Below are positions 1 through 64,000 of a stretch of 64,000 nt of DNA, one piece after another (position 1 is the first letter of the stretch; each line of letters opens with the position of its first letter). The position numbers and the translations under genes are program-made. The notes under the pieces are model-generated. The model saw only the letters and a list, made by a program, of their open reading frames with translations. It had not been told where the DNA came from and did no database searches. Source of the stretch: a bacterium (GTDB lineage: Bacteria > Vulcanimicrobiota > Vulcanimicrobiia > Eremiobacterales > Eremiobacteraceae); NCBI GenBank assembly GCA_902812405.1, contig CADDZI010000004.1, positions 1-64,000 of the forward strand, in the 5' to 3' direction.

Positions 1-47
1 CGCTCGCCCGGGCGAATGTGAGAAGGTGGTGGTTTGATCCGGCCGGC

Positions 48-710
48 CTATTCCATGTGCGCGACGAGGATGGGTTTCGAGGTTGGGATGGGAGAGCCGC
101 CGGCTTTTTCGATGGTGATCGCGACGACCGCACCTTTGACCGGGGATGCCGCCATCACGACGGCGCCGTGGCCGCGCGCATCCGGCGAAAAGGCAGGCTC
201 GGGTGTCGGCTGCTTTCCCGGGAGAATGATCCAGGCCTGGTACTGTTTGCCGGCCGGCAAGGCGGGCAGCCCCTCCATCTCGACTCGCAGGAATCCGTGG
301 ATCGCTTTCACGGTACCGCGCACCTGGCATGCGGGGACGGCTTGGGTGCACGCCAGAGTCCAGGATGGGCCTGCGGTCATTGCGTGCAGCCACCATGCGC
401 CGGCTGCCAGAGCGACCGCCGCGGCGACAGCCGCCGGAATCTGCCACACGCGCCGTTGCCGAATGCGAAGCTGGGGCCTCGCGGCGAGCCTGGAGAGGAC
501 GCGCTCGCGCAGGGCGGCCGGAGCGGCTTGCGTTGCGCTGACGCCAACGGCTGCCGCGGCGGTTGCGTAGCGGCGCAGCTCACGCCGGCAGGTGTCACAC
601 TCCTCGAGGTGGGCCTGCAGCGTGGCACATTCGTCCTCGCCGGCCGGGAGAGCACCCGCCGCAAATGCGGCCACGAGGTCGAGCATGGCGTCGTCGTGCT
701 GCGGGCTCAT
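48..710 (-). CDS. RskA-type anti-sigma factor
   Basis: Membrane anti-sigma factor of about 220 aa. The N-terminal part carries the zinc anti-sigma signature HLEECDTC (H-x3-C-x2-C). A single membrane segment follows (PAAVAAAVALAAGAWWL). The C-terminal extracytoplasmic part resembles the RskA domain (LPALPAGKQYQAWIILPGK, then a GGSPIPTSKP ending). The start ATG at 708-710 overlaps the TGA of the upstream sigma gene (ATGA), so the two are translationally coupled. An open frame continues upstream but only as the shadow of the sigma gene. Inference: it holds the neighbouring ECF sigma factor at the membrane until a signal releases it. Confidence 0.9.
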   Translation of the reverse strand: MSPQHDDAMLDLVAAFAAGALPAGEDECATLQAHLEECDTCRRELRRYATAAAAVGVSATQAAPAALRERVLSRLAARPQLRIRQRRVWQIPAAVAAAVALAAGAWWLHAMTAGPSWTLACTQAVPACQVRGTVKAIHGFLRVEMEGLPALPAGKQYQAWIILPGKQPTPEPAFSPDARGHGAVVMAASPVKGAVVAITIEKAGGSPIPTSKPILVAHME

Positions 711-1246
711 GGCGCCGTCACCTGCTGCGACAGAGCTTCCCACAGCTGCCGTAAGCCGCTGCGGATGCGGCTCTTGATGGTTCCCAGCGGCGTGCCCGAC
801 CGTTCGGCGACCTCTCGATAGGAAAGCCCGCCAAAGTACGCTTGCTCGATTGCCTCCCGCTGCTCGGCCGGGAGCCGGCGCAGCGCTTCGCTGACAGCCG
901 TCGCCTGCACGCGGGAGACGACTTCTTCCTCCACATCGATGGGGGCCGGCAGGTCGACGGGCATATCTGATTCGCGGGTACGGACGGCGGCGCTGCGCAC
1001 CACATCGAGTGCGGCGTTGCGCGCAACGCGCGCCAGCCATGCGGTGAGGCTGCCGCCGCTGAAAGCGTGCGGCTTTGACCACAGCGTCAAGAAGACGGAC
1101 TGCGTGATGTCCTCAGCCGCCACAGGGTCTCCCACAATACGCCGGCAGATTCCGTAGACCAGGTTGACGTAACGGTCGTAAAGGGCCGCGAAGGCGGCTT
1201 TATCGGCGGCCGCCACCCGGCGCATGAGCTCGTGATCGTCGCTCAC
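707..1246 (-). CDS. ECF RNA polymerase sigma factor (SigK-like)
   Basis: A 179-aa sigma-70 family protein. Region 2 covers roughly residues 10-80 (FAALYDRYVNLVYGICRRIV, then the DAAED-like AAEDITQSVF). Region 4 is near the C-terminus (LPAEQREAIEQAYFGGLSYR and TPLGTIKSRIRSGLRQLWE). The start is taken as GTG at 1244-1246 because GGAGG lies about 5 nt upstream; a longer open frame exists but has no such site. It is followed by an RskA-type anti-sigma gene in a 4-bp overlap, the usual ECF arrangement. Regulon unknown. Confidence 0.92.
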   Translation of the reverse strand: MSDDHELMRRVAAADKAAFAALYDRYVNLVYGICRRIVGDPVAAEDITQSVFLTLWSKPHAFSGGSLTAWLARVARNAALDVVRSAAVRTRESDMPVDLPAPIDVEEEVVSRVQATAVSEALRRLPAEQREAIEQAYFGGLSYREVAERSGTPLGTIKSRIRSGLRQLWEALSQQVTAP

Positions 1247-1525
1247 AGGACCTCCGGGTTCGGCTGTATCCAAAACGAAGCCTTGTGCGGGAAGAGCATG
1301 AACCGCGGGCCGAGCCGCAGACGCCTGGGTACGGTGCCGGACTGCCGGGGCCGGCACTGCTACGGCGTGGAGCCCGGCGCAGCGGAGATCGTGGCCCGTG
1401 GCGGCGACCGGCATGAGTATCACGTGAGAAGTAACGGACAGGGGGGCTCTTCGGCTTGCCCGTCAGAGGAGATGTAAGACCGTCTGCACACTATTCGGGT
1501 ACGGTGTCGAGGGGAGGCAGACCAG

Positions 1526-2545
1526 GTGCGGTTCTACAGATTTTTTCAGACTGCGATTCCATGCGGAGTAGGGATGGCGATGCTTGCCGCGGGATGCAGC
1601 AGCAGCGCAACGCCGCCCGCCCCCCCGCCGCCGGCGTCCGGTGCGATGTACGTCACCGACTTCGCGAATCAAGCAGTTCTGGTGTACTCGCAGAATGCAA
1701 ATTGCAATTGCGCGCCGAGGCGCTTTCTGCAGGGGGGCAACACGGGTTTGGCAGGCCCGGCAGGTGTGGCCGTCGACGCAGCTGGGGCAATCTACGTGAC
1801 GAATGAGGCTGTCAACACGCTCCGTGTCTATCCGCCCGGCGCCAGCGGCAATGCCCCATCGATTTTGACGATAACGGGTCTGTTCTCTCCTGTGGGCGTC
1901 GCCGTTGACGGCGCCGGCAATGTCTACGTGGTCAACAGTGCGTCCTCGGGAGGGATCCCCTCCATTGCCGTGTATGCGCCGGGGAGAACAGTCCCCTCGA
2001 CGACCATTAGCGGCACCGCCACCGGTTTATCCGAGCCCGCCTACATTGCGCTAGACGGCTCGGATAACATCTGGGTCACAGATACGGTGGGGAATCGCGT
2101 CGAAGAGTTTTTGGCCGGCAGCAGCGGCAACGTGGCGCCGAACATCATTATTGCGGGCGGCAGCACGGGTCTGTCAAGCCCTGAGGGCATCGCGTTCGGT
2201 CCCAATGGATACCTCTATGTTGCCGTCGTGAATCCGCCGGGCGTTCCGGATGCCGTACTGATCTTTCAAACCCCATCCGCTCCCGGCACCTATAACCAGG
2301 CTCCGCTGAATGAGTTGTGCGGTCCCAACACCCTGGTTAACAACCCCGCCGGGATTGCCGTAAATTCCCTGGGGACGCTGTTTGTCGTCAACGCACAAAG
2401 CTCGCTTGGATCAGGCTACATCACGACGTTCTCCGCCGGGAATATCGGCGGTGGCCCTTCGTGTGTTGCCGGCCCCGTGCCCAACGCCGTCATCGGGGGC
2501 AATAACACGCCGTTTGCGGATCCGCTCGGCATCGCGCTGCATTGA
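1526..2545 (+). CDS. NHL-repeat beta-propeller lipoprotein
   Basis: A 339-aa secreted lipoprotein. The signal peptide ends in a lipobox-like LAAGC at about residues 20-24, followed by a Ser/Pro linker. The rest is repeated NHL/SMP-type blades (GLAGPAGVAVDAAGAIYVTN, FSPVGVAVDGAGNVYVVN, LSEPAYIALDGSDNIWVTD, LSSPEGIAFGPNGYLYVAV), giving a beta-propeller. The GTG start has GGGGAGG about 8 nt upstream. It diverges from the sigma/anti-sigma pair, so it may be in that regulon (inference). Ligand unknown. Confidence 0.85.
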   Translation: MRFYRFFQTAIPCGVGMAMLAAGCSSSATPPAPPPPASGAMYVTDFANQAVLVYSQNANCNCAPRRFLQGGNTGLAGPAGVAVDAAGAIYVTNEAVNTLRVYPPGASGNAPSILTITGLFSPVGVAVDGAGNVYVVNSASSGGIPSIAVYAPGRTVPSTTISGTATGLSEPAYIALDGSDNIWVTDTVGNRVEEFLAGSSGNVAPNIIIAGGSTGLSSPEGIAFGPNGYLYVAVVNPPGVPDAVLIFQTPSAPGTYNQAPLNELCGPNTLVNNPAGIAVNSLGTLFVVNAQSSLGSGYITTFSAGNIGGGPSCVAGPVPNAVIGGNNTPFADPLGIALH

Positions 2546-2794
2546 TCTGACCTCTCATGGCCGGCCGCGTCAACGCGGCGGCTCCGGGGCTCGCGCGCCG
2601 TTACCGGAGCGACACTTACACGTCTGTCTCGCTGAACGGGACAAATAATGTCGATTCCACCGTCCCTCGGCGTCGCGGAGCCTGCTCGTTGGCGGCGAAT
2701 ACTTTCTGTCCGGCTGTGCGCCCCCAAGCCGGCTGAAGCCGGGTGCGCACACTGCTCTAACCAGTCCATGCTAGGAAGTATATCCTCTACCAAG
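2546..2794. other. Intergenic stretch, no gene seen
   Basis: About 250 bp between the NHL lipoprotein and the M16 peptidase. The peptidase frame is open through part of it (from 2648) but the translation there is unlike any M16 N-terminus. It probably holds the peptidase promoter. I see no convincing terminator. Confidence 0.5.
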
Positions 2795-4123
2795 ATGCCG
2801 ACCCAGACGACGATGACCTCCCTCTCTGCGGACGCCGGGAACGTGCCGCAGGTTTGCGTTTTGCCGAACGGGTTGCGCGTGGTCGGCACGCGCATGCCGA
2901 ACGCACGCAGTCTCAGCTTTGTTTTGGCGGTGCGCGCGGGCTCGATCTACGATCCGCCGGACCAGGCGGGCCTGGCACATTTCCTGGAACACCTGATCTT
3001 TAAGTCCACGCGCGACCTATCGCGGCATGAGATTGCGGCGGCAATGCAACGCTGCGGCAACCGCTTCGACCCGACGACGAGCAAGGAGTTCATCTCCATT
3101 GCCGGTACGGTTCCGCTGTCGAAGATTCACCTGGCGCTCGAATTAGTCGCCAGCGTGGCCCAGCGGCCGCTTTTCGATCCGCCGGATGTCGAAACCGAAC
3201 GCCGCGTCGTGCTTGAGGAGTTGCGCGACTGGGAGATCGATCCGAGCAAGCGCATCGAGGTTCTCACCGACCGCACGCTGTGGGGATCGCATCCCTTGGG
3301 TCGCGACACGGGCGGCACGCGGGCCAGCGTGCGCGCACTGACGCGCGAGCAGGTGCGCCGGTTCCACCGCAAGTTCTTTCATCCCGCCAATGCCGTTCTC
3401 AGTATGGCCGGTCCGTTAACGGCGGCGGAGATGTTTGCGGCCGCGCGGCGGCACTTCGGGGCGTGGCGTCCGACCTCGCTCGCGTCCCTGCCGCGCCGCC
3501 CTTCCACTGCCGCGGGTGCGGTTGCCGTGCGTCAAGCGCGGCGCCCGCAGGTCGTGCGACGCGCGGACAGCCAGCAGGTCTGGTTCTCCATCTCAACCAC
3601 GACGCCATCGTATCCGCAGGGCCGGCGCGCGATGCTCCAGACGCAGCTGGCGCAGGTTCTCATCGGCGACGGCGACGGCAGCCGCCTATGGGATGGATTG
3701 CGGGAGCGTCTGGGTTTGGCGTACGAGGTGTATGCAACTCTGGACTTCTACGCCGACGTCGGCGTCATGAGTGCCATGGCGGCGGTGGGGCGTAGCCGTG
3801 CCGCACGCGCCGTGCGGGAGGCCAAACGTATCCTGCGCGATACGTCGGCTCGCGGCTTCACGCGCAACGAGGTGGAACGCGGCAAGGATGCCCTCGCCGC
3901 GCAGATCGATCTACTCGCGGATTGGAACGCCGCCAATGCCGCGCGCTATGCCGAACTGGCTCTCCTGGGCCAAGAGCTCACGACGCCGGCACAGGAGCTG
4001 GACGAGCTTGGGATGCTCGGCGCGGCCGAGTTCAATGCATTCCTGCGGGAGCGGTTGACGTGGGATGGCGCGGCGGTCTGCGCCATCGGTGAGGGACCGG
4101 CTTTGGCGGCCATCGCCTCATAA
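2795..4123 (+). CDS. M16 family zinc metallopeptidase
   Basis: Pitrilysin/processing-peptidase family, about 442 aa. The zinc site is the inverted HXXEH motif HFLEH, with the third ligand Glu about 75 residues later in RRVVLEELRD. The mature fold begins at VCVLPNGLRVVGT. The second, inactive-type half contains the R/Y pair region (GLRERLGLAYEVYATLDFY). ATG at 2795 is preferred over the in-frame ATG at 2648, because the extra 49 residues do not look like protein of this family; the exact start is uncertain. No signal peptide is evident. These enzymes cut short peptides or presequences. Confidence 0.88.
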   Translation: MPTQTTMTSLSADAGNVPQVCVLPNGLRVVGTRMPNARSLSFVLAVRAGSIYDPPDQAGLAHFLEHLIFKSTRDLSRHEIAAAMQRCGNRFDPTTSKEFISIAGTVPLSKIHLALELVASVAQRPLFDPPDVETERRVVLEELRDWEIDPSKRIEVLTDRTLWGSHPLGRDTGGTRASVRALTREQVRRFHRKFFHPANAVLSMAGPLTAAEMFAAARRHFGAWRPTSLASLPRRPSTAAGAVAVRQARRPQVVRRADSQQVWFSISTTTPSYPQGRRAMLQTQLAQVLIGDGDGSRLWDGLRERLGLAYEVYATLDFYADVGVMSAMAAVGRSRAARAVREAKRILRDTSARGFTRNEVERGKDALAAQIDLLADWNAANAARYAELALLGQELTTPAQELDELGMLGAAEFNAFLRERLTWDGAAVCAIGEGPALAAIAS

Positions 4124-4227
4124 GATCGGCGGTCCGCTGCGCCCGGAGATGCCGGCAGGAGAGGCTGTCGGGTCCCGACGGGGCCCTCACCGGCACGGGT
4201 TCCCCGGACCCATGCGGTGCCGGGGGC

Positions 4228-4854
4228 CTATTCGTCTGCCTGGACATGGCGCGCCGTGTCAAGGACAACGGCGGCCCACACCTCGACGCCGACTCGCTCG
4301 GTGTTGACGACGAGGTCGTACAGCGCGGGATCGCGCCAGTTCACCCCGTAGTGCTGCGCCATGTAGGCCTGCCGCTGCTGGTCCGAGCGCTTGATGTCGC
4401 GCACCGCCTCCTCGGCCGAGCAGCCGGTCCGATCGCGCATCCTCTGCACGCGTGACTCGACCGGCGCGGTGACGAACACGCGCAACGTGTCGCGCCGCCC
4501 GCGCAAGAGGACGGGGGCCCCGCGCCCGATGACGACCAAAGGTCCGCGTCCGGCGTCGGCATGCTCGCGAATGATCGCTGCGGTCAGCTGAACCAGCCGC
4601 TCTTCGGACCAGTCGGGCAGCGTTCCGGCCGCATACGCCTCCGGATAGGCCGCGCTGATCACGCGAAAGAGACGTTCGGCAAAACCCTCGACAGCCTCGT
4701 CGTGAGCCCTGACGTATGCCGACGGTGCTCCGATGCGTGCTGCCACCAGATCGACGATCTGATGGTCAAGCAGCTCGGCTCCCGCGAGCCGCGCGAGGAG
4801 TTCTCCCAGCAGCCGACCGCCGGCGCACAACTCGCGCCCAATGGCGATAATCAC
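4228..4854 (-). CDS. Cytidylate kinase-like protein
   Basis: A 208-aa P-loop protein of the cytidylate-kinase-like family that often occurs outside nucleotide operons. The N-terminus MIIAIGRELCAGGRLLGELL corresponds to the GREFGSGG P-loop of that family with Cys-Ala in place of the usual small residues. LVVIGRGAPVLLRGRRDTLRVFVTAP and RQAYMAQHYGVNWRDPALYDLVVNT match the conserved core and C-terminus. Family members have been linked to signalling as well as CMP phosphorylation, so substrate is unassigned. Stands alone, convergent with the M16 gene. Confidence 0.8.
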   Translation of the reverse strand: MIIAIGRELCAGGRLLGELLARLAGAELLDHQIVDLVAARIGAPSAYVRAHDEAVEGFAERLFRVISAAYPEAYAAGTLPDWSEERLVQLTAAIIREHADAGRGPLVVIGRGAPVLLRGRRDTLRVFVTAPVESRVQRMRDRTGCSAEEAVRDIKRSDQQRQAYMAQHYGVNWRDPALYDLVVNTERVGVEVWAAVVLDTARHVQADE

Positions 4855-4905
4855 GGCTGCAGCGCAGGATACCCCCGGCGCGCAACCCCCGGGGCGCGCA
4901 TCGTG

Positions 4906-5211
4906 TTATGCCGCCGTGCTGTCCGGGAGGCGGAAGGTTGTAGGCAGCAGTCTGCCGCCTTCGCGCTGCAATGCATCGCGGATGACCGAAACCGGCAAGC
5001 CGGCCGCCTGCGGGTCGATCCCGACAAACCATGTGAGGTCGGACCGCCGCTCGTCACCCCGTGCCGGCGGACGCAGTCCCCCGTCGCCCGGATCCCGCAC
5101 TGCGACCTGGATACGATGCGGTGCGACACCTTGGTTGCGCAGCCAGTCGATCGCTGCGGTCGCATCGCGCAAGAGCGTGAACGCGGCCGCGATGTAGGTG
5201 CCGGTGCCCAT
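4906..5211 (-). CDS. Small conserved hypothetical protein
   Basis: A 101-aa protein starting MGTGTYIAAAFTLLRDATAA. The first half (an Ala-rich helix, then WLRNQGVAPHRIQVAVRD) resembles the ferredoxin-like N-terminal fold of general-stress-type small proteins. The C-terminus (VSVIRDALQREGGRLLPTTF) would be a second alpha/beta unit. No catalytic motif seen. It diverges from the isocitrate dehydrogenase gene. A longer frame that overlaps it antisense to that gene is a shadow. Function unknown. Confidence 0.6.
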   Translation of the reverse strand: MGTGTYIAAAFTLLRDATAAIDWLRNQGVAPHRIQVAVRDPGDGGLRPPARGDERRSDLTWFVGIDPQAAGLPVSVIRDALQREGGRLLPTTFRLPDSTAA

Positions 5212-5360
5212 GTCGCAGCATCATTGTGCGATTGCACCGCCGCCGCCCTGCCGGCGGGGCGTGCTTTTGGCACGTCTCGGACAGGAGGCGGAGCCGGGGC
5301 TGGGAACAATCGCCCAGGCGCCCGCCACCGCGGTCTCGCGCCCGTCCCAACGGGGTACCT

Positions 5361-6803
5361 ATGACGGCAAGAACTCCCATTACCGTGGCCTACGGAGACG
5401 GCATCGGCCCGGAAATCATGCGCGCCACGCTGGACATCCTGGAGGCGGCGGGCGCAGCGTTGGAGATCGAGGTCATCGAAGTCGGCGAGGCGGTCTATCG
5501 GTCCGGCATCCCCACCGGCATCCCGCCGGCTGCCTGGGAGTCCCTGCGCCGGACGCGGGTTTTTCTCAAGGCGCCCATTACGACACCTCAGGGCGGCGGG
5601 TACAAGAGCCTCAACGTCACGATGCGCACCGCGCTCGGCCTGTACGCCAATGTTCGCCCGGCGGTCGCGTATGCTCCGTTCGTCGAGACCAAGTACCCGG
5701 GTATGAACGTCATCATCATTCGTGAGAATGAAGAAGACGTCTACGGGGGCATCGAATACCGGCAGACGCAGCAAATGACGGAGGCGCTGAAGCTGATCTC
5801 GCGCCCCGGCACCGAGAAAATCGTTCGCTTTGCGTTCGCCTACGCTTGCGCCAACGGACGCCGTAAGGTCACGTGCTTCGCGAAGGACAATATCCTCAAG
5901 ATTACCGACGGGCTGTTTCATGCAATCTTTGACGAAGTGGCCAAGGAGTATCCGGAGATCGACAGCGAGTTTTGGATCGTCGACATCGGAGCGGCCAAGC
6001 TGGCCGACACGCCCGAGGCGTTCGACGTCGTCGTGCTGCCCAATCTGTATGGCGATATTCTCTCGGACGTGGCGGCGCAAATTGCGGGCTCCGTCGGACT
6101 GGCCGGGTCCGCGAACATCGGCGATGTGGCGGCGATGTTCGAGGCAATTCACGGGTCGGCCCCCCGTCGCGCCGGCCAGGACGTTGCCAATCCATCCGGT
6201 CTCCTGCATGGGGCGATTCTCATGCTGCTCCACATCGGTCAGACGGAGGTCGCCGAACGCGTGCACAATGCCTGGCTGACGACCATCGAAGACGGCATCC
6301 ACACCTACGATATTTATCAGGACGGAGTCAGCCGCCGCAAGGTCGGCACCCAGGAATTCGCGCGGGCGGTCATCGAGCGTCTGGGACGCACCCCCCGCGT
6401 GCTGCAACCCGCCCGCTACCCGGCGCGTTCCTCGCCGCCCCCGGCGGCACCGCGCCCTGCGGCCGCTCAGCGCAAGACCCTGGTAGGCGTGGACATGTAT
6501 CTTGACTGGACGGACGGGACGCCCCGGCGGCTGGGCGAGCTCCTGGCACCGCTGGGCAACGGGCGCTTGCGCCTGGCGGCGATCTTCAACCGAGGGACGG
6601 TCGTCTGGCCGGATGGTCTGCCGGAGACGTTTTGCACCGATCACTGGCGCGCGCGTTTCCTTGGCCGGGAAGGGACCAGCCTGGCGTTGCCGGACGTCAT
6701 CGAGCTCGTGGGGCGCGCGGCGCAGGCCGGCTTGGACGTCATCAAGACCGAACATCTGTACGAGTTCGACGGACGGCCGGGCTACTCGGCGGGGCCATCG
6801 TGA
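5361..6803 (+). CDS. icd: Isocitrate dehydrogenase, Thermus-type with C-terminal extension
   Basis: A 480-aa member of the isopropylmalate/isocitrate dehydrogenase family; it converts isocitrate to 2-oxoglutarate in the TCA cycle. The start MTARTPITVAYGDGIGPEIM is typical. Substrate and metal residues lie in NVRPAVAYAP, RENEEDVYGGIEYRQT and the NLYGDILSDVAAQ block. IHGSAPRRAGQDVANPSG is the nucleotide-binding region. After about residue 350 a Pro/Ala linker leads to an extra domain of about 110 residues (TLVGVDMYLDWTDGTPRRLG onward), as in the long Thermus/rickettsial NADP-type enzymes. The stop TGA overlaps the aconitase GTG start. Cofactor (NADP) is inferred from family type. Confidence 0.93.
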   Translation: MTARTPITVAYGDGIGPEIMRATLDILEAAGAALEIEVIEVGEAVYRSGIPTGIPPAAWESLRRTRVFLKAPITTPQGGGYKSLNVTMRTALGLYANVRPAVAYAPFVETKYPGMNVIIIRENEEDVYGGIEYRQTQQMTEALKLISRPGTEKIVRFAFAYACANGRRKVTCFAKDNILKITDGLFHAIFDEVAKEYPEIDSEFWIVDIGAAKLADTPEAFDVVVLPNLYGDILSDVAAQIAGSVGLAGSANIGDVAAMFEAIHGSAPRRAGQDVANPSGLLHGAILMLLHIGQTEVAERVHNAWLTTIEDGIHTYDIYQDGVSRRKVGTQEFARAVIERLGRTPRVLQPARYPARSSPPPAAPRPAAAQRKTLVGVDMYLDWTDGTPRRLGELLAPLGNGRLRLAAIFNRGTVVWPDGLPETFCTDHWRARFLGREGTSLALPDVIELVGRAAQAGLDVIKTEHLYEFDGRPGYSAGPS

Positions 6804-9607
6804 GCGAGCAGCCGGCGGGCCGCAACGTCGGCCGCGACACCTTCGGCGTTCGAGACATCTTCGAGAGCGGCGATCGCAGCTACAGCTATTGGAGTCTGCC
6901 GCGCCTGGAAAAAGCCGGCATTGGGCATCCGTCGCGTCTGCCGTACTCGCTGAAAATCCTGCTCGAGAATCTCCTGCGCCACGAGGACGGGCAAACCGTC
7001 ACCGGCGATCAGATTCGGGCGCTGGCCGCGTGGGACCCGGCACGCAAGACGGCGACCAGCATTGCGTTTCATCCTGCGCGTGTCTTGTTGCAGGACTTGA
7101 CCGGCGTGCCATGCGTCGTCGATTTGGCGGCCATGCGCGACGCAATGGCCGGATTGGACGGGGATCCGCGGGCGATCAACCCGCTCGTCGACGCCGAACT
7201 CGTCATCGACCACTCCGTCATCGTGGATGCGTGGGGCAGCCGTCAGGCGTTTGGCATCAATGCCGACCAGGAGTTCGAACGCAACCGCGAGCGCTACGCC
7301 CTCTTGAAGTGGGCGCAAGGCTCGCTCTCGCGGTTCGTCGTCATGCCTCCCGACACGGGCATCGTCCACCAGGTGAATCTCGAGTACCTGGCGCGGGTCG
7401 TGTTTCGCGACCAGGCGGGGGAGCACGCGGTCGCCTTTCCGGACTCGCTGGTCGGCACCGATTCCCACACCACGATGGTCAATGGGTTGGGCGTCCTAGG
7501 GTGGGGCGTGGGCGGCATCGAGGCCGAGGCCGCCATGCTTGGCCAGCCCCTCACGATGCTCATCCCGGACGTCATCGGATTTCGCCTGGAGGGCGCCTTG
7601 CCGACCGGTGCCACCGCCACCGACCTGGTCCTCACGGTGGCCGAGATCCTGCGCCGGCGCGGCGTCGTCGATTGTTTTGTCGAGTTTTTCGGTCCGGGCG
7701 TGCGGTCGCTAAGCGTCGCCGACCGCGCAACCATCGGCAACATGTCGCCGGAATACGGCTCCACCGTCGCGATCTTCCCGATCGACGACATGACGCTCGA
7801 GTACCTGCGGCTGACCGGGAGGCCGAAAGAGCAGGTGGACGCGGTCGAAGCATACGCCAGAGTCCAAGGTCTCTTCCATGCCGGCGATGCGCCCGAGCCG
7901 CTGTTCAGCGACGTGCTGCAGCTCGACCTGGGCTCCGTCGAACCGTCCCTGGCCGGCCCGACGCGGCCGCAGGATCGCGTTCCCCTCAAAGATGCCAAAG
8001 CGGCGTTTGAGAAGTCATTGGCCGCTTTCGAGCAGCGTCGCGGTCCGGCCAAGGTGTCGGCCGACGAGCTGGCGCGCTGGGCATCTGAGGGCGGCAGCGT
8101 CGCCACGTACAGCTCGGCAACCGTCCGCCGCCGCGCCACCTACAGGGATGGCAGCGGCAAAGCAATCGAACTGCGCGACGGCGCCGTGGTCATCGCGGCC
8201 ATTACGAGCTGCACCAACACCTCGAACCCGTCCGTCATGCTGGGCGCGGGCATGCTGGCGCGCAACGCGGTGCAGCGCGGGCTGCGCAGCAAGCCCTGGG
8301 TGAAGACGAGTCTGGCGCCGGGCTCCAAAGTTGTGACGGATTACCTGGCGGCGGCCGGCCTTTTGCCGTACCTGGAGCAGTTAGGCTTCTACCTGGTCGG
8401 CTACGGGTGCACGACGTGCATCGGCAACAGCGGGCCGCTCGACGAGCCGATTGCCGCGGCAATCACGGAGCACGAATTGGTTGCCTGTGCCGTGCTCTCG
8501 GGGAACCGCAACTTCGAGGGGCGCATCCATCCGCTCGTCCGGGCCAACTATCTGGCGTCGCCTCCGCTCGTCGTCGCCTACGCGTTGGCGGGAACGATGG
8601 ATTTCGACCCGATCGGCGAGCCCCTCGGGCGCGACCCGGCCGGGCGGCCGGTCTACCTGGCCGATATCTGGCCGTCGCAGGACGAGATCGGCGCCTCAAT
8701 CGCCGAATGCGTCGCCGAAGCGATGTTCCGCAAAGAGTATGCGGACGCATTCGGCGGCGACCAACGCTGGCGCTCGCTGGCCGTCCCCCCAGGCGAGCGC
8801 TTCGTCTGGGATGAGAGGTCGACGTACGTGCGCCGGCCACCGTTCTTGGACGGCATTCAACCGGCGCCGCCGGCGCCGCAGGACATCCGCGGTGCGCGCG
8901 TTTTGGCTGTCTTGGGAGATTCCGTCACGACCGACCACATTTCTCCGGCAGGCGCCATCGGGCGCAACACACCGGCCGGACGCTACCTGCTCGAACACGG
9001 CGTGGAGCCCAAGGACTTCAACTCCTACGGTGCACGCCGCGGCAATCACGAGGTCATGGTGCGCGGAACCTTCGCCAACATCCGCTTGCGGAACCGTCTC
9101 GTGCCGGGCGCGGAGGGCGGGGTGACGCGGCACCTGCCGGGGGGCGAACGGATGTCGATTTTCGACGCCGCGCAGCGCTACCGCGCCGAGGGGGTGCCGC
9201 TGCTCGTTGTGGCCGGCACCGAGTACGGCTCGGGCTCCTCGCGGGATTGGGCCGCCAAGGGACCCCGGCTGCTCGGCGTGCGCGCCGTCATCGCCCGCAG
9301 TTTTGAGCGCATTCACCGCAGCAACCTCGTCGGCATGGGCATCTTGCCGCTGGAGTTCGAGCCCGGCGAATCCCTCGACAGCCTGGGGCTCAGCGGCGAG
9401 GAGCTCTTCGACATTACGGGGATCGCCCAGGGGGTCGGGGTGGGTGCACGCCTGACCGTGACCGCGACGCGCGCGGACGGGACGGTGCGGCGCTTTGCGG
9501 TCCGGGCCCGGATCGATACCCCGGACGAAGCCCGTTACTACCGCCACGACGGCATTTTGCCGTACGTCCTGCGCCAGCTGCGGGAGCGCGCAGGGAGTGC
9601 GACGTAG
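6800..9607 (+). CDS. acnA: Aconitate hydratase A
   Basis: A 935-aa aconitase of the AcnA/IRP class, interconverting citrate and isocitrate. Cluster cysteines are visible in the SCTNTSNPS motif (about residue 469) and the GYGCTTCIGNSG motif (about 536-539). The C-terminal swivel domain carries YGSGSSRDWAAKG (about 808). GTG start within a GTGA overlap with the isocitrate dehydrogenase gene. The order icd-acnA lets two consecutive TCA enzymes be made from one coupled message. Length is normal for the family. Confidence 0.96.
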   Translation: MSEQPAGRNVGRDTFGVRDIFESGDRSYSYWSLPRLEKAGIGHPSRLPYSLKILLENLLRHEDGQTVTGDQIRALAAWDPARKTATSIAFHPARVLLQDLTGVPCVVDLAAMRDAMAGLDGDPRAINPLVDAELVIDHSVIVDAWGSRQAFGINADQEFERNRERYALLKWAQGSLSRFVVMPPDTGIVHQVNLEYLARVVFRDQAGEHAVAFPDSLVGTDSHTTMVNGLGVLGWGVGGIEAEAAMLGQPLTMLIPDVIGFRLEGALPTGATATDLVLTVAEILRRRGVVDCFVEFFGPGVRSLSVADRATIGNMSPEYGSTVAIFPIDDMTLEYLRLTGRPKEQVDAVEAYARVQGLFHAGDAPEPLFSDVLQLDLGSVEPSLAGPTRPQDRVPLKDAKAAFEKSLAAFEQRRGPAKVSADELARWASEGGSVATYSSATVRRRATYRDGSGKAIELRDGAVVIAAITSCTNTSNPSVMLGAGMLARNAVQRGLRSKPWVKTSLAPGSKVVTDYLAAAGLLPYLEQLGFYLVGYGCTTCIGNSGPLDEPIAAAITEHELVACAVLSGNRNFEGRIHPLVRANYLASPPLVVAYALAGTMDFDPIGEPLGRDPAGRPVYLADIWPSQDEIGASIAECVAEAMFRKEYADAFGGDQRWRSLAVPPGERFVWDERSTYVRRPPFLDGIQPAPPAPQDIRGARVLAVLGDSVTTDHISPAGAIGRNTPAGRYLLEHGVEPKDFNSYGARRGNHEVMVRGTFANIRLRNRLVPGAEGGVTRHLPGGERMSIFDAAQRYRAEGVPLLVVAGTEYGSGSSRDWAAKGPRLLGVRAVIARSFERIHRSNLVGMGILPLEFEPGESLDSLGLSGEELFDITGIAQGVGVGARLTVTATRADGTVRRFAVRARIDTPDEARYYRHDGILPYVLRQLRERAGSAT

Positions 9608-9622
9608 TCAACACTCGAGATA

Positions 9623-9659
9623 TTATCTTGACTTTGATATTATATTGACATCAAGATAA
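9623..9659. promoter_or_regulatory. AT-rich palindromic operator, MarR-like
   Basis: The outer arms TTATCTTGA (9623-9631) and TCAAGATAA (9651-9659) are exact inverted repeats. Inside, 9641-9658 forms a tighter 18-bp palindrome (TATATTGA-CA-TCAAGATA, one mismatch) of the kind bound by MarR-family repressors. The stretch is strikingly AT-rich for this genome and overlaps the -35 box of the promoter below. The cognate regulator is not in the window. Confidence 0.6.
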
Positions 9660-9673
9660 TTTTTTGCTACCCT
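9645..9673 (+). promoter_or_regulatory. Promoter of recombinase-hsp20 unit
   Basis: Consensus -35 TTGACA at 9645-9650, a 17-bp spacer and a weak -10 TACCCT at 9668-9673, 38 bp before the recombinase ATG. The -35 lies inside the palindrome, so a bound repressor would block it. Confidence 0.5.
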
Positions 9674-9710
9674 ATCGGCGTGACCGTCAGGGGTTTGCAA
9701 GCGTGTCACC

Positions 9711-10553
9711 ATGCGAAACAGCACCCGAATGACCATCGCCGATGCCGTCGAGGCCTTCCTGGCCGACCTGGAGCGGTCCGGCCGATCGGCCTCGACCGTC
9801 CGTAACTACCGCGCCGACCTGAGCGCCCTGCTGCGGTCGGGCAGGCTGCCCACGGGGACGGCCGGCGTGGCCCGCCTCGTCGAGCGCCACCTCAAAGGCC
9901 TGCGTCTGGCCGGGCGCTCGTGGAATCGCCATCTGGCCACGCTGCGCCGCTTCTGCGAATACCTCGTCCGCGAGGGTCTCTTGCCCGCCAATCCGCTGCG
10001 CGGGGTTCGTCAGGCGGCCGTGGCGGCGCCGCGCCTGGAGCCCCTGGGCGCACGTCAACTGGCGGCCCTCATGGAACGCATGCCGCATCCGCGGGATCGC
10101 GCTCTCGTCGGCCTACTCGCCGACACCGGAGTGCGCATCGGCGAGGCGCTGCGGCTGCGCGTCCGAGATGTCGACGTCAGCGCGGGGCGCGTCATCGTCC
10201 GCAACGGCGTCGTCCGGGCGGTCGCGTTATCGTCGCGCACGCGGCGGCTGGTTGCCGCGTACCTGCGTGCGCGCCGGGCCGCGGCGGACGAACCGCTCTT
10301 CCTGGCGCACGGCAAGCGCCCGCTGTCGTACGCCGGTGCGCACCGCATCTTCCGGCGCTACGCGGCGGATTTGGGAATCACGATGCGCAGTCTGCGTGCG
10401 GACGCCGCGGCCCAAGCCTTTCGGCGCGGCGAGAGTCTGGGTCAGGTGCAACGCCGGTTGGGGCACATGCATGCGGCGAGCACGCTGCGCTACCACCATG
10501 ACGGAAACAATCTCGTCAATCGTGCGCGCGCCGCGCGGCGCGGCACGCGATGA
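9711..10553 (+). CDS. Tyrosine recombinase/integrase-like protein with altered active site
   Basis: A 280-aa XerC/D-like protein: N-terminal SAM-like core-binding domain (residues 8-95, ADAVEAFLADLERSGRSAST) and a C-terminal catalytic fold. Box I Arg is present (ADTGVRIGEALRLRV), as are the second Arg (SLRADAAAQAF), the later His (RRLGHMHAAST) and the Tyr (TLRYHHD). Two usual residues are replaced. The His of the HxLR motif is Arg (RSLR), and the beta-hairpin Lys is not found (RNGVVRAVAL). It may be slow, inactive, or a DNA-binding regulator. The gene runs straight into hsp20, whose Shine-Dalgarno overlaps its stop. Confidence 0.82.
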   Translation: MRNSTRMTIADAVEAFLADLERSGRSASTVRNYRADLSALLRSGRLPTGTAGVARLVERHLKGLRLAGRSWNRHLATLRRFCEYLVREGLLPANPLRGVRQAAVAAPRLEPLGARQLAALMERMPHPRDRALVGLLADTGVRIGEALRLRVRDVDVSAGRVIVRNGVVRAVALSSRTRRLVAAYLRARRAAADEPLFLAHGKRPLSYAGAHRIFRRYAADLGITMRSLRADAAAQAFRRGESLGQVQRRLGHMHAASTLRYHHDGNNLVNRARAARRGTR

Positions 10554-10567
10554 AGGAGTGGGGAGCT

Positions 10568-11068
10568 ATGGCCAAACTGGCAACCGTTCGTAACGGCAAC
10601 ACCTTGCAGCGTCTGGACGACTTTCTGACCTGGGATCCGTTTGCCGAAATGGCAAACGTGCGGCGCACGATGAATGCGCTGCTGGATTCCGTCCTCAGCC
10701 CGCCCACCTCGCTGACCGCGGGTGGCTCGGTCTGGAGTGGGTACGGCGTACCGGCCATCGATCTGTATGAGAAGGACAACGCCTACGTGATCGAGGCTGC
10801 GGTGCCCGGACTCAAGAAGGACGACATCGACATCGAGGTCACGACCAACAGCATCACCTTGAGCGCCAAGAAGCAGGAGGAGAAGACCGAGGAGAACGAG
10901 CGCTATCACTATCGTGAAGTGCGCCGCGGCGGCTTCTCCCGGACCATCACCTTCCCGCAGGACATCGATCCCGAGAAGGTGGAGGCCACGTACCAAAACG
11001 GTATCCTGCACATCACCATCGGCATGGCCAAGCCGGTGGCGACCAAGAAGGTGCTCGTCAAGGGCTAA
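10568..11068 (+). CDS. Small heat-shock protein Hsp20
   Basis: A 166-aa alpha-crystallin-type holdase chaperone that binds unfolding proteins in the cytoplasm. The N-terminal arm (FLTWDPFAEMANVRRTMNAL) precedes the alpha-crystallin domain (about 55-155: PAIDLYEKDNAYVIEAAVPG, RGGFSRTITFPQDIDPEKVE, GILHITI). The C-terminal tail is short. ATG at 10568 is chosen because GGAG sits just upstream; it is 14 nt after the recombinase stop, so expression should follow the recombinase promoter. A strong terminator follows. Confidence 0.95.
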   Translation: MAKLATVRNGNTLQRLDDFLTWDPFAEMANVRRTMNALLDSVLSPPTSLTAGGSVWSGYGVPAIDLYEKDNAYVIEAAVPGLKKDDIDIEVTTNSITLSAKKQEEKTEENERYHYREVRRGGFSRTITFPQDIDPEKVEATYQNGILHITIGMAKPVATKKVLVKG

Positions 11069-11110
11069 GGTCTGGACCGTCCGGACGTTCGTCCGAATAA
11101 ACCCAAACGC

Positions 11111-11150
11111 AATGGGGCGCGCCTCGCAAGGCTCGCCCCATTTCTCATTT
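11111..11150 (+). terminator. Rho-independent terminator after hsp20
   Basis: Perfect 9-bp stem AATGGGGCG (11111-11119) with CGCCCCATT (11134-11142), followed by a T-rich tail TTTCTCATTT. Confidence 0.8.
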
Positions 11151-11239
11151 CATCCGGCAACCCAGGCCGGCATGGCATGCTGGCCGCCGGCAAAGGGCCT
11201 CAGCGTTGCAAGGCAGAAGCCGCACCCGGCCACAACGCC

Positions 11240-12223
11240 ATGTTCACGTACGCCATCCGCCGCCTGCTCCAGGCGATCCCTCTGCTGCTCTTCATCAGCA
11301 TCATTCTGTTCACCATTTTGCACTACATGCCAGGCGGTCCGCTGGCCCCATACATGAACAATCCCCACATCACGGCCGCCGACATCGCGCGCCTCAAGCA
11401 CAACTTCGGTCTTGACCGTCCGGTCCCGATCCAGTACCTGTCCTGGCTTGGCAAGTACGTCACCGGAGACTGGGGCTGGTCCACCATGAATTCGGAACCC
11501 GCCCGCCAGGCGATCTTCGAACGTCTGCCCGCCACGCTGCAGCTGATGGGCATCTCGTACCTAGTGGCCATCACGCTGGGCCTTGTCTTCGGCATCCTAG
11601 CGGCCGTCAAACCATATTCACCGATCGACTACTTCGTCACGACCTTCGCCTTCTTCGGCTTCTCGATGCCCGTCTTTTGGTTTGCGCTCATGCTGCAGAT
11701 GCTGTTCGCCGTCCACGGCATCCACTGGCAGGCCTTCGGCTACGAGGTGGATTACCACTTTCCGTCGGCCGAGATGACGTCCACCGAAGGTGGCGGGTTT
11801 TGGGATCGCGTCCAGCATCTTGTCCTGCCGGTCACAACGCTCTCGCTGCTCAACCTGGCAACCTGGTCGCGTTTCACGCGCGCCTCGATGCAGGAAGTCC
11901 TGCACACCGAATACATGCGGACCGCGGCCGCCAAGGGGCTGCCCTTCCTGCAGATTCTCCTCAAGCACGGTCTCAAGAACGCGCTCATGCCGGTCGTCAC
12001 GATCACCGCGCTCTCGCTGCCCGGCCTGTTCAGCGGCGCGATCGTGACCGAGACGATCTTCGCCTGGCCCGGCATGGGCCGGCTGTTCATTACGGCCCTG
12101 CAGCAGCAAGACTTCTCGCTGCTCATGGCCTACCTGGTCTTAAGCGCGTTTTTGGTGATCCTCTTCAACCTGCTGGCGGACCTGGCGTACGGGTGGCTCG
12201 ACCCGCGCGTCCGCTACGACTGA
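11240..12223 (+). CDS. Peptide-type ABC transporter permease, DppB family
   Basis: A 327-aa inner-membrane permease with six predicted spans, beginning MFTYAIRRLLQAIPLLLFIS. The binding-protein-dependent transport motif is visible as the EAA loop (YMRTAAAKGLPFLQILLKHG). FDRP-type sequence (LKHNFGLDRPVPIQYLSWLG) after span 1 is typical of DppB/OppB. ATG at 11240 starts the hydrophobic N-terminus directly. A second permease follows 18 nt later. No ATPase or substrate-binding gene is adjacent, so the substrate (peptide, nickel, sugar) cannot be assigned. Confidence 0.92.
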   Translation: MFTYAIRRLLQAIPLLLFISIILFTILHYMPGGPLAPYMNNPHITAADIARLKHNFGLDRPVPIQYLSWLGKYVTGDWGWSTMNSEPARQAIFERLPATLQLMGISYLVAITLGLVFGILAAVKPYSPIDYFVTTFAFFGFSMPVFWFALMLQMLFAVHGIHWQAFGYEVDYHFPSAEMTSTEGGGFWDRVQHLVLPVTTLSLLNLATWSRFTRASMQEVLHTEYMRTAAAKGLPFLQILLKHGLKNALMPVVTITALSLPGLFSGAIVTETIFAWPGMGRLFITALQQQDFSLLMAYLVLSAFLVILFNLLADLAYGWLDPRVRYD

Positions 12224-12241
12224 TTCGGGGGAACGACGCGC

Positions 12242-13168
12242 ATGGCTTTGGTCAGCGACGCCCTGCCGCAGCCGGCGACCCCGGCGGCCGCCGACGAGTA
12301 CGTTTACCAACGCCATCAGACGTGGCGCAAGTTCAAGCGCCACCGGCTGGCGCTTGCCGGTGCGGCAGTTCTCATCCTGATTGCCGTCGGGGCGATCTTC
12401 GCTCCCTGGCTGTCGCACTTCGATCCGACGGCGAGCGACCCCAACTGGCAGGGAACGCCGCTTGCCCCGGGACAGTTCGGGCACGTGCTCGGGACGGACG
12501 AGCTGGGCCGCGACCTCTACACCCGCCTGCTCTACGGCGGACGCATCTCGCTCACGGTCGCTACGGTTGCCGTCGTCATCGAGATCCTCATCGGTACCTT
12601 CATCGGGGCGCTGGCCGGCTACTACGGCGGCCTGGTCGACGGCCTCCTCATGCGGCTGACGGACACCTTCCTGTCCATTCCCTTGCTGCCGCTGCTGCTC
12701 GTCTTGACCGGGATCGTCGCCGCGTCCTCGAGCAAGGCGTCGCTGAACTTCACGTCGATCGTCCTCATCATCGGACTCCTCTCGTGGATGAGCGTCGCGC
12801 GTCTCGTTCGCGCCGCCTTCCTCAGCTTGCGCGAGAAGGAGTTCACCGAAGCCGCGCGGGCGATCGGGAGCGGTGATGCCCGCATCGTCTTGCGCCACCT
12901 GTTGCCCAATGCGGTGGCCCCGATTACGGTCCAGGCGACGCTCGACGTGGGCAACGTCATCCTCCTCGAGTCGGTGCTGTCGTTTTTGGGGTACGGCATC
13001 CAGCCCCCCATGGCGTCCTGGGGCAGCATGTTGGCCAACGCTCAGGAGAACGTCACGATTGCGCCCTGGGCGGCCATCTATCCCGGGCTCATGATCTTCA
13101 TTACCGTCCTGGCGGTCAACTACGTCGGCGACGGTCTGCGCGACGCGCTCGATCCCAACGTGCAGTAG
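12242..13168 (+). CDS. Peptide-type ABC transporter permease, DppC family
   Basis: A 308-aa partner permease. An N-terminal cytoplasmic tail (YQRHQTWRKFKRHRLALAGA) leads to span 1, then the DppC signature HVLGTDELGRDLYTRLLYGG. The EAA loop is FTEAARAIGSGDARIVLRHL. The C-terminus (ANAQENVTIAPWAAIYPGLM) is typical. It forms a heterodimeric channel with the preceding permease. The set ends here, which leaves it without its ATPases. Confidence 0.92.
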   Translation: MALVSDALPQPATPAAADEYVYQRHQTWRKFKRHRLALAGAAVLILIAVGAIFAPWLSHFDPTASDPNWQGTPLAPGQFGHVLGTDELGRDLYTRLLYGGRISLTVATVAVVIEILIGTFIGALAGYYGGLVDGLLMRLTDTFLSIPLLPLLLVLTGIVAASSSKASLNFTSIVLIIGLLSWMSVARLVRAAFLSLREKEFTEAARAIGSGDARIVLRHLLPNAVAPITVQATLDVGNVILLESVLSFLGYGIQPPMASWGSMLANAQENVTIAPWAAIYPGLMIFITVLAVNYVGDGLRDALDPNVQ

Positions 13169-13403
13169 CGTTCCGGCCCGTCGCCTGACGCAGCCGGCGG
13201 TGTTTCTGCGGTTTCTGGAGAGCGGTGCGAGCGACGGCCGGTATGGGAGGGCGGTGCACGCGGTCAAACCATCCTTACGCCGGTCGTACGGTGGTCCCGG
13301 CTTCGTGGCTGCCGACAGCCTCAGGAACGGAGACCGAGACTGCGCCCGGCTGAACAGGTGCCGCGCCTGTGCGCGGCTTATGTACGGGTGGAAGACGGTG
13401 CCT

Positions 13404-13490
13404 GCCCAGGTGGCGGAATTGGTAGACGCGCTAGTTTGAGGGGCTAGTCGGGTAAAACCGGTGCAGGTTCGAGTCCTGTCCTGGGCACCA
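13404..13490 (+). tRNA. tRNA-Leu (GAG anticodon)
   Basis: An 87-nt class II tRNA. Acceptor GCCCAGG (13404-13410) pairs with CCTGGGC, and CCA is encoded. The D-arm is typical of tRNA-Leu (TGGCGGAATTGGTAGACGCG). The anticodon stem CTAGT/GCTAG encloses the loop TTGAGGG, so the anticodon is GAG, reading CTC and CTT. A long variable arm (GTCGGGTAAAACCGG) precedes the T-arm GGTTCGAGTCC. Confidence 0.95.
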
Positions 13491-13501
13491 CGAGGAGCGG
13501 C

Positions 13502-14503
13502 ATGAGATTCACGATCGGGATCGACCTGGGAGGTTCGCACACCGCCGCCGCGGCCGTGACCGGCGACGGCTCGATCCTGACGACGGCCAAGCGCGACCTG
13601 ACGTCTCTCAAGCCCGATCACGTTGCGGATGAGATCGATGCGGTCGTGCAGGCTGTGTTGGCGGCAGCGGGTGAGAAGGACTGCGACGGCGTCGGCATCG
13701 GCTCGCCCGGCAACATTGACGAACGCATGGGCGTTGTGCGGTTCTCGCCCAACTTCGGGTGGCGCGACGTCCCTCTCAAGGCCATGCTCGAGCGGCGCAT
13801 CAAGCATCCGCTGCACATTCTCAACGACGCGCGCTGTGCGGCACTGGGGGAATTTGTCCATGGTTCGGGCGCCGGCGTGGCGGATTTTGCCCTCATCACG
13901 ATCGGGACCGGGATCGGCGGCGGCTTTGTGTGCAACGGGCGGCTGGTTCTGGGAGTGGCGATGGGTGCGGGCGAGGTTGGCCATCACGTCATCCGTCCCG
14001 ACACCGGCTTTGTGTGCACGTGTGGTAAGCGTGGTTGCTTCGAGGCTCAAGCCTCCGGAACCGGCCTCGTCCGGCACGCGCTGGCTCTTGCGCCATCGTT
14101 TCCCAAGAGCACGTTGCTCACCCGCAAACCGCAAGCCAAGTGGGGCAGTAAGCTGATTCGTAAGGCGGTGGCCAAAGGCGACGAGCATGCACTCGCCGCC
14201 TGGAAGACTTACTTGGCCGACTTGGCCCTGGGATTGGCCAACATCGTCTCCTTCACGAATCCGGCCGTCATCGCGCTGGGCGGCGGCGTGGGCCAGACCG
14301 ATCCTTCGCTGCTCGCGGAGCCGGTCGCCAAATTGGTGGACGAGCAGACGACGATGGTCCCCAAGGGAACGACGCGGATCGTCAGCGCGAAGTTGGGCAA
14401 CAATGCGGGCATGGTGGGCGCAGCTGTCCTGGCGCGTTTGGGAGGCGTCGCCGCCTTGCGTTCGTCCTTGGATGGGGCTGCGCGCAAGACCGTACGGGCG
14501 TAA
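13502..14503 (+). CDS. ROK family sugar kinase
   Basis: A 333-aa ROK protein, most likely a glucokinase-type sugar kinase. ATP-binding DLGGSHT is at the N-terminus. The sugar-binding and catalytic area is NDARCAALGE, the ROK motif is ITIGTGIGGGFVCNG, and the zinc site is GEVGHH plus CTCGKRGCFEA. GAGGAG lies just before the ATG, and the gene starts 11 nt after the tRNA-Leu. No DNA-binding N-terminus, so it is a kinase rather than a NagC-like repressor. Confidence 0.92.
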   Translation: MRFTIGIDLGGSHTAAAAVTGDGSILTTAKRDLTSLKPDHVADEIDAVVQAVLAAAGEKDCDGVGIGSPGNIDERMGVVRFSPNFGWRDVPLKAMLERRIKHPLHILNDARCAALGEFVHGSGAGVADFALITIGTGIGGGFVCNGRLVLGVAMGAGEVGHHVIRPDTGFVCTCGKRGCFEAQASGTGLVRHALALAPSFPKSTLLTRKPQAKWGSKLIRKAVAKGDEHALAAWKTYLADLALGLANIVSFTNPAVIALGGGVGQTDPSLLAEPVAKLVDEQTTMVPKGTTRIVSAKLGNNAGMVGAAVLARLGGVAALRSSLDGAARKTVRA

Positions 14504-14610
14504 GCCGGGTCGGCTGCTGCCACCGCCGCAACCGAGGGGCGAACGCCGGATCCACAAGCCACACTGCGCGGCCTGTTGTCCCTCGCCGTCGCGTGACATT
14601 CGCGCCGGAG

Positions 14611-14627
14611 GTACCATTGTTTGGTAC
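14611..14627. promoter_or_regulatory. Small palindrome upstream of lipoprotein
   Basis: GTACCA (14611-14616), 5-nt centre, TGGTAC (14622-14627): an exact inverted repeat in the 280-bp gap before the lipoprotein. Possible operator; the regulator is unknown. Confidence 0.35.
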
Positions 14628-14785
14628 AAAGCCAGGTATTCGCCCCACGAGTAAACAAGGAGGCACCGTTGGGGTCGCATGGCGCACGCGGGAAAACGTT
14701 CAACCAGGTGCTATTTGCCAATGAGCCGTCGCGTGGAGCTGTTCGGTACGCGCTCCGGCCGACGGGCCCCTCAAGGAGATTGTCC

Positions 14786-15478
14786 GTGAAACGTCCGCCT
14801 TGCGCTGGGTTCTTATTCCTCGCGATCGCCCTGCTCGTGGCGGGGTGCGGTAAAGCCGCCGCTCCGCCGCCCGCGATGCAACCGCACAGCGTGGCGCCGA
14901 TTGAGAATCCGGTCAAGTTCCCTCTCTACCACGGAGCAGACATTCTGGCCGTCAAGCAGTTTACCCAATCGGTGGCGGCGGGCCAGACGGGTATGAGCGC
15001 GCTTGGGCAAGCCGCAGGGACCTATGCCGGCAATGAGGTGATCGCGGGATCGGGCGCGAGCTTCGGCGACCTGGACGCATGGCTGCACCAGCTCGAACAG
15101 GAGCCGCCCGCGGGCTACACGGTCGTGGCTGTACCCGCGCAGCTGCAGAGTGCGCGGGCGGTCGCCGTGAAGAATAGCGTCGATTTCGCGGTCTTCCGTG
15201 ACGCCGCAAATCCCAAGCATGCGGTGGTCGTCATCGCCATGGATCCGGCTGCGGTTCACCGCAAGATGGGATCGGCTCTGACGCTGCTCTCCCGCTACCA
15301 GAGCTTGCCGGAAGGCATGCGGCGCAGCATCGATCAGCAGTTGAAGCAGCGCTTCGGCTATTCGGCCGGAGAGTTCATCGACCCGGGGAGTCCCCTCGGG
15401 ACCGTCGTCAGCGCGCTGGGCACCTACCGGGCAAACAACGAGCGCGGCATCGTGGAGATCGACGCCACCAAGCAGTAA
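14786..15478 (+). CDS. Hypothetical lipoprotein
   Basis: A 230-aa exported protein. It starts at GTG 14786 with AAGGAG about 7 nt upstream. The signal peptide ends in the lipobox LLVAGCG. The mature part has no family I recognise: a helical first half (DILAVKQFTQSVAAGQTGM) and later TLLSRYQSLPEGMRRSIDQ and GTYRANNERGIVEIDATKQ. One stretch contrasts paralogue-like segments (VVAVPAQLQSARAVAVKNSV). Stands alone after the ROK gene. Confidence 0.75.
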   Translation: MKRPPCAGFLFLAIALLVAGCGKAAAPPPAMQPHSVAPIENPVKFPLYHGADILAVKQFTQSVAAGQTGMSALGQAAGTYAGNEVIAGSGASFGDLDAWLHQLEQEPPAGYTVVAVPAQLQSARAVAVKNSVDFAVFRDAANPKHAVVVIAMDPAAVHRKMGSALTLLSRYQSLPEGMRRSIDQQLKQRFGYSAGEFIDPGSPLGTVVSALGTYRANNERGIVEIDATKQ

Positions 15479-15518
15479 GCGGCGTCGTGCGCGGCAGCCG
15501 CTTCGTCTGGGTGTCCGG

Positions 15519-15683
15519 TTAGGCGGCGATACGATAGACGACGTGGTAGCCGTGGCGCACGGCAACCAGGTAGCAGGCGGAACAAATCGGCAGGCGCGGC
15601 TCGGTCTGGTGTTCCGGGTCCAAGCTGACGAACAATTTCGAAGCGCTCGCATCCCGATGGCAAAAAGCACAAGTCGAAAGCAT
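15519..15683 (-). CDS. Small zinc-ribbon-like protein
   Basis: A 54-aa protein, MLSTCAFCHRDASASKLFVS and so on, with two CxxC pairs (CAFC near residue 5, CSAC near residue 34), which together could bind one zinc. A GGAGG site lies close upstream of ATG at 15681-15683. It is downstream of and co-oriented with the PLP decarboxylase. Function unknown. Confidence 0.6.
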   Translation of the reverse strand: MLSTCAFCHRDASASKLFVSLDPEHQTEPRLPICSACYLVAVRHGYHVVYRIAA

Positions 15684-15897
15684 GTATGACCTCCCTGGAG
15701 GGGCAAACACTGCTATGACGCCTTCGCCGAATGCCGCGTGACACTTCCGGCTTTTGGTGTGGCCCGGATTACAGCCGGCCAAAGCAGCGCTGGCCTGCCA
15801 TCCTTTGCGCATCCCTTCCTTCAGGAGAGACCTGCGGCGGGGCGCGTCGATCGGTGGGAGTGTGCGACGGATGGACGACGCCAGCCCCGGTCGCGAC

Positions 15898-17271
15898 TTA
15901 CGCGGCCGCGAGCTCCGCCAGCCGGCGGACGAGCGAGTCGGCAACCGCCTCGTGTTCGGGTTTCAAGAGCACGCTGCGTAGGACCAGGCAATGATCGGCA
16001 TCCCAGGCGAGATGGGGCAGGGCAAGCCGGCCCAACGCGGCCGGCAGGCGCCAGGTGGCGACAAACAGCGGATCCGACAACTTCTGTGCAGCTGCGAAGA
16101 TCCGCGCACTGCGCCGGCTCACCTCGGATGCCGCGACGCGTTCGCCGGCGCGCACGGGTGCCAGCGTCAGGATGTCGAGGTCAGGAGCCACAACCGGGGT
16201 TAGCCGGCCGTCGCTCAACGCCGCGCGATGCGCGGCAAGTGCCGCCCGCCGGCAGGCAAGCAGGGAGCGCCCCAGGCCCTCGCGTGTCAGGGGCAGGCAT
16301 TGCAGCGTCGCCCACAGCGCCGCCGCTGCGGCACCCGCGCGCGAACACTCCAGACTGATCTCTCCCAGGTGCAGATCGGATGACGTAAAGTACGTGTACG
16401 GCGAGTCGTGCTTGTAGAAGCGCCCGACGGAGGGATCCGCAAACAGCACAGCGCCACAACCATAGGGCTGCAAACCGTGCTTATGCGGATCAATGACGAT
16501 CGAATCACAGGCTCCCAGAGCCCGCCAACTCGGATGGTGCAGGCAGGCCTGCGGGTCGTCCGCCAGGATGGCAAAGAAACCGCCGTAGGCGGCATCGGCG
16601 TGAACCCGCCAGCCGTTGCCCCGCGCCAATGCCACCAGGTCTTCCACTGCATCCACGGCACCGGTCGCTGTTGTTCCCGCCGTGATGACGAGCGTACCGA
16701 TGCGCGACGGCTCCAGACGTTCGCACGCGGCGAGATCCAAGCGGCCGGCGCGGTCAACGGGAGCAACGACGCACTCGACTCCCAAGAGTCCGCACATCCG
16801 CGGGTGCGTGTAATGGGCCTCGGCACTGATGAGGACCGCTTTGCCGGGATGGACGCGCGACGCAACCCATAGCGCCTCCAGATTGGCGATCGTCCCCGAA
16901 CTCGTCAGATGTCCCAGGTGCGGCGCGGGCAGGCCCAGCATGCGGGCCAAGGCCGCGATGCATTCGACCTCCAAGCGCGCCGTGGCCGGGCCGCCGTCGA
17001 GGGCATGATTGTTGGGGTTGATGCGCGCCGTGACGGCGTAGGCCGCCAGCGCGACCGGATGAGGCGGCCGCAGCATCTGGGCGGCATAGTCGGGATGGTG
17101 AAAAGGGTAGTTGTCGCCGAGACGCGAGACGAGCTCGTCGAGGACGGCACGAGCGGTTTGGGGTTCCACGTCCAGGCTCGGATGCGGCGTGAACGGGCGA
17201 AAGCCGGCCTCCCAGCGGGCGATGCCGTTGAATCCGCGCATGAGGAGCGCACGGAATTCCTCTTCCGTCAC
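15898..17271 (-). CDS. PLP-dependent decarboxylase (group II, glutamate/aromatic type)
   Basis: A 457-aa fold-type I enzyme. The PLP lysine is in IDPHKHGLQPYGCG (about residue 263), with HADAAYGGFF upstream providing the PLP-nitrogen Asp. SSGTIANLEALWVAS binds phosphate and AEAHYTH stacks the ring. The family removes CO2 from amino acids such as Glu, Tyr, Trp or Asp; substrate is not evident here. It lies 29 nt after the SNF2 helicase stop, so the two may be co-transcribed. Confidence 0.85.
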   Translation of the reverse strand: MTEEEFRALLMRGFNGIARWEAGFRPFTPHPSLDVEPQTARAVLDELVSRLGDNYPFHHPDYAAQMLRPPHPVALAAYAVTARINPNNHALDGGPATARLEVECIAALARMLGLPAPHLGHLTSSGTIANLEALWVASRVHPGKAVLISAEAHYTHPRMCGLLGVECVVAPVDRAGRLDLAACERLEPSRIGTLVITAGTTATGAVDAVEDLVALARGNGWRVHADAAYGGFFAILADDPQACLHHPSWRALGACDSIVIDPHKHGLQPYGCGAVLFADPSVGRFYKHDSPYTYFTSSDLHLGEISLECSRAGAAAAALWATLQCLPLTREGLGRSLLACRRAALAAHRAALSDGRLTPVVAPDLDILTLAPVRAGERVAASEVSRRSARIFAAAQKLSDPLFVATWRLPAALGRLALPHLAWDADHCLVLRSVLLKPEHEAVADSLVRRLAELAAA

Positions 17272-17300
17272 GTCACGGAGCGGGCGCGGCGGGGGCGCCC

Positions 17301-20300
17301 CTAGTCGCCCACTGGAGCAAACAGCTCGTCCAGGTCGTCGCGGGTCAGCGACTTGGCAAACGCTGCATCGCTGGCCACCACGGACTCGGCCAAGGCCTGC
17401 TTGCGCTGCTGGAGAGCCTGGATCTTTTCCTCAACCGACCCGAGGGTCACCAAGCGATAGGCCGTCACGGGCTTGGTCTGACCGATGCGATGCGTGCGGT
17501 CGATGGCCTGCCGCTCGATGGCCGGATTCCACCATGGATCGTAGAGCACGACGTAGTCCGCCTCGGTGACGGTGAGTCCGACGCCGCCGGCTTTGAGGCT
17601 CATGAGGAATACCGGTGGGCCGTCTTCGCGCCGAAAGTCATCTAGGACTTTGTTGCGGTTCTTGGTCGCCCCGTCCAGGTAGGCGTAGGGCCGCTTGCGG
17701 GCATCCAGGGCCTGGCGCATGATCCCCAGCATCTCCGTGAATGAGGAGAAGACCAACACCCGGTGTCCGGATTCGACGATCGACTCGACGAGTTCCAAGA
17801 ATGCCTGGAACTTGCCGGATGCCTCTTCATCTTCACGCCAGTGCTCGCCGATGAGGCCGGGGTGGCAGCAGATCTGGCGCAGCTTGGTCAGCGCGGCCAA
17901 GATCGACAACTGCGCCCGTGCGATACCCCGTTCGTCGACCTCGCGCAAGATGTCGCGCCGAGCCCGCAGGACAGTCTCGCGGTAGGCCTTCTTCTGAGAC
18001 GGCGTCATCTCGCACTCGATGGTCTGCTCGGTCCGCGACGGTAGGTCGGCCGCGACTTGCGTCTTGAGGCGACGGATCATGAAGGGCTGGACGCGCCGTG
18101 CGAGCCGCTGCTGCTTCTCCGCGTCGCCGTCGCGCATGATCGGTGTTTCAAAGGTCTTCCGGAAGTGACTCTCGCTGCCCAGGAGGCCGGGCATGACGAA
18201 GTCGACGATCGACCACAAGTCGAGCACCGAGTTTTCGATCGGCGTCCCGGTGAGAGCCAGGCGCTGTTCGGCCGGTACGCTCTTGATGACGACCGAGATT
18301 TTGGCCTGCGGGTTTTTGATTTGCTGGGCCTCGTCCAGGACGATGGTGCGAAACGAGAGTTTGCTCAAGCTCTCGGCATCGCGGCGCGCCAAGGCGTACG
18401 AGGTCACGAGTAAGTCGTAAGAGTGCGCGGCTTCGTAGACCGCATCGCGGCCCGCGCCTGCGGTCAGCAGGCAGACTTTCATCTCCGGCACGAAGCGCGC
18501 CGCCTCGCTGACCCAGGTATGGGTGACCGACGTCGGGCAGACGATGAGGTTGGGTGCACTGCCGCGGCGCAGCCGCTCGCGTTCCAGGTATGAGAGAACC
18601 TGGAGGGTCTTGCCCAACCCCATGTCGTCGGCCAGGATACCGCCAAAACCGTAGCGACCCAGGTACACCAAGAAATCCAGCCCGCGCCGCTGGTACGGGC
18701 GCAAGATGTTCGCAAGGTGAGGCGGCGGCTCGACCTGCGGAATGCCGTTAAACTCGCGCAGGGATTCGCGCAGCTCACGCAAGGCGGGAGGCAATTGCTC
18801 CGCGCCGCAAGCACGAGCCACATCATCGTAGACCGAGAGCATCTGCGCGGCCGACAGGCGCACCCGGCCGCCTTGCTCCAACGCCTGTCCGAAGCCGCCC
18901 GTCGCCTCGCGCAGCAACGCAAACGATGAGACGTCGATGAAGCGGCCGTCGGCCAAACGGTAGAAACGGCCCGAGCCTTGCCACAGGGCTTTGACGTCAT
19001 CCGCTGAGAGCGGTTGACCGTCCAGCAGAAGTTCGACGGAGATCTCAAGCCAATCGATCGGACCGGCGGCCGAGACAGACGCCTTGCCCTTGGCTTTGGC
19101 TTTCTCTGGCTGTGACTCGCTTGTGACCGCGAGCGAAACGCTGACCGCCTTGGGGCCCTCGACGAGAGAGCGCATCGTGTCATCGAGATCGAGGTGGAAA
19201 TCGCCCTTCCACGAGGGCAAGATCTCGGTGCCGAACTGGTAGGCCGCATCGACCCCTTCGAGGCGCCACGCCGTCTCGTCGTAGTGAGGCAGGCTCTCCC
19301 CGGGGTGCTCGAGCACAAACGCCTCGAAGATCTCTCTCCACGGGCGAAAGCCATGAGCCGAAAGCCGGGTTCTGACCTGTGCCGCAAGCGCCGGGTCGCA
19401 ATACGCATACACGGGAGGGCCGGCTTTGGAGCTTGCCGGGACGCGCTGCAGCGGCAGGAATTCACCGCTCGTGATCGGCCACGTGACCCCGCTGCGCGCA
19501 TCTTCGACCCACGCATCGGCCGTGATACCCTCACCCTGCCAACGCAGGCGCAGCAGCACCTGGCGCTCCATGTCGTCGGCCGGCACGAGGACGGTACGGG
19601 CCGTTTCGGGTTCCAGCAACGCATGCGCCCGCTCGAGGAAGCGCGGGACGTCCGCGGCGCCGATCGCAAGAGCCGGCGTCTGGCGAAAACTCTCGACGAT
19701 GCGCAGGCCAAACGAGCCGTCGTGCAAGTAAAATGCCTGCCCGTCGAAGAGCCAGGCAGGCATGCCGTCAATGACGCGGACGGCGGCGCATTCGATCGTC
19801 GTGCCGTCGGGCCGCACGAAGTAGCCCTGCAGCGAGAGCGATCCGTCGGGCAGACGTTCCCCGCGCAAGCGCAGACGCAACGGCGACAGAACGATCCGCA
19901 CGGGCGCGAGGGTCTCCGGGTGGGAGCCGAGATGGTCGTCGTAGCGCACGCGGGGGTGTGAGATGAGACGCAGCAGCAGTTGTGCGAAGTTGTTGCTCAG
20001 CCGCTGCGTGTGCTCGGAGGAAGGCCGGGCCAGCGCGTAGTCGGCCGGAGTTCCAAACATGGGACCTAAGCTTGCATCCGCGAGAAGAGCCGCATCGTAG
20101 CGGTCCCACTCCTCGCCTGTCAAGTTCGCCTGGCGCGTCGTGCGGTACAACTGCTGCAGGTCGGCATGCGTCCGGGCGACCCCGTGCAGCTTGGGGGCGT
20201 CAAGGCACAGACGCGCGTAGAAGACGCCCAACCGCTCGTCGTAGCCGACGACCACCCACAGCCGGCGCCGCGGCGTCACGGTTTCGTGGTGCGGCGCGAG

Positions 20301-20843
20301 CAGTTCCATCACCGCGTTGAGGTCGCCGGCCGGGCGGCCGTTGGACGGCGGGGCAGTGCCGGCCGCAGCGACGACCCCATTGCCGCTGGTGGCCGATGCC
20401 GGCTGACCGTTACCATGTACGGCCGAAGCTCCGGGTGCCTCACCCGACGATCCTGGGGCGTGTGACGCCGCCAATTCTGCGAGCATCGCCAGGGCCGCCA
20501 CGGCATGCTTGCAGTCGTACCCGTAGCGGCACGTGCAGTTGCACCGCATACCCAGTGGCGGGCGCGAGGTGTCGCGCGTCAGTGTCGTGGTATGCGTTTC
20601 CGTGTCGGCAACCGTGGCCACGATATCGGCGCGACGCAAGTTTAACGAACGGACTTTGCCCCGCTGGTAGGCGGCGATTCCCTGGGCAATGATGGGCTTG
20701 GGGAACGTGCCTTCGATGGCTGTCTGCGAAGGAATTGCATCCTGCCATGCGCCCAGCGGGGGACCTCCGCGCTCGGGTCCAACGCCGTCCTCAAATCGAA
20801 GCGTCACCGGTTGCGCGGACTTAGCATGAGCACGAACAGCCAT
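17301..20843 (-). CDS. SWIM zinc finger and SNF2 family helicase
   Basis: About 1180 aa. An N-terminal SWIM zinc finger (CNCTCRYGYDCKHAVAAL, near residue 105) is followed by a long SNF2-associated region. The two ATPase lobes follow. Motif I is DDMGLGKTLQVLSYL (about 740), motif II DEAQ in VLDEAQQIKNP (about 836), motif III LTGTPIENSVLDLW. The C-terminal helicase lobe has LVFSSFTEMLGIM, SLKAGGVGLTVTEADYV and motif VI QAIDRTHRIGQTKPV. Such proteins translocate on DNA and remodel protein-DNA complexes. The ATG at 20841-20843 is the best candidate but lacks a strong ribosome site. Confidence 0.92.
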   Translation of the reverse strand: MAVRAHAKSAQPVTLRFEDGVGPERGGPPLGAWQDAIPSQTAIEGTFPKPIIAQGIAAYQRGKVRSLNLRRADIVATVADTETHTTTLTRDTSRPPLGMRCNCTCRYGYDCKHAVAALAMLAELAASHAPGSSGEAPGASAVHGNGQPASATSGNGVVAAAGTAPPSNGRPAGDLNAVMELLAPHHETVTPRRRLWVVVGYDERLGVFYARLCLDAPKLHGVARTHADLQQLYRTTRQANLTGEEWDRYDAALLADASLGPMFGTPADYALARPSSEHTQRLSNNFAQLLLRLISHPRVRYDDHLGSHPETLAPVRIVLSPLRLRLRGERLPDGSLSLQGYFVRPDGTTIECAAVRVIDGMPAWLFDGQAFYLHDGSFGLRIVESFRQTPALAIGAADVPRFLERAHALLEPETARTVLVPADDMERQVLLRLRWQGEGITADAWVEDARSGVTWPITSGEFLPLQRVPASSKAGPPVYAYCDPALAAQVRTRLSAHGFRPWREIFEAFVLEHPGESLPHYDETAWRLEGVDAAYQFGTEILPSWKGDFHLDLDDTMRSLVEGPKAVSVSLAVTSESQPEKAKAKGKASVSAAGPIDWLEISVELLLDGQPLSADDVKALWQGSGRFYRLADGRFIDVSSFALLREATGGFGQALEQGGRVRLSAAQMLSVYDDVARACGAEQLPPALRELRESLREFNGIPQVEPPPHLANILRPYQRRGLDFLVYLGRYGFGGILADDMGLGKTLQVLSYLERERLRRGSAPNLIVCPTSVTHTWVSEAARFVPEMKVCLLTAGAGRDAVYEAAHSYDLLVTSYALARRDAESLSKLSFRTIVLDEAQQIKNPQAKISVVIKSVPAEQRLALTGTPIENSVLDLWSIVDFVMPGLLGSESHFRKTFETPIMRDGDAEKQQRLARRVQPFMIRRLKTQVAADLPSRTEQTIECEMTPSQKKAYRETVLRARRDILREVDERGIARAQLSILAALTKLRQICCHPGLIGEHWREDEEASGKFQAFLELVESIVESGHRVLVFSSFTEMLGIMRQALDARKRPYAYLDGATKNRNKVLDDFRREDGPPVFLMSLKAGGVGLTVTEADYVVLYDPWWNPAIERQAIDRTHRIGQTKPVTAYRLVTLGSVEEKIQALQQRKQALAESVVASDAAFAKSLTRDDLDELFAPVGD

Positions 20844-21123
20844 ACTTTTCAAAGTTCGCCGTGGCCGCAAGGCCTCCCGCTGCGTATGCTGGCGGGTTGG
20901 ACTATTTTCCGACAGGCGCGGCGTGCGCATGATTCAGTCGGCGGAAATACGAAGGACATATGGTGCAGCGGTGTACGCGACGGCGGCTGCCTCATCACGC
21001 CGACGGTGCATATGTTCGACCCGCGGGCAGCCCTCGACGCCGGCGTTCCGAGAGCGGAACACGGATGGTGTGGGGCTCTCACGGATGATGGAGAACCCAT
21101 ATGGTTCGGTCCTGTCGGGTTCC

Positions 21124-21160
21124 CGGCGCGCGCGTCACGCCGCCGGCAACGGGTGTGACG
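21124..21160. repeat. 37-bp direct repeat, copy 1
   Basis: Identical to the copy at 21196-21232 except for one base. Each contains an inverted repeat, GTCAC[G/A]CC ... GGTGTGAC, around CCGGCAAC. A 35-bp unrelated spacer separates the copies. Confidence 0.85.
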
Positions 21161-21195
21161 TACTGCGGACGGCGCGGATGACCGTCCGTGCCGAT

Positions 21196-21232
21196 CGGCG
21201 CGCGCGTCACACCGCCGGCAACGGGTGTGACG
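21196..21232. repeat. 37-bp direct repeat, copy 2
   Basis: Second copy, ending 28 bp before the NDH-2 start. In this copy the arms GTCACACC and GGTGTGAC are fully complementary. Likely a pair of operators or a hairpin in the 5' leader. Confidence 0.85.
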
Positions 21233-21259
21233 CCCGATGACGTCGCGCGGCACGCGCGT

Positions 21260-22552
21260 ATGACGCCATCTGTGTTGCGTCACCGCGTCGTAATCCTAGG
21301 CGGCGGTTTTGGCGGTTTACGCGCCGCTCTGCGGCTGGGCTCGCGCCCGGTGGACGTGTGCCTCCTCGATCGGCGCAACTTTCATCTGTTTTCTCCGCTT
21401 CTGTACCAGGTGGCGACGGGTTCGCTATCACCGGGTGAAATCGCGGCACCGCTGCGCTCGGTCCTGAGCCGGCACGCCAACGTGCGTGTGCTGCTCGGCG
21501 AGGCGGAGGATCTCGACCCTCAGGCGCGGGTGGTCAGCCTGGCCGGCGGCGAGCGCCTGGAATACGATTCCCTGATCATCGCGACGGGTACGGACACCTC
21601 GTACTACGGACACGACGAGTGGCGGGCGTGGGCGCCCAGCCCGAAATCCGTCGAGACGACGACCGAGATGCGCAGCAAGATTTTCTACGCCTTCGAAGCG
21701 GCCGAGCGGGCCGGCCCGGAAGCAGAGCGTTCAGCCTGGCTGACGTTTATCATCGTCGGTGCGGGTGCCACGGGTTTGGAACTTGCGGGAGCCTTGGCCG
21801 ATATCGCCCACAATACGCTGCGCCGCGATTTTCGTGCGATCGATCCCACCCGGGCGCGCATCATCCTCGTCGAGGCGGCGGACCGGGTTCTGCCGCAGTA
21901 TCCGCCGGATTTATCGCGGCACGCACGTCGCTTGATCGAACGTCTGGGTGTGGAGGTGTGGACCTCGACGTTCGTGCAGGAGATTTCTCCGGAGGGTGTC
22001 CTCATCGAGAGGAATGGACGCCCGGAGCGCGTGGCCTGCAAGACGACGTTGTGGGCGGGCGGTATCGTCGCTACGGCGTTCGGACGGCGAGTAGCCGAAC
22101 GTCTAGATGCGCGAACCGACAGGGCCGGGCGTATCGTCGTTGGACCAAGTCTCAATCCGGAGGGTTTCCCCGAGATCTTCATCGTGGGCGATCTGGCCTG
22201 GCGCGACAGAGGCGACGGCACGCCGCTGCCGGGCGTCGCGCCGGTGGCGATTCAGGAGGGCGAGTATGCGGCGCGGGCCATTCTGAGCCGGCTTGCCGGC
22301 AGGCCGATGCTCCCCTTCCGCTATCGAAACCGTGGCGACATGGCCGTCATCGGACGCGGCGCGGCGGTCGCGAACGTTTTCGGCATTCACGTTTGGGGCT
22401 GGCCGGCTTGGCTCTTGTGGCTGTTCATCCACCTGCTGTACTTGGTCGAGTTCCAAAGCCGTGTCGTCGTCTTCGTGCACTGGGCGTTTCTCTACGTGAC
22501 GTCCAGCCGCGGCGCACGCCTGATCACAGGCCGCGTCCCCGCCGACCCGTAG
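21260..22552 (+). CDS. ndh: Type II NADH dehydrogenase (NDH-2)
   Basis: A 430-aa membrane-associated flavoprotein passing electrons from NADH to quinone without proton pumping. The FAD site is ILGGGFGGLRAALRL at the N-terminus and the NADH site IIVGAGATGLELAGAL (about 166). IFIVGDLAWRD is the second FAD motif, and GVAPVAIQEGEYAA contributes to the quinone side. A C-terminal hydrophobic helix (WPAWLLWLFIHLLYLVEF) gives membrane attachment. ATG at 21260 begins just before the first beta strand. Confidence 0.93.
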   Translation: MTPSVLRHRVVILGGGFGGLRAALRLGSRPVDVCLLDRRNFHLFSPLLYQVATGSLSPGEIAAPLRSVLSRHANVRVLLGEAEDLDPQARVVSLAGGERLEYDSLIIATGTDTSYYGHDEWRAWAPSPKSVETTTEMRSKIFYAFEAAERAGPEAERSAWLTFIIVGAGATGLELAGALADIAHNTLRRDFRAIDPTRARIILVEAADRVLPQYPPDLSRHARRLIERLGVEVWTSTFVQEISPEGVLIERNGRPERVACKTTLWAGGIVATAFGRRVAERLDARTDRAGRIVVGPSLNPEGFPEIFIVGDLAWRDRGDGTPLPGVAPVAIQEGEYAARAILSRLAGRPMLPFRYRNRGDMAVIGRGAAVANVFGIHVWGWPAWLLWLFIHLLYLVEFQSRVVVFVHWAFLYVTSSRGARLITGRVPADP

Positions 22553-22573
22553 CGGTCGGCCTTTGGCCGACCG
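22553..22573. repeat. Hairpin directly after ndh
   Basis: CGGTCGGCC (22553-22561), TTT loop, GGCCGACCG: a perfect 9-bp stem immediately after the ndh stop. No T-run, so it is a mRNA-end hairpin or part of the repeat cluster that follows rather than a classic terminator. Confidence 0.6.
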
Positions 22574-22608
22574 TCACGCTTGCGCGATTGAGTCACGTGC
22601 CCGCGGGG

Positions 22609-22751
22609 CGGAAATGTTGCGGTCGCGCTTGCGCGACCGGCGGAACCTTGCCCCTTGCGGGATTTCCTCAAGAGGGGTAACGTTCTAACGGCCGCGACGA
22701 GCGCGGCCGCTAGGTGAACCCGGAAATGTAGCGGTCGCGCTTGCGCGACCG
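22609..22751 (+). repeat. Hairpin-rich dispersed repeat, copy 1
   Basis: Three perfect hairpins in the order A-B-A. A is CGGTCGCGC-TT-GCGCGACCG at 22620-22639 and 22732-22751, each within a 31-nt direct repeat differing by one base. B is CGGCCGCG-N5-CGCGGCCG at 22689-22709. The stretch from 22619 to about 22712, including TAACGTTCTA next to B, matches the reverse complement of the element at 44031-44180. This is a REP/BIME- or MITE-like element. Confidence 0.85.
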
Positions 22752-22846
22752 AGAGATCCGAACGCCTGGCGTTATGCCTGCCGCGCCAACCGCATCATGT
22801 ACCAGCAGTCCGCAAAAAGCCGGCCGCGACTTGTGGGTCGCAGCCG

Positions 22847-23236
22847 TCATTGCGGCATCGCATCCGCATTCCACAGGTAGGCCCACGCGGCGACCGTCGT
22901 GCCGTCCTCTCGATACACCGGCCGCAGCTCGCGCAGGTACAGGCTGCCGGCCGCATCCTCCGGCACAAATCCCTCGACATCGTCCAGACGCTCAAGGTCG
23001 GCGGCTGGGTCGGCGAGCTCGTACAACTCACCCTCGACCCGGTCGTCGCCGTCGACCAAGCCGGGGTAGGCACCGGCTTGAATGACCCGTCCGTGTGTCC
23101 ACGCCGGTCCCACAAATCGCGCCCCGGCCAAGTAATGGTGGAACTCCCCGCCTCGCCGAAGGCTGCCGTAGACAAACAGGTACGTCTTTTCCGGGCCCGG
23201 CGCGGCCCTCCAGGAAGCCTTGCCCTGCACGCGCAA
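22847..23236 (-). CDS. Gamma-glutamylcyclotransferase-like (AIG2/GGCT fold) protein
   Basis: A 129-aa protein with the family signature FVYGSLRRGGEFHHYLAGA, then AYPGLVDGDDRVEGELYEL and a catalytic-type Glu in LERLDDVEGFVPEDA. Family members cyclise gamma-glutamyl groups or act on related amides. The 3' end lies about 95 bp from the hairpin repeat, and the 5' end is 41 bp from the divergent ABC ATPase start. The exact start is uncertain by a few residues. Confidence 0.83.
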   Translation of the reverse strand: MRVQGKASWRAAPGPEKTYLFVYGSLRRGGEFHHYLAGARFVGPAWTHGRVIQAGAYPGLVDGDDRVEGELYELADPAADLERLDDVEGFVPEDAAGSLYLRELRPVYREDGTTVAAWAYLWNADAMPQ

Positions 23237-23277
23237 ACATTCTCCTTCCAGGGCGCGAGACTCTCCGGCGAGCGACC

Positions 23278-24294
23278 ATGATCATTCAGACCCAGCGTTT
23301 GACCAAGACTTTCCGCATCCGGCGGCGCGGGGAAGGTGTCGTCGGAACGCTGACCTCGCTGTTCTCGCGAGCCTACGACGAAAAAGTCGCGGTTGCGGAC
23401 GTCTCGTTCGAGCTCCAAGCCGGCGAGCTGGTCGGCTACCTGGGCCCCAATGGAGCGGGCAAATCAACGACCATCAAGATGCTGACGGGCATTTTGGTGC
23501 CGACCAGCGGCACGTGCCGCGTCTGCGGTCTCGTGCCCTGGCAGAACCGGGTGGCCAACGCCAAGCAGATCGGAGTCGTGTTCGGCCAGCGCACCCAGTT
23601 GTACTGGGACTTGCCGCTTCGCGAGTCGTATGAGCTGCTGCGCGCGATCTACGGCATTCCCGCCGACCGCTACCGGCGCAATCTCAGCGAGTTCGTCGAC
23701 CTCTTGGGTCTGGACGAATTCCTGCATACTCCGGTTCGCCAGCTCAGTCTGGGGCAACGCATGCGGGGTGATTTCGCCGCGGCACTCCTCCACGACCCGC
23801 CGGTCGTGTTCTTGGACGAACCGACGATCGGGCTGGACGTCGTCGCTAAAGAGGCGATTCGCAATTTCATCGCACGAACCAACCGCGAGCGGGGTACGAC
23901 CTTCATCCTCACCACCCATGACCTCAACGACGTCGAAAAATTGTGCGAACGTATCATCATCATCGATCGCGGGCGCCTGCTCTACGACGGCAGCATCGAG
24001 TCGATCAAACGCCGCTACGGGCGCTGGCGCCTGCTCAGTGCCGATATCGAAGGGTACTGCCGGGAGTGCGACCTCAACCTGCCCGGCGTGCGGCTAATCT
24101 CCCAGGATGGCAACCGTCTCACGTTCAGCTTCGACCGGGAATCCGTCCGCGCCGACGAGCTCATCATCGCCCTGGCGGAACGCTACGACCTTAAAGACAT
24201 CACCGTCACCGATCCCGAACTTGAAGCGATTATCCGGGAAATCTACGTCAAGGGGCTGGACCTCGAGCGTCCGGCCATTGAGGTGGGATCATGA
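23278..24294 (+). CDS. ABC-2 exporter ATP-binding protein
   Basis: A 338-aa ATPase. Walker A GPNGAGKST (about 57-64), Q-loop GVVFGQRTQLYWDL, signature LSLGQRMRGD, Walker B VVFLDEPTIGLD, H-loop TTHDLNDVEKL. A C-terminal extension of about 100 residues (SFDRESVRADELIIALAERY) is of the NatA/ABC-2 kind. ATG at 23278. Its TGA overlaps the Kelch gene start (ATGA). Typical partners are two six-span permeases; one follows at 25370 and the second candidate is 17 kb away at 43220. Confidence 0.93.
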   Translation: MIIQTQRLTKTFRIRRRGEGVVGTLTSLFSRAYDEKVAVADVSFELQAGELVGYLGPNGAGKSTTIKMLTGILVPTSGTCRVCGLVPWQNRVANAKQIGVVFGQRTQLYWDLPLRESYELLRAIYGIPADRYRRNLSEFVDLLGLDEFLHTPVRQLSLGQRMRGDFAAALLHDPPVVFLDEPTIGLDVVAKEAIRNFIARTNRERGTTFILTTHDLNDVEKLCERIIIIDRGRLLYDGSIESIKRRYGRWRLLSADIEGYCRECDLNLPGVRLISQDGNRLTFSFDRESVRADELIIALAERYDLKDITVTDPELEAIIREIYVKGLDLERPAIEVGS

Positions 24295-25373
24295 TGTCTG
24301 CGCGCGTTATCGTTGCGGGGACGGCTCTGGCTGCCGTCCTCGTCGTTGTCTCGTCCCAACCCGGCGTCGTCGCGCAAGTATCCAGCGCCCCTCAACCGGA
24401 CGAGCGCGCCGATCTTAATCGCGGCGTGTGGACGCGCGGGCCGAATCTGCCCTCGCCGCGGCAAGACGCGGCCGTTGCCGTTCTGGCCGGCCGCATCTAC
24501 CTTATCGGCGGCTTCGGGCCGCACGACGAACAAATGGACACCACCCTTGTCTGGGATCCCGACGTCGGATGGGATAAGCCCACCGGCGGCGTGGACGGGG
24601 TGGCGCAGATGCGGGGTGCATGGGTGGAAGCGGCTCCCATTCCCGAACCGGTGGATCACGCCGCGGCGGCCGCATTGGGGGGGGACATCTACGTTGCGGG
24701 CGGCCGCATCGAAAATTTGGTCAGCAACAAGTTTTGGCGCTACGATGTGGCCGCCGATCGGTGGGTGGAGTTGCCGTCCATGCCCGTTCCCCGCTACGGC
24801 GCCACCATGCAGGCCCTGGGCGACAAACTGTACTTGATCGGCGGAGCCGTCTCGCACGGCAACGATGCGACGAGCATGGAGATCTACGATACCCGCACCG
24901 GCCGCTGGAGCCTGGAAGCCTTTGCGCTTCCCGCCGAACGCCAGGGCCTGGCCTCGGCCGTCCTGGATGGCTACCTAATCGTCGTCGGCGGACGGGACGA
25001 CCAGCAGCGCAACCTGACCGCCTGCCAGGTCTACGATCCGGCGAGCGACCGCTGGGCGGTTTGCTCGTACCTCCACGAGCCCCGCGCGGACTTCGGGCTC
25101 AGCGTCGTCAACGGGCGTCTCGTTGCGGTGGGCGGGGACGACCTCCTGTCGTCGCAGGCGACACAGACCATGGAGATTTCCGAGCCCGGTATGCGCGGCT
25201 GGCTGGACGGCCCCTGGATGCCGAGTCCGCGTCACGGTATGGCGCAGGTCACCCTGGGCAACGTCGTGTGGATCATCGGTGGGGCGACCGCCACCGGCAC
25301 CGCGCCGTCGACCGCCGTCATGCGGTTTGTGAGCCCGATCGTCAAGGTGAAGTTCAAGGGCCGAGCCTCGTGA
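24291..25373 (+). CDS. Secreted Kelch-repeat beta-propeller protein
   Basis: A 360-aa protein with an N-terminal signal peptide (VIVAGTALAAVLVVVSS). The mature part is six Kelch blades with the double-Gly motif (IYLIGGF, IYVAGGR, LYLIGGA, LIVVGGR, LVAVGGD, VWIIGGA), each followed by a Trp/Tyr block (WRYDVAADRWVELPSMPVPR). It is embedded by 4-bp overlaps on both sides between an ABC ATPase and an ABC permease gene, an unusual place. Inference: an extracytoplasmic accessory of the exporter. Confidence 0.85.
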   Translation: MMSARVIVAGTALAAVLVVVSSQPGVVAQVSSAPQPDERADLNRGVWTRGPNLPSPRQDAAVAVLAGRIYLIGGFGPHDEQMDTTLVWDPDVGWDKPTGGVDGVAQMRGAWVEAAPIPEPVDHAAAAALGGDIYVAGGRIENLVSNKFWRYDVAADRWVELPSMPVPRYGATMQALGDKLYLIGGAVSHGNDATSMEIYDTRTGRWSLEAFALPAERQGLASAVLDGYLIVVGGRDDQQRNLTACQVYDPASDRWAVCSYLHEPRADFGLSVVNGRLVAVGGDDLLSSQATQTMEISEPGMRGWLDGPWMPSPRHGMAQVTLGNVVWIIGGATATGTAPSTAVMRFVSPIVKVKFKGRAS

Positions 25374-26167
25374 GGCTTGCCCCGTACCTTGCGTTTGCCG
25401 CGGGTGCGTTCTCCCGGGAAGGTACGTACCGTTCCCAGGCGCTGACCCACATCGGCTCGGTGGCGCTGCGGGTATTCCTGCTCTCCACCTTGTGGACCGC
25501 TCTCTACCGCAACAACGGCGCGCAAGCCGGTATTTCGTTGCCGGCAATGATCACCTACGCCACTCTGGCCTTGCTGCTGGACCTGATCTACGGCGTCAAC
25601 GGTGCCTACGTCGTCCGCGAGAAAATCCGTGAGGGTTCCATTGCGATCGACATGATGCGTCCGATTTCGGTTCCCCTCTTCGTCTTCGCGGACACGGTGG
25701 GCCAGACGCTGTTTGCGGCCTTGCAGATTGTCCCTGCGCTCCTCATCGCGCTGCTCTTGGTCCGCATCCAGCTGCCGGCTAGCCCGGCGGCGGCCGCGGC
25801 CTTCCTGCCGTCAGTGGTGCTGGGATTCTGTGTGAATTTTTGCCTGGACATGATGATGGCCACGATCACCTTCTGGACGATGGAAATTTTCGGCGTGCAG
25901 TTGATGGTGCAGTTTATCTCTTCGCTCCTGTCCGGTTCCCTTGTGCCACTGTACTTCTTCCCAGCCGGCATCCTGCAGAATCTGGCGCTGGCCTCGCCCT
26001 TTGCGGCGATCTACAACGCCCCGCTCTCCATCTACATCGGGAAGACGGCGGGTGCGGGCATCCTCGGGATGCTTGGATGTCAGGCCCTCTGGGCGGTCAT
26101 CTTCGGTGCAGGTGCGTTCGCCCTGTGGCGCGTCGCCGAGCGCCGCGTCGTTGTGCAAGGCGGTTGA
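25370..26167 (+). CDS. ABC-2 family permease 1 (DUF990-like)
   Basis: A 265-aa integral membrane protein with six hydrophobic spans (GSVALRVFLLSTLWTALY, MITYATLALLLDLIYGV, LQIVPALLIALLLVRIQL, AAFLPSVVLGFCVNFCLDM, FISSLLSGSLVPLYFFPAG, ALWAVIFGAGAFALWRV). VVREKIREGSIAIDMMRPIS between spans 2 and 3 is typical of this permease family. GTG start in a GTGA overlap with the Kelch gene. The last residues (RRVVVQGG) are encoded by the start of a dispersed repeat, so the 3' end may have been remodelled. Confidence 0.87.
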   Translation: MRLAPYLAFAAGAFSREGTYRSQALTHIGSVALRVFLLSTLWTALYRNNGAQAGISLPAMITYATLALLLDLIYGVNGAYVVREKIREGSIAIDMMRPISVPLFVFADTVGQTLFAALQIVPALLIALLLVRIQLPASPAAAAAFLPSVVLGFCVNFCLDMMMATITFWTMEIFGVQLMVQFISSLLSGSLVPLYFFPAGILQNLALASPFAAIYNAPLSIYIGKTAGAGILGMLGCQALWAVIFGAGAFALWRVAERRVVVQGG

Positions 26168-26207
26168 CGTCACTGGACGTCAGGACTCGGACTGGGCGTT
26201 GGGATCT
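26140..26207 (+). repeat. Dispersed 3'-end repeat, copy a (right part)
   Basis: A 68-bp block from GCGCCGCGTCGTTGTGCAAG to CTGGGCGTTGGGATCT, matching copy b (32984-33053) with a few substitutions. It covers the last codons of permease 1. The left part present in copies b and c is absent here. Confidence 0.85.
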
Positions 26208-26291
26208 GGGGTCAGCGCCCTTAAAGAGCTACTGCACCCAATACCCGTGTCAAGTCCGTGCCCTGCGCCCGTCCGGATGTCGTTGCGCAAA

Positions 26292-26322
26292 CAAAAAGCG
26301 GCGAGCAAAATTTGCCCGCCGC
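26292..26322 (-). terminator. Terminator of lipoprotein transcript
   Basis: Near-perfect 12-bp stem between 26298-26309 and 26311-26322. On the minus strand it is followed by CTTTTTGTTTG. It lies 20 bp beyond the lipoprotein stop. Confidence 0.75.
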
Positions 26323-26342
26323 CTGGCAGACTGCCGCAAACG

Positions 26343-27740
26343 TCAACGCATGATGGCGTAATGGCGCCTGAGCAGGGGTAAGGTCCCGGACGGGCACGCC
26401 GCAGTGCCCACTTGGCAAGCGGCGGCGGAGATGGTGATGTCGGTTTCGCCATGTGCAGCCTTGAACGCAGGCGACGGATTGCCCAGGCTGTTCGGGTACG
26501 ATATGCCGTACGCATCGTAGTCGAATCCGATCACCTGGATCACAATCTGGTCCGCGCTCGTGGAGGTGCCGCCGTTGGCGGCGGTATTTTGCGCGGCTGT
26601 GCACACCGAGGGCACCGTTCCGGGCGCGGCACCGTTTGGATGGAGACTAGACGGCGCCGTGGGCCCGATTGTGTCGGGCAGGGTCAGCGTTCCCGAGCTG
26701 GTTGTTTCGATCGTGTAGTAGACGGGCGTCCCTGTGCTAGCCCACCCGTTGCAGCTTATGCCGCTGGTTGGTCCGTAGTCGACGATTTGGAGGTACGCCT
26801 CCGTGGCGCCCGCGGGCATGGTGAACGCGAATGTGCCGCCGCCGGCGGTGTCTGGAGTGTATGCCGGAGCCGTGGCGGTCCCGAGCACCGTCAGCGATGC
26901 CGGCAGCGTGAAACTGGCGGTCTTCGTTACGGTGCCGGTATTTGCCGGGACCGAGACGCTCAGCGAGTAGCTGCCGCCCGCCACCGGCGCAATGCCCGCG
27001 AACACGTCGATCCCTTCGCTCACGCCGGCGGTTCCGGCGGGCTCATTGTTGGAGGTGCTTCCCACGACCGAATCCGGATTGCCGGCCAGCTGGAATGCCG
27101 GCGGCCCGCCCCAAGGCACGAACACGTTGGGGTCAGTCCCGCTCCCACCGTATGCGGCGAACGTTCCCAGATCGTAAAGCGGCACCGGGTAGGGGGCTAC
27201 TTGAAACGGCGTCCCCGTGCTCCCGGGTGCCGGCGGTGTGAAGTCACCCTGGCCGGTGGCATTGAACGGCTCGATGCCCAGACCAAAAGCGCCTCCCGAC
27301 TGACCGAACGTGCTGAGTCCGTTCCCGCCCGGGGCGCAATTCGCTCCGGGATTTTGCGTCGTGGAACCAATGATGCTTTTGCCGACTTCGCCGGGGGCGG
27401 GACCCGTGCCGGCAAATGAGCAGCCGTCAAAAGAGGCCGCAGCGGAACCTGCCGGCCCCGCGATGGGGGCCGGCAGGGTGAGCGTAGGTGAATTGAGCAG
27501 CGAGCCGCTGTCGCCGGGGTGAAAGCCGCCCTCCGGCTGCCGGTAGGTCACGACGACGTTGAGCGCCGTCGAGGTGCCGTATAAATTCGCCGTGCCGACG
27601 GCGAACTGCAACACGTTAGCTGCCAGGTTGGCGGTGTTTGAGGGAGTCAGCGGATTGCCGCCGCTGGCTCCGCAGCCCCCCAGGGCCAAAGCGGTTGCCG
27701 TGCATACCGCGCAGCCGATGAGCGTTCGTATGTTTCTCAT
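26343..27740 (-). CDS. Exported lipoprotein, function unknown
   Basis: About 465 aa. The signal peptide MRNIRTLIGCAVCTATALAL is followed by the lipobox GGCG. The mature protein is rich in Gly, Ala, Thr and Pro, with few charged residues, Ig-like beta stretches (GGSYSLSVSVPANTGTVTKT, TFAFTMPAGATEAYLQIVDY) and several Cys. ATG at 27738-27740 is preferred because GGTGG precedes it; a GTG nine bases upstream is possible. It begins about 12 nt after the TonB receptor stop, so they form an operon; it is probably a surface partner of that receptor. Confidence 0.75.
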   Translation of the reverse strand: MRNIRTLIGCAVCTATALALGGCGASGGNPLTPSNTANLAANVLQFAVGTANLYGTSTALNVVVTYRQPEGGFHPGDSGSLLNSPTLTLPAPIAGPAGSAAASFDGCSFAGTGPAPGEVGKSIIGSTTQNPGANCAPGGNGLSTFGQSGGAFGLGIEPFNATGQGDFTPPAPGSTGTPFQVAPYPVPLYDLGTFAAYGGSGTDPNVFVPWGGPPAFQLAGNPDSVVGSTSNNEPAGTAGVSEGIDVFAGIAPVAGGSYSLSVSVPANTGTVTKTASFTLPASLTVLGTATAPAYTPDTAGGGTFAFTMPAGATEAYLQIVDYGPTSGISCNGWASTGTPVYYTIETTSSGTLTLPDTIGPTAPSSLHPNGAAPGTVPSVCTAAQNTAANGGTSTSADQIVIQVIGFDYDAYGISYPNSLGNPSPAFKAAHGETDITISAAACQVGTAACPSGTLPLLRRHYAIMR

Positions 27741-27752
27741 GCTCGCCACCCG

Positions 27753-30700
27753 TCACAGCGCCCACTGGTAGTAGAACTGTACGTTGAAGGGCTGGATCGG
27801 ACCAAACGTGGGCACTCCCGTAAAGTTGCCGTTCGACAAAAGATACGCGCCGTTGGTGAACGCGTAGCTGTCTTTGGGAACGGTCGGATAGCAGCCGCGG
27901 ATATTCGGCCCGGTCTGGTTAATGCACGAGTTCACACCGGTCTGCGGCCCGGAGAGACCGTTCGCCACCGGCTGGTACCACGTATTGATGGCGGGCACCG
28001 AGTTGACCCACGCGTTGCCGAAGAGGTTCACCAGTTGCACGCCCATCGTGCTGCGCCCGTGCCGGTATTGCAGTGTGAGGTTGCCGTACACGTTGTAGTG
28101 TGACAGGATGCCGCCGTTCATCGCGGTGGCCGGCGTGCCGCGGGTCGCCGCGATGTTCGGGTTGGTCACGCTGCCCGGATACGCCGGATCGTAGTAGTTG
28201 GTCGAGATGCTCGAGCCCGGGCTGGAGCCGATCAAGCTCGATTGACCCGGCGTAATGCCCGCTCCCATGTCGATTTGCGGCACGTTGGCGTAGTGCAAGC
28301 AGACCCCGCTGGGCGCAAACAGCAGGCAGCCCGCAATGAGGTTGCCAGCGCTGTACGGATAGCCGATGTTGACCTCCACTTGCGGACTGATGCTGAAGCC
28401 GTCGCGGAAGTTTTCCACCCCTCCGATACGCAGCGCGAACGGGGAGACGTATCCGGCACGGTAGACGTCGCCCAGCTGCAGCGAGGCCAGTGATTGCAGC
28501 GGGACGGTCGTCTCGGCTACTGTGAAGGGTGGCGTGCTGCTGAGCACGTTCTGGTACGTCGCGGCAAAGAAACCGGAGAAGCCCAGCGCGCGCTGCGGCG
28601 TCGTCACACCCACCTCAACGCCGGTCGTCTTGTTGAACCCCTTGTTCGAGATCGCGAAGATACCGAGCACGGGGTTGAGCAGGTAGAAGGTCGGCAGGCT
28701 GGTGCCTTCCTTGAAGAATGGTGTCACGCGTAGCCCCCAGCCGTTGGCGAAGAGATGGTTGTAGCTCAAGTCGTAGTTGGTGTAGACGGCCGGCGGAAGG
28801 TTCTCGGCATCGGGCGCTTCAAGGTTGTCGCCCTCCCAGTACAGCTGTGCACCGTAGGACGGGCACGGGAACACCTGGGTCCCGAACGCAGGCGAGGTCC
28901 AGCCACACGTCGCGCCCGGCTTGGGCGGAATCTTCATGTACGGGGCCAACCCATACGCGTAAAAAGGTGTTCCGCCGGTCTGCGCATCGGAGAAGACCGC
29001 AGAGCGCCCGTACCCAACCCGGATGGCGTCGTTTGGTCCCATCTGCCACGAGATCGCGCCGCGGGGCTGCAACACCGTGGGTTCGGTGAGCCACAAAGCG
29101 GCGGGGATGTCGAACGGATTGGTGATGCGCACGGTGTTGCCGGCCGGACACGGAAATACCTGCACGCTGCAGCCGGTCGGCGGGACCCCCTGACCGTATG
29201 CGTCGAGCTGGCTGAACCAGTGCCGGATCTGCCCTTCGTCGCGGACGCCGAGGTCAAGTCGCAGGCGGTCGTTGGGGTTGTACTGGAAGCGAATTCCGGT
29301 GCCCCAGTTCTGGAACGTTGACTTGTTGTAGTTGATGCCCCAACTGGGCATGCGCGGTAGGCAGCTGGGTGCTGGTCCGGACGTCCAGCTGACTCCTGGG
29401 CAGAAGATGTTGAAGATGTAGCCGCCCGGCAGCCAATCGCTTGGGTCCGGCTGATTCATGAGCCCAGTGCCGAACAAGCCGATCATGGTGAGCTGCGGCT
29501 CAAAGGTTGTGAACTCGGGGTAGAGCACGTTGTACTGGCCGTTGAGCGTGACGGTGAGGTTCGAGCCGAACTGGTGGAGGACGTCCAGATTCGTGCCGAC
29601 GGTTTGCCCTCCCGTGTAGCCCGCCGCCGAGATGCCTGGGAAACCGCTGCCCCACGGGCCGAGCGTGTACTGGTCGTCGAAGTTCTGGAGGTCATTCCAA
29701 TTGTAGTAGCGCAACGCCACATACGTGGTGGGCGAGACGTTGTTGTCGTACTCCAGCTTCAAAAACGTGGTCTGATTGGAGAAATTCTGCTGGGGCGAGG
29801 AGATGGGGGCGTTCACCGTCGGTACGCCCGGCCCTAGACCGATCAGGCTCGCGTATTGCTGCGGCGTATACCCCGTCAAGAACTGCAGCAGCCCTTGGGT
29901 AAGCTGGTCGTACGGGTAGTAGACGAGCGCGCACGGATCCGTCACCGGATTGTAGCGCCCGCCGCAGCCCGTGACGCCTTGGTAGCCTTGCTGTTCGATG
30001 TTCGTGTAGAGGATCTGCAACTGCTGGGTGAGGCCGCCTCCGAATTTGACGAAGAAGTTGTTGGTGAGCTGGTCGTTCATCAGGTACGTCGTTGCGAAAT
30101 AGTTCCCGTATTCGTTGATGGGGGTAAAGTGATATCCGTTGTAAGGGGCGGAACGCTCGCCGTTATACGCGATGTATTCGGAAAACCGATCGTTCGGGGT
30201 CGAAAAGCCGTAGTTGAACGCCGCCTGGTGATAGAAATTGGGACCGCCCACGCCGAAATTGAGGATTCCGGATCCCGGCCCGGCGCCGCGCTGAGGGATG
30301 ACGTTGATGACGCCGGAACCCACTTCGCCTTGCGTCGCGTCGCCCGCGCCCTCCACGACCTGGATTGAAGCCGCACCGTTCATGAGGCCGTTCGAGCCGT
30401 TGAGGCCCAAAAACGGCTCTTTGAACGGCACGCCGTCGTATTGATAGCCGACCTCGGCCGCAGCTCCGCCGCGTATGGTCACCGATGACGAAAACGGCGT
30501 ATTGTTGTTCGTCAACGTCACGCCGGGAATCGCCAGCAGCGCCGCGTTCTCGTTGCTGGACCCTTCTCTGCCAGTCGATTGCGCAATTTGCTGCGTATTG
30601 ACGGTGTAGGCGTCGGTGGTCTGCGTGGGCTGGTAGGCGCTGGCGACGCCGCCTACCACCACCCGCCCTAGCGTCTTGATCTGGTGCGCCAGTGCCACTG

Positions 30701-31061
30701 TGCCGACCGAGTTGGTTTGGTCGCCGAAGACCGTGACACCCGCGATAACTCTCGGCTCGTAACCTGCCGCGCGAATGGTCACCGTGTAGGTGTCCACGCT
30801 CATGCCGAGTATGGTGAAGGACCCCTTGGAGTCGGTGGTGGCGGTGTATCTGCCGCTGGGAGACACCGCGGTCACGATCGCCCCCGCAATGGGAGCTCTG
30901 GTATCGGCATTCACCACGATACCGTCCAACGTGCCGTACACGCCACCGGCAGCGAGGACCCTATCGGACACGATACCTATCAGAACCGCAGAGCAGAAAA
31001 TTGCACAGACTACCCGCAACAGGGCGACGCGCCGCCGCCTACCTACAGCCTCGTTTCGCAT
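27753..31061 (-). CDS. TonB-dependent receptor with carboxypeptidase-regulatory-like N-domain
   Basis: An 1102-aa outer-membrane receptor. Signal peptide (LLRVVCAIFCSAVLIGIVSD), a CarboxypepD_reg-like beta-sandwich (TLDGIVVNADTRAPIAGAIV, to about 125), then the plug (NENAALLAIPGVTLTNNNT, SVTIRGGAAAEVGYQYDGVP, IQVVEGAGDATQGEVGSGVI) and a barrel of about 850 residues with many aromatic strands. It ends QFYYQWAL. Ligand unknown. GAGGAAG precedes the ATG. The SusC-like N-domain plus an adjacent lipoprotein suggests uptake of a large substrate, though the lipoprotein is not visibly SusD. Confidence 0.93.
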   Translation of the reverse strand: MRNEAVGRRRRVALLRVVCAIFCSAVLIGIVSDRVLAAGGVYGTLDGIVVNADTRAPIAGAIVTAVSPSGRYTATTDSKGSFTILGMSVDTYTVTIRAAGYEPRVIAGVTVFGDQTNSVGTVALAHQIKTLGRVVVGGVASAYQPTQTTDAYTVNTQQIAQSTGREGSSNENAALLAIPGVTLTNNNTPFSSSVTIRGGAAAEVGYQYDGVPFKEPFLGLNGSNGLMNGAASIQVVEGAGDATQGEVGSGVINVIPQRGAGPGSGILNFGVGGPNFYHQAAFNYGFSTPNDRFSEYIAYNGERSAPYNGYHFTPINEYGNYFATTYLMNDQLTNNFFVKFGGGLTQQLQILYTNIEQQGYQGVTGCGGRYNPVTDPCALVYYPYDQLTQGLLQFLTGYTPQQYASLIGLGPGVPTVNAPISSPQQNFSNQTTFLKLEYDNNVSPTTYVALRYYNWNDLQNFDDQYTLGPWGSGFPGISAAGYTGGQTVGTNLDVLHQFGSNLTVTLNGQYNVLYPEFTTFEPQLTMIGLFGTGLMNQPDPSDWLPGGYIFNIFCPGVSWTSGPAPSCLPRMPSWGINYNKSTFQNWGTGIRFQYNPNDRLRLDLGVRDEGQIRHWFSQLDAYGQGVPPTGCSVQVFPCPAGNTVRITNPFDIPAALWLTEPTVLQPRGAISWQMGPNDAIRVGYGRSAVFSDAQTGGTPFYAYGLAPYMKIPPKPGATCGWTSPAFGTQVFPCPSYGAQLYWEGDNLEAPDAENLPPAVYTNYDLSYNHLFANGWGLRVTPFFKEGTSLPTFYLLNPVLGIFAISNKGFNKTTGVEVGVTTPQRALGFSGFFAATYQNVLSSTPPFTVAETTVPLQSLASLQLGDVYRAGYVSPFALRIGGVENFRDGFSISPQVEVNIGYPYSAGNLIAGCLLFAPSGVCLHYANVPQIDMGAGITPGQSSLIGSSPGSSISTNYYDPAYPGSVTNPNIAATRGTPATAMNGGILSHYNVYGNLTLQYRHGRSTMGVQLVNLFGNAWVNSVPAINTWYQPVANGLSGPQTGVNSCINQTGPNIRGCYPTVPKDSYAFTNGAYLLSNGNFTGVPTFGPIQPFNVQFYYQWAL

Positions 31062-31371
31062 CGCATCATCTTCCTCTCTGGCTGCAAATGGGCAAACGCG
31101 ACCAAGAGCCGTCTAGCAGTCTAGGGCTCTCATCGCGTTTCGTTATTGAGGTACCGCATTCGCTCTCGCTCATGCCTGTCACGCTTCCCGAGAGCAACAA
31201 GTAGGCGAATCGTTCTGTGCGCTTGGGGCATGCCCCTTCCGGGGGTGTTCGGCGGCGTGAAGTGCCGAGACCTGTGCGCGGCGCTCGCCGCAATCCAACA
31301 CGCCGCCGCGTAGCGCCCGACCGAAGGTTGCTGTGTGTGGCGACCGCAGGTCGCCCGCCCCCAACCGTATC
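31062..31371. other. Leader and promoter region of the TonB receptor
   Basis: About 310 bp without a gene. Near the receptor is a stem-loop (AGAGCC at about 31107, GGCTCT at about 31125, in the 5' leader), and at 31225-31236 a perfect 12-bp palindrome GGGGCATGCCCC. No riboswitch family recognised. Confidence 0.5.
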
Positions 31372-32107
31372 TTAGCAAGGCATCCGCTGCGATTGAAGTC
31401 GCCACGCCGGACATGACATGTGAAACGTGTCTCGATCTCGGGCGTCGTCACGGTGCACGTCGGCGGAACGCGCTGCTCGCCGCATTCCGACCCGGCGCCG
31501 CAGCAAAAAGTAAAAACCCAAAAGCCGCTCGAGAAACTCATCTGCCTTCTTGCTGCGGTCGTTATACGCGATTGCTTCCTTGCCGATGAGGAGCGTCATG
31601 TATGCCAGCTTGGCTCGCTCATCGCCGGTCATTTCGTGGCGGTAGTTCGGATTGAAGGTGTTGACCTGCACGATGCCGCCCCCAAAAGCGGCTGTGCCGC
31701 GCTGCGCCGTCCTCGAATGGAAGCTCCTGGTAGTTGATGCGAAAGCCGCCCGGCCGCTCGCGATCTCCCGGCTCCGAGGATCGCTCGCCCGTGCTTTTGC
31801 CGTGAGGCGCGCTGCGGCCGCTAGCCTCCGGCTGCCGCTGGACCGAGCGCGCCCTGCCGCCTGGAAACTCGAGGTCGCAAAACTCGTCCAAGCTCAAAAT
31901 CTCGCGAGCCAGCTCCAGGGCGCGTCGCGACAGCGCAGACAGCGTTTTCTCGTCCTCGCGCCGCCGGAACTCGGCTAGTTCGGCTTCGAGGGTCGGACGG
32001 ACTTTGTCGAGGGCGTCCAAGAAAGCCACCCACTCCTCGAGCTTTTCAACCCCGACGGATCCTTGAAGCCAGACGTGGCTGCGGCGGCGCCCCGGGGAGA
32101 AGACTAC
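31372..32107 (-). pseudogene. Frameshifted C-terminal remnant of an unidentified protein
   Basis: Two minus-strand frames join if one T is removed from the TTTT run near 31685. The first reads [20 protein letters not shown] ... RINYQELPFEDGAARHSRF. The second continues GGGIVQVNTFNPNYRHEMTG ... FLERLLGFYFLLRRRVG. The composition is that of a normal protein and the tail recalls C-termini of GHKL ATPase-like proteins, but I cannot name the family firmly. The 5' part is missing: homology stops near 32107, where a phosphoketolase fragment on the other strand begins. Confidence 0.6.
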
Positions 32108-32112
32108 GCGGT

Positions 32113-32247
32113 CATCGTCTGGATGCCGACTTTGACGTGACGGAGCGCTTTCTCGACCATGTCGTCAACAAAAAAACCGACTTCGTGCGCGTGTACCTGC
32201 CGCCCGATGCCAACACCCTGCTCTGCGTTGCAGACCATTGCTGCCTC
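32113..32247 (+). pseudogene. Phosphoketolase fragment
   Basis: About 45 codons in one frame read [20 protein letters not shown] then [15 protein letters not shown]. This matches the well-conserved HVVNKK...[19 protein letters not shown] segment of D-xylulose-5-phosphate/fructose-6-phosphate phosphoketolase. Nothing upstream or downstream continues the enzyme (family length about 800 aa). It is a relic. Confidence 0.75.
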
Positions 32248-32249
32248 TC

Positions 32250-32549
32250 GCCGGCACCGATGCGCGAGCGCGCCAAGCCGTCGATCTATTCATCTGCCAA
32301 CTCGTGAAGCACCTGGGAGCGATGATGCCGTTCTCGGAGGACTCGATGTGCTCGTGTTCAGAGGCGGTATTGGGGAGCACTCGGGGAGCATTCCGGCGAG
32401 GGCGTATTCGGCCTTGAGCTAGGTCGGACTCATCGTGATCGAAGAGGCAAATGCACGGGGAGCAGAAATCATCTCACAACCTGACAGTCGCGTCGACGTG
32501 CGAGGGATGCGATCGGACGAGAACTACGTGATTCGCCCGGCACACAGCC
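32250..32549 (+). pseudogene. Acetate kinase C-terminal fragment, frameshifted
   Basis: Three consecutive frame segments match acetate kinase in order: [20 protein letters not shown], then AVLGGLDVLVFRGGIGEHSG, then NARGAEIISQPDSRVDV with DENYVIRPAHS. They are separated by frameshifts near 32320 and a TAG near 32418. The N-terminal two thirds are absent. It directly follows the phosphoketolase fragment. The two enzymes act consecutively through acetyl phosphate, so this is probably one decayed operon. Confidence 0.75.
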
Positions 32550-32838
32550 GACACGATCCAGGCCCATCCAGGCGCTATCGTAATCTTCCGCCGAGCGCAC
32601 CGTAAGCGTGCTGTCGAAGACAGGGTAGGGACCAGGCGGGGATGGTTCCCAGTGCACCCGCCATGGCTGATCGAGGTGTCTGGGGATCCGTGGCCGGTGC
32701 GAACGTCACCGCAACGTCCTTTTCCACGTTCAATTCACCCGGAATCTTCACCCGCAGGCGCATAGACTGGGTTCCCCTCGTCTGGTCTGACCAGTGATTG
32801 CGGATGCAAGGTAGCGGCGTGCCTGGGAATACGGGCAC
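32529..32838 (-). pseudogene. Decayed paralogue of the 34454-34945 protein
   Basis: Frame one reads MRLRVKIPGELNVEKDVAVT then FAPATDPQ. After a shift near 32660 another frame reads RVHWEPSPPGPYPVFDSTLT then VRSAEDYDSAW. The WEP-x4-(F/Y)P-x-F pattern matches ISWEPAGGGVFPRFKGSLGV of the intact gene at 34454, and the upstream segments align in order too. Confidence 0.55.
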
Positions 32839-32968
32839 GCAATCAGCCGAGTTTCAATCACGTCTGGGATCACAACCCCCCGCAGCAGACATCTTCGCAG
32901 AACGTCGCCCAAGTCATGTAGGTGATGAGTCGCAGAGGAACGTGGGGTCAGTGCACTGACGGTGCAGA

Positions 32969-33053
32969 GAGGCTCACGGCAACAAGCGCCGCGTCGTCGT
33001 GCAAAGCGGTTGACGTTACTGGGCGTCAGGACTCGGACTGGGCGTTGGGATCT
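32969..33053 (+). repeat. Dispersed 3'-end repeat, copy b (full length)
   Basis: 85 bp from GAGGCTCACGGCAACAAGCG to CTGGGCGTTGGGATCT. The left 54 bp match copy c (40955-41008) and the right 70 bp match copy a (26140-26207). Its minus strand supplies the last residues (DPNAQSES) and stop of the response regulator. Confidence 0.85.
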
Positions 33054-33769
33054 TTCGCCATTTTGTATCCCACGCCGAAGACCGTCAGCAGATAACGCGG
33101 GTTGCTGGGGTCAGCCTCTATCTTACGGCGTATGTTCGCGATATGACGATCGATTGTACGCTCGAAGACCTCGAGGTCTTCGCCCTTTGCCTGGTCGAGC
33201 AAGTGCGTGCGGGTGAAGGTCCGCCCCGGGTGGGCCACCAGAATCTCTAGGATGCGAAATTCCGTCGGTGTCAGGTTCACTTCACGGCCGTCGACGGTCA
33301 CGACGTGCTCCTCGGTATCGATCTCTAAACGCCCGATGACGAGGCGACGACCTGCGCTGCCAGCTTCGGCTGACGATACACGAGCCGGTGCCGCCGGCAG
33401 CGAGCGCTCCAAACGTCGCAGCACCGTTTTGACGCGCGCTACGACTTCGCGCGGACTGAACGGCTTGACGATGTAATCGTCCGCACCGAGCTCCAAGCCG
33501 AGCACTCGGTCTACCTCCTCGGCGCGCGCCGTGAGCATGATGATGGGCGTGTCGGCGTGTGCTCGTAGGCGATGGAAGACGTCCACACCTGAAAGTCCCG
33601 GTAACTTCAGGTCCAAGATGACCAGATCGGGTCGCTCGGTTTTGAACTTCTCGACGGCCGCCAAGCCGTCATACGCCTTGACGACGGTAAAGTCTTCGTC
33701 GGCGAGATAACGCTCCAGTATCCCAGCGATCTCCGGCTCATCATCCACAACAAGGATTTTACCAGCCAT
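33026..33769 (-). CDS. OmpR/PhoB-family response regulator
   Basis: A 247-aa two-component regulator. Receiver domain (1-120): acidic pocket VVDDEPE, phospho-acceptor Asp in LVILDLKLPG (about residue 53), Thr in IIMLTARAEE, Lys in DYIVKPFSP. A linker precedes the winged-helix domain (LTPTEFRILEILVAHPGRTF, TIDRHIANIRRKIEADPSNP, RYLLTVFGVGYKM). The terminal DPNAQSES comes from a dispersed repeat. The start is 2 nt after a small coupled ORF. A candidate partner is the kinase at 36015. Confidence 0.93.
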   Translation of the reverse strand: MAGKILVVDDEPEIAGILERYLADEDFTVVKAYDGLAAVEKFKTERPDLVILDLKLPGLSGVDVFHRLRAHADTPIIMLTARAEEVDRVLGLELGADDYIVKPFSPREVVARVKTVLRRLERSLPAAPARVSSAEAGSAGRRLVIGRLEIDTEEHVVTVDGREVNLTPTEFRILEILVAHPGRTFTRTHLLDQAKGEDLEVFERTIDRHIANIRRKIEADPSNPRYLLTVFGVGYKMAKDPNAQSES

Positions 33770-33771
33770 GA

Positions 33772-33960
33772 CTACCCTCGACCGTGTGGAGGCGGTCCAG
33801 CCATTCCTCCCGGCGCGGTGATCTTGGGGTTATCAAGCAGTCTGGCGGCAGCCGATAGAACCGAGTTGGCGATAGGAACTCCCCAGGCTGGACCGGTGAC
33901 GCCCACTACGCCGCAGGCCGGCGGTGCTGCGACAATGATGGAGAGACGCGCACAGCTCAT
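33772..33960 (-). CDS. Small hydrophobic ORF coupled to the response regulator
   Basis: 62 codons starting MSCARLSIIVAAPPACGVVG, with a hydrophobic first half and a Pro/Gly-rich tail. Support is indirect: AAGGAG lies 8 nt before the ATG, and the stop is 2 nt before the regulator ATG, as in a leader or coupled gene. No family recognised. It could be a leader peptide. Confidence 0.4.
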   Translation of the reverse strand: MSCARLSIIVAAPPACGVVGVTGPAWGVPIANSVLSAAARLLDNPKITAPGGMAGPPPHGRG

Positions 33961-34453
33961 CGTGCTTCTCCTTGTCTCCCGCTTGCCGCGCCAGAGAACG
34001 TGTCCCTTTGGAGCGTCGCTGCACCAGCCAGCGCCCCGCTGTGACTCGGCTTGGCGGAACTTCAACCCCGCTTTGCACCACCGCCTTGCTGTCGCATATC
34101 TCCCTGACTCCGGGGAAGTGGCTTACCTCCAAAAGGACGCCTTGCCTGCGGCTCTTTGGGAGGAAAGTCTTTCTTCACGAACCCTTCCTAAAGGCTGCCC
34201 AATCTGCGAGCAGGCTTTGGTCACAAGGGCACGCCCCAGCTATGGAAACGCAGGAAATCTCGATCCTCCCGATGTCCTCCCCTGAAGGCGCGGATAGGAT
34301 AGCCGGGTGATTTGCAGGCTTCCACCCGGCACGTGCGCGTCTATGCCCGCCAGGCGCATCCAGATCCGGGTGGGCGCAGAAAGTTGGGCACCTTTGGCAC
34401 CCGAAAAACGACCCCGCAGCACACGCGCGGCATGCAACACGTCCAGCGCACAC
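33961..34453. other. Gene-free stretch in decayed zone
   Basis: About 490 bp. Both strands have only short, compositionally odd open frames and no recognisable domain. Likely promoter sequence of the small ORF and regulator on one side plus degraded sequence. Confidence 0.45.
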
Positions 34454-34945
34454 ATGGGTAGTATTCATGAGCGAGTCACCGCACACGTGCCCTTTTCCCG
34501 CGCACCAGAGTACCTGGGGGGCTACATCCGTGATGTTCAATCCCACAGTGGCAGGATCATACTCTCGGTTAAGCTGCCTCTTGAGCGCGTGGGCGTCGAC
34601 CGTTGCCCAGAACTATCAAAAGCGATGTGTGTCTACTTCGGCCCATCCCATGCCGCCCACGGTCCCGCTCACCGAACGGCAATCTCTTGGGAGCCTGCAG
34701 GCGGCGGAGTATTTCCCCGTTTCAAAGGATCCCTTGGCGTGGAAGCTGGTGAGCGCGGCGAGTGCTGCCACCTCACGCTTGAGGGTGATTATGACCCACC
34801 CGTGGGGCGTATCGGTGATGCATTCGACGTGCTGCTGGGCCGGCACATCGCGCGGGTGACCGCCCGCAACCTCTTGGACGAGATCACGATGATGATGGAA
34901 TCCCTGCACGGCCATCGGCTTCCTCCACGCCGGGAAAGATCATGA
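34454..34945 (+). CDS. Conserved hypothetical protein, possible SRPBCC-like
   Basis: A 163-aa protein without signal peptide. Middle: IILSVKLPLERVGVDRCPEL, AISWEPAGGGVFPRFKGSLG. End: LEGDYDPPVGRIGDAFDVLL then GRHIARVTARNLLDEI, a beta-sheet followed by a long C-terminal helix, as in START/SRPBCC folds. The fold guess is inference. The TGA overlaps the ATG of the hemN pseudogene (ATGA), so the two once formed an operon. A decayed paralogue lies at 32529-32838. Weak ribosome site; it might be decaying too. Confidence 0.55.
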   Translation: MGSIHERVTAHVPFSRAPEYLGGYIRDVQSHSGRIILSVKLPLERVGVDRCPELSKAMCVYFGPSHAAHGPAHRTAISWEPAGGGVFPRFKGSLGVEAGERGECCHLTLEGDYDPPVGRIGDAFDVLLGRHIARVTARNLLDEITMMMESLHGHRLPPRRERS

Positions 34946-35960
34946 CAAGAGCATCATTCCCAGCAGAGGCCGCAATTCCTGCAGTGCTACGATCGTCCGC
35001 TGCCCCGCTACACCAGCTATCCTCCGGCGACGGTGTGGCGTGACGACCCCATGGAGGCTCGGGAACAGATTGAAGAGGCTACAGCCGCGGCAGACGGTGT
35101 CGCACTTTACATCCATATCCCGTTTTGCCAGTCGCTGCGCTGGTACTGTGCATGCAATCGCTTCATTACCAAAGACGCAGCTCTCGTCGACGGGTATCTC
35201 GATGCCGTGGGGCAGGAATTGGATGCCGTCGTGGACCGTGTTGGGCCTGCGCGGGTCAACTGGCTTCACTGGGCGGCGGCACGCCCAAGAGCAGATATGG
35301 CGCCTCTTCTATATATACGGCAGCCTCCCGGTTGACGCTGGTGCCAGACGCGGAGCTGTCCATCGAAATTGATCCTTGACTGGCGACGCGCACTCAGATG
35401 GCGCAGTTCGCAGCGCTTGGCTTCGACCGCGTCTGCCTCGGGGTACAAGACTTTCAGGAAGCGACAGGACGGGCCGTCAACCGGTTGCAGTCCTATGAGC
35501 AGACCAAGTCCGCCGTCGCATGGGCCCGCGAGTTTGGCATCCCAAGTGTGGGGATCGATCTCATATACGGATTGCCCTTGCAGACACGGGCGTCCTTTGC
35601 CAGAACGATTGACGACGTCCTCCGGCTACGGCCTGAACGCATCGCAGTGTACTCCTATGCCCACGTTCCGTGGGTAAACCACGCGCAGCGCACCTGCGAA
35701 CAACTCCTACCGGGCCGGGTTGAGAAGTTCGGAATGATTATCGATGCGATCGGGACGCTCACCGCCGTCGGGTATGTTCAGGTGGGGATCGATCACTTTG
35801 CAGCCCGGCACGATGCCCTGGCGGCGGCCGGCCAGGGGGAAAGTGACGCGTACCTTCATGGGCTATTCACCTCGCCGCGCGGGTGTCCTCATCGGCGTCG
35901 GTGCAAATGCCATTTCCACTTCTTGCGATGCCTTCGCCGCGAGACGCCCCTGCCGGCACA
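34942..35960 (+). pseudogene. hemN: Oxygen-independent coproporphyrinogen III dehydrogenase, multiply broken
   Basis: HemN sequence is traceable end to end across frames: MTRASFP, YDRPLPRYTSYPPATVW, ALYIHIPFCQSLRWYCACNR, LHWGGGTPK, ELSIEIDP, ALGFDRVCLGVQDFQEATGR, GIDLIYGLPLQT, YSYAHVPW, GVLIGVGANAIS. Frameshifts lie near 34970, 35275 and 35860. A TGA at 35377-35379 replaces the usual Arg after EIDP. One of the radical-SAM cluster cysteines (C-x3-C-x2-C) is Arg (FCQSLRWYC). The C-terminus is missing. A clear pseudogene of an anaerobic haem-synthesis enzyme. Confidence 0.9.
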
Positions 35961-36014
35961 AACCCGTGACGCAGCCCGTTGGTTCAGGCCGACATCCTCG
36001 GCCCGTGTGCTTCT

Positions 36015-36731
36015 CTAGTGCGAAGCAGGGCAGGTGGTGCAGAGGTCCGTCACATGGCACGGCACCCCGGGTAGACGCACGGTGAAGAGGGCACCGCGCT
36101 GGCTGGCGGCAGTGACGCTGACGGAGCCGCCCTGAGCTTCAACTAGCCGTTTGACGATCGCGAGACCGTAGCCGCTTCCTGGAGCGTCGTGTCCCGCCGT
36201 ACCGCGCACCTCGCGCTCGAAAATCCTCTCGCGCTCTCCTTCCGATACCCCCGGACCGGTATCCGAGATGCGCACCTCCAATTGTTCGGCCCTGCGCGTG
36301 CATTCGATGCTCACGCAGCCGCCGGCTGGTGTGTAACGGACGGCATTCACGATCAAGTTCATCACGATCTGGCTGATGCGTACGGGGTCCCCGTAGAAAT
36401 GCAAACACGGCGCGGCCGGGACAGGGCAGCGATGGACCGCGACGTGAACGTTCTTGGCCCGCGCCAGCCCTTCGACAGCCTGAAATTCCCGGTTCAAGAG
36501 TTCACACACATTGATCAGCCGGGGTTGTACCTGCATCGCTGTCGCCGCGGGCGAAGACGGCAATTCCGACACCAAAGCTTCAACCTGGTGCAGCGCTTGC
36601 AGCACGCTCCGCAGACGCTCGTGCGTGGGCTCGAGCTTGCCGTCAAGGAGACCTTCCACGTTGGCCCTGGCCACAGCCAGGGCATTGCGAATTTCGTGGA
36701 TCACCTCCGCCGCCGTCGGAAAGGCACTCAT
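36015..36731 (-). CDS. Soluble sensor histidine kinase
   Basis: A 238-aa kinase with no membrane segment and no sensor domain. The H-box with the phospho-acceptor His is VIHEIRNALAVARANVEGLL near residue 12. The ATP-binding domain has the N-box QIVMNLIVNAVRYTPAGG, G1 ISDTGPGVSEGE and G2 GSGYGLAIVKRLVEAQGG. The C-terminus has a CxxC (DLCTTCPASH) that could be redox- or metal-sensitive (inference). It begins 41 nt after the cytochrome/porin gene, in line with the oxidase genes. Confidence 0.9.
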   Translation of the reverse strand: MSAFPTAAEVIHEIRNALAVARANVEGLLDGKLEPTHERLRSVLQALHQVEALVSELPSSPAATAMQVQPRLINVCELLNREFQAVEGLARAKNVHVAVHRCPVPAAPCLHFYGDPVRISQIVMNLIVNAVRYTPAGGCVSIECTRRAEQLEVRISDTGPGVSEGERERIFEREVRGTAGHDAPGSGYGLAIVKRLVEAQGGSVSVTAASQRGALFTVRLPGVPCHVTDLCTTCPASH

Positions 36732-36772
36732 CGTGCCACCGGTTTTCGCCGCCGCGGCGTGTTATTCTTCGC

Positions 36773-37945
36773 TCAATCTCCGCGTCGCGGCCCGCCCAAG
36801 GTGGTTACGTACCACAGCTGGCCTTGCCACGACGGGGTCGCTCCTTGGTTCATCGTCGCCTGAACGTTCAGGATCAGACCATTGGCCAAGCGCTCGCTCA
36901 CGTGGTGAATGGCGAACCACGCGACATTTGCGTAGTCTGCGTGCATGACGTGCCCCAGACCATCGTCGGTATACTCATTGCGAAACGCCAAAATGACCTG
37001 ATCGTGCAGCATGGGTTCGTACACTTCCGCCGTATAGGCGGTGTGATCGGCAGCTCCCAACCCGGCGCCCGCATGACCGTCGCGTCCACGCTGATAGACG
37101 GCAAAGGCACCCGGAAGGCCGTTCACGGGATCGAGTTGCGCATAGCCGGCGGCGCCGCTATACCGGTCGGTCTGACCGTCGGAGGTCTGAAACGTCCCCG
37201 CGCCCCCATACGCCCCAAACTCGAATGGCTTGTATCCCAGCGCGTCGGTGAGCTGCCATTGCACCGTTTTTTCGGTCGTCGGACCCCAGTCGGTGGCGCC
37301 ATTTGCGCCCCCAAGATCGGCGCTCCCGCCCAGGTAGCCGATACCGGCTGTCAACCAGCCGTGCGTGTACATCAACTTTGTACCCCAGCGGTTGGTGGAA
37401 AACGGCCAAACGTGTTCTCCGACCGTGATGCTGGGCGTGCCGAAGCCGGCCAAGTCGAAGAACTGGCTGAAGGGAGATGGGGCGGGTGGTTCCAGTTTCC
37501 CAATAAACAAGTGGCCGTCGCGGTGGAAGAGGTTGTTGTACGTCACCCACAGCGTGTCGGTGAAGCCTCCTTGGTCGGCGCTCGACACCCACTGCTGAGC
37601 GTGGAATGTCCAGTCGGTGCCGATGTAGCCGGCCGCATGGATCGCCAAATTACCCCACTGGATGCGATGAGGTTCGTTGGGATCCTGAGTATCGTAGAAG
37701 GGATTTTCTCCAACCCACAGCGGATCCGCCCTGTGAATGGTCCCAGGGTCGAGCGACGCGTAACCCGTCCGCTGCACGTAGCGGCCATAGGCGTTGAGCG
37801 CAGGCACGACCGTGTGGCACACTTGGCAGTCCATGCCATAGGCCTGGGCAAAAGGTGGCATGGCCGCGGTGGGCCGCATGGTCTCAACGACCCACGCTCC
37901 AGCCAGCACCAACGCGAGCAGGACGGCGGCGCGTGGCGAGGTCAC
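36773..37945 (-). CDS. Exported monohaem cytochrome with porin-like barrel domain
   Basis: About 390 aa. Signal peptide VTSPRAAVLLALVLAGAWVV, then one haem c site CQVCH (in YGMDCQVCHTVVPALNAYGR), then about 320 residues rich in aromatic, Gly and Asn/Asp beta strands (WTFHAQQWVSSADQGGFTDT, HGWLTAGIGYLGGSADLGGA), resembling outer-membrane barrels. GTG start in a GTGA overlap with the cupredoxin gene. Inference: an outer-membrane electron conduit or a haem-tagged porin linked to the oxidase operon. Confidence 0.75.
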   Translation of the reverse strand: MTSPRAAVLLALVLAGAWVVETMRPTAAMPPFAQAYGMDCQVCHTVVPALNAYGRYVQRTGYASLDPGTIHRADPLWVGENPFYDTQDPNEPHRIQWGNLAIHAAGYIGTDWTFHAQQWVSSADQGGFTDTLWVTYNNLFHRDGHLFIGKLEPPAPSPFSQFFDLAGFGTPSITVGEHVWPFSTNRWGTKLMYTHGWLTAGIGYLGGSADLGGANGATDWGPTTEKTVQWQLTDALGYKPFEFGAYGGAGTFQTSDGQTDRYSGAAGYAQLDPVNGLPGAFAVYQRGRDGHAGAGLGAADHTAYTAEVYEPMLHDQVILAFRNEYTDDGLGHVMHADYANVAWFAIHHVSERLANGLILNVQATMNQGATPSWQGQLWYVTTLGGPRRGD

Positions 37946-38304
37946 GGTGTCACCACGACCGTGAGTGTCATATCCGGGTGGCCGGGACCGCAAACAATGG
38001 CGCAGTGCAAAACATACGTACCGGCTTTCTTGGGAGTGAACGTCACGAGTGTGAACGAGCCAATAGAGATCTTCGTGAGGGGTATGCCCAGCTCGTCGGA
38101 CTGAAGACCGTGGACGCCCGAAGCTGAGGTGAGCCGCAGTGTGGTCGGCTCATTTACGGGGATGGTGATTTTACTGGGTGTGAACTTCCAATTCGACGCG
38201 ACAACATCAATGGTGGGATGTGCCGCCGCTGCAGTCCCTGCCGCCAGCATGCCGGCCGCAGCCAGGGTCAACGCCGCCATCCCCACACAAAATGCTCTCT
38301 TCAT
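37942..38304 (-). CDS. Exported cupredoxin with CuA-type site
   Basis: A 120-aa protein: signal peptide (MKRAFCVGMAALTLAAAGML), then a cupredoxin fold. The copper ligands read CAIVCGPGHPDM (C-x3-C-x3-H-x2-M) with the upstream His in SGVHGLQSDE, which is the binuclear CuA pattern of oxidase subunit II and N2O reductase. It lacks the transmembrane anchor of a subunit II. It is translationally coupled to the cytochrome/porin and follows the oxidase genes. Likely a periplasmic electron carrier or copper-delivery protein. Confidence 0.85.
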   Translation of the reverse strand: MKRAFCVGMAALTLAAAGMLAAGTAAAAHPTIDVVASNWKFTPSKITIPVNEPTTLRLTSASGVHGLQSDELGIPLTKISIGSFTLVTFTPKKAGTYVLHCAIVCGPGHPDMTLTVVVTP

Positions 38305-38421
38305 GACTACCCCACGCACGCTTCGCGTGCATCCGTCAGGGGTCAGTCTGGCACGTCGAGACGGAGGTCGTGTGAAGGGCTTATGAACGTGGCGATTTTG
38401 GTCACACGAGGCCGGGGATGA

Positions 38422-40050
38422 CTACCACGTCCGCATGCCGGCCGCCCCGTAGGCGTGCGCTTCCAGCAGCTCGTGAATCGGCCCGGCGTAGGCCAGCAGG
38501 GCGAGGGCGATGGCAACGGCCGCCCACCGCCCAATGTGATCCAGCACGGGAGCCGGCGCCATCGCCTCCTCTTCGGGTGAGGCGAAGGTCATCGGCTGGC
38601 TTTGCGTCCTGGGCATCCTGAGCGTACCCACCATGACGATAACGAAGAGCAGCATGCTCAACAACAGGATGATCCCCCCGATCGCAGCCCAATGCACTTG
38701 GGGCATCCACGCGGCGGCCACCGTGCTGCCGAAATAGGCCACATTGTCGGTTCGACGCGGTGATCCCAGCAAGCCCGCCCAGTGCATGGCGGTCGACATG
38801 ATCCCCATGCCGACAAACCAAGTCCAGGTTTGGGCCAAGGCCAGCTTCGGAGCCCACAACGTGGTGCCCAGAAGACGCGGGATCATCCAATACGAGATGC
38901 CCAAGAACGTCAGCGCGACGGGCGCGCCCACGGTGACGTGAAAGTGCCCCACGATCCACATCGTATTGTGCACCAGCGTATCCATGGCGTACGATGCATT
39001 GACCACGCCTCCCAGACCGCCAAAGATAAACAGGATCATGCCGAATGCCGGGCCGGCAAAGGCCGGGTTTGTCCAGGGCAGCCAAGCGATTGTCCGGAAC
39101 AACCCGCGCACTCCGGCTCGTCGCGCTGCCATCTCGAAGGAGGCGAAAACAGCGAAAGCCGTCATGATGGAAGGAATGACGACGCCGTAGGTGGTCATGG
39201 TGTGCAGCCATTTCCATCCCGCGGCGATGCCCGGTTCCAGAAACTCATGGTGCAAGCCGACGGGCGTGGAGAGCAGCAGGAGCAGCAAGAAGACCAATCG
39301 CGTCAGGGCATCGCTGAAAATTCTGCCGTGATAGAACTGCGGCAGGATGTTGTACCAAACAAGGTAGGCGCCCATGATCCAAAAATAGACGAGCGGGTGG
39401 CCGAAGTACCAAAACAGGATGCGCGTCAACATGACGTTCACGGTTGGCGTCCAGCCCAACGACCACGGGATGAGAAAGAACAGCATCTCCGCGGCCACTC
39501 CCAGCGTGGCGATGAACCACATGACGAAGGTGGTGACGGAACCGTGGACGACCAAGGGCAGCCGCTCACCCGGCCGGTTGCGCGAAAGCCATAGGGCATT
39601 GCCCGCCAGATCCGCCAGGACGATCCAGGTACCCACAACCAGCAGCGTCGTGCCGATGTAGAAGAGCGGGCTGGCCTTCAGCGGTGCGTAAAACGTATAC
39701 AGCACGCTGGCCTTGCCGGACAGGATGGCGTGCGCAGCCATGACAGTACCAAGCAGCATGACCCAAAAAGCCAACCATCCCACGACCAAGGAACGCGAGC
39801 GTGGAATGGCGCGGTAGGTCATGAGCGTCGCCAGCCCGCAGATGAAGAAGGTTGTGAAGACCAGGGCATTGAGGACGCCATGAGCGGTCAGAATACGGTA
39901 GTAGTCAAACCAGCGCGGCAGCGACATCCAACCGGCGCGCGACAGCGCTTGCAGCAATCCCAAAGCGGCTCCAACCGTCAGGGCGGCCATCGCCAGAAAC
40001 AGGTGGGCCAGGACAAGGCGATTTTCGCGTGCCTCGCTCTGTTCGTTCAT
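38422..40050 (-). CDS. Haem-copper oxygen reductase subunit I, B-family (ba3-like)
   Basis: A 542-aa membrane protein with 12 or more spans. Haem ligand His is in YYRILTAHGVLNAL. CuB ligands are visible in WYFGHPLVYFWIMGAYLVWY (His-Pro-x-x-Tyr) and LLSTPVGLHHEFLEPG. The haem ligands near the C-terminal part are VHNTMWIVGHFHVTVG. The motif set and the 153-aa partner fit the ba3/B family. ATG at 40048-40050 overlaps the subunit II stop (ATGA). It reduces O2 to water while pumping protons. Confidence 0.93.
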   Translation of the reverse strand: MNEQSEARENRLVLAHLFLAMAALTVGAALGLLQALSRAGWMSLPRWFDYYRILTAHGVLNALVFTTFFICGLATLMTYRAIPRSRSLVVGWLAFWVMLLGTVMAAHAILSGKASVLYTFYAPLKASPLFYIGTTLLVVGTWIVLADLAGNALWLSRNRPGERLPLVVHGSVTTFVMWFIATLGVAAEMLFFLIPWSLGWTPTVNVMLTRILFWYFGHPLVYFWIMGAYLVWYNILPQFYHGRIFSDALTRLVFLLLLLLSTPVGLHHEFLEPGIAAGWKWLHTMTTYGVVIPSIMTAFAVFASFEMAARRAGVRGLFRTIAWLPWTNPAFAGPAFGMILFIFGGLGGVVNASYAMDTLVHNTMWIVGHFHVTVGAPVALTFLGISYWMIPRLLGTTLWAPKLALAQTWTWFVGMGIMSTAMHWAGLLGSPRRTDNVAYFGSTVAAAWMPQVHWAAIGGIILLLSMLLFVIVMVGTLRMPRTQSQPMTFASPEEEAMAPAPVLDHIGRWAAVAIALALLAYAGPIHELLEAHAYGAAGMRTW

Positions 40051-40508
40051 CGAACGTCGATCGCTCCGTACATGAAGTGATGGCCGGCGCCGCAATACTC
40101 GTTGCAGAGCATGAGGTAGGTGCCGGCACGCCGGAACGTGTGGGTGGCCGAGCTCACCCATCCCGGTACCACCATCATGTTGACAGCCGTACCCGGAATG
40201 AAGAAACCATGTACCACGTCCGGGCTCGTGGCATAAAACGTCACCCTCGCTCCCGCCGGCACCGTCAGGTGCGCCGGATCAAAGCTGAAGATATGCGCGA
40301 CGATGTACGCCTCATATGAGTGCGGGCCGGTTTGGCGCAGTCCGGGCTTGTCGAAAGGTGGCGTTTCCGCCACGCGCGTCGGATCGATCGTCTCGACGTG
40401 ACTGGGCGGTACGATGTCGTCATGCAGCGCCGCGACGCCGATCAGAGCCAAGAACGCGATCAGCGTGGCGATGCCAGCCTGAAGCCATCTGCGTTCGGCC
40501 CGGTGCAT
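40047..40508 (-). CDS. Haem-copper oxygen reductase subunit II (CuA)
   Basis: A 153-aa subunit with one N-terminal membrane anchor (LQAGIATLIAFLALIGVAAL) and a periplasmic cupredoxin domain. The CuA site is MLCNEYCGAGHHFM with the His in VVHGFFIPGT. Short length is normal for ba3-type subunit II. It accepts electrons from a cytochrome or from the downstream CuA protein. Confidence 0.93.
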   Translation of the reverse strand: MHRAERRWLQAGIATLIAFLALIGVAALHDDIVPPSHVETIDPTRVAETPPFDKPGLRQTGPHSYEAYIVAHIFSFDPAHLTVPAGARVTFYATSPDVVHGFFIPGTAVNMMVVPGWVSSATHTFRRAGTYLMLCNEYCGAGHHFMYGAIDVR

Positions 40509-40517
40509 AACAGTCCG

Positions 40518-40646
40518 CTACCACCTCCGGAGCAACAGCCAAAACATGGCGGCCCATCCCACGACAATGACCACACCCAGGATCGTCACGAAACGTACGG
40601 TTGCCGGCAACGGCTCCTGGCCGGGTTCGGCGTTACGTTCTTCCAT
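40518..40646 (-). CDS. Small single-span oxidase subunit (IIa-like)
   Basis: A 42-aa protein, MEERNAEPGQEPLPATVRFV then one membrane helix TILGVVIVVGWAAMFWLLLR. Its size, topology and place just upstream of subunit II match subunit IIa of ba3 oxidases. ATG at 40644-40646. Confidence 0.75.
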   Translation of the reverse strand: MEERNAEPGQEPLPATVRFVTILGVVIVVGWAAMFWLLLRRW

Positions 40647-40738
40647 GCTTTGATTCGATACCACGCGGGTGCGACGAACAGATGAGGTTGTTGTGAAGGC
40701 CTGGCGATGCTCCTTCCTGTTCTCTGGAACAGCACACG

Positions 40739-40762
40739 CAACAATCACCACGCGGATTGTTG
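40739..40762. promoter_or_regulatory. Inverted repeat in divergent oxidase/USP promoter
   Basis: CAACAATC (40739-40746), 8-bp centre, GATTGTTG (40755-40762): exact 8+8 arms between the oxidase operon and the universal stress protein remnant. Probable operator, dimeric regulator unknown. Confidence 0.5.
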
Positions 40763-40800
40763 TGGCGTGTCGAATGACAGGGGCGAGAAACCGAGAAACT

Positions 40801-40950
40801 ATGTTTACCTACATCATCGTACCCGTCGACGGCTCGGAGCCCTCCCGGGCCGCCGTACAACTCGGGCTCGCGCTGGCGCGGGAACAGCGCGCGAAACTGA
40901 CCTTCGTGCACCCGATCGAACCCCTTGATAGCGCAGCCGCTTGCGCCTGA
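40801..40950 (+). pseudogene. Truncated universal stress protein
   Basis: Only 49 residues, MFTYIIVPVDGSEPSRAAVQ then LGLALAREQRAKLTFVHPIE. This is the first strand, helix and strand of a UspA domain (usual length about 140), ending DSAAACA at a TGA. The dispersed repeat copy c starts 5 bp after the stop and LytR comes next, so the rest of the gene is gone. It is divergent from the oxidase operon. Confidence 0.8.
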
Positions 40951-40954
40951 GCGC

Positions 40955-41008
40955 GAGGCTCACGGCAACAAGCGCCGCGTCGTTGTGCAAGGCGGTTGAC
41001 GTCACTGG
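40955..41008 (+). repeat. Dispersed 3'-end repeat, copy c (left part)
   Basis: 54 bp from GAGGCTCACGGCAACAAGCG to GCGGTTGACGTCACTGG, matching the left part of copy b. It abuts the truncated stress protein and contains the stop codon of the LytR-type gene (41002-41004). Confidence 0.85.
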
Positions 41009-42243
41009 TCCACGACGACCGCCGATCCGGCTGCGGGGGCAACGTACGCGTTGCCTGTTCCCAGCGCCCGCGCGACGGCCCACCCGGCTGCAGGTTGCGC
41101 GGCCGGGTAATAGACGGCATTCGCGCCGGTCGGTCCGCCCGCCAGCCGAATGTGGACGAATCCCAGATGCTCGAGGTGCAAGGCCATGTGGGGGGTGCCG
41201 TGCAGGACGATGCGGACAACAGCAGGGGGCGGCGGCGTCGGCAGCCCGTCGCGTGAGGAGCGTGAGCCGAACTCCGCCAATCGGCGCTGGATGGTGGCGG
41301 TGTCCAAGACGTCGTAGTCGGCTTCTTCGATGCGTCCCTCGGCATTGACCCCCGGGATGCGCGCCGGTGCAAGCACCATGGAATCGGCGTTGCTGCCCAG
41401 CGGCACCTGGTACACGGGTGCGCCGGCCATGGCGATGCCGATGCGAACCAAACGGTCCTCCGGCAGATTGGTTGCGACGTCTCGGCGCATGCGGGCCACA
41501 AATGCCGGAATTAAGGTCGCTGCGTGTGCGGGGTTCAGCAATTTGTCGCGCAGCAGGCCCAGAACCTGTACCTCGGCCTGCATGCGCTGGAAGTCGTTGA
41601 CGCGGTACGCATTACCGGCCTGATTCTGGCGTACACGAACGAACGCCAGCACCTGTGCGCCGTTCATGTGGTGGATTCCGGGCATGAAGTCGGCACCACT
41701 GTACTGCGGATCGTAAATGCGCTGCTTGACGTCGATGTCGAGTCCGCCCACCGCATCGACCGCCTCCTCGAAGCCGGCAAAATTTGCCACGAGGTAACCG
41801 TCCACGTGCAAACCGGTCAGCGCGGCCACGGCGGCGGCGAGATAGCGCGGCCCTTGCGGCGGCGTTTCCTGATTGCCCATGAAGAAGAGCGTCTTGATCT
41901 TGGGCACTGGGTCGTGCCATCCGGGTTGCGCAAAGAGGAGATCGCGAGGTATCGTGATGGCGTCGATGACGTGTGCCACGGGATCGAGGTGGGCCAAAAT
42001 GATCACGTCGGCCTGGCCGGCGGCGGTTCCCAGTCCGAGCGGATTGTCGGCCGCTACCCCACGCGCATTGTTGGCGATGAGCAAAATGTTGAGCGGCTGC
42101 GTCCCCAGCGTGACGCGCGCGGCGACGCTGCCCGGCAGGCGGCGGAGCGGTTCCCAGCGTTCGTGCCAGGCCCAGAGGATGATGGTGACGACGGCGCCAG
42201 CCGTTAGCAGACCGGCTATCCGGCGCATTCGCGGAGGATGCAT
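41002..42243 (-). CDS. LytR-CpsA-Psr family protein
   Basis: A 413-aa membrane-anchored protein: N-terminal span (IAGLLTAGAVVTIILWAWHE), the LCP catalytic domain (PLNILLIANNARG, GQADVIILAHLDP, ITIPRDLLF, GGLDIDVKQRIYDPQYSG, FVRVRQNQAGNAYRVNDFQR with the conserved Arg residues) and a C-terminal LytR_C domain (VVRIVLHGTPHMALHLEHLG). LCP enzymes transfer polyprenyl-linked glycopolymers to the cell wall. ATG at 42241-42243 with AAGGAG upstream. Its stop lies in a dispersed repeat. Confidence 0.92.
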   Translation of the reverse strand: MHPPRMRRIAGLLTAGAVVTIILWAWHERWEPLRRLPGSVAARVTLGTQPLNILLIANNARGVAADNPLGLGTAAGQADVIILAHLDPVAHVIDAITIPRDLLFAQPGWHDPVPKIKTLFFMGNQETPPQGPRYLAAAVAALTGLHVDGYLVANFAGFEEAVDAVGGLDIDVKQRIYDPQYSGADFMPGIHHMNGAQVLAFVRVRQNQAGNAYRVNDFQRMQAEVQVLGLLRDKLLNPAHAATLIPAFVARMRRDVATNLPEDRLVRIGIAMAGAPVYQVPLGSNADSMVLAPARIPGVNAEGRIEEADYDVLDTATIQRRLAEFGSRSSRDGLPTPPPPAVVRIVLHGTPHMALHLEHLGFVHIRLAGGPTGANAVYYPAAQPAAGWAVARALGTGNAYVAPAAGSAVVVDQ

Positions 42244-42291
42244 GCGACGCGCTCCTTGACGGCCGCGACGCATGCAGCGCCTCGGCCCGGA

Positions 42292-43137
42292 TTAGAGCGA
42301 AGACACAATGAGCGGCCGGGCGAGTGGGGGCGGGGAGCGCTGGCCGCGCCTTCCGGCTGCAGCCGCGGTGGGTGCCGGACAGAGTGCCTGCCGGCATCGG
42401 CCGCGCCACGCAGCATACGTCTCAGGCACACGCTCCCGGTAGCACAGTATAGCCTGCGCCAGACGCGGTACGCACGTGAGGACGCTGCACAGGCTGACGC
42501 CCAGGATCGCGATAATGCCGGCGCAGACCAGGGCGTGAGCGGTGAGCGCAACGGCAGCCGGAGCGCCGAGCCACAGCCACGGCCCGAGGATGTGCCCGTA
42601 AACGGCGATCTGCTCCGCATTCTCCATCCCGCAGAGGGTGACAAGCTGGAGGGCGTAGCAGGCGCCCGCAAAGGTTGCGAGCCCGCGCGTCCAGTGAGGC
42701 CGCCGTCGGTTGGCGCAAAGTTCAACCCAGAGGTCGCGATCGATGCCGCCCACCTCGATAGAACGGGCCGGCATAACGTCGTCACCTCGCATGCGCAGCA
42801 CAGCGGCCAGGGCAAAGCGCAGGAGGAGGCCGGCCGTCAGGGCGAGACCGATGAGGAGAGCCGGGGTGATGTCTGCGTTGCTGTTGTCGGTAAAACGGCC
42901 GGGACCGAAAAGTCCCGCGTCGGACGCGGACTCAAGACACAGGTCGGCCAGTGCCGCGCCCAGAGTCGCCACCGGAAGGCATAGCCACCACCGTCGGAAC
43001 ACCGCTCTGCCGCGCACGCGACCCGGCTTCGCACTGTGCGTCCTCCGACCTGCCTCGTGCAGCCCGTCCGCGGGAGACTGCACCCGGCGGCGCAGCCAGG
43101 TCCCTGTGCAGACCGATTCCTGGAAAATCCGCTGCAC
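42292..43137 (-). CDS. Hypothetical membrane protein
   Basis: Up to 281 aa with about five hydrophobic segments (WWLCLPVATLGAALADLCLE, ITPALLIGLALTAGLLLRFA, GLATFAGACYALQLVTLCGM, LWLGAPAAVALTAHALVCAG, IIAILGVSLCSVLTCVPRLA). The regularly spaced spans make coding likely. The first 40 residues are Arg-rich and the true start may be further in. It sits between LytR and the second ABC-2 permease, divergent from the latter. No family recognised. Confidence 0.6.
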   Translation of the reverse strand: MQRIFQESVCTGTWLRRRVQSPADGLHEAGRRTHSAKPGRVRGRAVFRRWWLCLPVATLGAALADLCLESASDAGLFGPGRFTDNSNADITPALLIGLALTAGLLLRFALAAVLRMRGDDVMPARSIEVGGIDRDLWVELCANRRRPHWTRGLATFAGACYALQLVTLCGMENAEQIAVYGHILGPWLWLGAPAAVALTAHALVCAGIIAILGVSLCSVLTCVPRLAQAILCYRERVPETYAAWRGRCRQALCPAPTAAAAGRRGQRSPPPLARPLIVSSL

Positions 43138-43219
43138 GTCCGCGTCCGACCGACGGCCGACGCAGTCCGGCCGGCGGGAACGCAGTAGGTGTGGGCCCGG
43201 CGAGCGAACGGCGGCCGGG

Positions 43220-44026
43220 ATGCACCGCTACCTTGCCACGTATCGTCAGTTCTGGCGGCTCAACACCTTGACGCTGCTGGAGTACAAGGCGAATTTCTTC
43301 GTATGGCTGACCTTTACGATCGTCTACCACGGTGTCGCCATCGCCACGATCTGGATCATGATGCATCGTTTCCCCGTCCTCAACGGGTGGCGATGGCAGG
43401 ACGTGTTCTTTCTCTACGCGCTGTACATGGTTGCCCATACTCTCAATAATACGCTCTTCTTTACGATCGGCGACCTGGGAGACCACGTGCGCACCGGCAC
43501 CTTCGACCGTTTTCTCGTGCGTCCGCTCGATCCGCTGTTTCAGATCCTCTCCCAACCTGGTCAGATCTGGCCGGATGAGCTCGTCATCGCGCTCGTCTTC
43601 TTCGCCTTCGCCCAAGGGGTGGTGCACCTGCAGTGGTCCCTTGCCACCGCAGCGCTCTTGGTGTCGGCTTTCGCGGGCGGCGCACTGATTGATTTTGCCG
43701 TTCAGTTGGCAATCGCAAGCTTCTCGTTCTGGGTCGTTCGGCTGGACACGCTGCGCTGGGTGGTCATGTCCCTGGAGAACGATTTCACACGCTACCCGCT
43801 TTCGATCTATAACCGCGGGGTGCGGGTCATGCTGTCCTACGTTTTTCCGTTTGCCTTCATGAATTATTTCCCGGCCACCGTCGTCTTGCATAAAACATCC
43901 GAAGCCGGATATACGGTTAATCCCGTGTTGGGTTGGTTGACCCCGGCGGTGGGTATCGTGTGGTTTGCGGCGGCCTACGGGTTATGGCGGCTGGGGCTCA
44001 ATCGCTATCAGGGAACCGGCAGCTGA
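43220..44026 (+). CDS. ABC-2 family permease 2 (DUF990-like)
   Basis: A 268-aa six-span permease of the same family as permease 1 but not a copy of it. It contains LNTLTLLEYKANFFVWLTFT, LEYK-type entry helix, HVRTGTFDRFLVRPLDPLFQ (the conserved amphipathic segment), FSFWVVRLDTLRWVVMSLEN and a C-terminal GIVWFAAAYGLWRLGLNRYQ. This kind of permease normally sits beside an ATPase and permease 1, which here are 17 kb away at 23278-26167. The hairpin repeat copy 2 begins 4 bp after its stop. Confidence 0.85.
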   Translation: MHRYLATYRQFWRLNTLTLLEYKANFFVWLTFTIVYHGVAIATIWIMMHRFPVLNGWRWQDVFFLYALYMVAHTLNNTLFFTIGDLGDHVRTGTFDRFLVRPLDPLFQILSQPGQIWPDELVIALVFFAFAQGVVHLQWSLATAALLVSAFAGGALIDFAVQLAIASFSFWVVRLDTLRWVVMSLENDFTRYPLSIYNRGVRVMLSYVFPFAFMNYFPATVVLHKTSEAGYTVNPVLGWLTPAVGIVWFAAAYGLWRLGLNRYQGTGS

Positions 44027-44030
44027 CGCG

Positions 44031-44180
44031 GAGGTTCCGTCGGTCGCGCACGCGCGACCGCAGCGCATTGTGGAAGCAGGTCTCTTGTAGCGGCCGCGCT
44101 TGCCGCGGCCGATAGAACGTTACGGTCTTGAGGGGATCCTGCAAGGGGCGAGGTTCCGTCGGTCGCGCACGCGCGACCGC
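44031..44180 (-). repeat. Hairpin-rich dispersed repeat, copy 2 (inverted)
   Basis: Same A-B-A architecture as copy 1 but in opposite orientation. A hairpins CGGTCGCGC-AC-GCGCGACCG at 44041-44060 and 44160-44179, each inside an identical 31-nt direct repeat (44031-44061, 44150-44180). B hairpin CGGCCGCG-N5-CGCGGCCG at 44091-44111, flanked by TAGAACGTTA. Reverse-complemented, most of it aligns base by base with 22619-22712. Confidence 0.85.
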
Positions 44181-44206
44181 TGCGGATCGGGGGCGGGGCG
44201 GCGGTG

Positions 44207-44410
44207 TCAGCCGGCCCAGCGCTCCATGAGCCAGCGATAGTAGGCATGTCGCGGCGACTCGCCGCTCTGCGGCCACAGCAAAAGACCACACAGCGCGCAG
44301 GCCAATTCAAGGTCGCCGTGTCCAAGCGTCGGGTACCAATGCAGCCTCTTTTCCAACAGGCGCGAGGCACACTTGGGACAGGTTTCGGTACCCACGGCGC
44401 ACGTCAACAC
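44207..44410 (-). CDS. Small zinc-ribbon protein
   Basis: 67 aa with two CxxC knuckles (CPKC about residue 11, CALC about 38), separated by 25 residues, and a Trp/Tyr-rich tail (HAYYRWLMERWAG). GTG start with a G-rich ribosome site. Likely binds one zinc; function unknown. Confidence 0.6.
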   Translation of the reverse strand: MLTCAVGTETCPKCASRLLEKRLHWYPTLGHGDLELACALCGLLLWPQSGESPRHAYYRWLMERWAG

Positions 44411-44504
44411 GCCGCCCCCTTAGGGCCGTCGCGCGGATTTTCCTTGAGCCGCCGGAGGGCTCGGCGTAGGCGCCGCCTGCAACCGGCGCGAAAGCGCGGA
44501 TTCG

Positions 44505-45911
44505 ATGAACGCGGAGAAAACCTACCGGACCATCATCGAGCCGTTTCGCATCAAAAGCGTCGAGCCGATTCGGATGACGACGCGGCGGCAGCGGGAAACG
44601 CTGCTTGCCGAAGCCGGCTACAACCCGTTCCTCCTGCGCGCCGAGGACGTCCTCATCGACTTGCTAACCGACAGCGGGACGGGGGCCATGAGCGCCGAGC
44701 AGTGGGCGGGCATCATGCGCGGGGACGAGTCGTACGCCGGTGCGCGTTCCTACTATCACTTTGCGGACACCGTGCGCGATATCTTTGGATTCCGCCACAT
44801 CTTGCCCGTCCACCAGGGGCGGGCTGCGGAACGCATTCTCTTCTCGACCGTCTGCCGGTCGGGCGACGTCGTCCCGAGCAACACCCACTTCGACACGACG
44901 CGCGCCAACATCGAGTACGTCGGTGCCACAGCAGTTGACCTGCCCATTCCCGAAGCCCGCCAACCGCACGTGCCGCATCCCTTCAAAGGTAACATGGACG
45001 TTGGGGCCCTCGAGGCGCTGATTGCGTCAACCGGCGCGGAAAAAATTCCGCTCGTCATGCTGACCATCACGAACAATTCGGGCGGCGGACAGCCGGTCTC
45101 CATGGAAAACGTCTGGACCGTCAGCCGCATCTGCCGGCGGCACGGCCTGCGCCTCTACATCGACGCTTGTCGGTTTGCGGAGAACTGCTGGTTCATCCGG
45201 GAACGTGAGACCGGCTATGCCGACAAGGACGTCATCGACATCGCCCGGGAGCTGTTTTCGTACGCCGACGGCGCAACAATGTCGGCCAAGAAGGACGGCT
45301 TGGCCAACATCGGCGGCTTCTTGGCTACCAACGACGACGCCCTGGCACGTCAAGAAGCCACCTTGCTGATTCTCACCGAAGGCTTCCCCACGTATGGCGG
45401 ATTGGCGGGACGCGACCTGGAGGCCATTGCCATCGGACTGCGCGAGGTTCTCGACCATGACTACCTGCGCTACCGCATCACATCGACCGCGTACCTGGGC
45501 CGCCACCTCACCGAGATTGGGTATCCCCTCGTGCAGCCGCCGGGCGGCCACGCGATCTACGTCGATGCGGCAGCGTTATTGCCGCACATACCGCCTGCCG
45601 CCTACCCCGGTCAGGCGCTGGTCTGCGAGCTGTACTGTGCGGGGGGTATTCGCGCAGTGGAGGTCGGGAGCGTCATGTTCGGGACGCCCGACCCCGCGAC
45701 GGGCGAGGAGAAGCCCGCACCCATGGAGCTCGTGCGTCTGGCCATCCCGCGGCGGGTCTACACCCAAAGTCACATCGATTACGTCATTGAAGTCATGGCC
45801 GACGTGTACGAACGGCGCGAGGCCCTGCGCGGGCTGCGTCTGACCTGGCAGGCGCCTCCCCTGCGCCACTTTACCGCCCGCTTCACGCCCCTGGGAGCCC
45901 GGCCCACGTGA
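44505..45911 (+). CDS. Tryptophanase / tyrosine phenol-lyase family beta-lyase
   Basis: A 468-aa PLP enzyme. The PLP lysine lies in MSAKKDGLANIGGFLA, the PLP Asp in RLYIDACRFAENCWFI, the phosphate loop in PVHQGRAAERILFS, and the substrate carboxylate Arg in VRLAIPRRVYTQSHIDYVIE. Tyrosine phenol-lyases carry Arg in the MERG motif (Arg381 of the Citrobacter enzyme); here the motif is VEVG, as in tryptophanase VEIG. So tryptophan to indole, pyruvate and ammonia is the better guess. The TGA overlaps the next GTG. Confidence 0.85.
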   Translation: MNAEKTYRTIIEPFRIKSVEPIRMTTRRQRETLLAEAGYNPFLLRAEDVLIDLLTDSGTGAMSAEQWAGIMRGDESYAGARSYYHFADTVRDIFGFRHILPVHQGRAAERILFSTVCRSGDVVPSNTHFDTTRANIEYVGATAVDLPIPEARQPHVPHPFKGNMDVGALEALIASTGAEKIPLVMLTITNNSGGGQPVSMENVWTVSRICRRHGLRLYIDACRFAENCWFIRERETGYADKDVIDIARELFSYADGATMSAKKDGLANIGGFLATNDDALARQEATLLILTEGFPTYGGLAGRDLEAIAIGLREVLDHDYLRYRITSTAYLGRHLTEIGYPLVQPPGGHAIYVDAAALLPHIPPAAYPGQALVCELYCAGGIRAVEVGSVMFGTPDPATGEEKPAPMELVRLAIPRRVYTQSHIDYVIEVMADVYERREALRGLRLTWQAPPLRHFTARFTPLGARPT

Positions 45912-46321
45912 GCGCACCCTTTATGGTGCGTGAGTACGTCCGGTGGAGTGACGTTGACGCGGCCGGCGTCGTCTGTTACGGTGCGTACGTGCGCTTCGTG
46001 GAGGTGGCGGAAACCGAACTCTTTCGGGCGGCGGGTATGCCCTATAGCAGCGTCTTCGAGCGCTTCGACTGCTGGCTGCCCCGCGTCCACTTCAGCGCCG
46101 ACTTCTTCGCGCCGGCGCGCCTTGACGAACGGCTGACCGTCGCGGCACGCGTCACCCGCTTGGGAACGACATCCGTCACGCTGGGCTTTACGATCGACAG
46201 CGACGCCGGCGCGCGGATTGCAGCCTTTTCCGTCGTCCTCGTGTGTGTCGAGCGTGCCACCTTCGCCAAGCGGGCGTTGCCGGACGAGCTGCGTGCCGCC
46301 CTCAGCCGCTTTGCCGGTTAG
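45908..46321 (+). CDS. 4HBT-type acyl-CoA thioesterase
   Basis: A 137-aa hotdog-fold thioesterase. The catalytic Asp is in VRWSDVDAAGVVCYGAYVRF, followed by the helix FVEVAETELFRAAGMPYSSV. It hydrolyses aromatic or short acyl-CoA esters. GTG start in a GTGA overlap with the lyase gene, suggesting a joint aromatic catabolic role (inference). Confidence 0.88.
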   Translation: MSAPFMVREYVRWSDVDAAGVVCYGAYVRFVEVAETELFRAAGMPYSSVFERFDCWLPRVHFSADFFAPARLDERLTVAARVTRLGTTSVTLGFTIDSDAGARIAAFSVVLVCVERATFAKRALPDELRAALSRFAG

Positions 46322-46490
46322 GTGGTGCGGGCGGCGATTGCCCCAGGCAGAAACCGCACGGCTCCATGCCGACTTCCTGTGCCTGGCCTTCGCTCAGCGT
46401 CAGCAGGGGGCCCCGCTCGGCCAGCTCCCGGTGGCACTGGCTGCCCGGTGCGTGGTAGACACGCTCTCCCAGAATGCACACGACGTCCAT
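46302..46490 (-). CDS. Small Ada-like metal-binding protein
   Basis: A 62-aa protein. VYHAPGSQCHRELAERGPLL, then EGQAQEVGMEPCGFC, resembles the stand-alone Ada-type metal-binding motif (VYHxPGC ... AxxxGYxPCxxC). Four candidate ligands: Cys5, His, Cys and the CGFC pair. Its 3' end overlaps the thioesterase 3' end by 20 bp. Function unknown. Confidence 0.5.
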   Translation of the reverse strand: MDVVCILGERVYHAPGSQCHRELAERGPLLTLSEGQAQEVGMEPCGFCLGQSPPAPPNRQSG

Positions 46491-46627
46491 TGTCGCAGGC
46501 TTCCCCGCCCGAAGCAGGCTGGCCTGGCCGGGCGGGGAACCCGCCGGGGCCGGCTTGCGTTTACGCCGATGGGCACGCCTGCGCGCGGCGGCTCGAAACG
46601 GCCGATAAACCACAACGGGGTATCAAG

Positions 46628-46987
46628 ATGATCTTGCAAACGCTCCCAGCTGCGCTTGCGCACTGGCATCTGTTCAAAATCCAAGGTCAGCTGGACGTCG
46701 CATCCGCACCCGCCGTGCGAACGGCTCTGGCGCACGCCGCGAGGATGGACGACGCCCATCTTCTCATCGACCTGGAAGACCTCGTTTCCGTGGATGATAT
46801 TGGCATCCGTACGCTCGCCGAGGCGACAAAAGAGCTGCAGGCGCGGCGTCCGGCATGTCGCGTTGCGTTTGTCGCACCGCCCGACGTCGCCGAACGCCTG
46901 GTCGCGGCCGGGATACCCAACGACGCCGTCTACGACAACGGGCAACGCGCTCTGCAGGCGCTGGGCGCCGGCCAAGCCGCCGCCTAG
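46628..46987 (+). CDS. STAS-domain anti-sigma factor antagonist
   Basis: A 119-aa single STAS domain: strand FKIQGQLDVASAPAVRTAL, then LLIDLEDLVSVDDIGIRTLA. The usual phosphorylatable Ser (DSSG) is replaced by Asp in VDDIG, which may make it constitutively active or different in control. No kinase partner is in the window. Confidence 0.82.
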   Translation: MILQTLPAALAHWHLFKIQGQLDVASAPAVRTALAHAARMDDAHLLIDLEDLVSVDDIGIRTLAEATKELQARRPACRVAFVAPPDVAERLVAAGIPNDAVYDNGQRALQALGAGQAAA

Positions 46988-47082
46988 CGCGGCCACCGCG
47001 CTCGGGCTGTGCTTCAGGTCGCCGTTGCTCGCGCCGCCGTGAGCAGGCCGCGCAAACAGAGTGCAGAAGGAGACTCGTCAGC

Positions 47083-47313
47083 ATGAAGGACGTACCATCG
47101 CCCCGCTCCTTTGGCGATATCGATCATCTCTTGCAGCGCGTGGGCAACAAGTACTTGCTCGTCAATGCAGCCCGGGTGCGCGCCCAGCAACTTGTCAACC
47201 ACGACGAGCCGGCGATCGAAGGCGCCAACCCCGAGAAGGCCGTGACGACGGCCTTCCAGGAGATCGCTGCGGGCAAGCTCTCCATCCAGCTCGACGACAC
47301 GCGCGGCCGCTAA
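47083..47313 (+). CDS. rpoZ: RNA polymerase omega subunit
   Basis: A 76-aa protein with the omega core: DIDHLLQRVGNKYLLVNAAR then VRAQQL, and AVTTAFQEIAAGKLSI. AAGGAG lies before the ATG. It assists assembly of the beta-prime subunit. A terminator follows. Confidence 0.88.
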   Translation: MKDVPSPRSFGDIDHLLQRVGNKYLLVNAARVRAQQLVNHDEPAIEGANPEKAVTTAFQEIAAGKLSIQLDDTRGR

Positions 47314-47384
47314 AGCGCCCCAATCCCGGACGGGTGCGAGAGGCCGGCTACCGGGGAGAGGCGCTAGCGAGGTGTCCCTACCTG

Positions 47385-47408
47385 CGCCGCGCCACCCGGC
47401 GGCTTTTT
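47385..47408 (+). terminator. Terminator after rpoZ
   Basis: Stem CGCCG (47385-47389) with CGGCG (47397-47401), then GCTTTTTAC. The T-run overlaps the stop codon of the convergent queD. Confidence 0.6.
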
Positions 47409-47769
47409 ACTCTTTACACCAGCGGGCGCACGACCGCGGCGTTTCGTGAACGACGACTTCGTCGATGGAGACGCGCGGACCGACGGCCGCCTCCAGTTTG
47501 CGGGCTAAGACGAGAGCGATGTTCTCGGCGGTGGTGGGAAGATCGGCGACTCGGAACTCCGGCCGTTGGTTCAAATCGCAGTGATCGAATTCTTCCACCA
47601 CGCGCCGCACCGCGTCGAAGTCCACGACCATGCCGTGCTCGAGCTCGGCTGCGGAAGCCGTGACTTCGACAACGTAGTGGTGACCGTGCGGCCGCGTGCA
47701 TGGTGAGGCGTACGGCAGACGCAGCTGATGCGCGGCGTCGAAGTGACAACGCAGCGAGACGGAGATCAC
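47407..47769 (-). CDS. queD: 6-carboxy-tetrahydropterin synthase
   Basis: A 120-aa enzyme of 7-deazaguanine (queuosine) synthesis. Zinc ligands: His in CHFDAAHQLR and the two in PHGHHYVVEV. The catalytic Cys is in SPCTRPHGHH. DFDAVRRVVEEFDHCDLNQR is the conserved middle and HETPRSCARW the C-terminal Glu region. GTG start in a GTGA overlap with queE. Confidence 0.93.
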   Translation of the reverse strand: MISVSLRCHFDAAHQLRLPYASPCTRPHGHHYVVEVTASAAELEHGMVVDFDAVRRVVEEFDHCDLNQRPEFRVADLPTTAENIALVLARKLEAAVGPRVSIDEVVVHETPRSCARWCKE

Positions 47770-48452
47770 CGGCCCGGCACCCCGTTCCACAAAAGGTAGT
47801 GCAGCTGCGGTAGAATGCGCACGTCGTAGGCTTTCCAAAAGCCATCCCCCACCACCCTCTCCGTCAGGCCGGTCAAGTAGCGCAGGTACTCCAAGCCGCG
47901 GCCGGCCCGACCGCTCTCGGGTTGCAGGATGATGGGTGTCCGGGGAGGCAGCGACCGATCCAACGTCGTCACAAGCGCCCGCACCTCGTCGAGATCGCGA
48001 TCGTCGGCGATGATGAATTTCAGCTGCAAGCGGCCGGCAGCCGTCGCGAAGAACTTACGCAAGACGGCGGGCTTGGGCGTGTAGCCGGATGATCCCACTT
48101 TCGGACTGATCGAGAAAAGCGAGACTTCGGGAAGGTCGGCAAAGATCGTACCGCTCGTCTCCACCGTGATGTGCTTGCCTTCCAGGGCCGCCACCAAGCC
48201 CGTGAGATCCTGGATGAGGGGCTCGCCGCCCGTAATGACGACGTGCCGGCACGAGCCGACCCAGGCCGCAATCTCGGCCGGGCTCATCGTATGCCCCGCA
48301 GTCCCCTCCAGGGCATATGGGGTATCGCACCACGTACAGCGCAGCGGGCAGCCGTCCAGGCGGATGAAGGCCGACGGCATACCGATGAGTCCGCCTTCTC
48401 CCTGGATGGAAATGAACAACTCGTTGACGGCCAAGCTGTGCGGTGATGACAT
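47766..48452 (-). CDS. queE: 7-carboxy-7-deazaguanine synthase (radical SAM)
   Basis: A 228-aa radical SAM enzyme. It begins MSSPHSLAVNELFISIQGEG, with the [4Fe-4S] motif CPLRCTWCDTPYA (C-x3-C-x2-C). VVITGGEPLIQDLTGLVAAL is the SAM site and ITVETSGTIF follows. It turns the QueD product into the 7-deazaguanine scaffold. ATG at 48450-48452 is chosen from homology; an in-frame extension upstream looks like a shadow of the EF-G gene. Confidence 0.93.
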   Translation of the reverse strand: MSSPHSLAVNELFISIQGEGGLIGMPSAFIRLDGCPLRCTWCDTPYALEGTAGHTMSPAEIAAWVGSCRHVVITGGEPLIQDLTGLVAALEGKHITVETSGTIFADLPEVSLFSISPKVGSSGYTPKPAVLRKFFATAAGRLQLKFIIADDRDLDEVRALVTTLDRSLPPRTPIILQPESGRAGRGLEYLRYLTGLTERVVGDGFWKAYDVRILPQLHYLLWNGVPGR

Positions 48453-48564
48453 CACGATGCTCTTTTTCACGTTACCGCCGGCCGCTCCCGCCGCTGCGGA
48501 CAGGGCTACAAGAGGCATGCCTGCTTTTGCGTCGAATGCGCCACTCCCCTGAGCGGAGGTAGGG

Positions 48565-50625
48565 ATGGCTGCAGCACAAGCCCAGGGCATTCGGAACGTT
48601 GCCTTCGTGGGCCCCCACCATAGCGGCAAGACGACGCTCATCGAAGCGCTCCTCCATCACGCGCACGCCATTGTGCGGCGCGGATCGGTCGTTGACGGAA
48701 CGGCGACCACCGACCACGATCCGGAGTCGCACGCGCACCAGATGTCGGTGACCCCGTCGTTTGCCTACCTCGAGGCGGACGGAGTCCGGGTCAACATCAT
48801 CGACTGTCCGGGTGCGGTCGACTTCATCGAAGAGACGAAGCTGGCGCTTTTGGGGGCGGATGCCGCGGTCGTTGTCGTGGAAGCTGATCCCAATCGCTTG
48901 CCGCAGGTGGAGGTTGTGGCAGACTTCCTCGACGCGCGGGCCATGCCTCACCTGTTCGTCGTCAACCGTCTGGATCGGCCGGGGGCCGACTTCGCCGGCA
49001 CCTACGCCGCGTTGCGCCGCCGCTTCGGCAACCACGTCGTCGCGGAGCACGCCCCCATCGGGCAGGGCGAATCGCTCTCCGGCTTCATCGACGTCGTACA
49101 CCTCAAGGCATATGCCTACACCGACGGAGGGTCCACGCCGACCGCTCTGCCCGAACACGCGGCGGACAAGAGCCGGGAAGAACTCTTGGAGGCCTTGGCC
49201 GACTTCGACGATCACCTCATGGAGGAAATCCTGGAGGGCAAAGAGCCTTCGCAGGACGAGGTCGAACGCGACCTCACGGCGGACGTCAGCAGCGATAAGA
49301 TCGTGCCGGTCCTCGTGGCGAGCGGGATACGCGGCTGGGGCGTGGCGGAGCTGTTGGCATGTATCCTGCGACAATTGCCGGACGCCACGACGCTTTCCAG
49401 GCCGGATGCGACCGGACGCCTCATCGAGCCCGATCCGCGCGGCCCCGTGGTGGCGCAAGTCTGCAAAACCTTCGTTCATCCGCAAAGCGGCAAACTCTCC
49501 ATCGCGCGTGTCTTTTCCGGCACGCTGACTCCCGACACCCAACTGGTCAACGTTAACCGCGACGTCAAGGAGCGTCCGGGAGGCTTGTACGCCTTGCAGG
49601 GCAAGAACCAGTCCGCGATTGCCTCGGCGGGTCCCGGCAACCTCGTCGCCATCGCGCGGCTAGATACGACGGTGACCGGAGACACGTTGTGTTCAAACGG
49701 CCATCGCGCCGTCATGCCCGTTCACGCCCTGCCCAAACCGGCCTTCGCGCTGGCCATCCGTCCGCACGACCGCGCCGACGAGGCCAAGCTCTCTCAGCTG
49801 CTCGTGCGCATGCGCGAGGAAGACCCGACGCTTCAGGTAGAGCGCGCCGAGTTCACCGACGAGCTCCTCCTGCGCGGCTACGGGGAAATGCACCTCATCG
49901 TGACCGTCGAGCGCCTGCAACGCAAATACAACGTCAAGCTCGATACCCAGTTGCCGGCGGTTCCCTACCGCGAGACCATCACCGGGAAGACGCAACAGCA
50001 GGGCCGCTACAAGCACCAAACCGGCGGCCACGGCATGTTCGGCGACGTCCATCTCGAGATCGAGCCGCTGCCGCGAGGGGCCGGCTTTAAGTTCGACGAG
50101 CGGATCGTGGGCGGCGTCGTCCCCAAGCAGTTCTTTCCGGGCGTCGAGAAGGGCGTCAAAGAAGCCTTGGAGCGCGGGCCGCTGGCCGGTTTTCCGGTCG
50201 TTGACGTCCACGTGACGTTGTACGACGGTTCGTACCATAGCGTCGACTCCAACGAGATGTCCTTCAAGCTGGCCGCCGCGTTGGCCATGCGCGAGGGGTT
50301 GCCGAAGTGCCACCCCGTGCTGCTCGAACCGATCTCGCGCGTCTGGGTGACGGTACCCAGCGCCTACACGAGTACCGTGCTGCAGCAATTGAGCGGTCAT
50401 CGCGGGCAGATCCTCAGTTACGGTCCGAGCGACGAGCGCAAGGGCGCGGACATCATCCAGGCCCTCGTGCCGCAAGCCGAACTGGGCCGCTACCTCACCG
50501 AGCTGCGTACCGCGACGCAAGGTCTGGGCTACTTCACCGCGGAGCACGACCACTTCGAGTTCGCGCCGCCCAAAGTCGTGCAAAGCGTCACCGCCGAACG
50601 CAAGGAGGCGGCCGCCGCCAAGTGA
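48565..50625 (+). CDS. Elongation factor G-like GTPase (EF-G paralogue)
   Basis: A 686-aa protein with all five EF-G domains: G1 VGPHHSGKTTL (16-24), G3 IIDCPGAVDF, G4 VVNRLDRPGAD. Domain II is PQSGKLSIARVFSGTLTPDT, domains III-V include GYGEMHLIVTVERLQRKYNV, GRYKHQTGGHGMFGDVHLEI and GHRGQILSYGPS. The catalytic His after DxPG is Ala (DCPGAVDF), and NKxD is NRLD. This fits the non-canonical EF-G-like subfamily rather than the main translocase. The gene diverges from queE. Confidence 0.9.
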   Translation: MAAAQAQGIRNVAFVGPHHSGKTTLIEALLHHAHAIVRRGSVVDGTATTDHDPESHAHQMSVTPSFAYLEADGVRVNIIDCPGAVDFIEETKLALLGADAAVVVVEADPNRLPQVEVVADFLDARAMPHLFVVNRLDRPGADFAGTYAALRRRFGNHVVAEHAPIGQGESLSGFIDVVHLKAYAYTDGGSTPTALPEHAADKSREELLEALADFDDHLMEEILEGKEPSQDEVERDLTADVSSDKIVPVLVASGIRGWGVAELLACILRQLPDATTLSRPDATGRLIEPDPRGPVVAQVCKTFVHPQSGKLSIARVFSGTLTPDTQLVNVNRDVKERPGGLYALQGKNQSAIASAGPGNLVAIARLDTTVTGDTLCSNGHRAVMPVHALPKPAFALAIRPHDRADEAKLSQLLVRMREEDPTLQVERAEFTDELLLRGYGEMHLIVTVERLQRKYNVKLDTQLPAVPYRETITGKTQQQGRYKHQTGGHGMFGDVHLEIEPLPRGAGFKFDERIVGGVVPKQFFPGVEKGVKEALERGPLAGFPVVDVHVTLYDGSYHSVDSNEMSFKLAAALAMREGLPKCHPVLLEPISRVWVTVPSAYTSTVLQQLSGHRGQILSYGPSDERKGADIIQALVPQAELGRYLTELRTATQGLGYFTAEHDHFEFAPPKVVQSVTAERKEAAAAK

Positions 50626-50669
50626 CCGCAGGCCCGTAGCCTTGCCGAGTCCGCCGTCAAAGGAGTCGT

Positions 50670-53213
50670 ATGAACGAAGCGTACTGCCGCCGTGCTGCGG
50701 CGCTGCTCGGCGCCTGTCATGCGCGCCGTCCATTTGCCCCGCCCGGCGCGGGTCCGCGCTACGCCCCGGATCGCCCGGCCGCGGTCGAGCACATCGCACT
50801 GGAGTTGCGTTTCGATTTCCAGACGCACGTGCTCTTCGGCCGGTGCCGCACGGTCTTTCGCGCGGTTGGGTCGACTCTCCATGAGTTGGAGATGGACGCC
50901 GGGCGCCTTGCCGTGCGTGCGGTTCGCTCCGATCGCGGCGCGAAGCTCGCCTTTACACTGACCGGCGGCAAGCTACACATCACCTTGGACCGGCCGCTGG
51001 CTGCGGGCGCGAGTTCGGCCGTCATCATCGACTACGAAGCCCGCGAACCGCGTCAGGGTATCTACTTCATCGGTCCGGATTCCGGCTATCCCACAAAGCC
51101 CGTCCAGGTCTGGACGCAAGGCCAGGATGAGGACGCCCACTACTGGTTCCCGTGCATCGACTATCCCAACGCCAAGGCCACGACCGAAGTCGTCGCCACG
51201 GTGCCCGCGTCGTTCTTCGTTCTCAGCAACGGCGCGCTCGTGAAGACAACCAAGAACGCCAAGGCCAAGACCGTCACCTACCACTGGAAGATGGAACAGC
51301 CCCACGCCACGTACCTCGTCTCCGTCGTGGCCGGCAAGTTCGTCGGCCACACGGACATCCTGGACGGCCTGCCTGTATCGTACTACGTCGAGCCACAACG
51401 CGCGGCGGACGGTGCCCGCTCCTTTGCTAAGACGCCTCGCATGCTGCGCTTCTTCAACGAGAAGATCGGCGTGACGTACCCCTATGCGAAGTATGCCCAG
51501 ATTGCGGTACGCGACTTCATCTTCGGCGGCATGGAGAATACGACCGCAACGACCCTCACCGACGCCACCCTACACGACGCACGCGCTCATCTGGATTACT
51601 CAAGCGACGGCCTGGTGGCGCACGAGCTGGCGCACCAGTGGTTCGGGGACTTGGTGACGTGCAAGGACTGGTCGCATGCCTGGCTCAACGAGGGGTTTGC
51701 AACCTACTGCGATGCGCTCTTCAAAGAGCACGATCTGGGGCGGGATGAGTTCGACTACTACAGGCTGCAGCTGGAGGGCCGGTACCTCGACGAGGACAGC
51801 CGCCGCTACCGCCGGCCCATCGTCACCAACGTCTACGCCGAGCCGATCGACCTCTTCGATCGCCACCTCTACGAAAAGGCAGCCTGCGTTCTGCACATGA
51901 TTCGCCGCCGGCTGGGCGACGAGGTGTTTTGGCAGGCCGTGCGGCGCTACGTTTCGGATCATGCCTTCGGGGTTGTGGAAACGGTTGACCTCGTGCGTGC
52001 CATCGAGCACGTCAGCGGACGTAACCTGCAGCCGTTTTTCGACCAGTGGGTGTACCGCGGCGGTCATCCGGAATTCCGCGTTCACTACACGTGGGATGCA
52101 CAGCGCGAGGCTGCTGTCGTGCGCGTCCGGCAGGTGCAGGACACATCCGACGGCACGCCGGTCTTTGCGACACCCGTCGAGCTACTCTTCGCAAGCGGCA
52201 AAACCTCCACACAGGTTGGCGTGCACATCGAGGATGCGGACCATACCTTCACCATCCAGCTGCCGCGCCGGCCCGAGGTGTTCGCCTTCGATCCGCAGGG
52301 CGACGTTCTCAAGACCGTTTCCCTGGAGGTGCCCGAGGAAATGCTCGTGCGCCAGGCGCTCGGGTTGCCGTACGTGCGCGGGCGCATCGACGCAATTCGG
52401 GCTTTGGGGAAAGCGCAGTCTGCGGAGGCGGACCAGGCTCTGGCGGGCGTGCTGGCCTCGCGCGCCTTCTGGGGCGTGCGGGCGGAAGCGGCCGCGGCTC
52501 TGGGCGCCAGCCGCAGTACGCGCGCCTTCCTGGCGCTGCGCGACGCCCGGGATGACGACCACCCCAAAGTGCGCCGGGCCGTGGCACGCGCGCTCGGCGA
52601 GTTTCACACCGATGAAGCTTGCGCCGCACTGGCGCCCATGCTGCGCCGGGATGCATCCTACTTCGTGGAAGCCGAGGCCGCCCACGCGATCGGCAAGACA
52701 CGATCGCGCAAGGCGTTTGCGCTTCTGGAGCGTGCCTTGGATAAACCGTCTTTCAATGAAGTGATTCGCGGCGGTGCCCTGCGCGGGCTGGCGGAGCTGG
52801 GCGACGAGCGCGCGTTGCCGCTCCTGCTTGCCTGGACCGCGTACGGCAAGCCGTCTCCGGCGCGGGAGGCGGCGGTTGAGGCGCTCGGCAAGCTGGGGCA
52901 CCTGGACCGGCGTGCCCGCCGACGGCTGGTCGACCTTCTCGACGACAAAGACTTCTACGTTCGGCGCGCCGCCATCGGCGCCGTGCGCGAGCTACGCGAG
53001 AGCGAAGCGGTCGCGGTACTCGAGAGGCTGGCCTCCGAAGATATTGACGGGCGCCTCAAGAGTGAGGCGGCCGCGGCGGCACGCGCCATCCTGGAAGCCG
53101 CGGAGAAGCCGGCCGAGGTTGCGGCCCTGCGCGAAGAGATCGAACGCTTGCGGGAAACGACCCGCAGCCTGCGCGACCGCCTGGAACGTCTGGAAGCCGC
53201 CCGGCGCGGCTAA
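50670..53213 (+). CDS. M1 family aminopeptidase with HEAT-like C-terminal repeats
   Basis: An 847-aa zinc aminopeptidase without a signal peptide. Exopeptidase motif GGMENTTATTL (about 285). Zinc site HELAHQWFGDLVTCKDWSHA (about 317) with the distal Glu in WLNEGFATY. From about residue 570 onward the sequence becomes five to six alpha-alpha repeats (SRAFWGVRAEAAAALGASRS, DDHPKVRRAVARALGEFHTD, DASYFVEAEAAHAIGKTRSR, DKDFYVRRAAIGAVRELRES) of HEAT/PBS type, ending in a coiled coil (VAALREEIERLRETTRSLRD). Confidence 0.93.
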   Translation: MNEAYCRRAAALLGACHARRPFAPPGAGPRYAPDRPAAVEHIALELRFDFQTHVLFGRCRTVFRAVGSTLHELEMDAGRLAVRAVRSDRGAKLAFTLTGGKLHITLDRPLAAGASSAVIIDYEAREPRQGIYFIGPDSGYPTKPVQVWTQGQDEDAHYWFPCIDYPNAKATTEVVATVPASFFVLSNGALVKTTKNAKAKTVTYHWKMEQPHATYLVSVVAGKFVGHTDILDGLPVSYYVEPQRAADGARSFAKTPRMLRFFNEKIGVTYPYAKYAQIAVRDFIFGGMENTTATTLTDATLHDARAHLDYSSDGLVAHELAHQWFGDLVTCKDWSHAWLNEGFATYCDALFKEHDLGRDEFDYYRLQLEGRYLDEDSRRYRRPIVTNVYAEPIDLFDRHLYEKAACVLHMIRRRLGDEVFWQAVRRYVSDHAFGVVETVDLVRAIEHVSGRNLQPFFDQWVYRGGHPEFRVHYTWDAQREAAVVRVRQVQDTSDGTPVFATPVELLFASGKTSTQVGVHIEDADHTFTIQLPRRPEVFAFDPQGDVLKTVSLEVPEEMLVRQALGLPYVRGRIDAIRALGKAQSAEADQALAGVLASRAFWGVRAEAAAALGASRSTRAFLALRDARDDDHPKVRRAVARALGEFHTDEACAALAPMLRRDASYFVEAEAAHAIGKTRSRKAFALLERALDKPSFNEVIRGGALRGLAELGDERALPLLLAWTAYGKPSPAREAAVEALGKLGHLDRRARRRLVDLLDDKDFYVRRAAIGAVRELRESEAVAVLERLASEDIDGRLKSEAAAAARAILEAAEKPAEVAALREEIERLRETTRSLRDRLERLEAARRG

Positions 53214-53217
53214 AGGG

Positions 53218-53259
53218 CGCCGCCCGCGCCTGCGCAGGCCGCACCTCTGGCGGGCGGCG
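53218..53259. terminator. Long hairpin between convergent genes
   Basis: CGCCGCCCGC (53218-53227) pairs perfectly with GCGGGCGGCG (53250-53259), with an inner palindrome GCCTGCGCAGGC. It lies between the M1 peptidase and the TOBE gene ends. Only a short T-run on the minus side, so termination is probable but not certain. Confidence 0.5.
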
Positions 53260-53271
53260 GGAAGAGGCGGT

Positions 53272-53478
53272 TTACGGCTTGGCCAGCATGACCGACGTCG
53301 ATTTGATGAGTGCGGTCACCTCGTCGCCCGGATGCAGGTCGAGTTCAGCCACCGACTCCGCAGTGACGAGAGCAACCAGGTGATTGTCGCCAATGCGGAG
53401 GCTGACTTTGGCCATCAGCCCGTCGCTTTGGATATCCTGAACGACGCCCGGCAACTTGTTGCGTGCGCTAACCCGCAT
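53272..53478 (-). CDS. TOBE/Mop-domain molybdopterin- or oxyanion-binding protein
   Basis: A 68-aa single TOBE domain: MRVSARNKLPGVVQDIQSDG, then LMAKVSLRIGDNHLVALVTA and LHPGDEVTALIKSTSVMLAK. This is the molbindin fold that binds molybdate or tungstate. The ATG lies 8 bases inside the end of the upstream HTH gene (11-bp overlap), so it is translationally coupled. Together the pair resembles a ModE regulator cut in two. Confidence 0.88.
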   Translation of the reverse strand: MRVSARNKLPGVVQDIQSDGLMAKVSLRIGDNHLVALVTAESVAELDLHPGDEVTALIKSTSVMLAKP

Positions 53479-53827
53479 GCCGGGCCTCCGCGCGCTCGTG
53501 CATGGCGGTCGCTGCGAGCAGCGCCGCCATGACGTGCGGCTGATCGATGTCGAGCCGCAACAGAATGCGGATACGGTCCAGACGGTAGCGCACGCTGTTA
53601 CGGTGCAAAAAGAGCCGCTCGGCAGTTTTGTCGACGCGTCCCGCGCAGGCGTAGTACGCTGCCAGCGTCTGCACCAGATTGCTTCGCCGCTCGCGGTCTT
53701 CCCGCACCAGGGGGGCCAGCAGTGTGTCAGCCAGCTGCGCGGCGACCGGGTCGGCCGCCGCGATCTCGCACAGCCGAGCGACAAGCCGCGCACACGCATC
53801 GCCGTGCAGGACTCGGGGCATGTCCAC
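53468..53827 (-). CDS. PucR/CdaR-type helix-turn-helix protein, short form
   Basis: About 119 aa. The C-terminal HTH of PucR-family regulators is clear: LVQTLAAYYACAGRVDKTAE then RLFLHRNSVRYRLDRIRILL. The large N-terminal sensor of normal PucR proteins (400-500 aa) is missing. GTG at 53825-53827 is preferred because AAGGAGGG lies about 10 nt upstream; an ATG two codons on is possible. Coupled to the TOBE gene, it is likely the DNA-binding half of a metal-oxyanion response. Confidence 0.8.
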   Translation of the reverse strand: MDMPRVLHGDACARLVARLCEIAAADPVAAQLADTLLAPLVREDRERRSNLVQTLAAYYACAGRVDKTAERLFLHRNSVRYRLDRIRILLRLDIDQPHVMAALLAATAMHERAEARHAG

Positions 53828-53843
53828 GTGGGCGCTTCCCTCC

Positions 53844-54980
53844 TTAGAATGTCGCAAAGAGTACCAGATTACCGTTGGCGTCCAGCATGTAGATGTACGT
53901 TCCGTCGGTGTGCAGCGAGGTCACGGGGACGGCAAACGGAGCGCCGGCCGGGCTCGTCTGACCGTTGAAAGCGATCGTGATGCGCGAGATGAGAGCTCCC
54001 GGCTGTTGGCCTCCGGACGGGTTGCCGCCTGCATACCGTGCGATTTGGTAACTGCCCGAGCCCGGTGTCCCCAGAAGCCCGTAGAAGAGAGTGCTGCCGT
54101 CGCTGGCAATGTTGCCCGCCACCGACGGTGCCGGAAGGAAGACGAACGAATTGCGGGTGGCCGGCCCGGGCAGCGGCAGGGTCCAGGACGAGCCGTCTTT
54201 GTGGAACAGGACGTAGGTGCTGACGCTGGTCGCGGCAACGGAAACGGCGGCGTCGCGGGCGTAGAGACCTGCGCCGCCGTACGAGTACGAACCGCGAACC
54301 GGGCTGCTCCCGTCCAGAGCGAAGGCTGCCCAGGACACCGTGTTGACCTGGTCGTCGCGGGCGACGAAAACGTGCAGGCTGTCTGCGGCGAGTGCCCGGA
54401 TCCCGCCCGTTCCCAAACCGTCTTGCATGCTGACCAGCGGCACGCAGGTGGCGATCGCCGGTGCAGGCGGCGGGCATTTGACAAGCTTGCCGCCGGCGTC
54501 GACAAACCAGTCCGCACCCGTACCGTCCACCGCGACGGCCTGGGGCTGATAGCCCGCGGGAAGAGTGTAGGAACCTGCGTTCGTCGTGCTCGAGGACACC
54601 TCGCTGTAGGTGTAGGGGGGGCCGTGGTTGGCATTGAGAGCGCCGACCGCGCCCGGAACGCTGGGATCCAGCGCCAGGTCAAACGACTGAACTCCGATGC
54701 TGCCGACGAAGACGGGACTAACTAAAGAGACGCGTGGTCCCGGCGGCTGCCCGCCGTTGTGCCGGGTCAACGCGGCAATGCCGAACCCCAGGCCGACCGC
54801 GCCCAGCAAAAAGACCAGCGGCTGATACGCGGCCGGAATGCTGCTTTGCGGGTCCAGAGGTTTGGAGCAGCCGGCGAGTTGGGACAGCGCGAGAAGACAC
54901 GCAAGGCACAGCGCAAGGAGGCGACACGAGCCGCCAACGGTGCGCAACCCAGCGGCCCGGTGAGACCGAGCGGTGCTCAT
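53844..54980 (-). CDS. Hypothetical lipoprotein, beta-propeller-like
   Basis: A 378-aa protein: signal peptide LLALCLACLLALSQ and lipobox LAGCSK, then one membrane-like segment (PLVFLLGAVGLGFGIAAL). The following beta-rich repeats read like irregular propeller blades (GYQPQAVAVDGTGADWFVDA, TGGIRALAADSLHVFVARDD, VAGNIASDGSTLFYGLLGTP, SLHTDGTYIYMLDANGNLVL). A relative in style of the NHL lipoprotein at 1526. Its end is 17 bp before the PucR-type start. Confidence 0.7.
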   Translation of the reverse strand: MSTARSHRAAGLRTVGGSCRLLALCLACLLALSQLAGCSKPLDPQSSIPAAYQPLVFLLGAVGLGFGIAALTRHNGGQPPGPRVSLVSPVFVGSIGVQSFDLALDPSVPGAVGALNANHGPPYTYSEVSSSTTNAGSYTLPAGYQPQAVAVDGTGADWFVDAGGKLVKCPPPAPAIATCVPLVSMQDGLGTGGIRALAADSLHVFVARDDQVNTVSWAAFALDGSSPVRGSYSYGGAGLYARDAAVSVAATSVSTYVLFHKDGSSWTLPLPGPATRNSFVFLPAPSVAGNIASDGSTLFYGLLGTPGSGSYQIARYAGGNPSGGQQPGALISRITIAFNGQTSPAGAPFAVPVTSLHTDGTYIYMLDANGNLVLFATF

Positions 54981-55087
54981 GCGGGCAGGTACGATATCCG
55001 TCTGGGAAAACCCCGCCGCGCCAGCCCCTTGGGCAAGAGACTCAGCGGGAAGAAGACTCGCGGCGGGGGGCGTCTAACGAGCGCCTC

Positions 55088-56104
55088 ATGGCAAGCGAAC
55101 CCAAGGTCCGCGTGTCCTTACCCGAAGGCCTCACTGCCGACGCGCTGCGCGAGATGTACTATCGCATGGTGCTGACGCGTTTGTGCGACGAGCGGGCGTT
55201 TGCCCTCAACCGGCAAGGAAAGATACCCTTCGCCGCCAGCTGCAAAGGGCACGAGGCGGCGCAAGTCGGCACGGCCTACGCAATCCGCCGCGGTACGGAT
55301 TGGGTCGTACCCTACTATCGGGATACGGCCCTGGCGCTGGCTTTGGGCGTCACGCCGCGCGAGCAGATGCTGTGCCTGTTTGCGCGCAAAGCCGACCTGT
55401 TCTCGGCGGGCCGGCAGTTTCCGAACCACTACAGCGTCCCCGACCGCCACATCGCGACCATTTCGAGCATCATTGCGGCGCACATCACCCACGGCGTCGG
55501 CATGGCGTTGGCCTTCCGGATGCGCCGCGAGCCCGTCGTCACCGTCGTGTGCTTCGGCGAGGGCGCGACGAGCGAAGGTGAATGGCACGAGGCGCTCAAT
55601 TTTGCCGGCATCCACAAACTGCCGGTCGTCTTCGTCTGCGAGAACAACGAGTTTGCCATCTCCGTGCCGCAGCGGCTGCAGATGGCGATTCCGAACGTCG
55701 CCGACCGAGCTGCCGGGTATGGCTTCTCGGGAGTCATCTGCGACGGTACGGACCCCATCACGACCTACACGATCGTCCGCGAAGCAGTCGAGCGTGCGCG
55801 CGCCGGCGGCGGACCGACGCTGGTTGAAGCCAAATGTTACCGCGCCATGTCCCACACGACAGACGACAATCAACTGACGTACCGTACCCCGGAGGAAATC
55901 GAGGCGCTGGCCGCACGCGATCCCATCCCGCGCTTTGAGCGCTGGCTGCGCGAACGCGGCCTGCTGGGCCAGGACGACGCCGCCGAGCTGCGCCGGAAGG
56001 CACAGGCGGAAGTAGACGAAGCGACGGATTGGGCGGAGGCGCAACCGCCGCCGGCGGAGGAGGACCTGTACACGCACGTGTACGCGTCCGGCCCGCTCTC
56101 GTAG
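55088..56104 (+). CDS. 2-oxoacid dehydrogenase E1 alpha subunit (branched-chain type)
   Basis: A 338-aa thiamine diphosphate enzyme subunit: GKIPFAASCKGHEAAQVGTA, DWVVPYYRDTALALALGVTP (YYRD typical of the branched-chain alpha subunit), TPP/Mg motif GEGATSEGEWHEALNFAGIH ending CENNEFAIS. YRAMSHTTDDNQLTYRTPEE near the C-terminus is the loop phosphorylated in eukaryotic homologues. First gene of a three-gene operon with E1 beta 8 nt downstream. Substrate class (branched-chain 2-oxoacids) is inferred from sequence type. Confidence 0.92.
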   Translation: MASEPKVRVSLPEGLTADALREMYYRMVLTRLCDERAFALNRQGKIPFAASCKGHEAAQVGTAYAIRRGTDWVVPYYRDTALALALGVTPREQMLCLFARKADLFSAGRQFPNHYSVPDRHIATISSIIAAHITHGVGMALAFRMRREPVVTVVCFGEGATSEGEWHEALNFAGIHKLPVVFVCENNEFAISVPQRLQMAIPNVADRAAGYGFSGVICDGTDPITTYTIVREAVERARAGGGPTLVEAKCYRAMSHTTDDNQLTYRTPEEIEALAARDPIPRFERWLRERGLLGQDDAAELRRKAQAEVDEATDWAEAQPPPAEEDLYTHVYASGPLS

Positions 56105-56112
56105 GCCGCAGG

Positions 56113-57096
56113 ATGGCTGTCAAGACGGTTCTCGAAAGCGTCCGTGACGCTCTGCACGCCGAGATGGCGCGCGATGCCCGGGTTTTCATCATGGGCGAAG
56201 ACGTCGGGCCGCGCGGCAACGTCTTTCTCATCACCAAGGGCTTTCTGGACGAGTTCGGTCCGCAGCGTGTCATCGACACACCTCTGGCGGAAGCCTCAAT
56301 CGTGGGCATCGCCATTGGGGCGGCCATGGCCGGCATGCGCCCGGTCGCGGAAATCCAATTCGCAGATTTTATTTACCCTGCGTACAACCAGATTGTCGGT
56401 GAAGCGGCCAAGATACGCTACCGCAGTGCCGGCGGATTCTCGTGTCCGCTCGTCATCCGGACACCCTATGGCGGCGGCGTGCGCGGCGCACTCTCCCACT
56501 CGGTCAGCGTCGAGGCGCTCTTCTACCACGTGCCGGGACTGAAGATGTGCGTGCCGTCAACGCCGGCCGATGCCTACGGGTTGCTCGTCAGCGCGATCCG
56601 CGACGATGATCCAGTGCTGTTCCTGGAGCATAAACGGACCTATCGCCTCATCAAGGGCGAGGTGCCGGACGGGGACTTCACGGTGCCCATTGGTAAAGCC
56701 GACGTGGCCCGCCCAGGGAAGGACGTCACGGTGGTCTCATACGGGCTCATGCGTCACTACGCGGTCGAGGCGGCCGAGAAGCTGGCCCCGGAAGGCATCG
56801 ACGCCGAAGTCATCGACCTGCGCACGATCCGCCCCCTGGACCGGGCGACGATCTTGACCAGCGTCGCCAAGACGCACCGCCTCCTCGTCGTGCACGAGGA
56901 TCAGAAGTTCGGCGGCGTGGGCGCCGAAGTCGCGGCCGTCGTTGCCGAGGAGGCTTTTTTCGATCTGGATGCGCCCATTCGCCGGGTCTGCGGCCCGGAC
57001 GTTCCGGCCATGGGATATGCAAAAGAGTACGAGGAGGCATTCATGCCCAGTCCTGAGCGTATTGCCGCCGCCATCCGCGAGCTGGCGCACGAATGA
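56113..57096 (+). CDS. 2-oxoacid dehydrogenase E1 beta subunit
   Basis: A 327-aa transketolase-like subunit: VFIMGEDVGPRGNVFLITKG, DTPLAEASIVGIAIGAAMAG, IQFADFIYPAYNQIVGEAAK, PLVIRTPYGGGVRGALSHSV and the C-terminal domain VIDLRTIRPLDRATILTSVA. It forms the alpha2-beta2 decarboxylase with the preceding gene. Confidence 0.94.
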   Translation: MAVKTVLESVRDALHAEMARDARVFIMGEDVGPRGNVFLITKGFLDEFGPQRVIDTPLAEASIVGIAIGAAMAGMRPVAEIQFADFIYPAYNQIVGEAAKIRYRSAGGFSCPLVIRTPYGGGVRGALSHSVSVEALFYHVPGLKMCVPSTPADAYGLLVSAIRDDDPVLFLEHKRTYRLIKGEVPDGDFTVPIGKADVARPGKDVTVVSYGLMRHYAVEAAEKLAPEGIDAEVIDLRTIRPLDRATILTSVAKTHRLLVVHEDQKFGGVGAEVAAVVAEEAFFDLDAPIRRVCGPDVPAMGYAKEYEEAFMPSPERIAAAIRELAHE

Positions 57097-57117
57097 CGTC
57101 CGAGGTGTAAGACGCAC

Positions 57118-58401
57118 ATGGCGACCGTCAGCATGCCCCAACTGGGTGAGACCGTTACCGAAGGGACCGTTGGCCGCTGGCTCAAGAAAGAAGGCGACAC
57201 GGTCGCCAAGTACGAGCCGCTTCTCGAGGTTGAAACGGATAAAGTTGCCTCCGAGATCCCGTCGCCCTTTGCCGGCAGGTTGACCAAGATTCTGGCCAAC
57301 GAAGGCATGACCGTGCCGGTCGGAGCCCCCCTGTGTGAAATCAGTGAGGAGGCGGAACGCAGCCTGCAGGCCGTGCCCGCGGACACAGGCGCCGCGTCCG
57401 GGGCGCCGAGCGCAGGCACCGGTAGCCCGCAAGCAAGAGGGCCTGCACCGGAAGTGCCGGACACGTCGGCGCGCAGCGCCGCCGGTGAGGGAGACGGCGT
57501 CCGCTACTCGCCGGCCGTTCGCCGCTTGGCTCGCCAACACGGGGTTGATTTGCGCACCCTGGCCGGCACAGGCAAAGGTGGCCGCGTGACGGCCAAGGAC
57601 CTCGAGCAGCATCTGGCATCCGGCCACGCATCGCCGTCATCCGGTGCAGGCATCGCCGCTCCCCCGCCGGTGCAGACGCCATCCGCACCCGCGGCGGCGC
57701 CGACGGCCGCCGAGGGTGACACGATCGTGCGCCTCACCCAGATGCGCAAGACGATCGCCCAGCACATGGTGCTCGCCAAGACGACGGTTCCGCATGCCTG
57801 GTCCATGGTCGAGGCCGACGTCACGGATCTCGTGCGTTGGCGCGAGCGAGAGAAGGATGCTTTCTTTGCCCGCGAGGGCGTCAAGCTGACCGTTCTGCCG
57901 GTTGTCGTGCAGTGCGTCTGTCAGGCGCTGCGCGAATTCCCGATGGTCAATGCGACCTGGGGCGGCGACCACATCATCCTGCGCCGTCACATCAATATCG
58001 GCATCGCAGTGGACATCGAGGAGGGGCTCGTGGTCCCGGTCATCCGCGATGCGGATCGCATGAGTGTCGCGGGTCTGGCCCGCAGCATTGCCGAACTGGC
58101 GACCAAGGCTCGCGCCCGCAAGCTGACGATGGAAGATATGGCCGACGGCACGTTCACGGTGGACAACACGGGAGCTTTGGGCAGCGTGGCCTCATACCCG
58201 ATTATCAATTCGCCCCAGGCGGCAATCCTAACCACGGAAGCCATCCTCAAGCGACCATGGGTGATCGGGGAGGCAATCGCCATTCGCTCGATTATGAATC
58301 TCTGTCTCAGCCTCGACCACCGCGTGCTCGACGGATCGACGGCATCCCGCTTCCTGCAATCGGTTAAGCGCCGTCTTGAGTCGTTCGTTCCTCCCTCGTA
58401 A
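57118..58401 (+). CDS. Dihydrolipoyl acyltransferase E2
   Basis: A 427-aa protein with one lipoyl domain (residues 1-76; lipoyl Lys in VETDKVASEI), an Ala/Pro/Gly linker and a peripheral subunit-binding domain (YSPAVRRLARQHGVDLRTLA then GTGKGGRVTAKDL). After a second linker comes the catalytic domain with the active-site His in LSLDHRVLDGSTASRFLQ. The E3 subunit is not in the window. Confidence 0.94.
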   Translation: MATVSMPQLGETVTEGTVGRWLKKEGDTVAKYEPLLEVETDKVASEIPSPFAGRLTKILANEGMTVPVGAPLCEISEEAERSLQAVPADTGAASGAPSAGTGSPQARGPAPEVPDTSARSAAGEGDGVRYSPAVRRLARQHGVDLRTLAGTGKGGRVTAKDLEQHLASGHASPSSGAGIAAPPPVQTPSAPAAAPTAAEGDTIVRLTQMRKTIAQHMVLAKTTVPHAWSMVEADVTDLVRWREREKDAFFAREGVKLTVLPVVVQCVCQALREFPMVNATWGGDHIILRRHINIGIAVDIEEGLVVPVIRDADRMSVAGLARSIAELATKARARKLTMEDMADGTFTVDNTGALGSVASYPIINSPQAAILTTEAILKRPWVIGEAIAIRSIMNLCLSLDHRVLDGSTASRFLQSVKRRLESFVPPS

Positions 58402-58455
58402 GGACGCGTAAGGCGCCGCGCCTCGCCCTCCTGGCCGTGGGGTGAACCTTCTCGG

Positions 58456-59691
58456 TCAGCGGAGATCGCGCAAGCCGGACCGGCGCGCGGCGCGGACCGC
58501 AGCCAGCGCGACGAGCATGCCGCCCGCGGCCAAGGTGCTACGCAACCCGGCCACGCTGGCCAGCGAGCCCAAGAGCCATGCGCCGAGCGGCATGAAGCCA
58601 AGGAAGATCATCGTATAGAGAGACATGACCCGGCCGCGCATTTCCAGCCGCGTGTGGGTCTGTAGAAGGGTGTTCGTCATGCCCATGAAGAGCATGATGC
58701 TCGCGCCTAAGACGATAAGGAGCAGCGTACCCGGCCACGCCCGCGAGGAGACGGCAAAACCAGCCAGGGCCAATCCGGCGAAGGCGGCACAGGTTGCGGC
58801 CAACCGTCCGCGGTGGCGGGCCGAGCCGATGAGTGCCACCGTCACCGACCCGGCAAGAGCCCCGGCGCCCGAAGCAGCCATGAGAGTGCCCAACGTCGTC
58901 GGACCTTGTGCGAGAACGGTCCGGACAAAAGCCGGCAGCAGTTGGATGTAGGGCCGGGCAACAACCGAGACGAGGAGAGCCAGCGAGAGCAGCGTCAGGA
59001 TGGCGGGTTGACCCCGCACGTACGCGATGCCGTCGCGGACTTCGGTCCAGATGCCGGCTTGGTGCTGCCCAGGCACGGGCGGCTTAGGGGTCATGAGCAC
59101 AAGCGCGACGATGACGGCTGCGAAGGAAGCGGCGTTCGTGTAGAACGTGGCCGCGATGCCCACGGTATCGACGAGGACGCCGCCCAAGGCCGGACCGATG
59201 ATCCCCGGGCCGTTGAACGCAGCGGAATTGAGCCCAATGGCGTTCATCAATTCGCGCGGGCCGACAAGCAGCGGCACGAGTGACTGACGGGTGGGTGCGT
59301 CAAAGGTGAGAGCGCAGGCCGAAATTCCCGCCAGCAGGACGACTTCCCAGATACGGACGACCCGTGCCTGCGTTAAAATCGCAAGACCCAGGCCCGCGAG
59401 GCCCAGGACCGCCTGCGTGACGATCAAGAGACGGCGCCGGTCGATGTGATCTGCTACTGCGCCCGCAACCCCGGAAAGGGCCAAGACCGGGATGGCTCGC
59501 ACGAAACCAATGATACCCAGGTACAAAGGCGCCAGCGCCGGCCGGGGTGCGAGCTGGACGACCAGCCAACCCTGCGCAAGCGTGGCCATCCAGCTTCCCG
59601 TATTGGAAATGAGGAGTCCGATCCACAACAGGCGGAACTCCCGGTAGGACAGGGCCCCAAAGCGGGGGCGGGTAGGCCCGTCCTGGGCCAT
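58456..59691 (-). CDS. MFS transporter, DHA3-type exporter
   Basis: A 411-aa permease with twelve spans: FRLLWIGLLISNTGSWMATL, then the GAVADHIDRRRLLIVTQ loop (motif A variant of the enterobactin-exporter/DHA3 group), SACALTFDAPTRQSLVPLLV, GRVMSLYTMIFLGFMPLGAW. The start is the ATG at 59689-59691, matching the N-terminus FGALSYREFRLLW; the longer frame covers a pair of direct repeats. Substrate unknown. Confidence 0.88.
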   Translation of the reverse strand: MAQDGPTRPRFGALSYREFRLLWIGLLISNTGSWMATLAQGWLVVQLAPRPALAPLYLGIIGFVRAIPVLALSGVAGAVADHIDRRRLLIVTQAVLGLAGLGLAILTQARVVRIWEVVLLAGISACALTFDAPTRQSLVPLLVGPRELMNAIGLNSAAFNGPGIIGPALGGVLVDTVGIAATFYTNAASFAAVIVALVLMTPKPPVPGQHQAGIWTEVRDGIAYVRGQPAILTLLSLALLVSVVARPYIQLLPAFVRTVLAQGPTTLGTLMAASGAGALAGSVTVALIGSARHRGRLAATCAAFAGLALAGFAVSSRAWPGTLLLIVLGASIMLFMGMTNTLLQTHTRLEMRGRVMSLYTMIFLGFMPLGAWLLGSLASVAGLRSTLAAGGMLVALAAVRAARRSGLRDLR

Positions 59692-59804
59692 GGTGCGGGG
59701 TTCTTGAGCACTATCCGCCACGCGGCAGCCTTCGCACGACCGGTCATGGGCTCCGGCAGGCAATCGCATGCCACACCGTCCTGGGCCGCAGCCGCGACGG
59801 CGGG

Positions 59805-59838
59805 CCCGGTCCAACATGTCACAACCTTGTGGGCGCGG
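59805..59838. repeat. Direct repeat upstream of MFS gene, copy 1
   Basis: CCCGGTCCAACATGTCAC then AACCTTGTGGGCGCGGC. The second copy is 64 bp away. It centres on ACATGT. Confidence 0.75.
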
Positions 59839-59868
59839 CGGGGGAAGAACACCCGGCAGTTCTAGCGG

Positions 59869-59906
59869 CCCGGTCCAACATGTCACACAACCTTCGGGGG
59901 CGCGGC
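59869..59906. repeat. Direct repeat upstream of MFS gene, copy 2
   Basis: Same sequence with a 2-bp insertion (CACACAACC) and one or two more changes. The tandem spacing of about six helical turns suggests paired operators for the transporter. Confidence 0.75.
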
Positions 59907-59973
59907 AGGAGCGCACTCCGGCGCGTTGGAGCAGGCGCCCTCGACACGCCAGCCGGGCACAGAGATGTGTGCA

Positions 59974-60010
59974 GGAAAAACAGTAACGACCGGGCGTGGC
60001 CCGGTCGTTA
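59974..60010 (-). terminator. Strong terminator of the RNA gene
   Basis: Perfect 12-bp stem: 59984-59995 with 59999-60010 and a 3-nt loop. On the minus strand it is followed by CTGTTTTTCC. Confidence 0.85.
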
Positions 60011-60227
60011 ACTGTTTGGCCGATGGCATTTTCGCCGCGCGTGCGAACCTCGCTCCCTAGTCAGCAGGTCCGCTTGCGTAGGCTTAACTGGGACGCGATC
60101 CCCAGAGCCATCACCCGGCGTGAGCCGGGTCCCCAACGGTAGGGGTACCATTCCGAGGCTCTCAGCTCTCCACTATTGCACTAGTGGCACCCGTTGTTGC
60201 TGATCACCCCGGCACCGCGGTTGGTGT
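59974..60227 (-). ncRNA. Unassigned structured RNA, about 254 nt
   Basis: No open frame, but a transcription unit of its own on the minus strand: promoter at 60234-60262 and terminator at 59974-60010. In RNA order the hairpins are CCACUA/UAGUGG; a closing stem AGAGCC/GGCUCU that encloses CCCC-UACCGUU-GGGG and ACCCGGC-UCAC-GCCGGGU; then CUGGGG/UCCCAG and the terminator stem. Long-range UCAGCA/UGCUGA pairing is possible. I compared it by eye with tmRNA, RNase P, SRP, 6S and common riboswitches and found no convincing match. It could be a stand-alone RNA or an attenuated leader of the MFS gene 280 bp beyond. Confidence 0.6.
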
Positions 60228-60233
60228 ACTGGC

Positions 60234-60262
60234 AGTATACTCAACACCGGCGTTACGCGCAA
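60234..60262 (-). promoter_or_regulatory. Promoter of the RNA gene
   Basis: On the minus strand: -35 TTGCGC (60257-60262), 17-bp spacer, -10 TATACT (60234-60239). Predicted transcription start near 60227. Confidence 0.7.
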
Positions 60263-60291
60263 CTGAACGGACGTTCGTTTTGCAAAAAAAA

Positions 60292-60322
60292 TTGTGGATA
60301 GCTGTTGCATCCTTGTGGATAA
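60292..60322 (+). promoter_or_regulatory. Two DnaA-box-like sites
   Basis: TGTGGATAA (60314-60322) is the exact complement of the DnaA box TTATCCACA; TGTGGATAG (60293-60301) differs at one base. They are direct repeats 21 bp apart, next to an A-run (60284-60291), in an AT-rich pocket upstream of the RNA promoter. Confidence 0.5.
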
Positions 60323-60331
60323 GGCTGTGAG

Positions 60332-61699
60332 TTAGGCTGACGATGCGTCAGACATCACGCCGAGAGCGTACCACAGCTGCTCTTCGGTGATGACGAGGGG
60401 CGGCGAAAGCGAGACAACCGCAGACTGCGGGCCGCTTCTCAGGACGAGAATCCCGCGCTGCAATGCGGCGCGCGCCGCCGCGGCCGCTGCCCGGCCGTCG
60501 GGGCGCCCGTCTTCGGTAATGAACTCGAGTCCCCACAGCAAACCGGCACCCCGAACGTCTCCGACACGATGCGGGTTTGCGGCCCGGATGCCTTCCAGAC
60601 GCTCGCGAACGCGCGGAGCCAGAGCGTCCGCCCGCTCGACAAGCCTGCGCTCCCGGACCACGCGCAAGCAGGCCAGGGCCGCCGCACAACCGGCCGGATG
60701 GCCCATGAATGTTGCCGTATGGATCGCCTCGCCGGTCGACGCCGGCCAGGCATCCATGACCTCGGACCTTCCGATGCAGGCTGCAAGCGGAAAGCCGGCC
60801 GCAAGGCCTTTGCCGACGCACAGCAGATCGGGAGCCACGCCAGCGTGCTCGCAGGCAAACCACCGGCCGGTACGCCCGAAACCGGTAAAGATTTCGTCAA
60901 AGATAAGCAGCAGACCGCGTGCGTCACACAGCCTGCGCAATGCGGCGAGCCAGCCGGCGGGCGCTGGGACGTCGCCGCCGCGCCCAAGGATGGGCTCGAC
61001 CAGGACCGCCCCAATGCGATCGCCCTCTCTGTCCACTATGTCAACCACGGAGGCCAGGCATGCGACGCCGCACTCCGGATAGCGCAAAGCCAGCGGACAG
61101 CGATAACAGTACGGATAGTCGGCTCTTCGTCCGAAACCTCCCAGCTGATCGGCAAACGGCAAGCGGAAGAGCTCGCCGTCCGTGACCTCAAGGGCACCGT
61201 AGCCGAGACCGTGGTACGCACCTCGGAAGGAGATGACCCCCGGCTTTCCGGTGGCCAGTTTGGCGGTCTTCAGAGCGACTTCGACCGCCTCCGAACCCGA
61301 TCCGGTCAAAATCGCCCGTTTGGGTCCGGGTCCGGGCATCAGCCGGCACAGCTCTCGCGCCAGCTGCAGGCGCGGTTCAGAGGGATAGATATCTCCCAGG
61401 CCATGGAAGAGGCGCTGCGCCTGGCCGGCCATGGCTGATACGACGTCGGGGTTCGCGTGCCCGACGGAAGCGACGCCGAAGAAACCCGAGAGGTCAACGT
61501 ACACGTTGCCGTCGACGTCGGTGACGTTTGCCCCGAAGGCTCGCTCGATGATGATCGGGCCGCCGTCGCCCCCATACGTCAGGTTGCGGCTCTCGCATTC
61601 CCGCCCTTGCGCCCAGACTGCGCGGCTGCGCGGACCGGGAGGTTCCGCCACGATTCGCGGCAGCTGAGTGCCAAACGCCGGCACGTCGGCGGCGTTCAC
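60332..61699 (-). CDS. Class III aminotransferase
   Basis: A 455-aa PLP enzyme of the omega-aminotransferase group: GGPIIIERAFGANVTDVDGN, AILTGSGSEAVEVALKTAKL, SFRGAYHGLGYGALEV, PLP Asp in LLLIFDEIFTGFGRTGRWFA, PLP Lys in LLCVGKGLAAGFPLAACIG. It uses GTG at 61697-61699 in a GTGA overlap with luxC. An insert with several Cys (YPYCYRCPLALRYPECGVAC) is unusual and may bind metal. It is third in the lux-type operon, so the aldehyde made by LuxC is a plausible amine acceptor. Confidence 0.88.
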   Translation of the reverse strand: MNAADVPAFGTQLPRIVAEPPGPRSRAVWAQGRECESRNLTYGGDGGPIIIERAFGANVTDVDGNVYVDLSGFFGVASVGHANPDVVSAMAGQAQRLFHGLGDIYPSEPRLQLARELCRLMPGPGPKRAILTGSGSEAVEVALKTAKLATGKPGVISFRGAYHGLGYGALEVTDGELFRLPFADQLGGFGRRADYPYCYRCPLALRYPECGVACLASVVDIVDREGDRIGAVLVEPILGRGGDVPAPAGWLAALRRLCDARGLLLIFDEIFTGFGRTGRWFACEHAGVAPDLLCVGKGLAAGFPLAACIGRSEVMDAWPASTGEAIHTATFMGHPAGCAAALACLRVVRERRLVERADALAPRVRERLEGIRAANPHRVGDVRGAGLLWGLEFITEDGRPDGRAAAAAARAALQRGILVLRSGPQSAVVSLSPPLVITEEQLWYALGVMSDASSA

Positions 61700-62862
61700 G
61701 TCGCGTTGCGGCTGAGGAAGTCGGCCAACGCGGGGCGGTAGCCCAGGGGCGGGCGCTGCATCTCGCCGAGACGGCAGACCCGCAGTGCGCCGGCCGCAAG
61801 GAATGCATGATGCAGCGCGGCGGTCGCCTCGCCGGCGACACCGACCGTGTCCAGCCGCGCTCCCAGAGCACCGGCCGCCGACGCTGCGGCATCTGGGGTC
61901 GCGCATGGCTTGACGATGGCGATTCGGCCAAAGCCGGCGCACGCCGGAGGCGAATACGGCTCGACGCCGACGACGAAGTCGGGCACGCCGTGCCGCTGCG
62001 GCCCGATGAGGATGGTATCCAGGGCGTGGGTGGCCGGCGGCAACGCGCGCACACGTAGGCGCCGGACGAACTCGGCCACCGCGGCTTTCTCGGCGTCGCC
62101 GGCCAGGGCCCGCGGCAGTGTCACGCCGATACGCAGGAGTGCGTCGCGCAGCGCGTGGGCGAAGAGAATGGCGCGTGCTTCCCCACCTTCGACGTAGACG
62201 GACTGCGGCGAGAGGCAGCCCCGCTGGTCGAAGAGCGCGATGTCGCGTGCGGCGGCGTCGGCCGCGGCGTGCACATCCGCGTCAGCACCGACGAATGCGA
62301 TGCTGTAGGCGGTGCCATATCCGATAACCTCGACGCGCGCCGGTGCCCGGCGGCGCACATCGGCGATTGTTTCGTCGTCGCCGAAAACGAGGATGCGATC
62401 CACGCGCCCGAACACCTTGGCTTCGAAGTCCGCATCACCGCCGCTCCAGCGCAGGGCGCGCAGCGTGCCGGCGACCGGTGGCCCCAGCGTTTCGAATTGT
62501 TCGGCCACGATGTCGGCCAGGTGCAACTCGCGGTGCGATGCCTTAAGGAGAATCGTCGATCCGGCGGCCGCGGCGCAGTAGGCCACCGCGATGGCTGGGC
62601 CGATGACGTTGCCCGGAAGGATGGCCAACACGCGCAGGCCGCCGGCATCCGCATCCGGGATCCGGCTCAAAAAAGCATCTGCGTCGCGCAGGACGTTGTC
62701 GAGTGCCGCTTCGACGACGGGCGCCGGCCACTGTTCTCCCGCCAGCCGGGCGCGGGCGGCTCGACGCACGCCGGAGGCCGGGTCCGCCCACTGCGCAGCC
62801 CCAGCAAGGAGAACCGAGCGTCGCTTGTCTGCGAGAGCCCGGGCATCAACCGCCCGCGGCAC
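61696..62862 (-). CDS. luxC: LuxC-like acyl reductase
   Basis: A 388-aa member of the LuxC fatty-acid/acyl-CoA reductase family (aldehyde dehydrogenase superfamily). The active-site Cys is in ALFDQRGCLSPQSVYVEG. Substrate and cofactor region: LRVLAILPGNVIGPAIAVAY, STILLKASHRELHLADIVAE, RVEVIGYGTAYSIAFVG. It reduces an acyl thioester to aldehyde with NADPH. GTG start with GGAG upstream, overlapping the luxE end by 17 bp. No luciferase genes are in the window. Confidence 0.87.
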   Translation of the reverse strand: MPRAVDARALADKRRSVLLAGAAQWADPASGVRRAARARLAGEQWPAPVVEAALDNVLRDADAFLSRIPDADAGGLRVLAILPGNVIGPAIAVAYCAAAAGSTILLKASHRELHLADIVAEQFETLGPPVAGTLRALRWSGGDADFEAKVFGRVDRILVFGDDETIADVRRRAPARVEVIGYGTAYSIAFVGADADVHAAADAAARDIALFDQRGCLSPQSVYVEGGEARAILFAHALRDALLRIGVTLPRALAGDAEKAAVAEFVRRLRVRALPPATHALDTILIGPQRHGVPDFVVGVEPYSPPACAGFGRIAIVKPCATPDAAASAAGALGARLDTVGVAGEATAALHHAFLAAGALRVCRLGEMQRPPLGYRPALADFLSRNAT

Positions 62863-63955
62863 GCAAAGTCTCCATCGTTAAACTGCACCCTTTAGGCGGT
62901 GCGGCCGGCGATCGCCCAAGGTACACAAAACCCTTATCCTGCAGGCGAACGAGATCGGCCGTCAGGACCGCTGCGACCGAACCACGGTTGACCAGATCGA
63001 CGACCTGCAGCAAGCCCGGTTCACCGGGAGGCACGTCGGCGCCGGAGATCGGGTCGACCGCCGCAATCCTGGCCCAGTGCGGACCCATCTTCAGGCCGTC
63101 GCGAGGGGGCGCACCGAGGAGCGCGTCTCGCAGGCTGGCGTCGTACCACTGGCTGCCTAATTCGCACATGCCGTACTCGGACAAACACAACGGCGCCGGG
63201 ACGCCGAACAAGGCGCTCAGATCTGCATACAGTTCGTCACGTTCGACCGTACGTGAACGCCCCTTGAAACCGCCGGTTTCCAGGACGCGGCTGCCCGGCG
63301 GCAGATCGAAGCGGATGCCGCGGGCGCGACAGAAATCGATAAAATGCACGAAGGCGAAGGCGGTACCGAAGACGATCACAGGCTCGGCGGCAACCGCCAA
63401 GGACCGGCACAAGCGGCCGGCGTCCAAGCGGTCGCCGTGTACGAAGAAGCCGCCACCCGCACCGTGGCGCTGATGCAGCCGGCTCAGCATGTAGGACAGC
63501 GACGAGTGCGGGGCGTCCTCGAACGGCGGAGCGAGGCAGAACATCGGCATGGCATCCCGATCCGGCAGCACCCAGCGTGCGAACTGCCGGCTCAGCGAGA
63601 GATCGTAGAGTCTCGTGGTCTCGAGCTCGTGGACCGACGGGCGGCCGCCGGCGCGCGTCGTACCGCTGGAGATAAAACGCAAGACTGTCCTTTCGGGCGG
63701 AAAGCACGCCAGTCGGGCGTCGCCAAACGATGCTGCGGACACGGCGGGAATATCTTGCCAGCGACGGACGTCGCGGGGGGTCACCCCTCGCTGGTCGCAG
63801 AACGCGCGGTACGGCGCATTGTGTGCGTACTGGTAGGCAAATAGCCGCACGGCGAGATCGGTAAAGACGGTCTCGCTGCCGCCATCCTCGGCGAGGATGT
63901 AGGCGGAGATGTCCTGATCGAGTTCGGCGGCTGCCTGGGCCGCGTCGGTGTGCAC
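62846..63955 (-). CDS. luxE: LuxE-like acyl-protein synthetase
   Basis: A 369-aa ANL-type adenylating enzyme of the LuxE family: nucleotide loop RFISSGTTRAGGRPSVHELE, VLETGGFKGRSRTVERDELY, LCLSEYGMCELGSQWYD, and a C-terminal VVDLVNRGSVAAVLTADLVR. LuxE activates a fatty acid as acyl-AMP, loads it on its own Cys and hands it to LuxC. It is the first gene of the unit visible here; the operon may begin beyond the window edge and the start is not fixed. Confidence 0.88.
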   Translation of the reverse strand: MHTDAAQAAAELDQDISAYILAEDGGSETVFTDLAVRLFAYQYAHNAPYRAFCDQRGVTPRDVRRWQDIPAVSAASFGDARLACFPPERTVLRFISSGTTRAGGRPSVHELETTRLYDLSLSRQFARWVLPDRDAMPMFCLAPPFEDAPHSSLSYMLSRLHQRHGAGGGFFVHGDRLDAGRLCRSLAVAAEPVIVFGTAFAFVHFIDFCRARGIRFDLPPGSRVLETGGFKGRSRTVERDELYADLSALFGVPAPLCLSEYGMCELGSQWYDASLRDALLGAPPRDGLKMGPHWARIAAVDPISGADVPPGEPGLLQVVDLVNRGSVAAVLTADLVRLQDKGFVYLGRSPAAPPKGCSLTMETLRAAGG

Positions 63956-64000
63956 GGAAATGTGCGTTTTGACGGGCGGATGGGGAGGGCCCTCTTGACG

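Follow-up and report, generated by a model that had tools for sequence, protein, structure and literature searches.

What kind of gene occupies the gap between an aminotransferase gene and a transporter gene in this genome of Candidatus Eremiobacteraceae? The gap lies in a 64,000-nucleotide stretch of DNA, here called the window, for which a sequence-only reading had proposed an orphan RNA, structured and equipped with a promoter and a terminator of its own. Comparison with homologous loci leaves us in very little doubt that the gap holds a genuine non-coding RNA gene of about 250 nt on the minus strand.

An RNA gene outside the known families

The predicted gene extends on the minus strand from an inferred +1 at about 60227, where conservation resumes after an unconserved spacer, to an end at about 59976, and has its own promoter and terminator hairpin. 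Along the minus strand a -35 element, a 17-nt spacer, a -10 element, the inferred start, the folded core and a terminator hairpin with a T5 tail follow one another; the core (60018..60227, minus strand, 210 nt, with the inferred +1 at 60227) matches our covariance model R1 at 216 bits. The orphan status first claimed for this RNA held: the Rfam scan proposed along with that claim returned no family for the region at the gathering threshold (Rfam 15), and a permissive scan (E up to 10) gave only sub-threshold miRNA and lncRNA noise there. When six homologous loci were compared with Rfam, no family appeared consistently even below threshold. The gap was also correctly described as a structured RNA region without an open frame, since no frame is conserved in it and the segment folds with z = -5.86. 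Moreover, the 12 intact cores differ by indels whose lengths are not multiples of three, and this speaks against a protein-coding gene.

Could this be one of the known housekeeping RNAs in diverged form? Its length, complex fold and pseudoknot-like element would suit such an origin. Yet RNase P RNA, 6S RNA and SRP RNA are present elsewhere in the same genome, ARAGORN finds no tRNA-like or tmRNA match in the locus, and the lack of an Rfam match points the same way, so that we regard this origin as highly improbable. For tmRNA, the genome-wide search covered the alpha type and found none. We rejected 6S identity specifically: a bona fide 6S RNA (RF00013, 94.3 bits) lies on another contig, and the fold of our RNA is different.

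Comparative evidence for the fold

The folding energy of the whole segment is -142.5 kcal/mol, and none of 200 shuffles folds as well. Without the terminator the core reaches only z = -2.99, so much of the single-sequence folding signal stemmed from the terminator. The comparative evidence for the fold is far stronger. In a sequence-only alignment of the core from 12 sequences (A4), with shuffles and slid partners as controls, 95.0% of cells are paired in the proposed fold. Covariation across homologous gaps had been suggested as a check on the original description, and here two-sided compensatory changes support 21 base pairs; shuffles give 10.0 +/- 1.9 such pairs, and slid partners give 1-6. 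Unconstrained RNAalifold recovered the same helices, among which P2, P3, P5 and the long-range P6 are best supported.

All elements of the fold are on the minus strand. At the 5' end, the nearly invariant hairpin H1 (60213..60226) pairs CACC[A/G] with CGGTG. It is followed by P2 (60212-60206 with 60159-60153, spanning 60153..60212), which encloses the hairpin P3 (60187-60170) with its conserved UGCAA loop; two-sided changes affect 4 of 7 pairs in P2 and 5 of 6 in P3. A 3' domain (60018..60149) is closed by P0 (60149-60147 with 60020-60018; GGU/ACC versus GGC/GCC) and P6 (60112-60108 with 60026-60022), in which GATGG/CCATC is replaced by the compensatory combinations GATAG/CTATC and GATGA/TCATT. 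Within this domain lie P4 (60131..60145), a CCCC-loop-GGGG hairpin; P5 (60113..60130), with two-sided changes in 4 of its 6 pairs; P7 (60088..60105), CUGGG-GAUCGCGU-CCCAG, whose loop is invariant in 12/12; and the extended hairpin P8 (60034..60083), which is variable in sequence and keeps most of its pairing at only 53% identity. A pseudoknot is possible between AACGG in the P2 loop (60191..60195) and CCGUU in the P4 loop (60139-60135). These segments are complementary in all twelve sequences and invariant; covariation therefore has no power on this element, which stays a proposal.

One part of the original description had to be abandoned. The AGAGCC/GGCUCU stem that it placed at the centre of the RNA pairs in 57% of homologue cells, no better than shuffles, and is missing from the minimum-energy fold. 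With that stem wrong, the argument for ligand binding built on it falls, and our analysis gave no sign of ligand binding.

The terminator fared better. The 12-bp stem with a T-run that had been claimed is present as a 12-bp hairpin with a T5 tail (59976..60010, minus strand), and its stem covaries, with 97.8% pairing across 10 sequences. Several genomes, however, have a weak T-tract.

Distribution within one bacterial family

Of 14 genomes of Candidatus Eremiobacteraceae (Eremiobacterota) in the sample, 13, from 9 genera, proved in a DNA search to carry the element. The sole genome without it is 72% complete, and in one of the 13 the RNA is split between two contig ends; the cores of the 12 intact sequences measure 210-215 nt. 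According to the covariance model, the RNA is single-copy per genome. All genomes are draft or metagenome assemblies, and because the homologues come from one family, part of the invariance may reflect short divergence.

Beyond the family the trail fades. In sister families R1 gave only weak, mostly partial matches, with no convincing match near the orthologous aminotransferase and nothing convincing in 420 kb of a single-contig sister-family genome (G014). The aminotransferase itself is kept in these families, and in most loci luxC/luxE-like genes lie close to it, but neither the RNA nor an exact DnaA box is present in about 1.5 kb around it. A pattern scan of GTDB genomes yielded six true matches, all in Eremiobacterota; the 18 other matches, including one in Actinomyces (L068, 22 bits), scored at most 22 bits and were judged chance fits to the short P7 pattern. 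The RNA was not found on viral contigs. On the sequences searched, and with strict filters in the class-wide search, it thus appears to have been acquired by Eremiobacteraceae or to have arisen there, or else to have diverged past detection elsewhere.

A promoter footprint with a palindrome

The promoter was originally called near-consensus. Its core is a real, conserved footprint, but only 8 of 12 positions agree with the consensus, it was missed by a consensus scan, and what tells us most, a DnaA box and a palindrome further upstream, had been overlooked. The -35 element TTGCGC (60257..60262, minus strand) keeps TTG in 12/12 genomes, and the -10 element (60234..60239, minus strand) is TATACT in 11/12 and TATGAT in 1/12, with a spacing of 17-18 nt in the 12 genomes. 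Conservation is 0.82 in the stretch TATCCACA..GTTC and about 0.8 at the inferred start, but only 0.32 in the spacer between -35 and -10, which is as unconserved as the flanks. That TTG, TATACT and their spacing are kept while the spacer sequence is not marks a real promoter footprint.

Abutting the -35 element is the palindrome GAACGTCCGTTC (60265..60276, minus strand; centre -43). The form GAAC-N4-[AG]T[TC]C occurs at -43/-44 in 12/12 genomes, and a search of 922 kb of family DNA found the palindrome with AAAA directly before it nowhere but at the RNA promoter. Does this make the RNA a member of the SOS regulon, with GAAC-N4-GTTC as a LexA operator? The palindrome does resemble the CGAAC-N4-GTTY boxes upstream of lexA in 8 family genomes. 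Scored with a matrix built from 16 such boxes, which themselves reach 17-27 bits, the window palindrome nevertheless attains 7.8 bits and is outscored by five other sites in the window; in five genomes its second half reads ATTC. SOS control is consequently improbable in our view, and the palindrome may belong to a regulator other than LexA. As an observation on the lexA genes themselves, two CGAAC-N4-GTTY boxes, a Gram-positive-type LexA motif, precede lexA in each of the eight genomes (loci L131-L138), about 58-63 bp apart.

DnaA boxes at a fixed distance

DnaA is the replication initiator, and the DnaA box is the docking site from which it starts chromosome copying. The proximal box at the RNA promoter, CTATCCACA (60293..60301, minus strand), is centred at -69; its core TATCCACA is invariant in 12/12 genomes and fixed at -69/-70 from the inferred +1. 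A second box in the window, an exact match to TTATCCACA (60314..60322, minus strand), is centred at about -90. Extra upstream boxes occur in 5/12 genomes: three are at -90/-91, two at -111 and one at -124. Most of them fit a series in which boxes at -69, -90 and -111 are separated by 21-bp steps, about two helical turns. The number of DnaA-box matches within one mismatch in the 64-kb window is unremarkable, so the evidence rests on their fixed position across genomes.

The core TATCCACA occurs at 33 sites in 915 kb of non-redundant family DNA: 15 at the RNA promoter, 14 beside or upstream of dnaA and 4 elsewhere. This sample was chosen around RNA and dnaA loci, and the ratio of 29/33 is accordingly not a genome-wide rate. 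In six whole genomes searched, same-strand (direct) box pairs were found solely at the RNA promoter. From this positional conservation we consider it likely that DnaA controls the promoter. Activator sites typically occupy positions such as -69 and -43 when the -35 element is weak, which favours activation over repression.

Because DnaA boxes cluster both here and upstream of dnaA, the DNA itself might be what matters, as a titration or reactivation locus of the datA/DARS kind with a secondary transcript. That seven of the 12 genomes have a single box, always the one at -69, ties the box to the promoter, and the base-pair covariation in the RNA indicates selection on the RNA; we therefore hold a titration locus to be quite unlikely and favour promoter control by DnaA. 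We also rejected the locus as oriC, because in each of six family genomes examined the RNA is on one contig and dnaA, with its box cluster, on another; GC skew was too weak to help on the origin question. Separately, the dnaA region of the single-contig sister-family genome (L115, G014) has no TTATCCACA within one mismatch in 20 kb at dnaA. It holds looser matches only, for example TTTTCCACA immediately ahead of contig base 1, and the DnaA box may differ there.

Cis leader or trans-acting RNA?

Upstream of the RNA, on the same minus strand, lies a class-III aminotransferase gene (60332..61717; Pfam PF00202), the last of a luxE-luxC-aminotransferase cluster (Pfam LuxC and LuxE); downstream lies an MFS_3 transporter gene (58456..59691, minus strand; Pfam PF05977). 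The syntenic order is luxE-luxC-aminotransferase-RNA-MFS, followed by pyruvate dehydrogenase E2. The cluster spans 60332-63955 in the window, with no luciferase among the open frames examined, and its products might convert fatty acids into fatty amines. In sister families, orthologues of the aminotransferase next to luxC/luxE-like genes are widespread. Between the MFS start and the RNA terminator (59800-59900), the sequence GGCCCGGTCCAACATGTCACA..ACCTT is present in two near-identical copies, a possible operator pair or small repeat.

This arrangement invites the idea of a cis-acting leader or riboswitch that senses a ligand and whose terminator controls read-through into the transporter gene. 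Every locus that extends far enough has the MFS gene downstream of the RNA and on its strand, the terminator comes after the folded core, and in most genomes the RNA directly precedes the MFS gene, which counts against action in trans. In two genera (G001 and G008), on the other hand, a DUF4139 gene on the opposite strand (L153:3776-5227 and L156:195-1796) intervenes between the RNA and the MFS gene, and makes a leader of the MFS mRNA unlikely there; these are the genera with the RNA closest to that of the window, about 86% identical to it. Inspection showed no antiterminator pairing, and the MFS start in the window lies about 285 nt past the terminator. A riboswitch thus seems unlikely to us, and with considerable confidence we read the gene arrangement as that of a trans-acting RNA.

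A possible output of the replication initiator

Combining these lines of sequence evidence, we lean towards a new standalone RNA family of about 250 nt that is specific to Candidatus Eremiobacteraceae, acts in trans and is under DnaA control. From the same comparisons we infer a working model of its transcription, its control by DnaA and the direction of that control, its action in trans and its function. A sigma-70-type promoter of its own, weak in its -35 element, would drive transcription of the RNA; DnaA, bound upstream in helical phase, would activate (or gate) this promoter together with a further regulator at the palindrome. RNA levels would then track replication initiation or DnaA availability, and the folded RNA would act in trans through the invariant UGCAA loop, the GAUCGCGU loop and AACGG/CCGUU. 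Protein binding is a tentative suggestion for how it works, one that we find somewhat likelier than base-pairing with mRNA; a search for pairing of the conserved loops with dnaA leaders (three genomes) or lexA leaders gave no consistent signal and no target.

How does this RNA compare with known systems? The CcnA ncRNA of Caulobacter crescentus, whose gene lies in the origin (oriC), is flanked by DnaA and CtrA boxes and presumably has CtrA as its activator (PMC8959179), is a non-coding RNA tied to replication or cell-cycle control, as our RNA would be. Unlike CcnA, the Eremiobacteraceae RNA belongs to a different phylum, lies away from the dnaA-adjacent box cluster and has a promoter in which the position of a DnaA box is fixed. 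DnaA-regulated promoters away from oriC, such as that of the protein gene sda in B. subtilis, also have DnaA boxes on their upstream side (PMC8203912), as here, whereas the product here would be a structured RNA; the terms 'sRNA', 'small RNA' and 'non-coding' are absent from the text of that review. Like the orphan structured bacterial RNA families OLE, ROOL and GOLLD (PMC12286853), our RNA is conserved, covaries and was found by comparative genomics, but it is much shorter, comes from another phylum and has no Rfam similarity. It shares with 6S RNA a standalone structured form and roughly the same size class, and differs in being multi-branched, where 6S RNA is one long hairpin with a central bubble. 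Keyword searches of the open literature on non-coding or structured RNA in Eremiobacterota turned up one incidental paper only, and a prior description is possible.

The host belongs to a little-studied soil bacterial family, and the RNA adds a covariation-supported, uncatalogued family to a phylum with almost no RNA biology. Its promoter links it to the replication initiator and so raises a testable question: can a structured RNA be an output of DnaA? The fixed, phased DnaA boxes open this question to binding and reporter tests without culture of the host. Possibly, if the sequence evidence is read in this way, this would be the first trans-acting structured RNA family switched directly by DnaA, an RNA relay in Eremiobacteraceae that may signal the initiation of replication to other processes of the cell.
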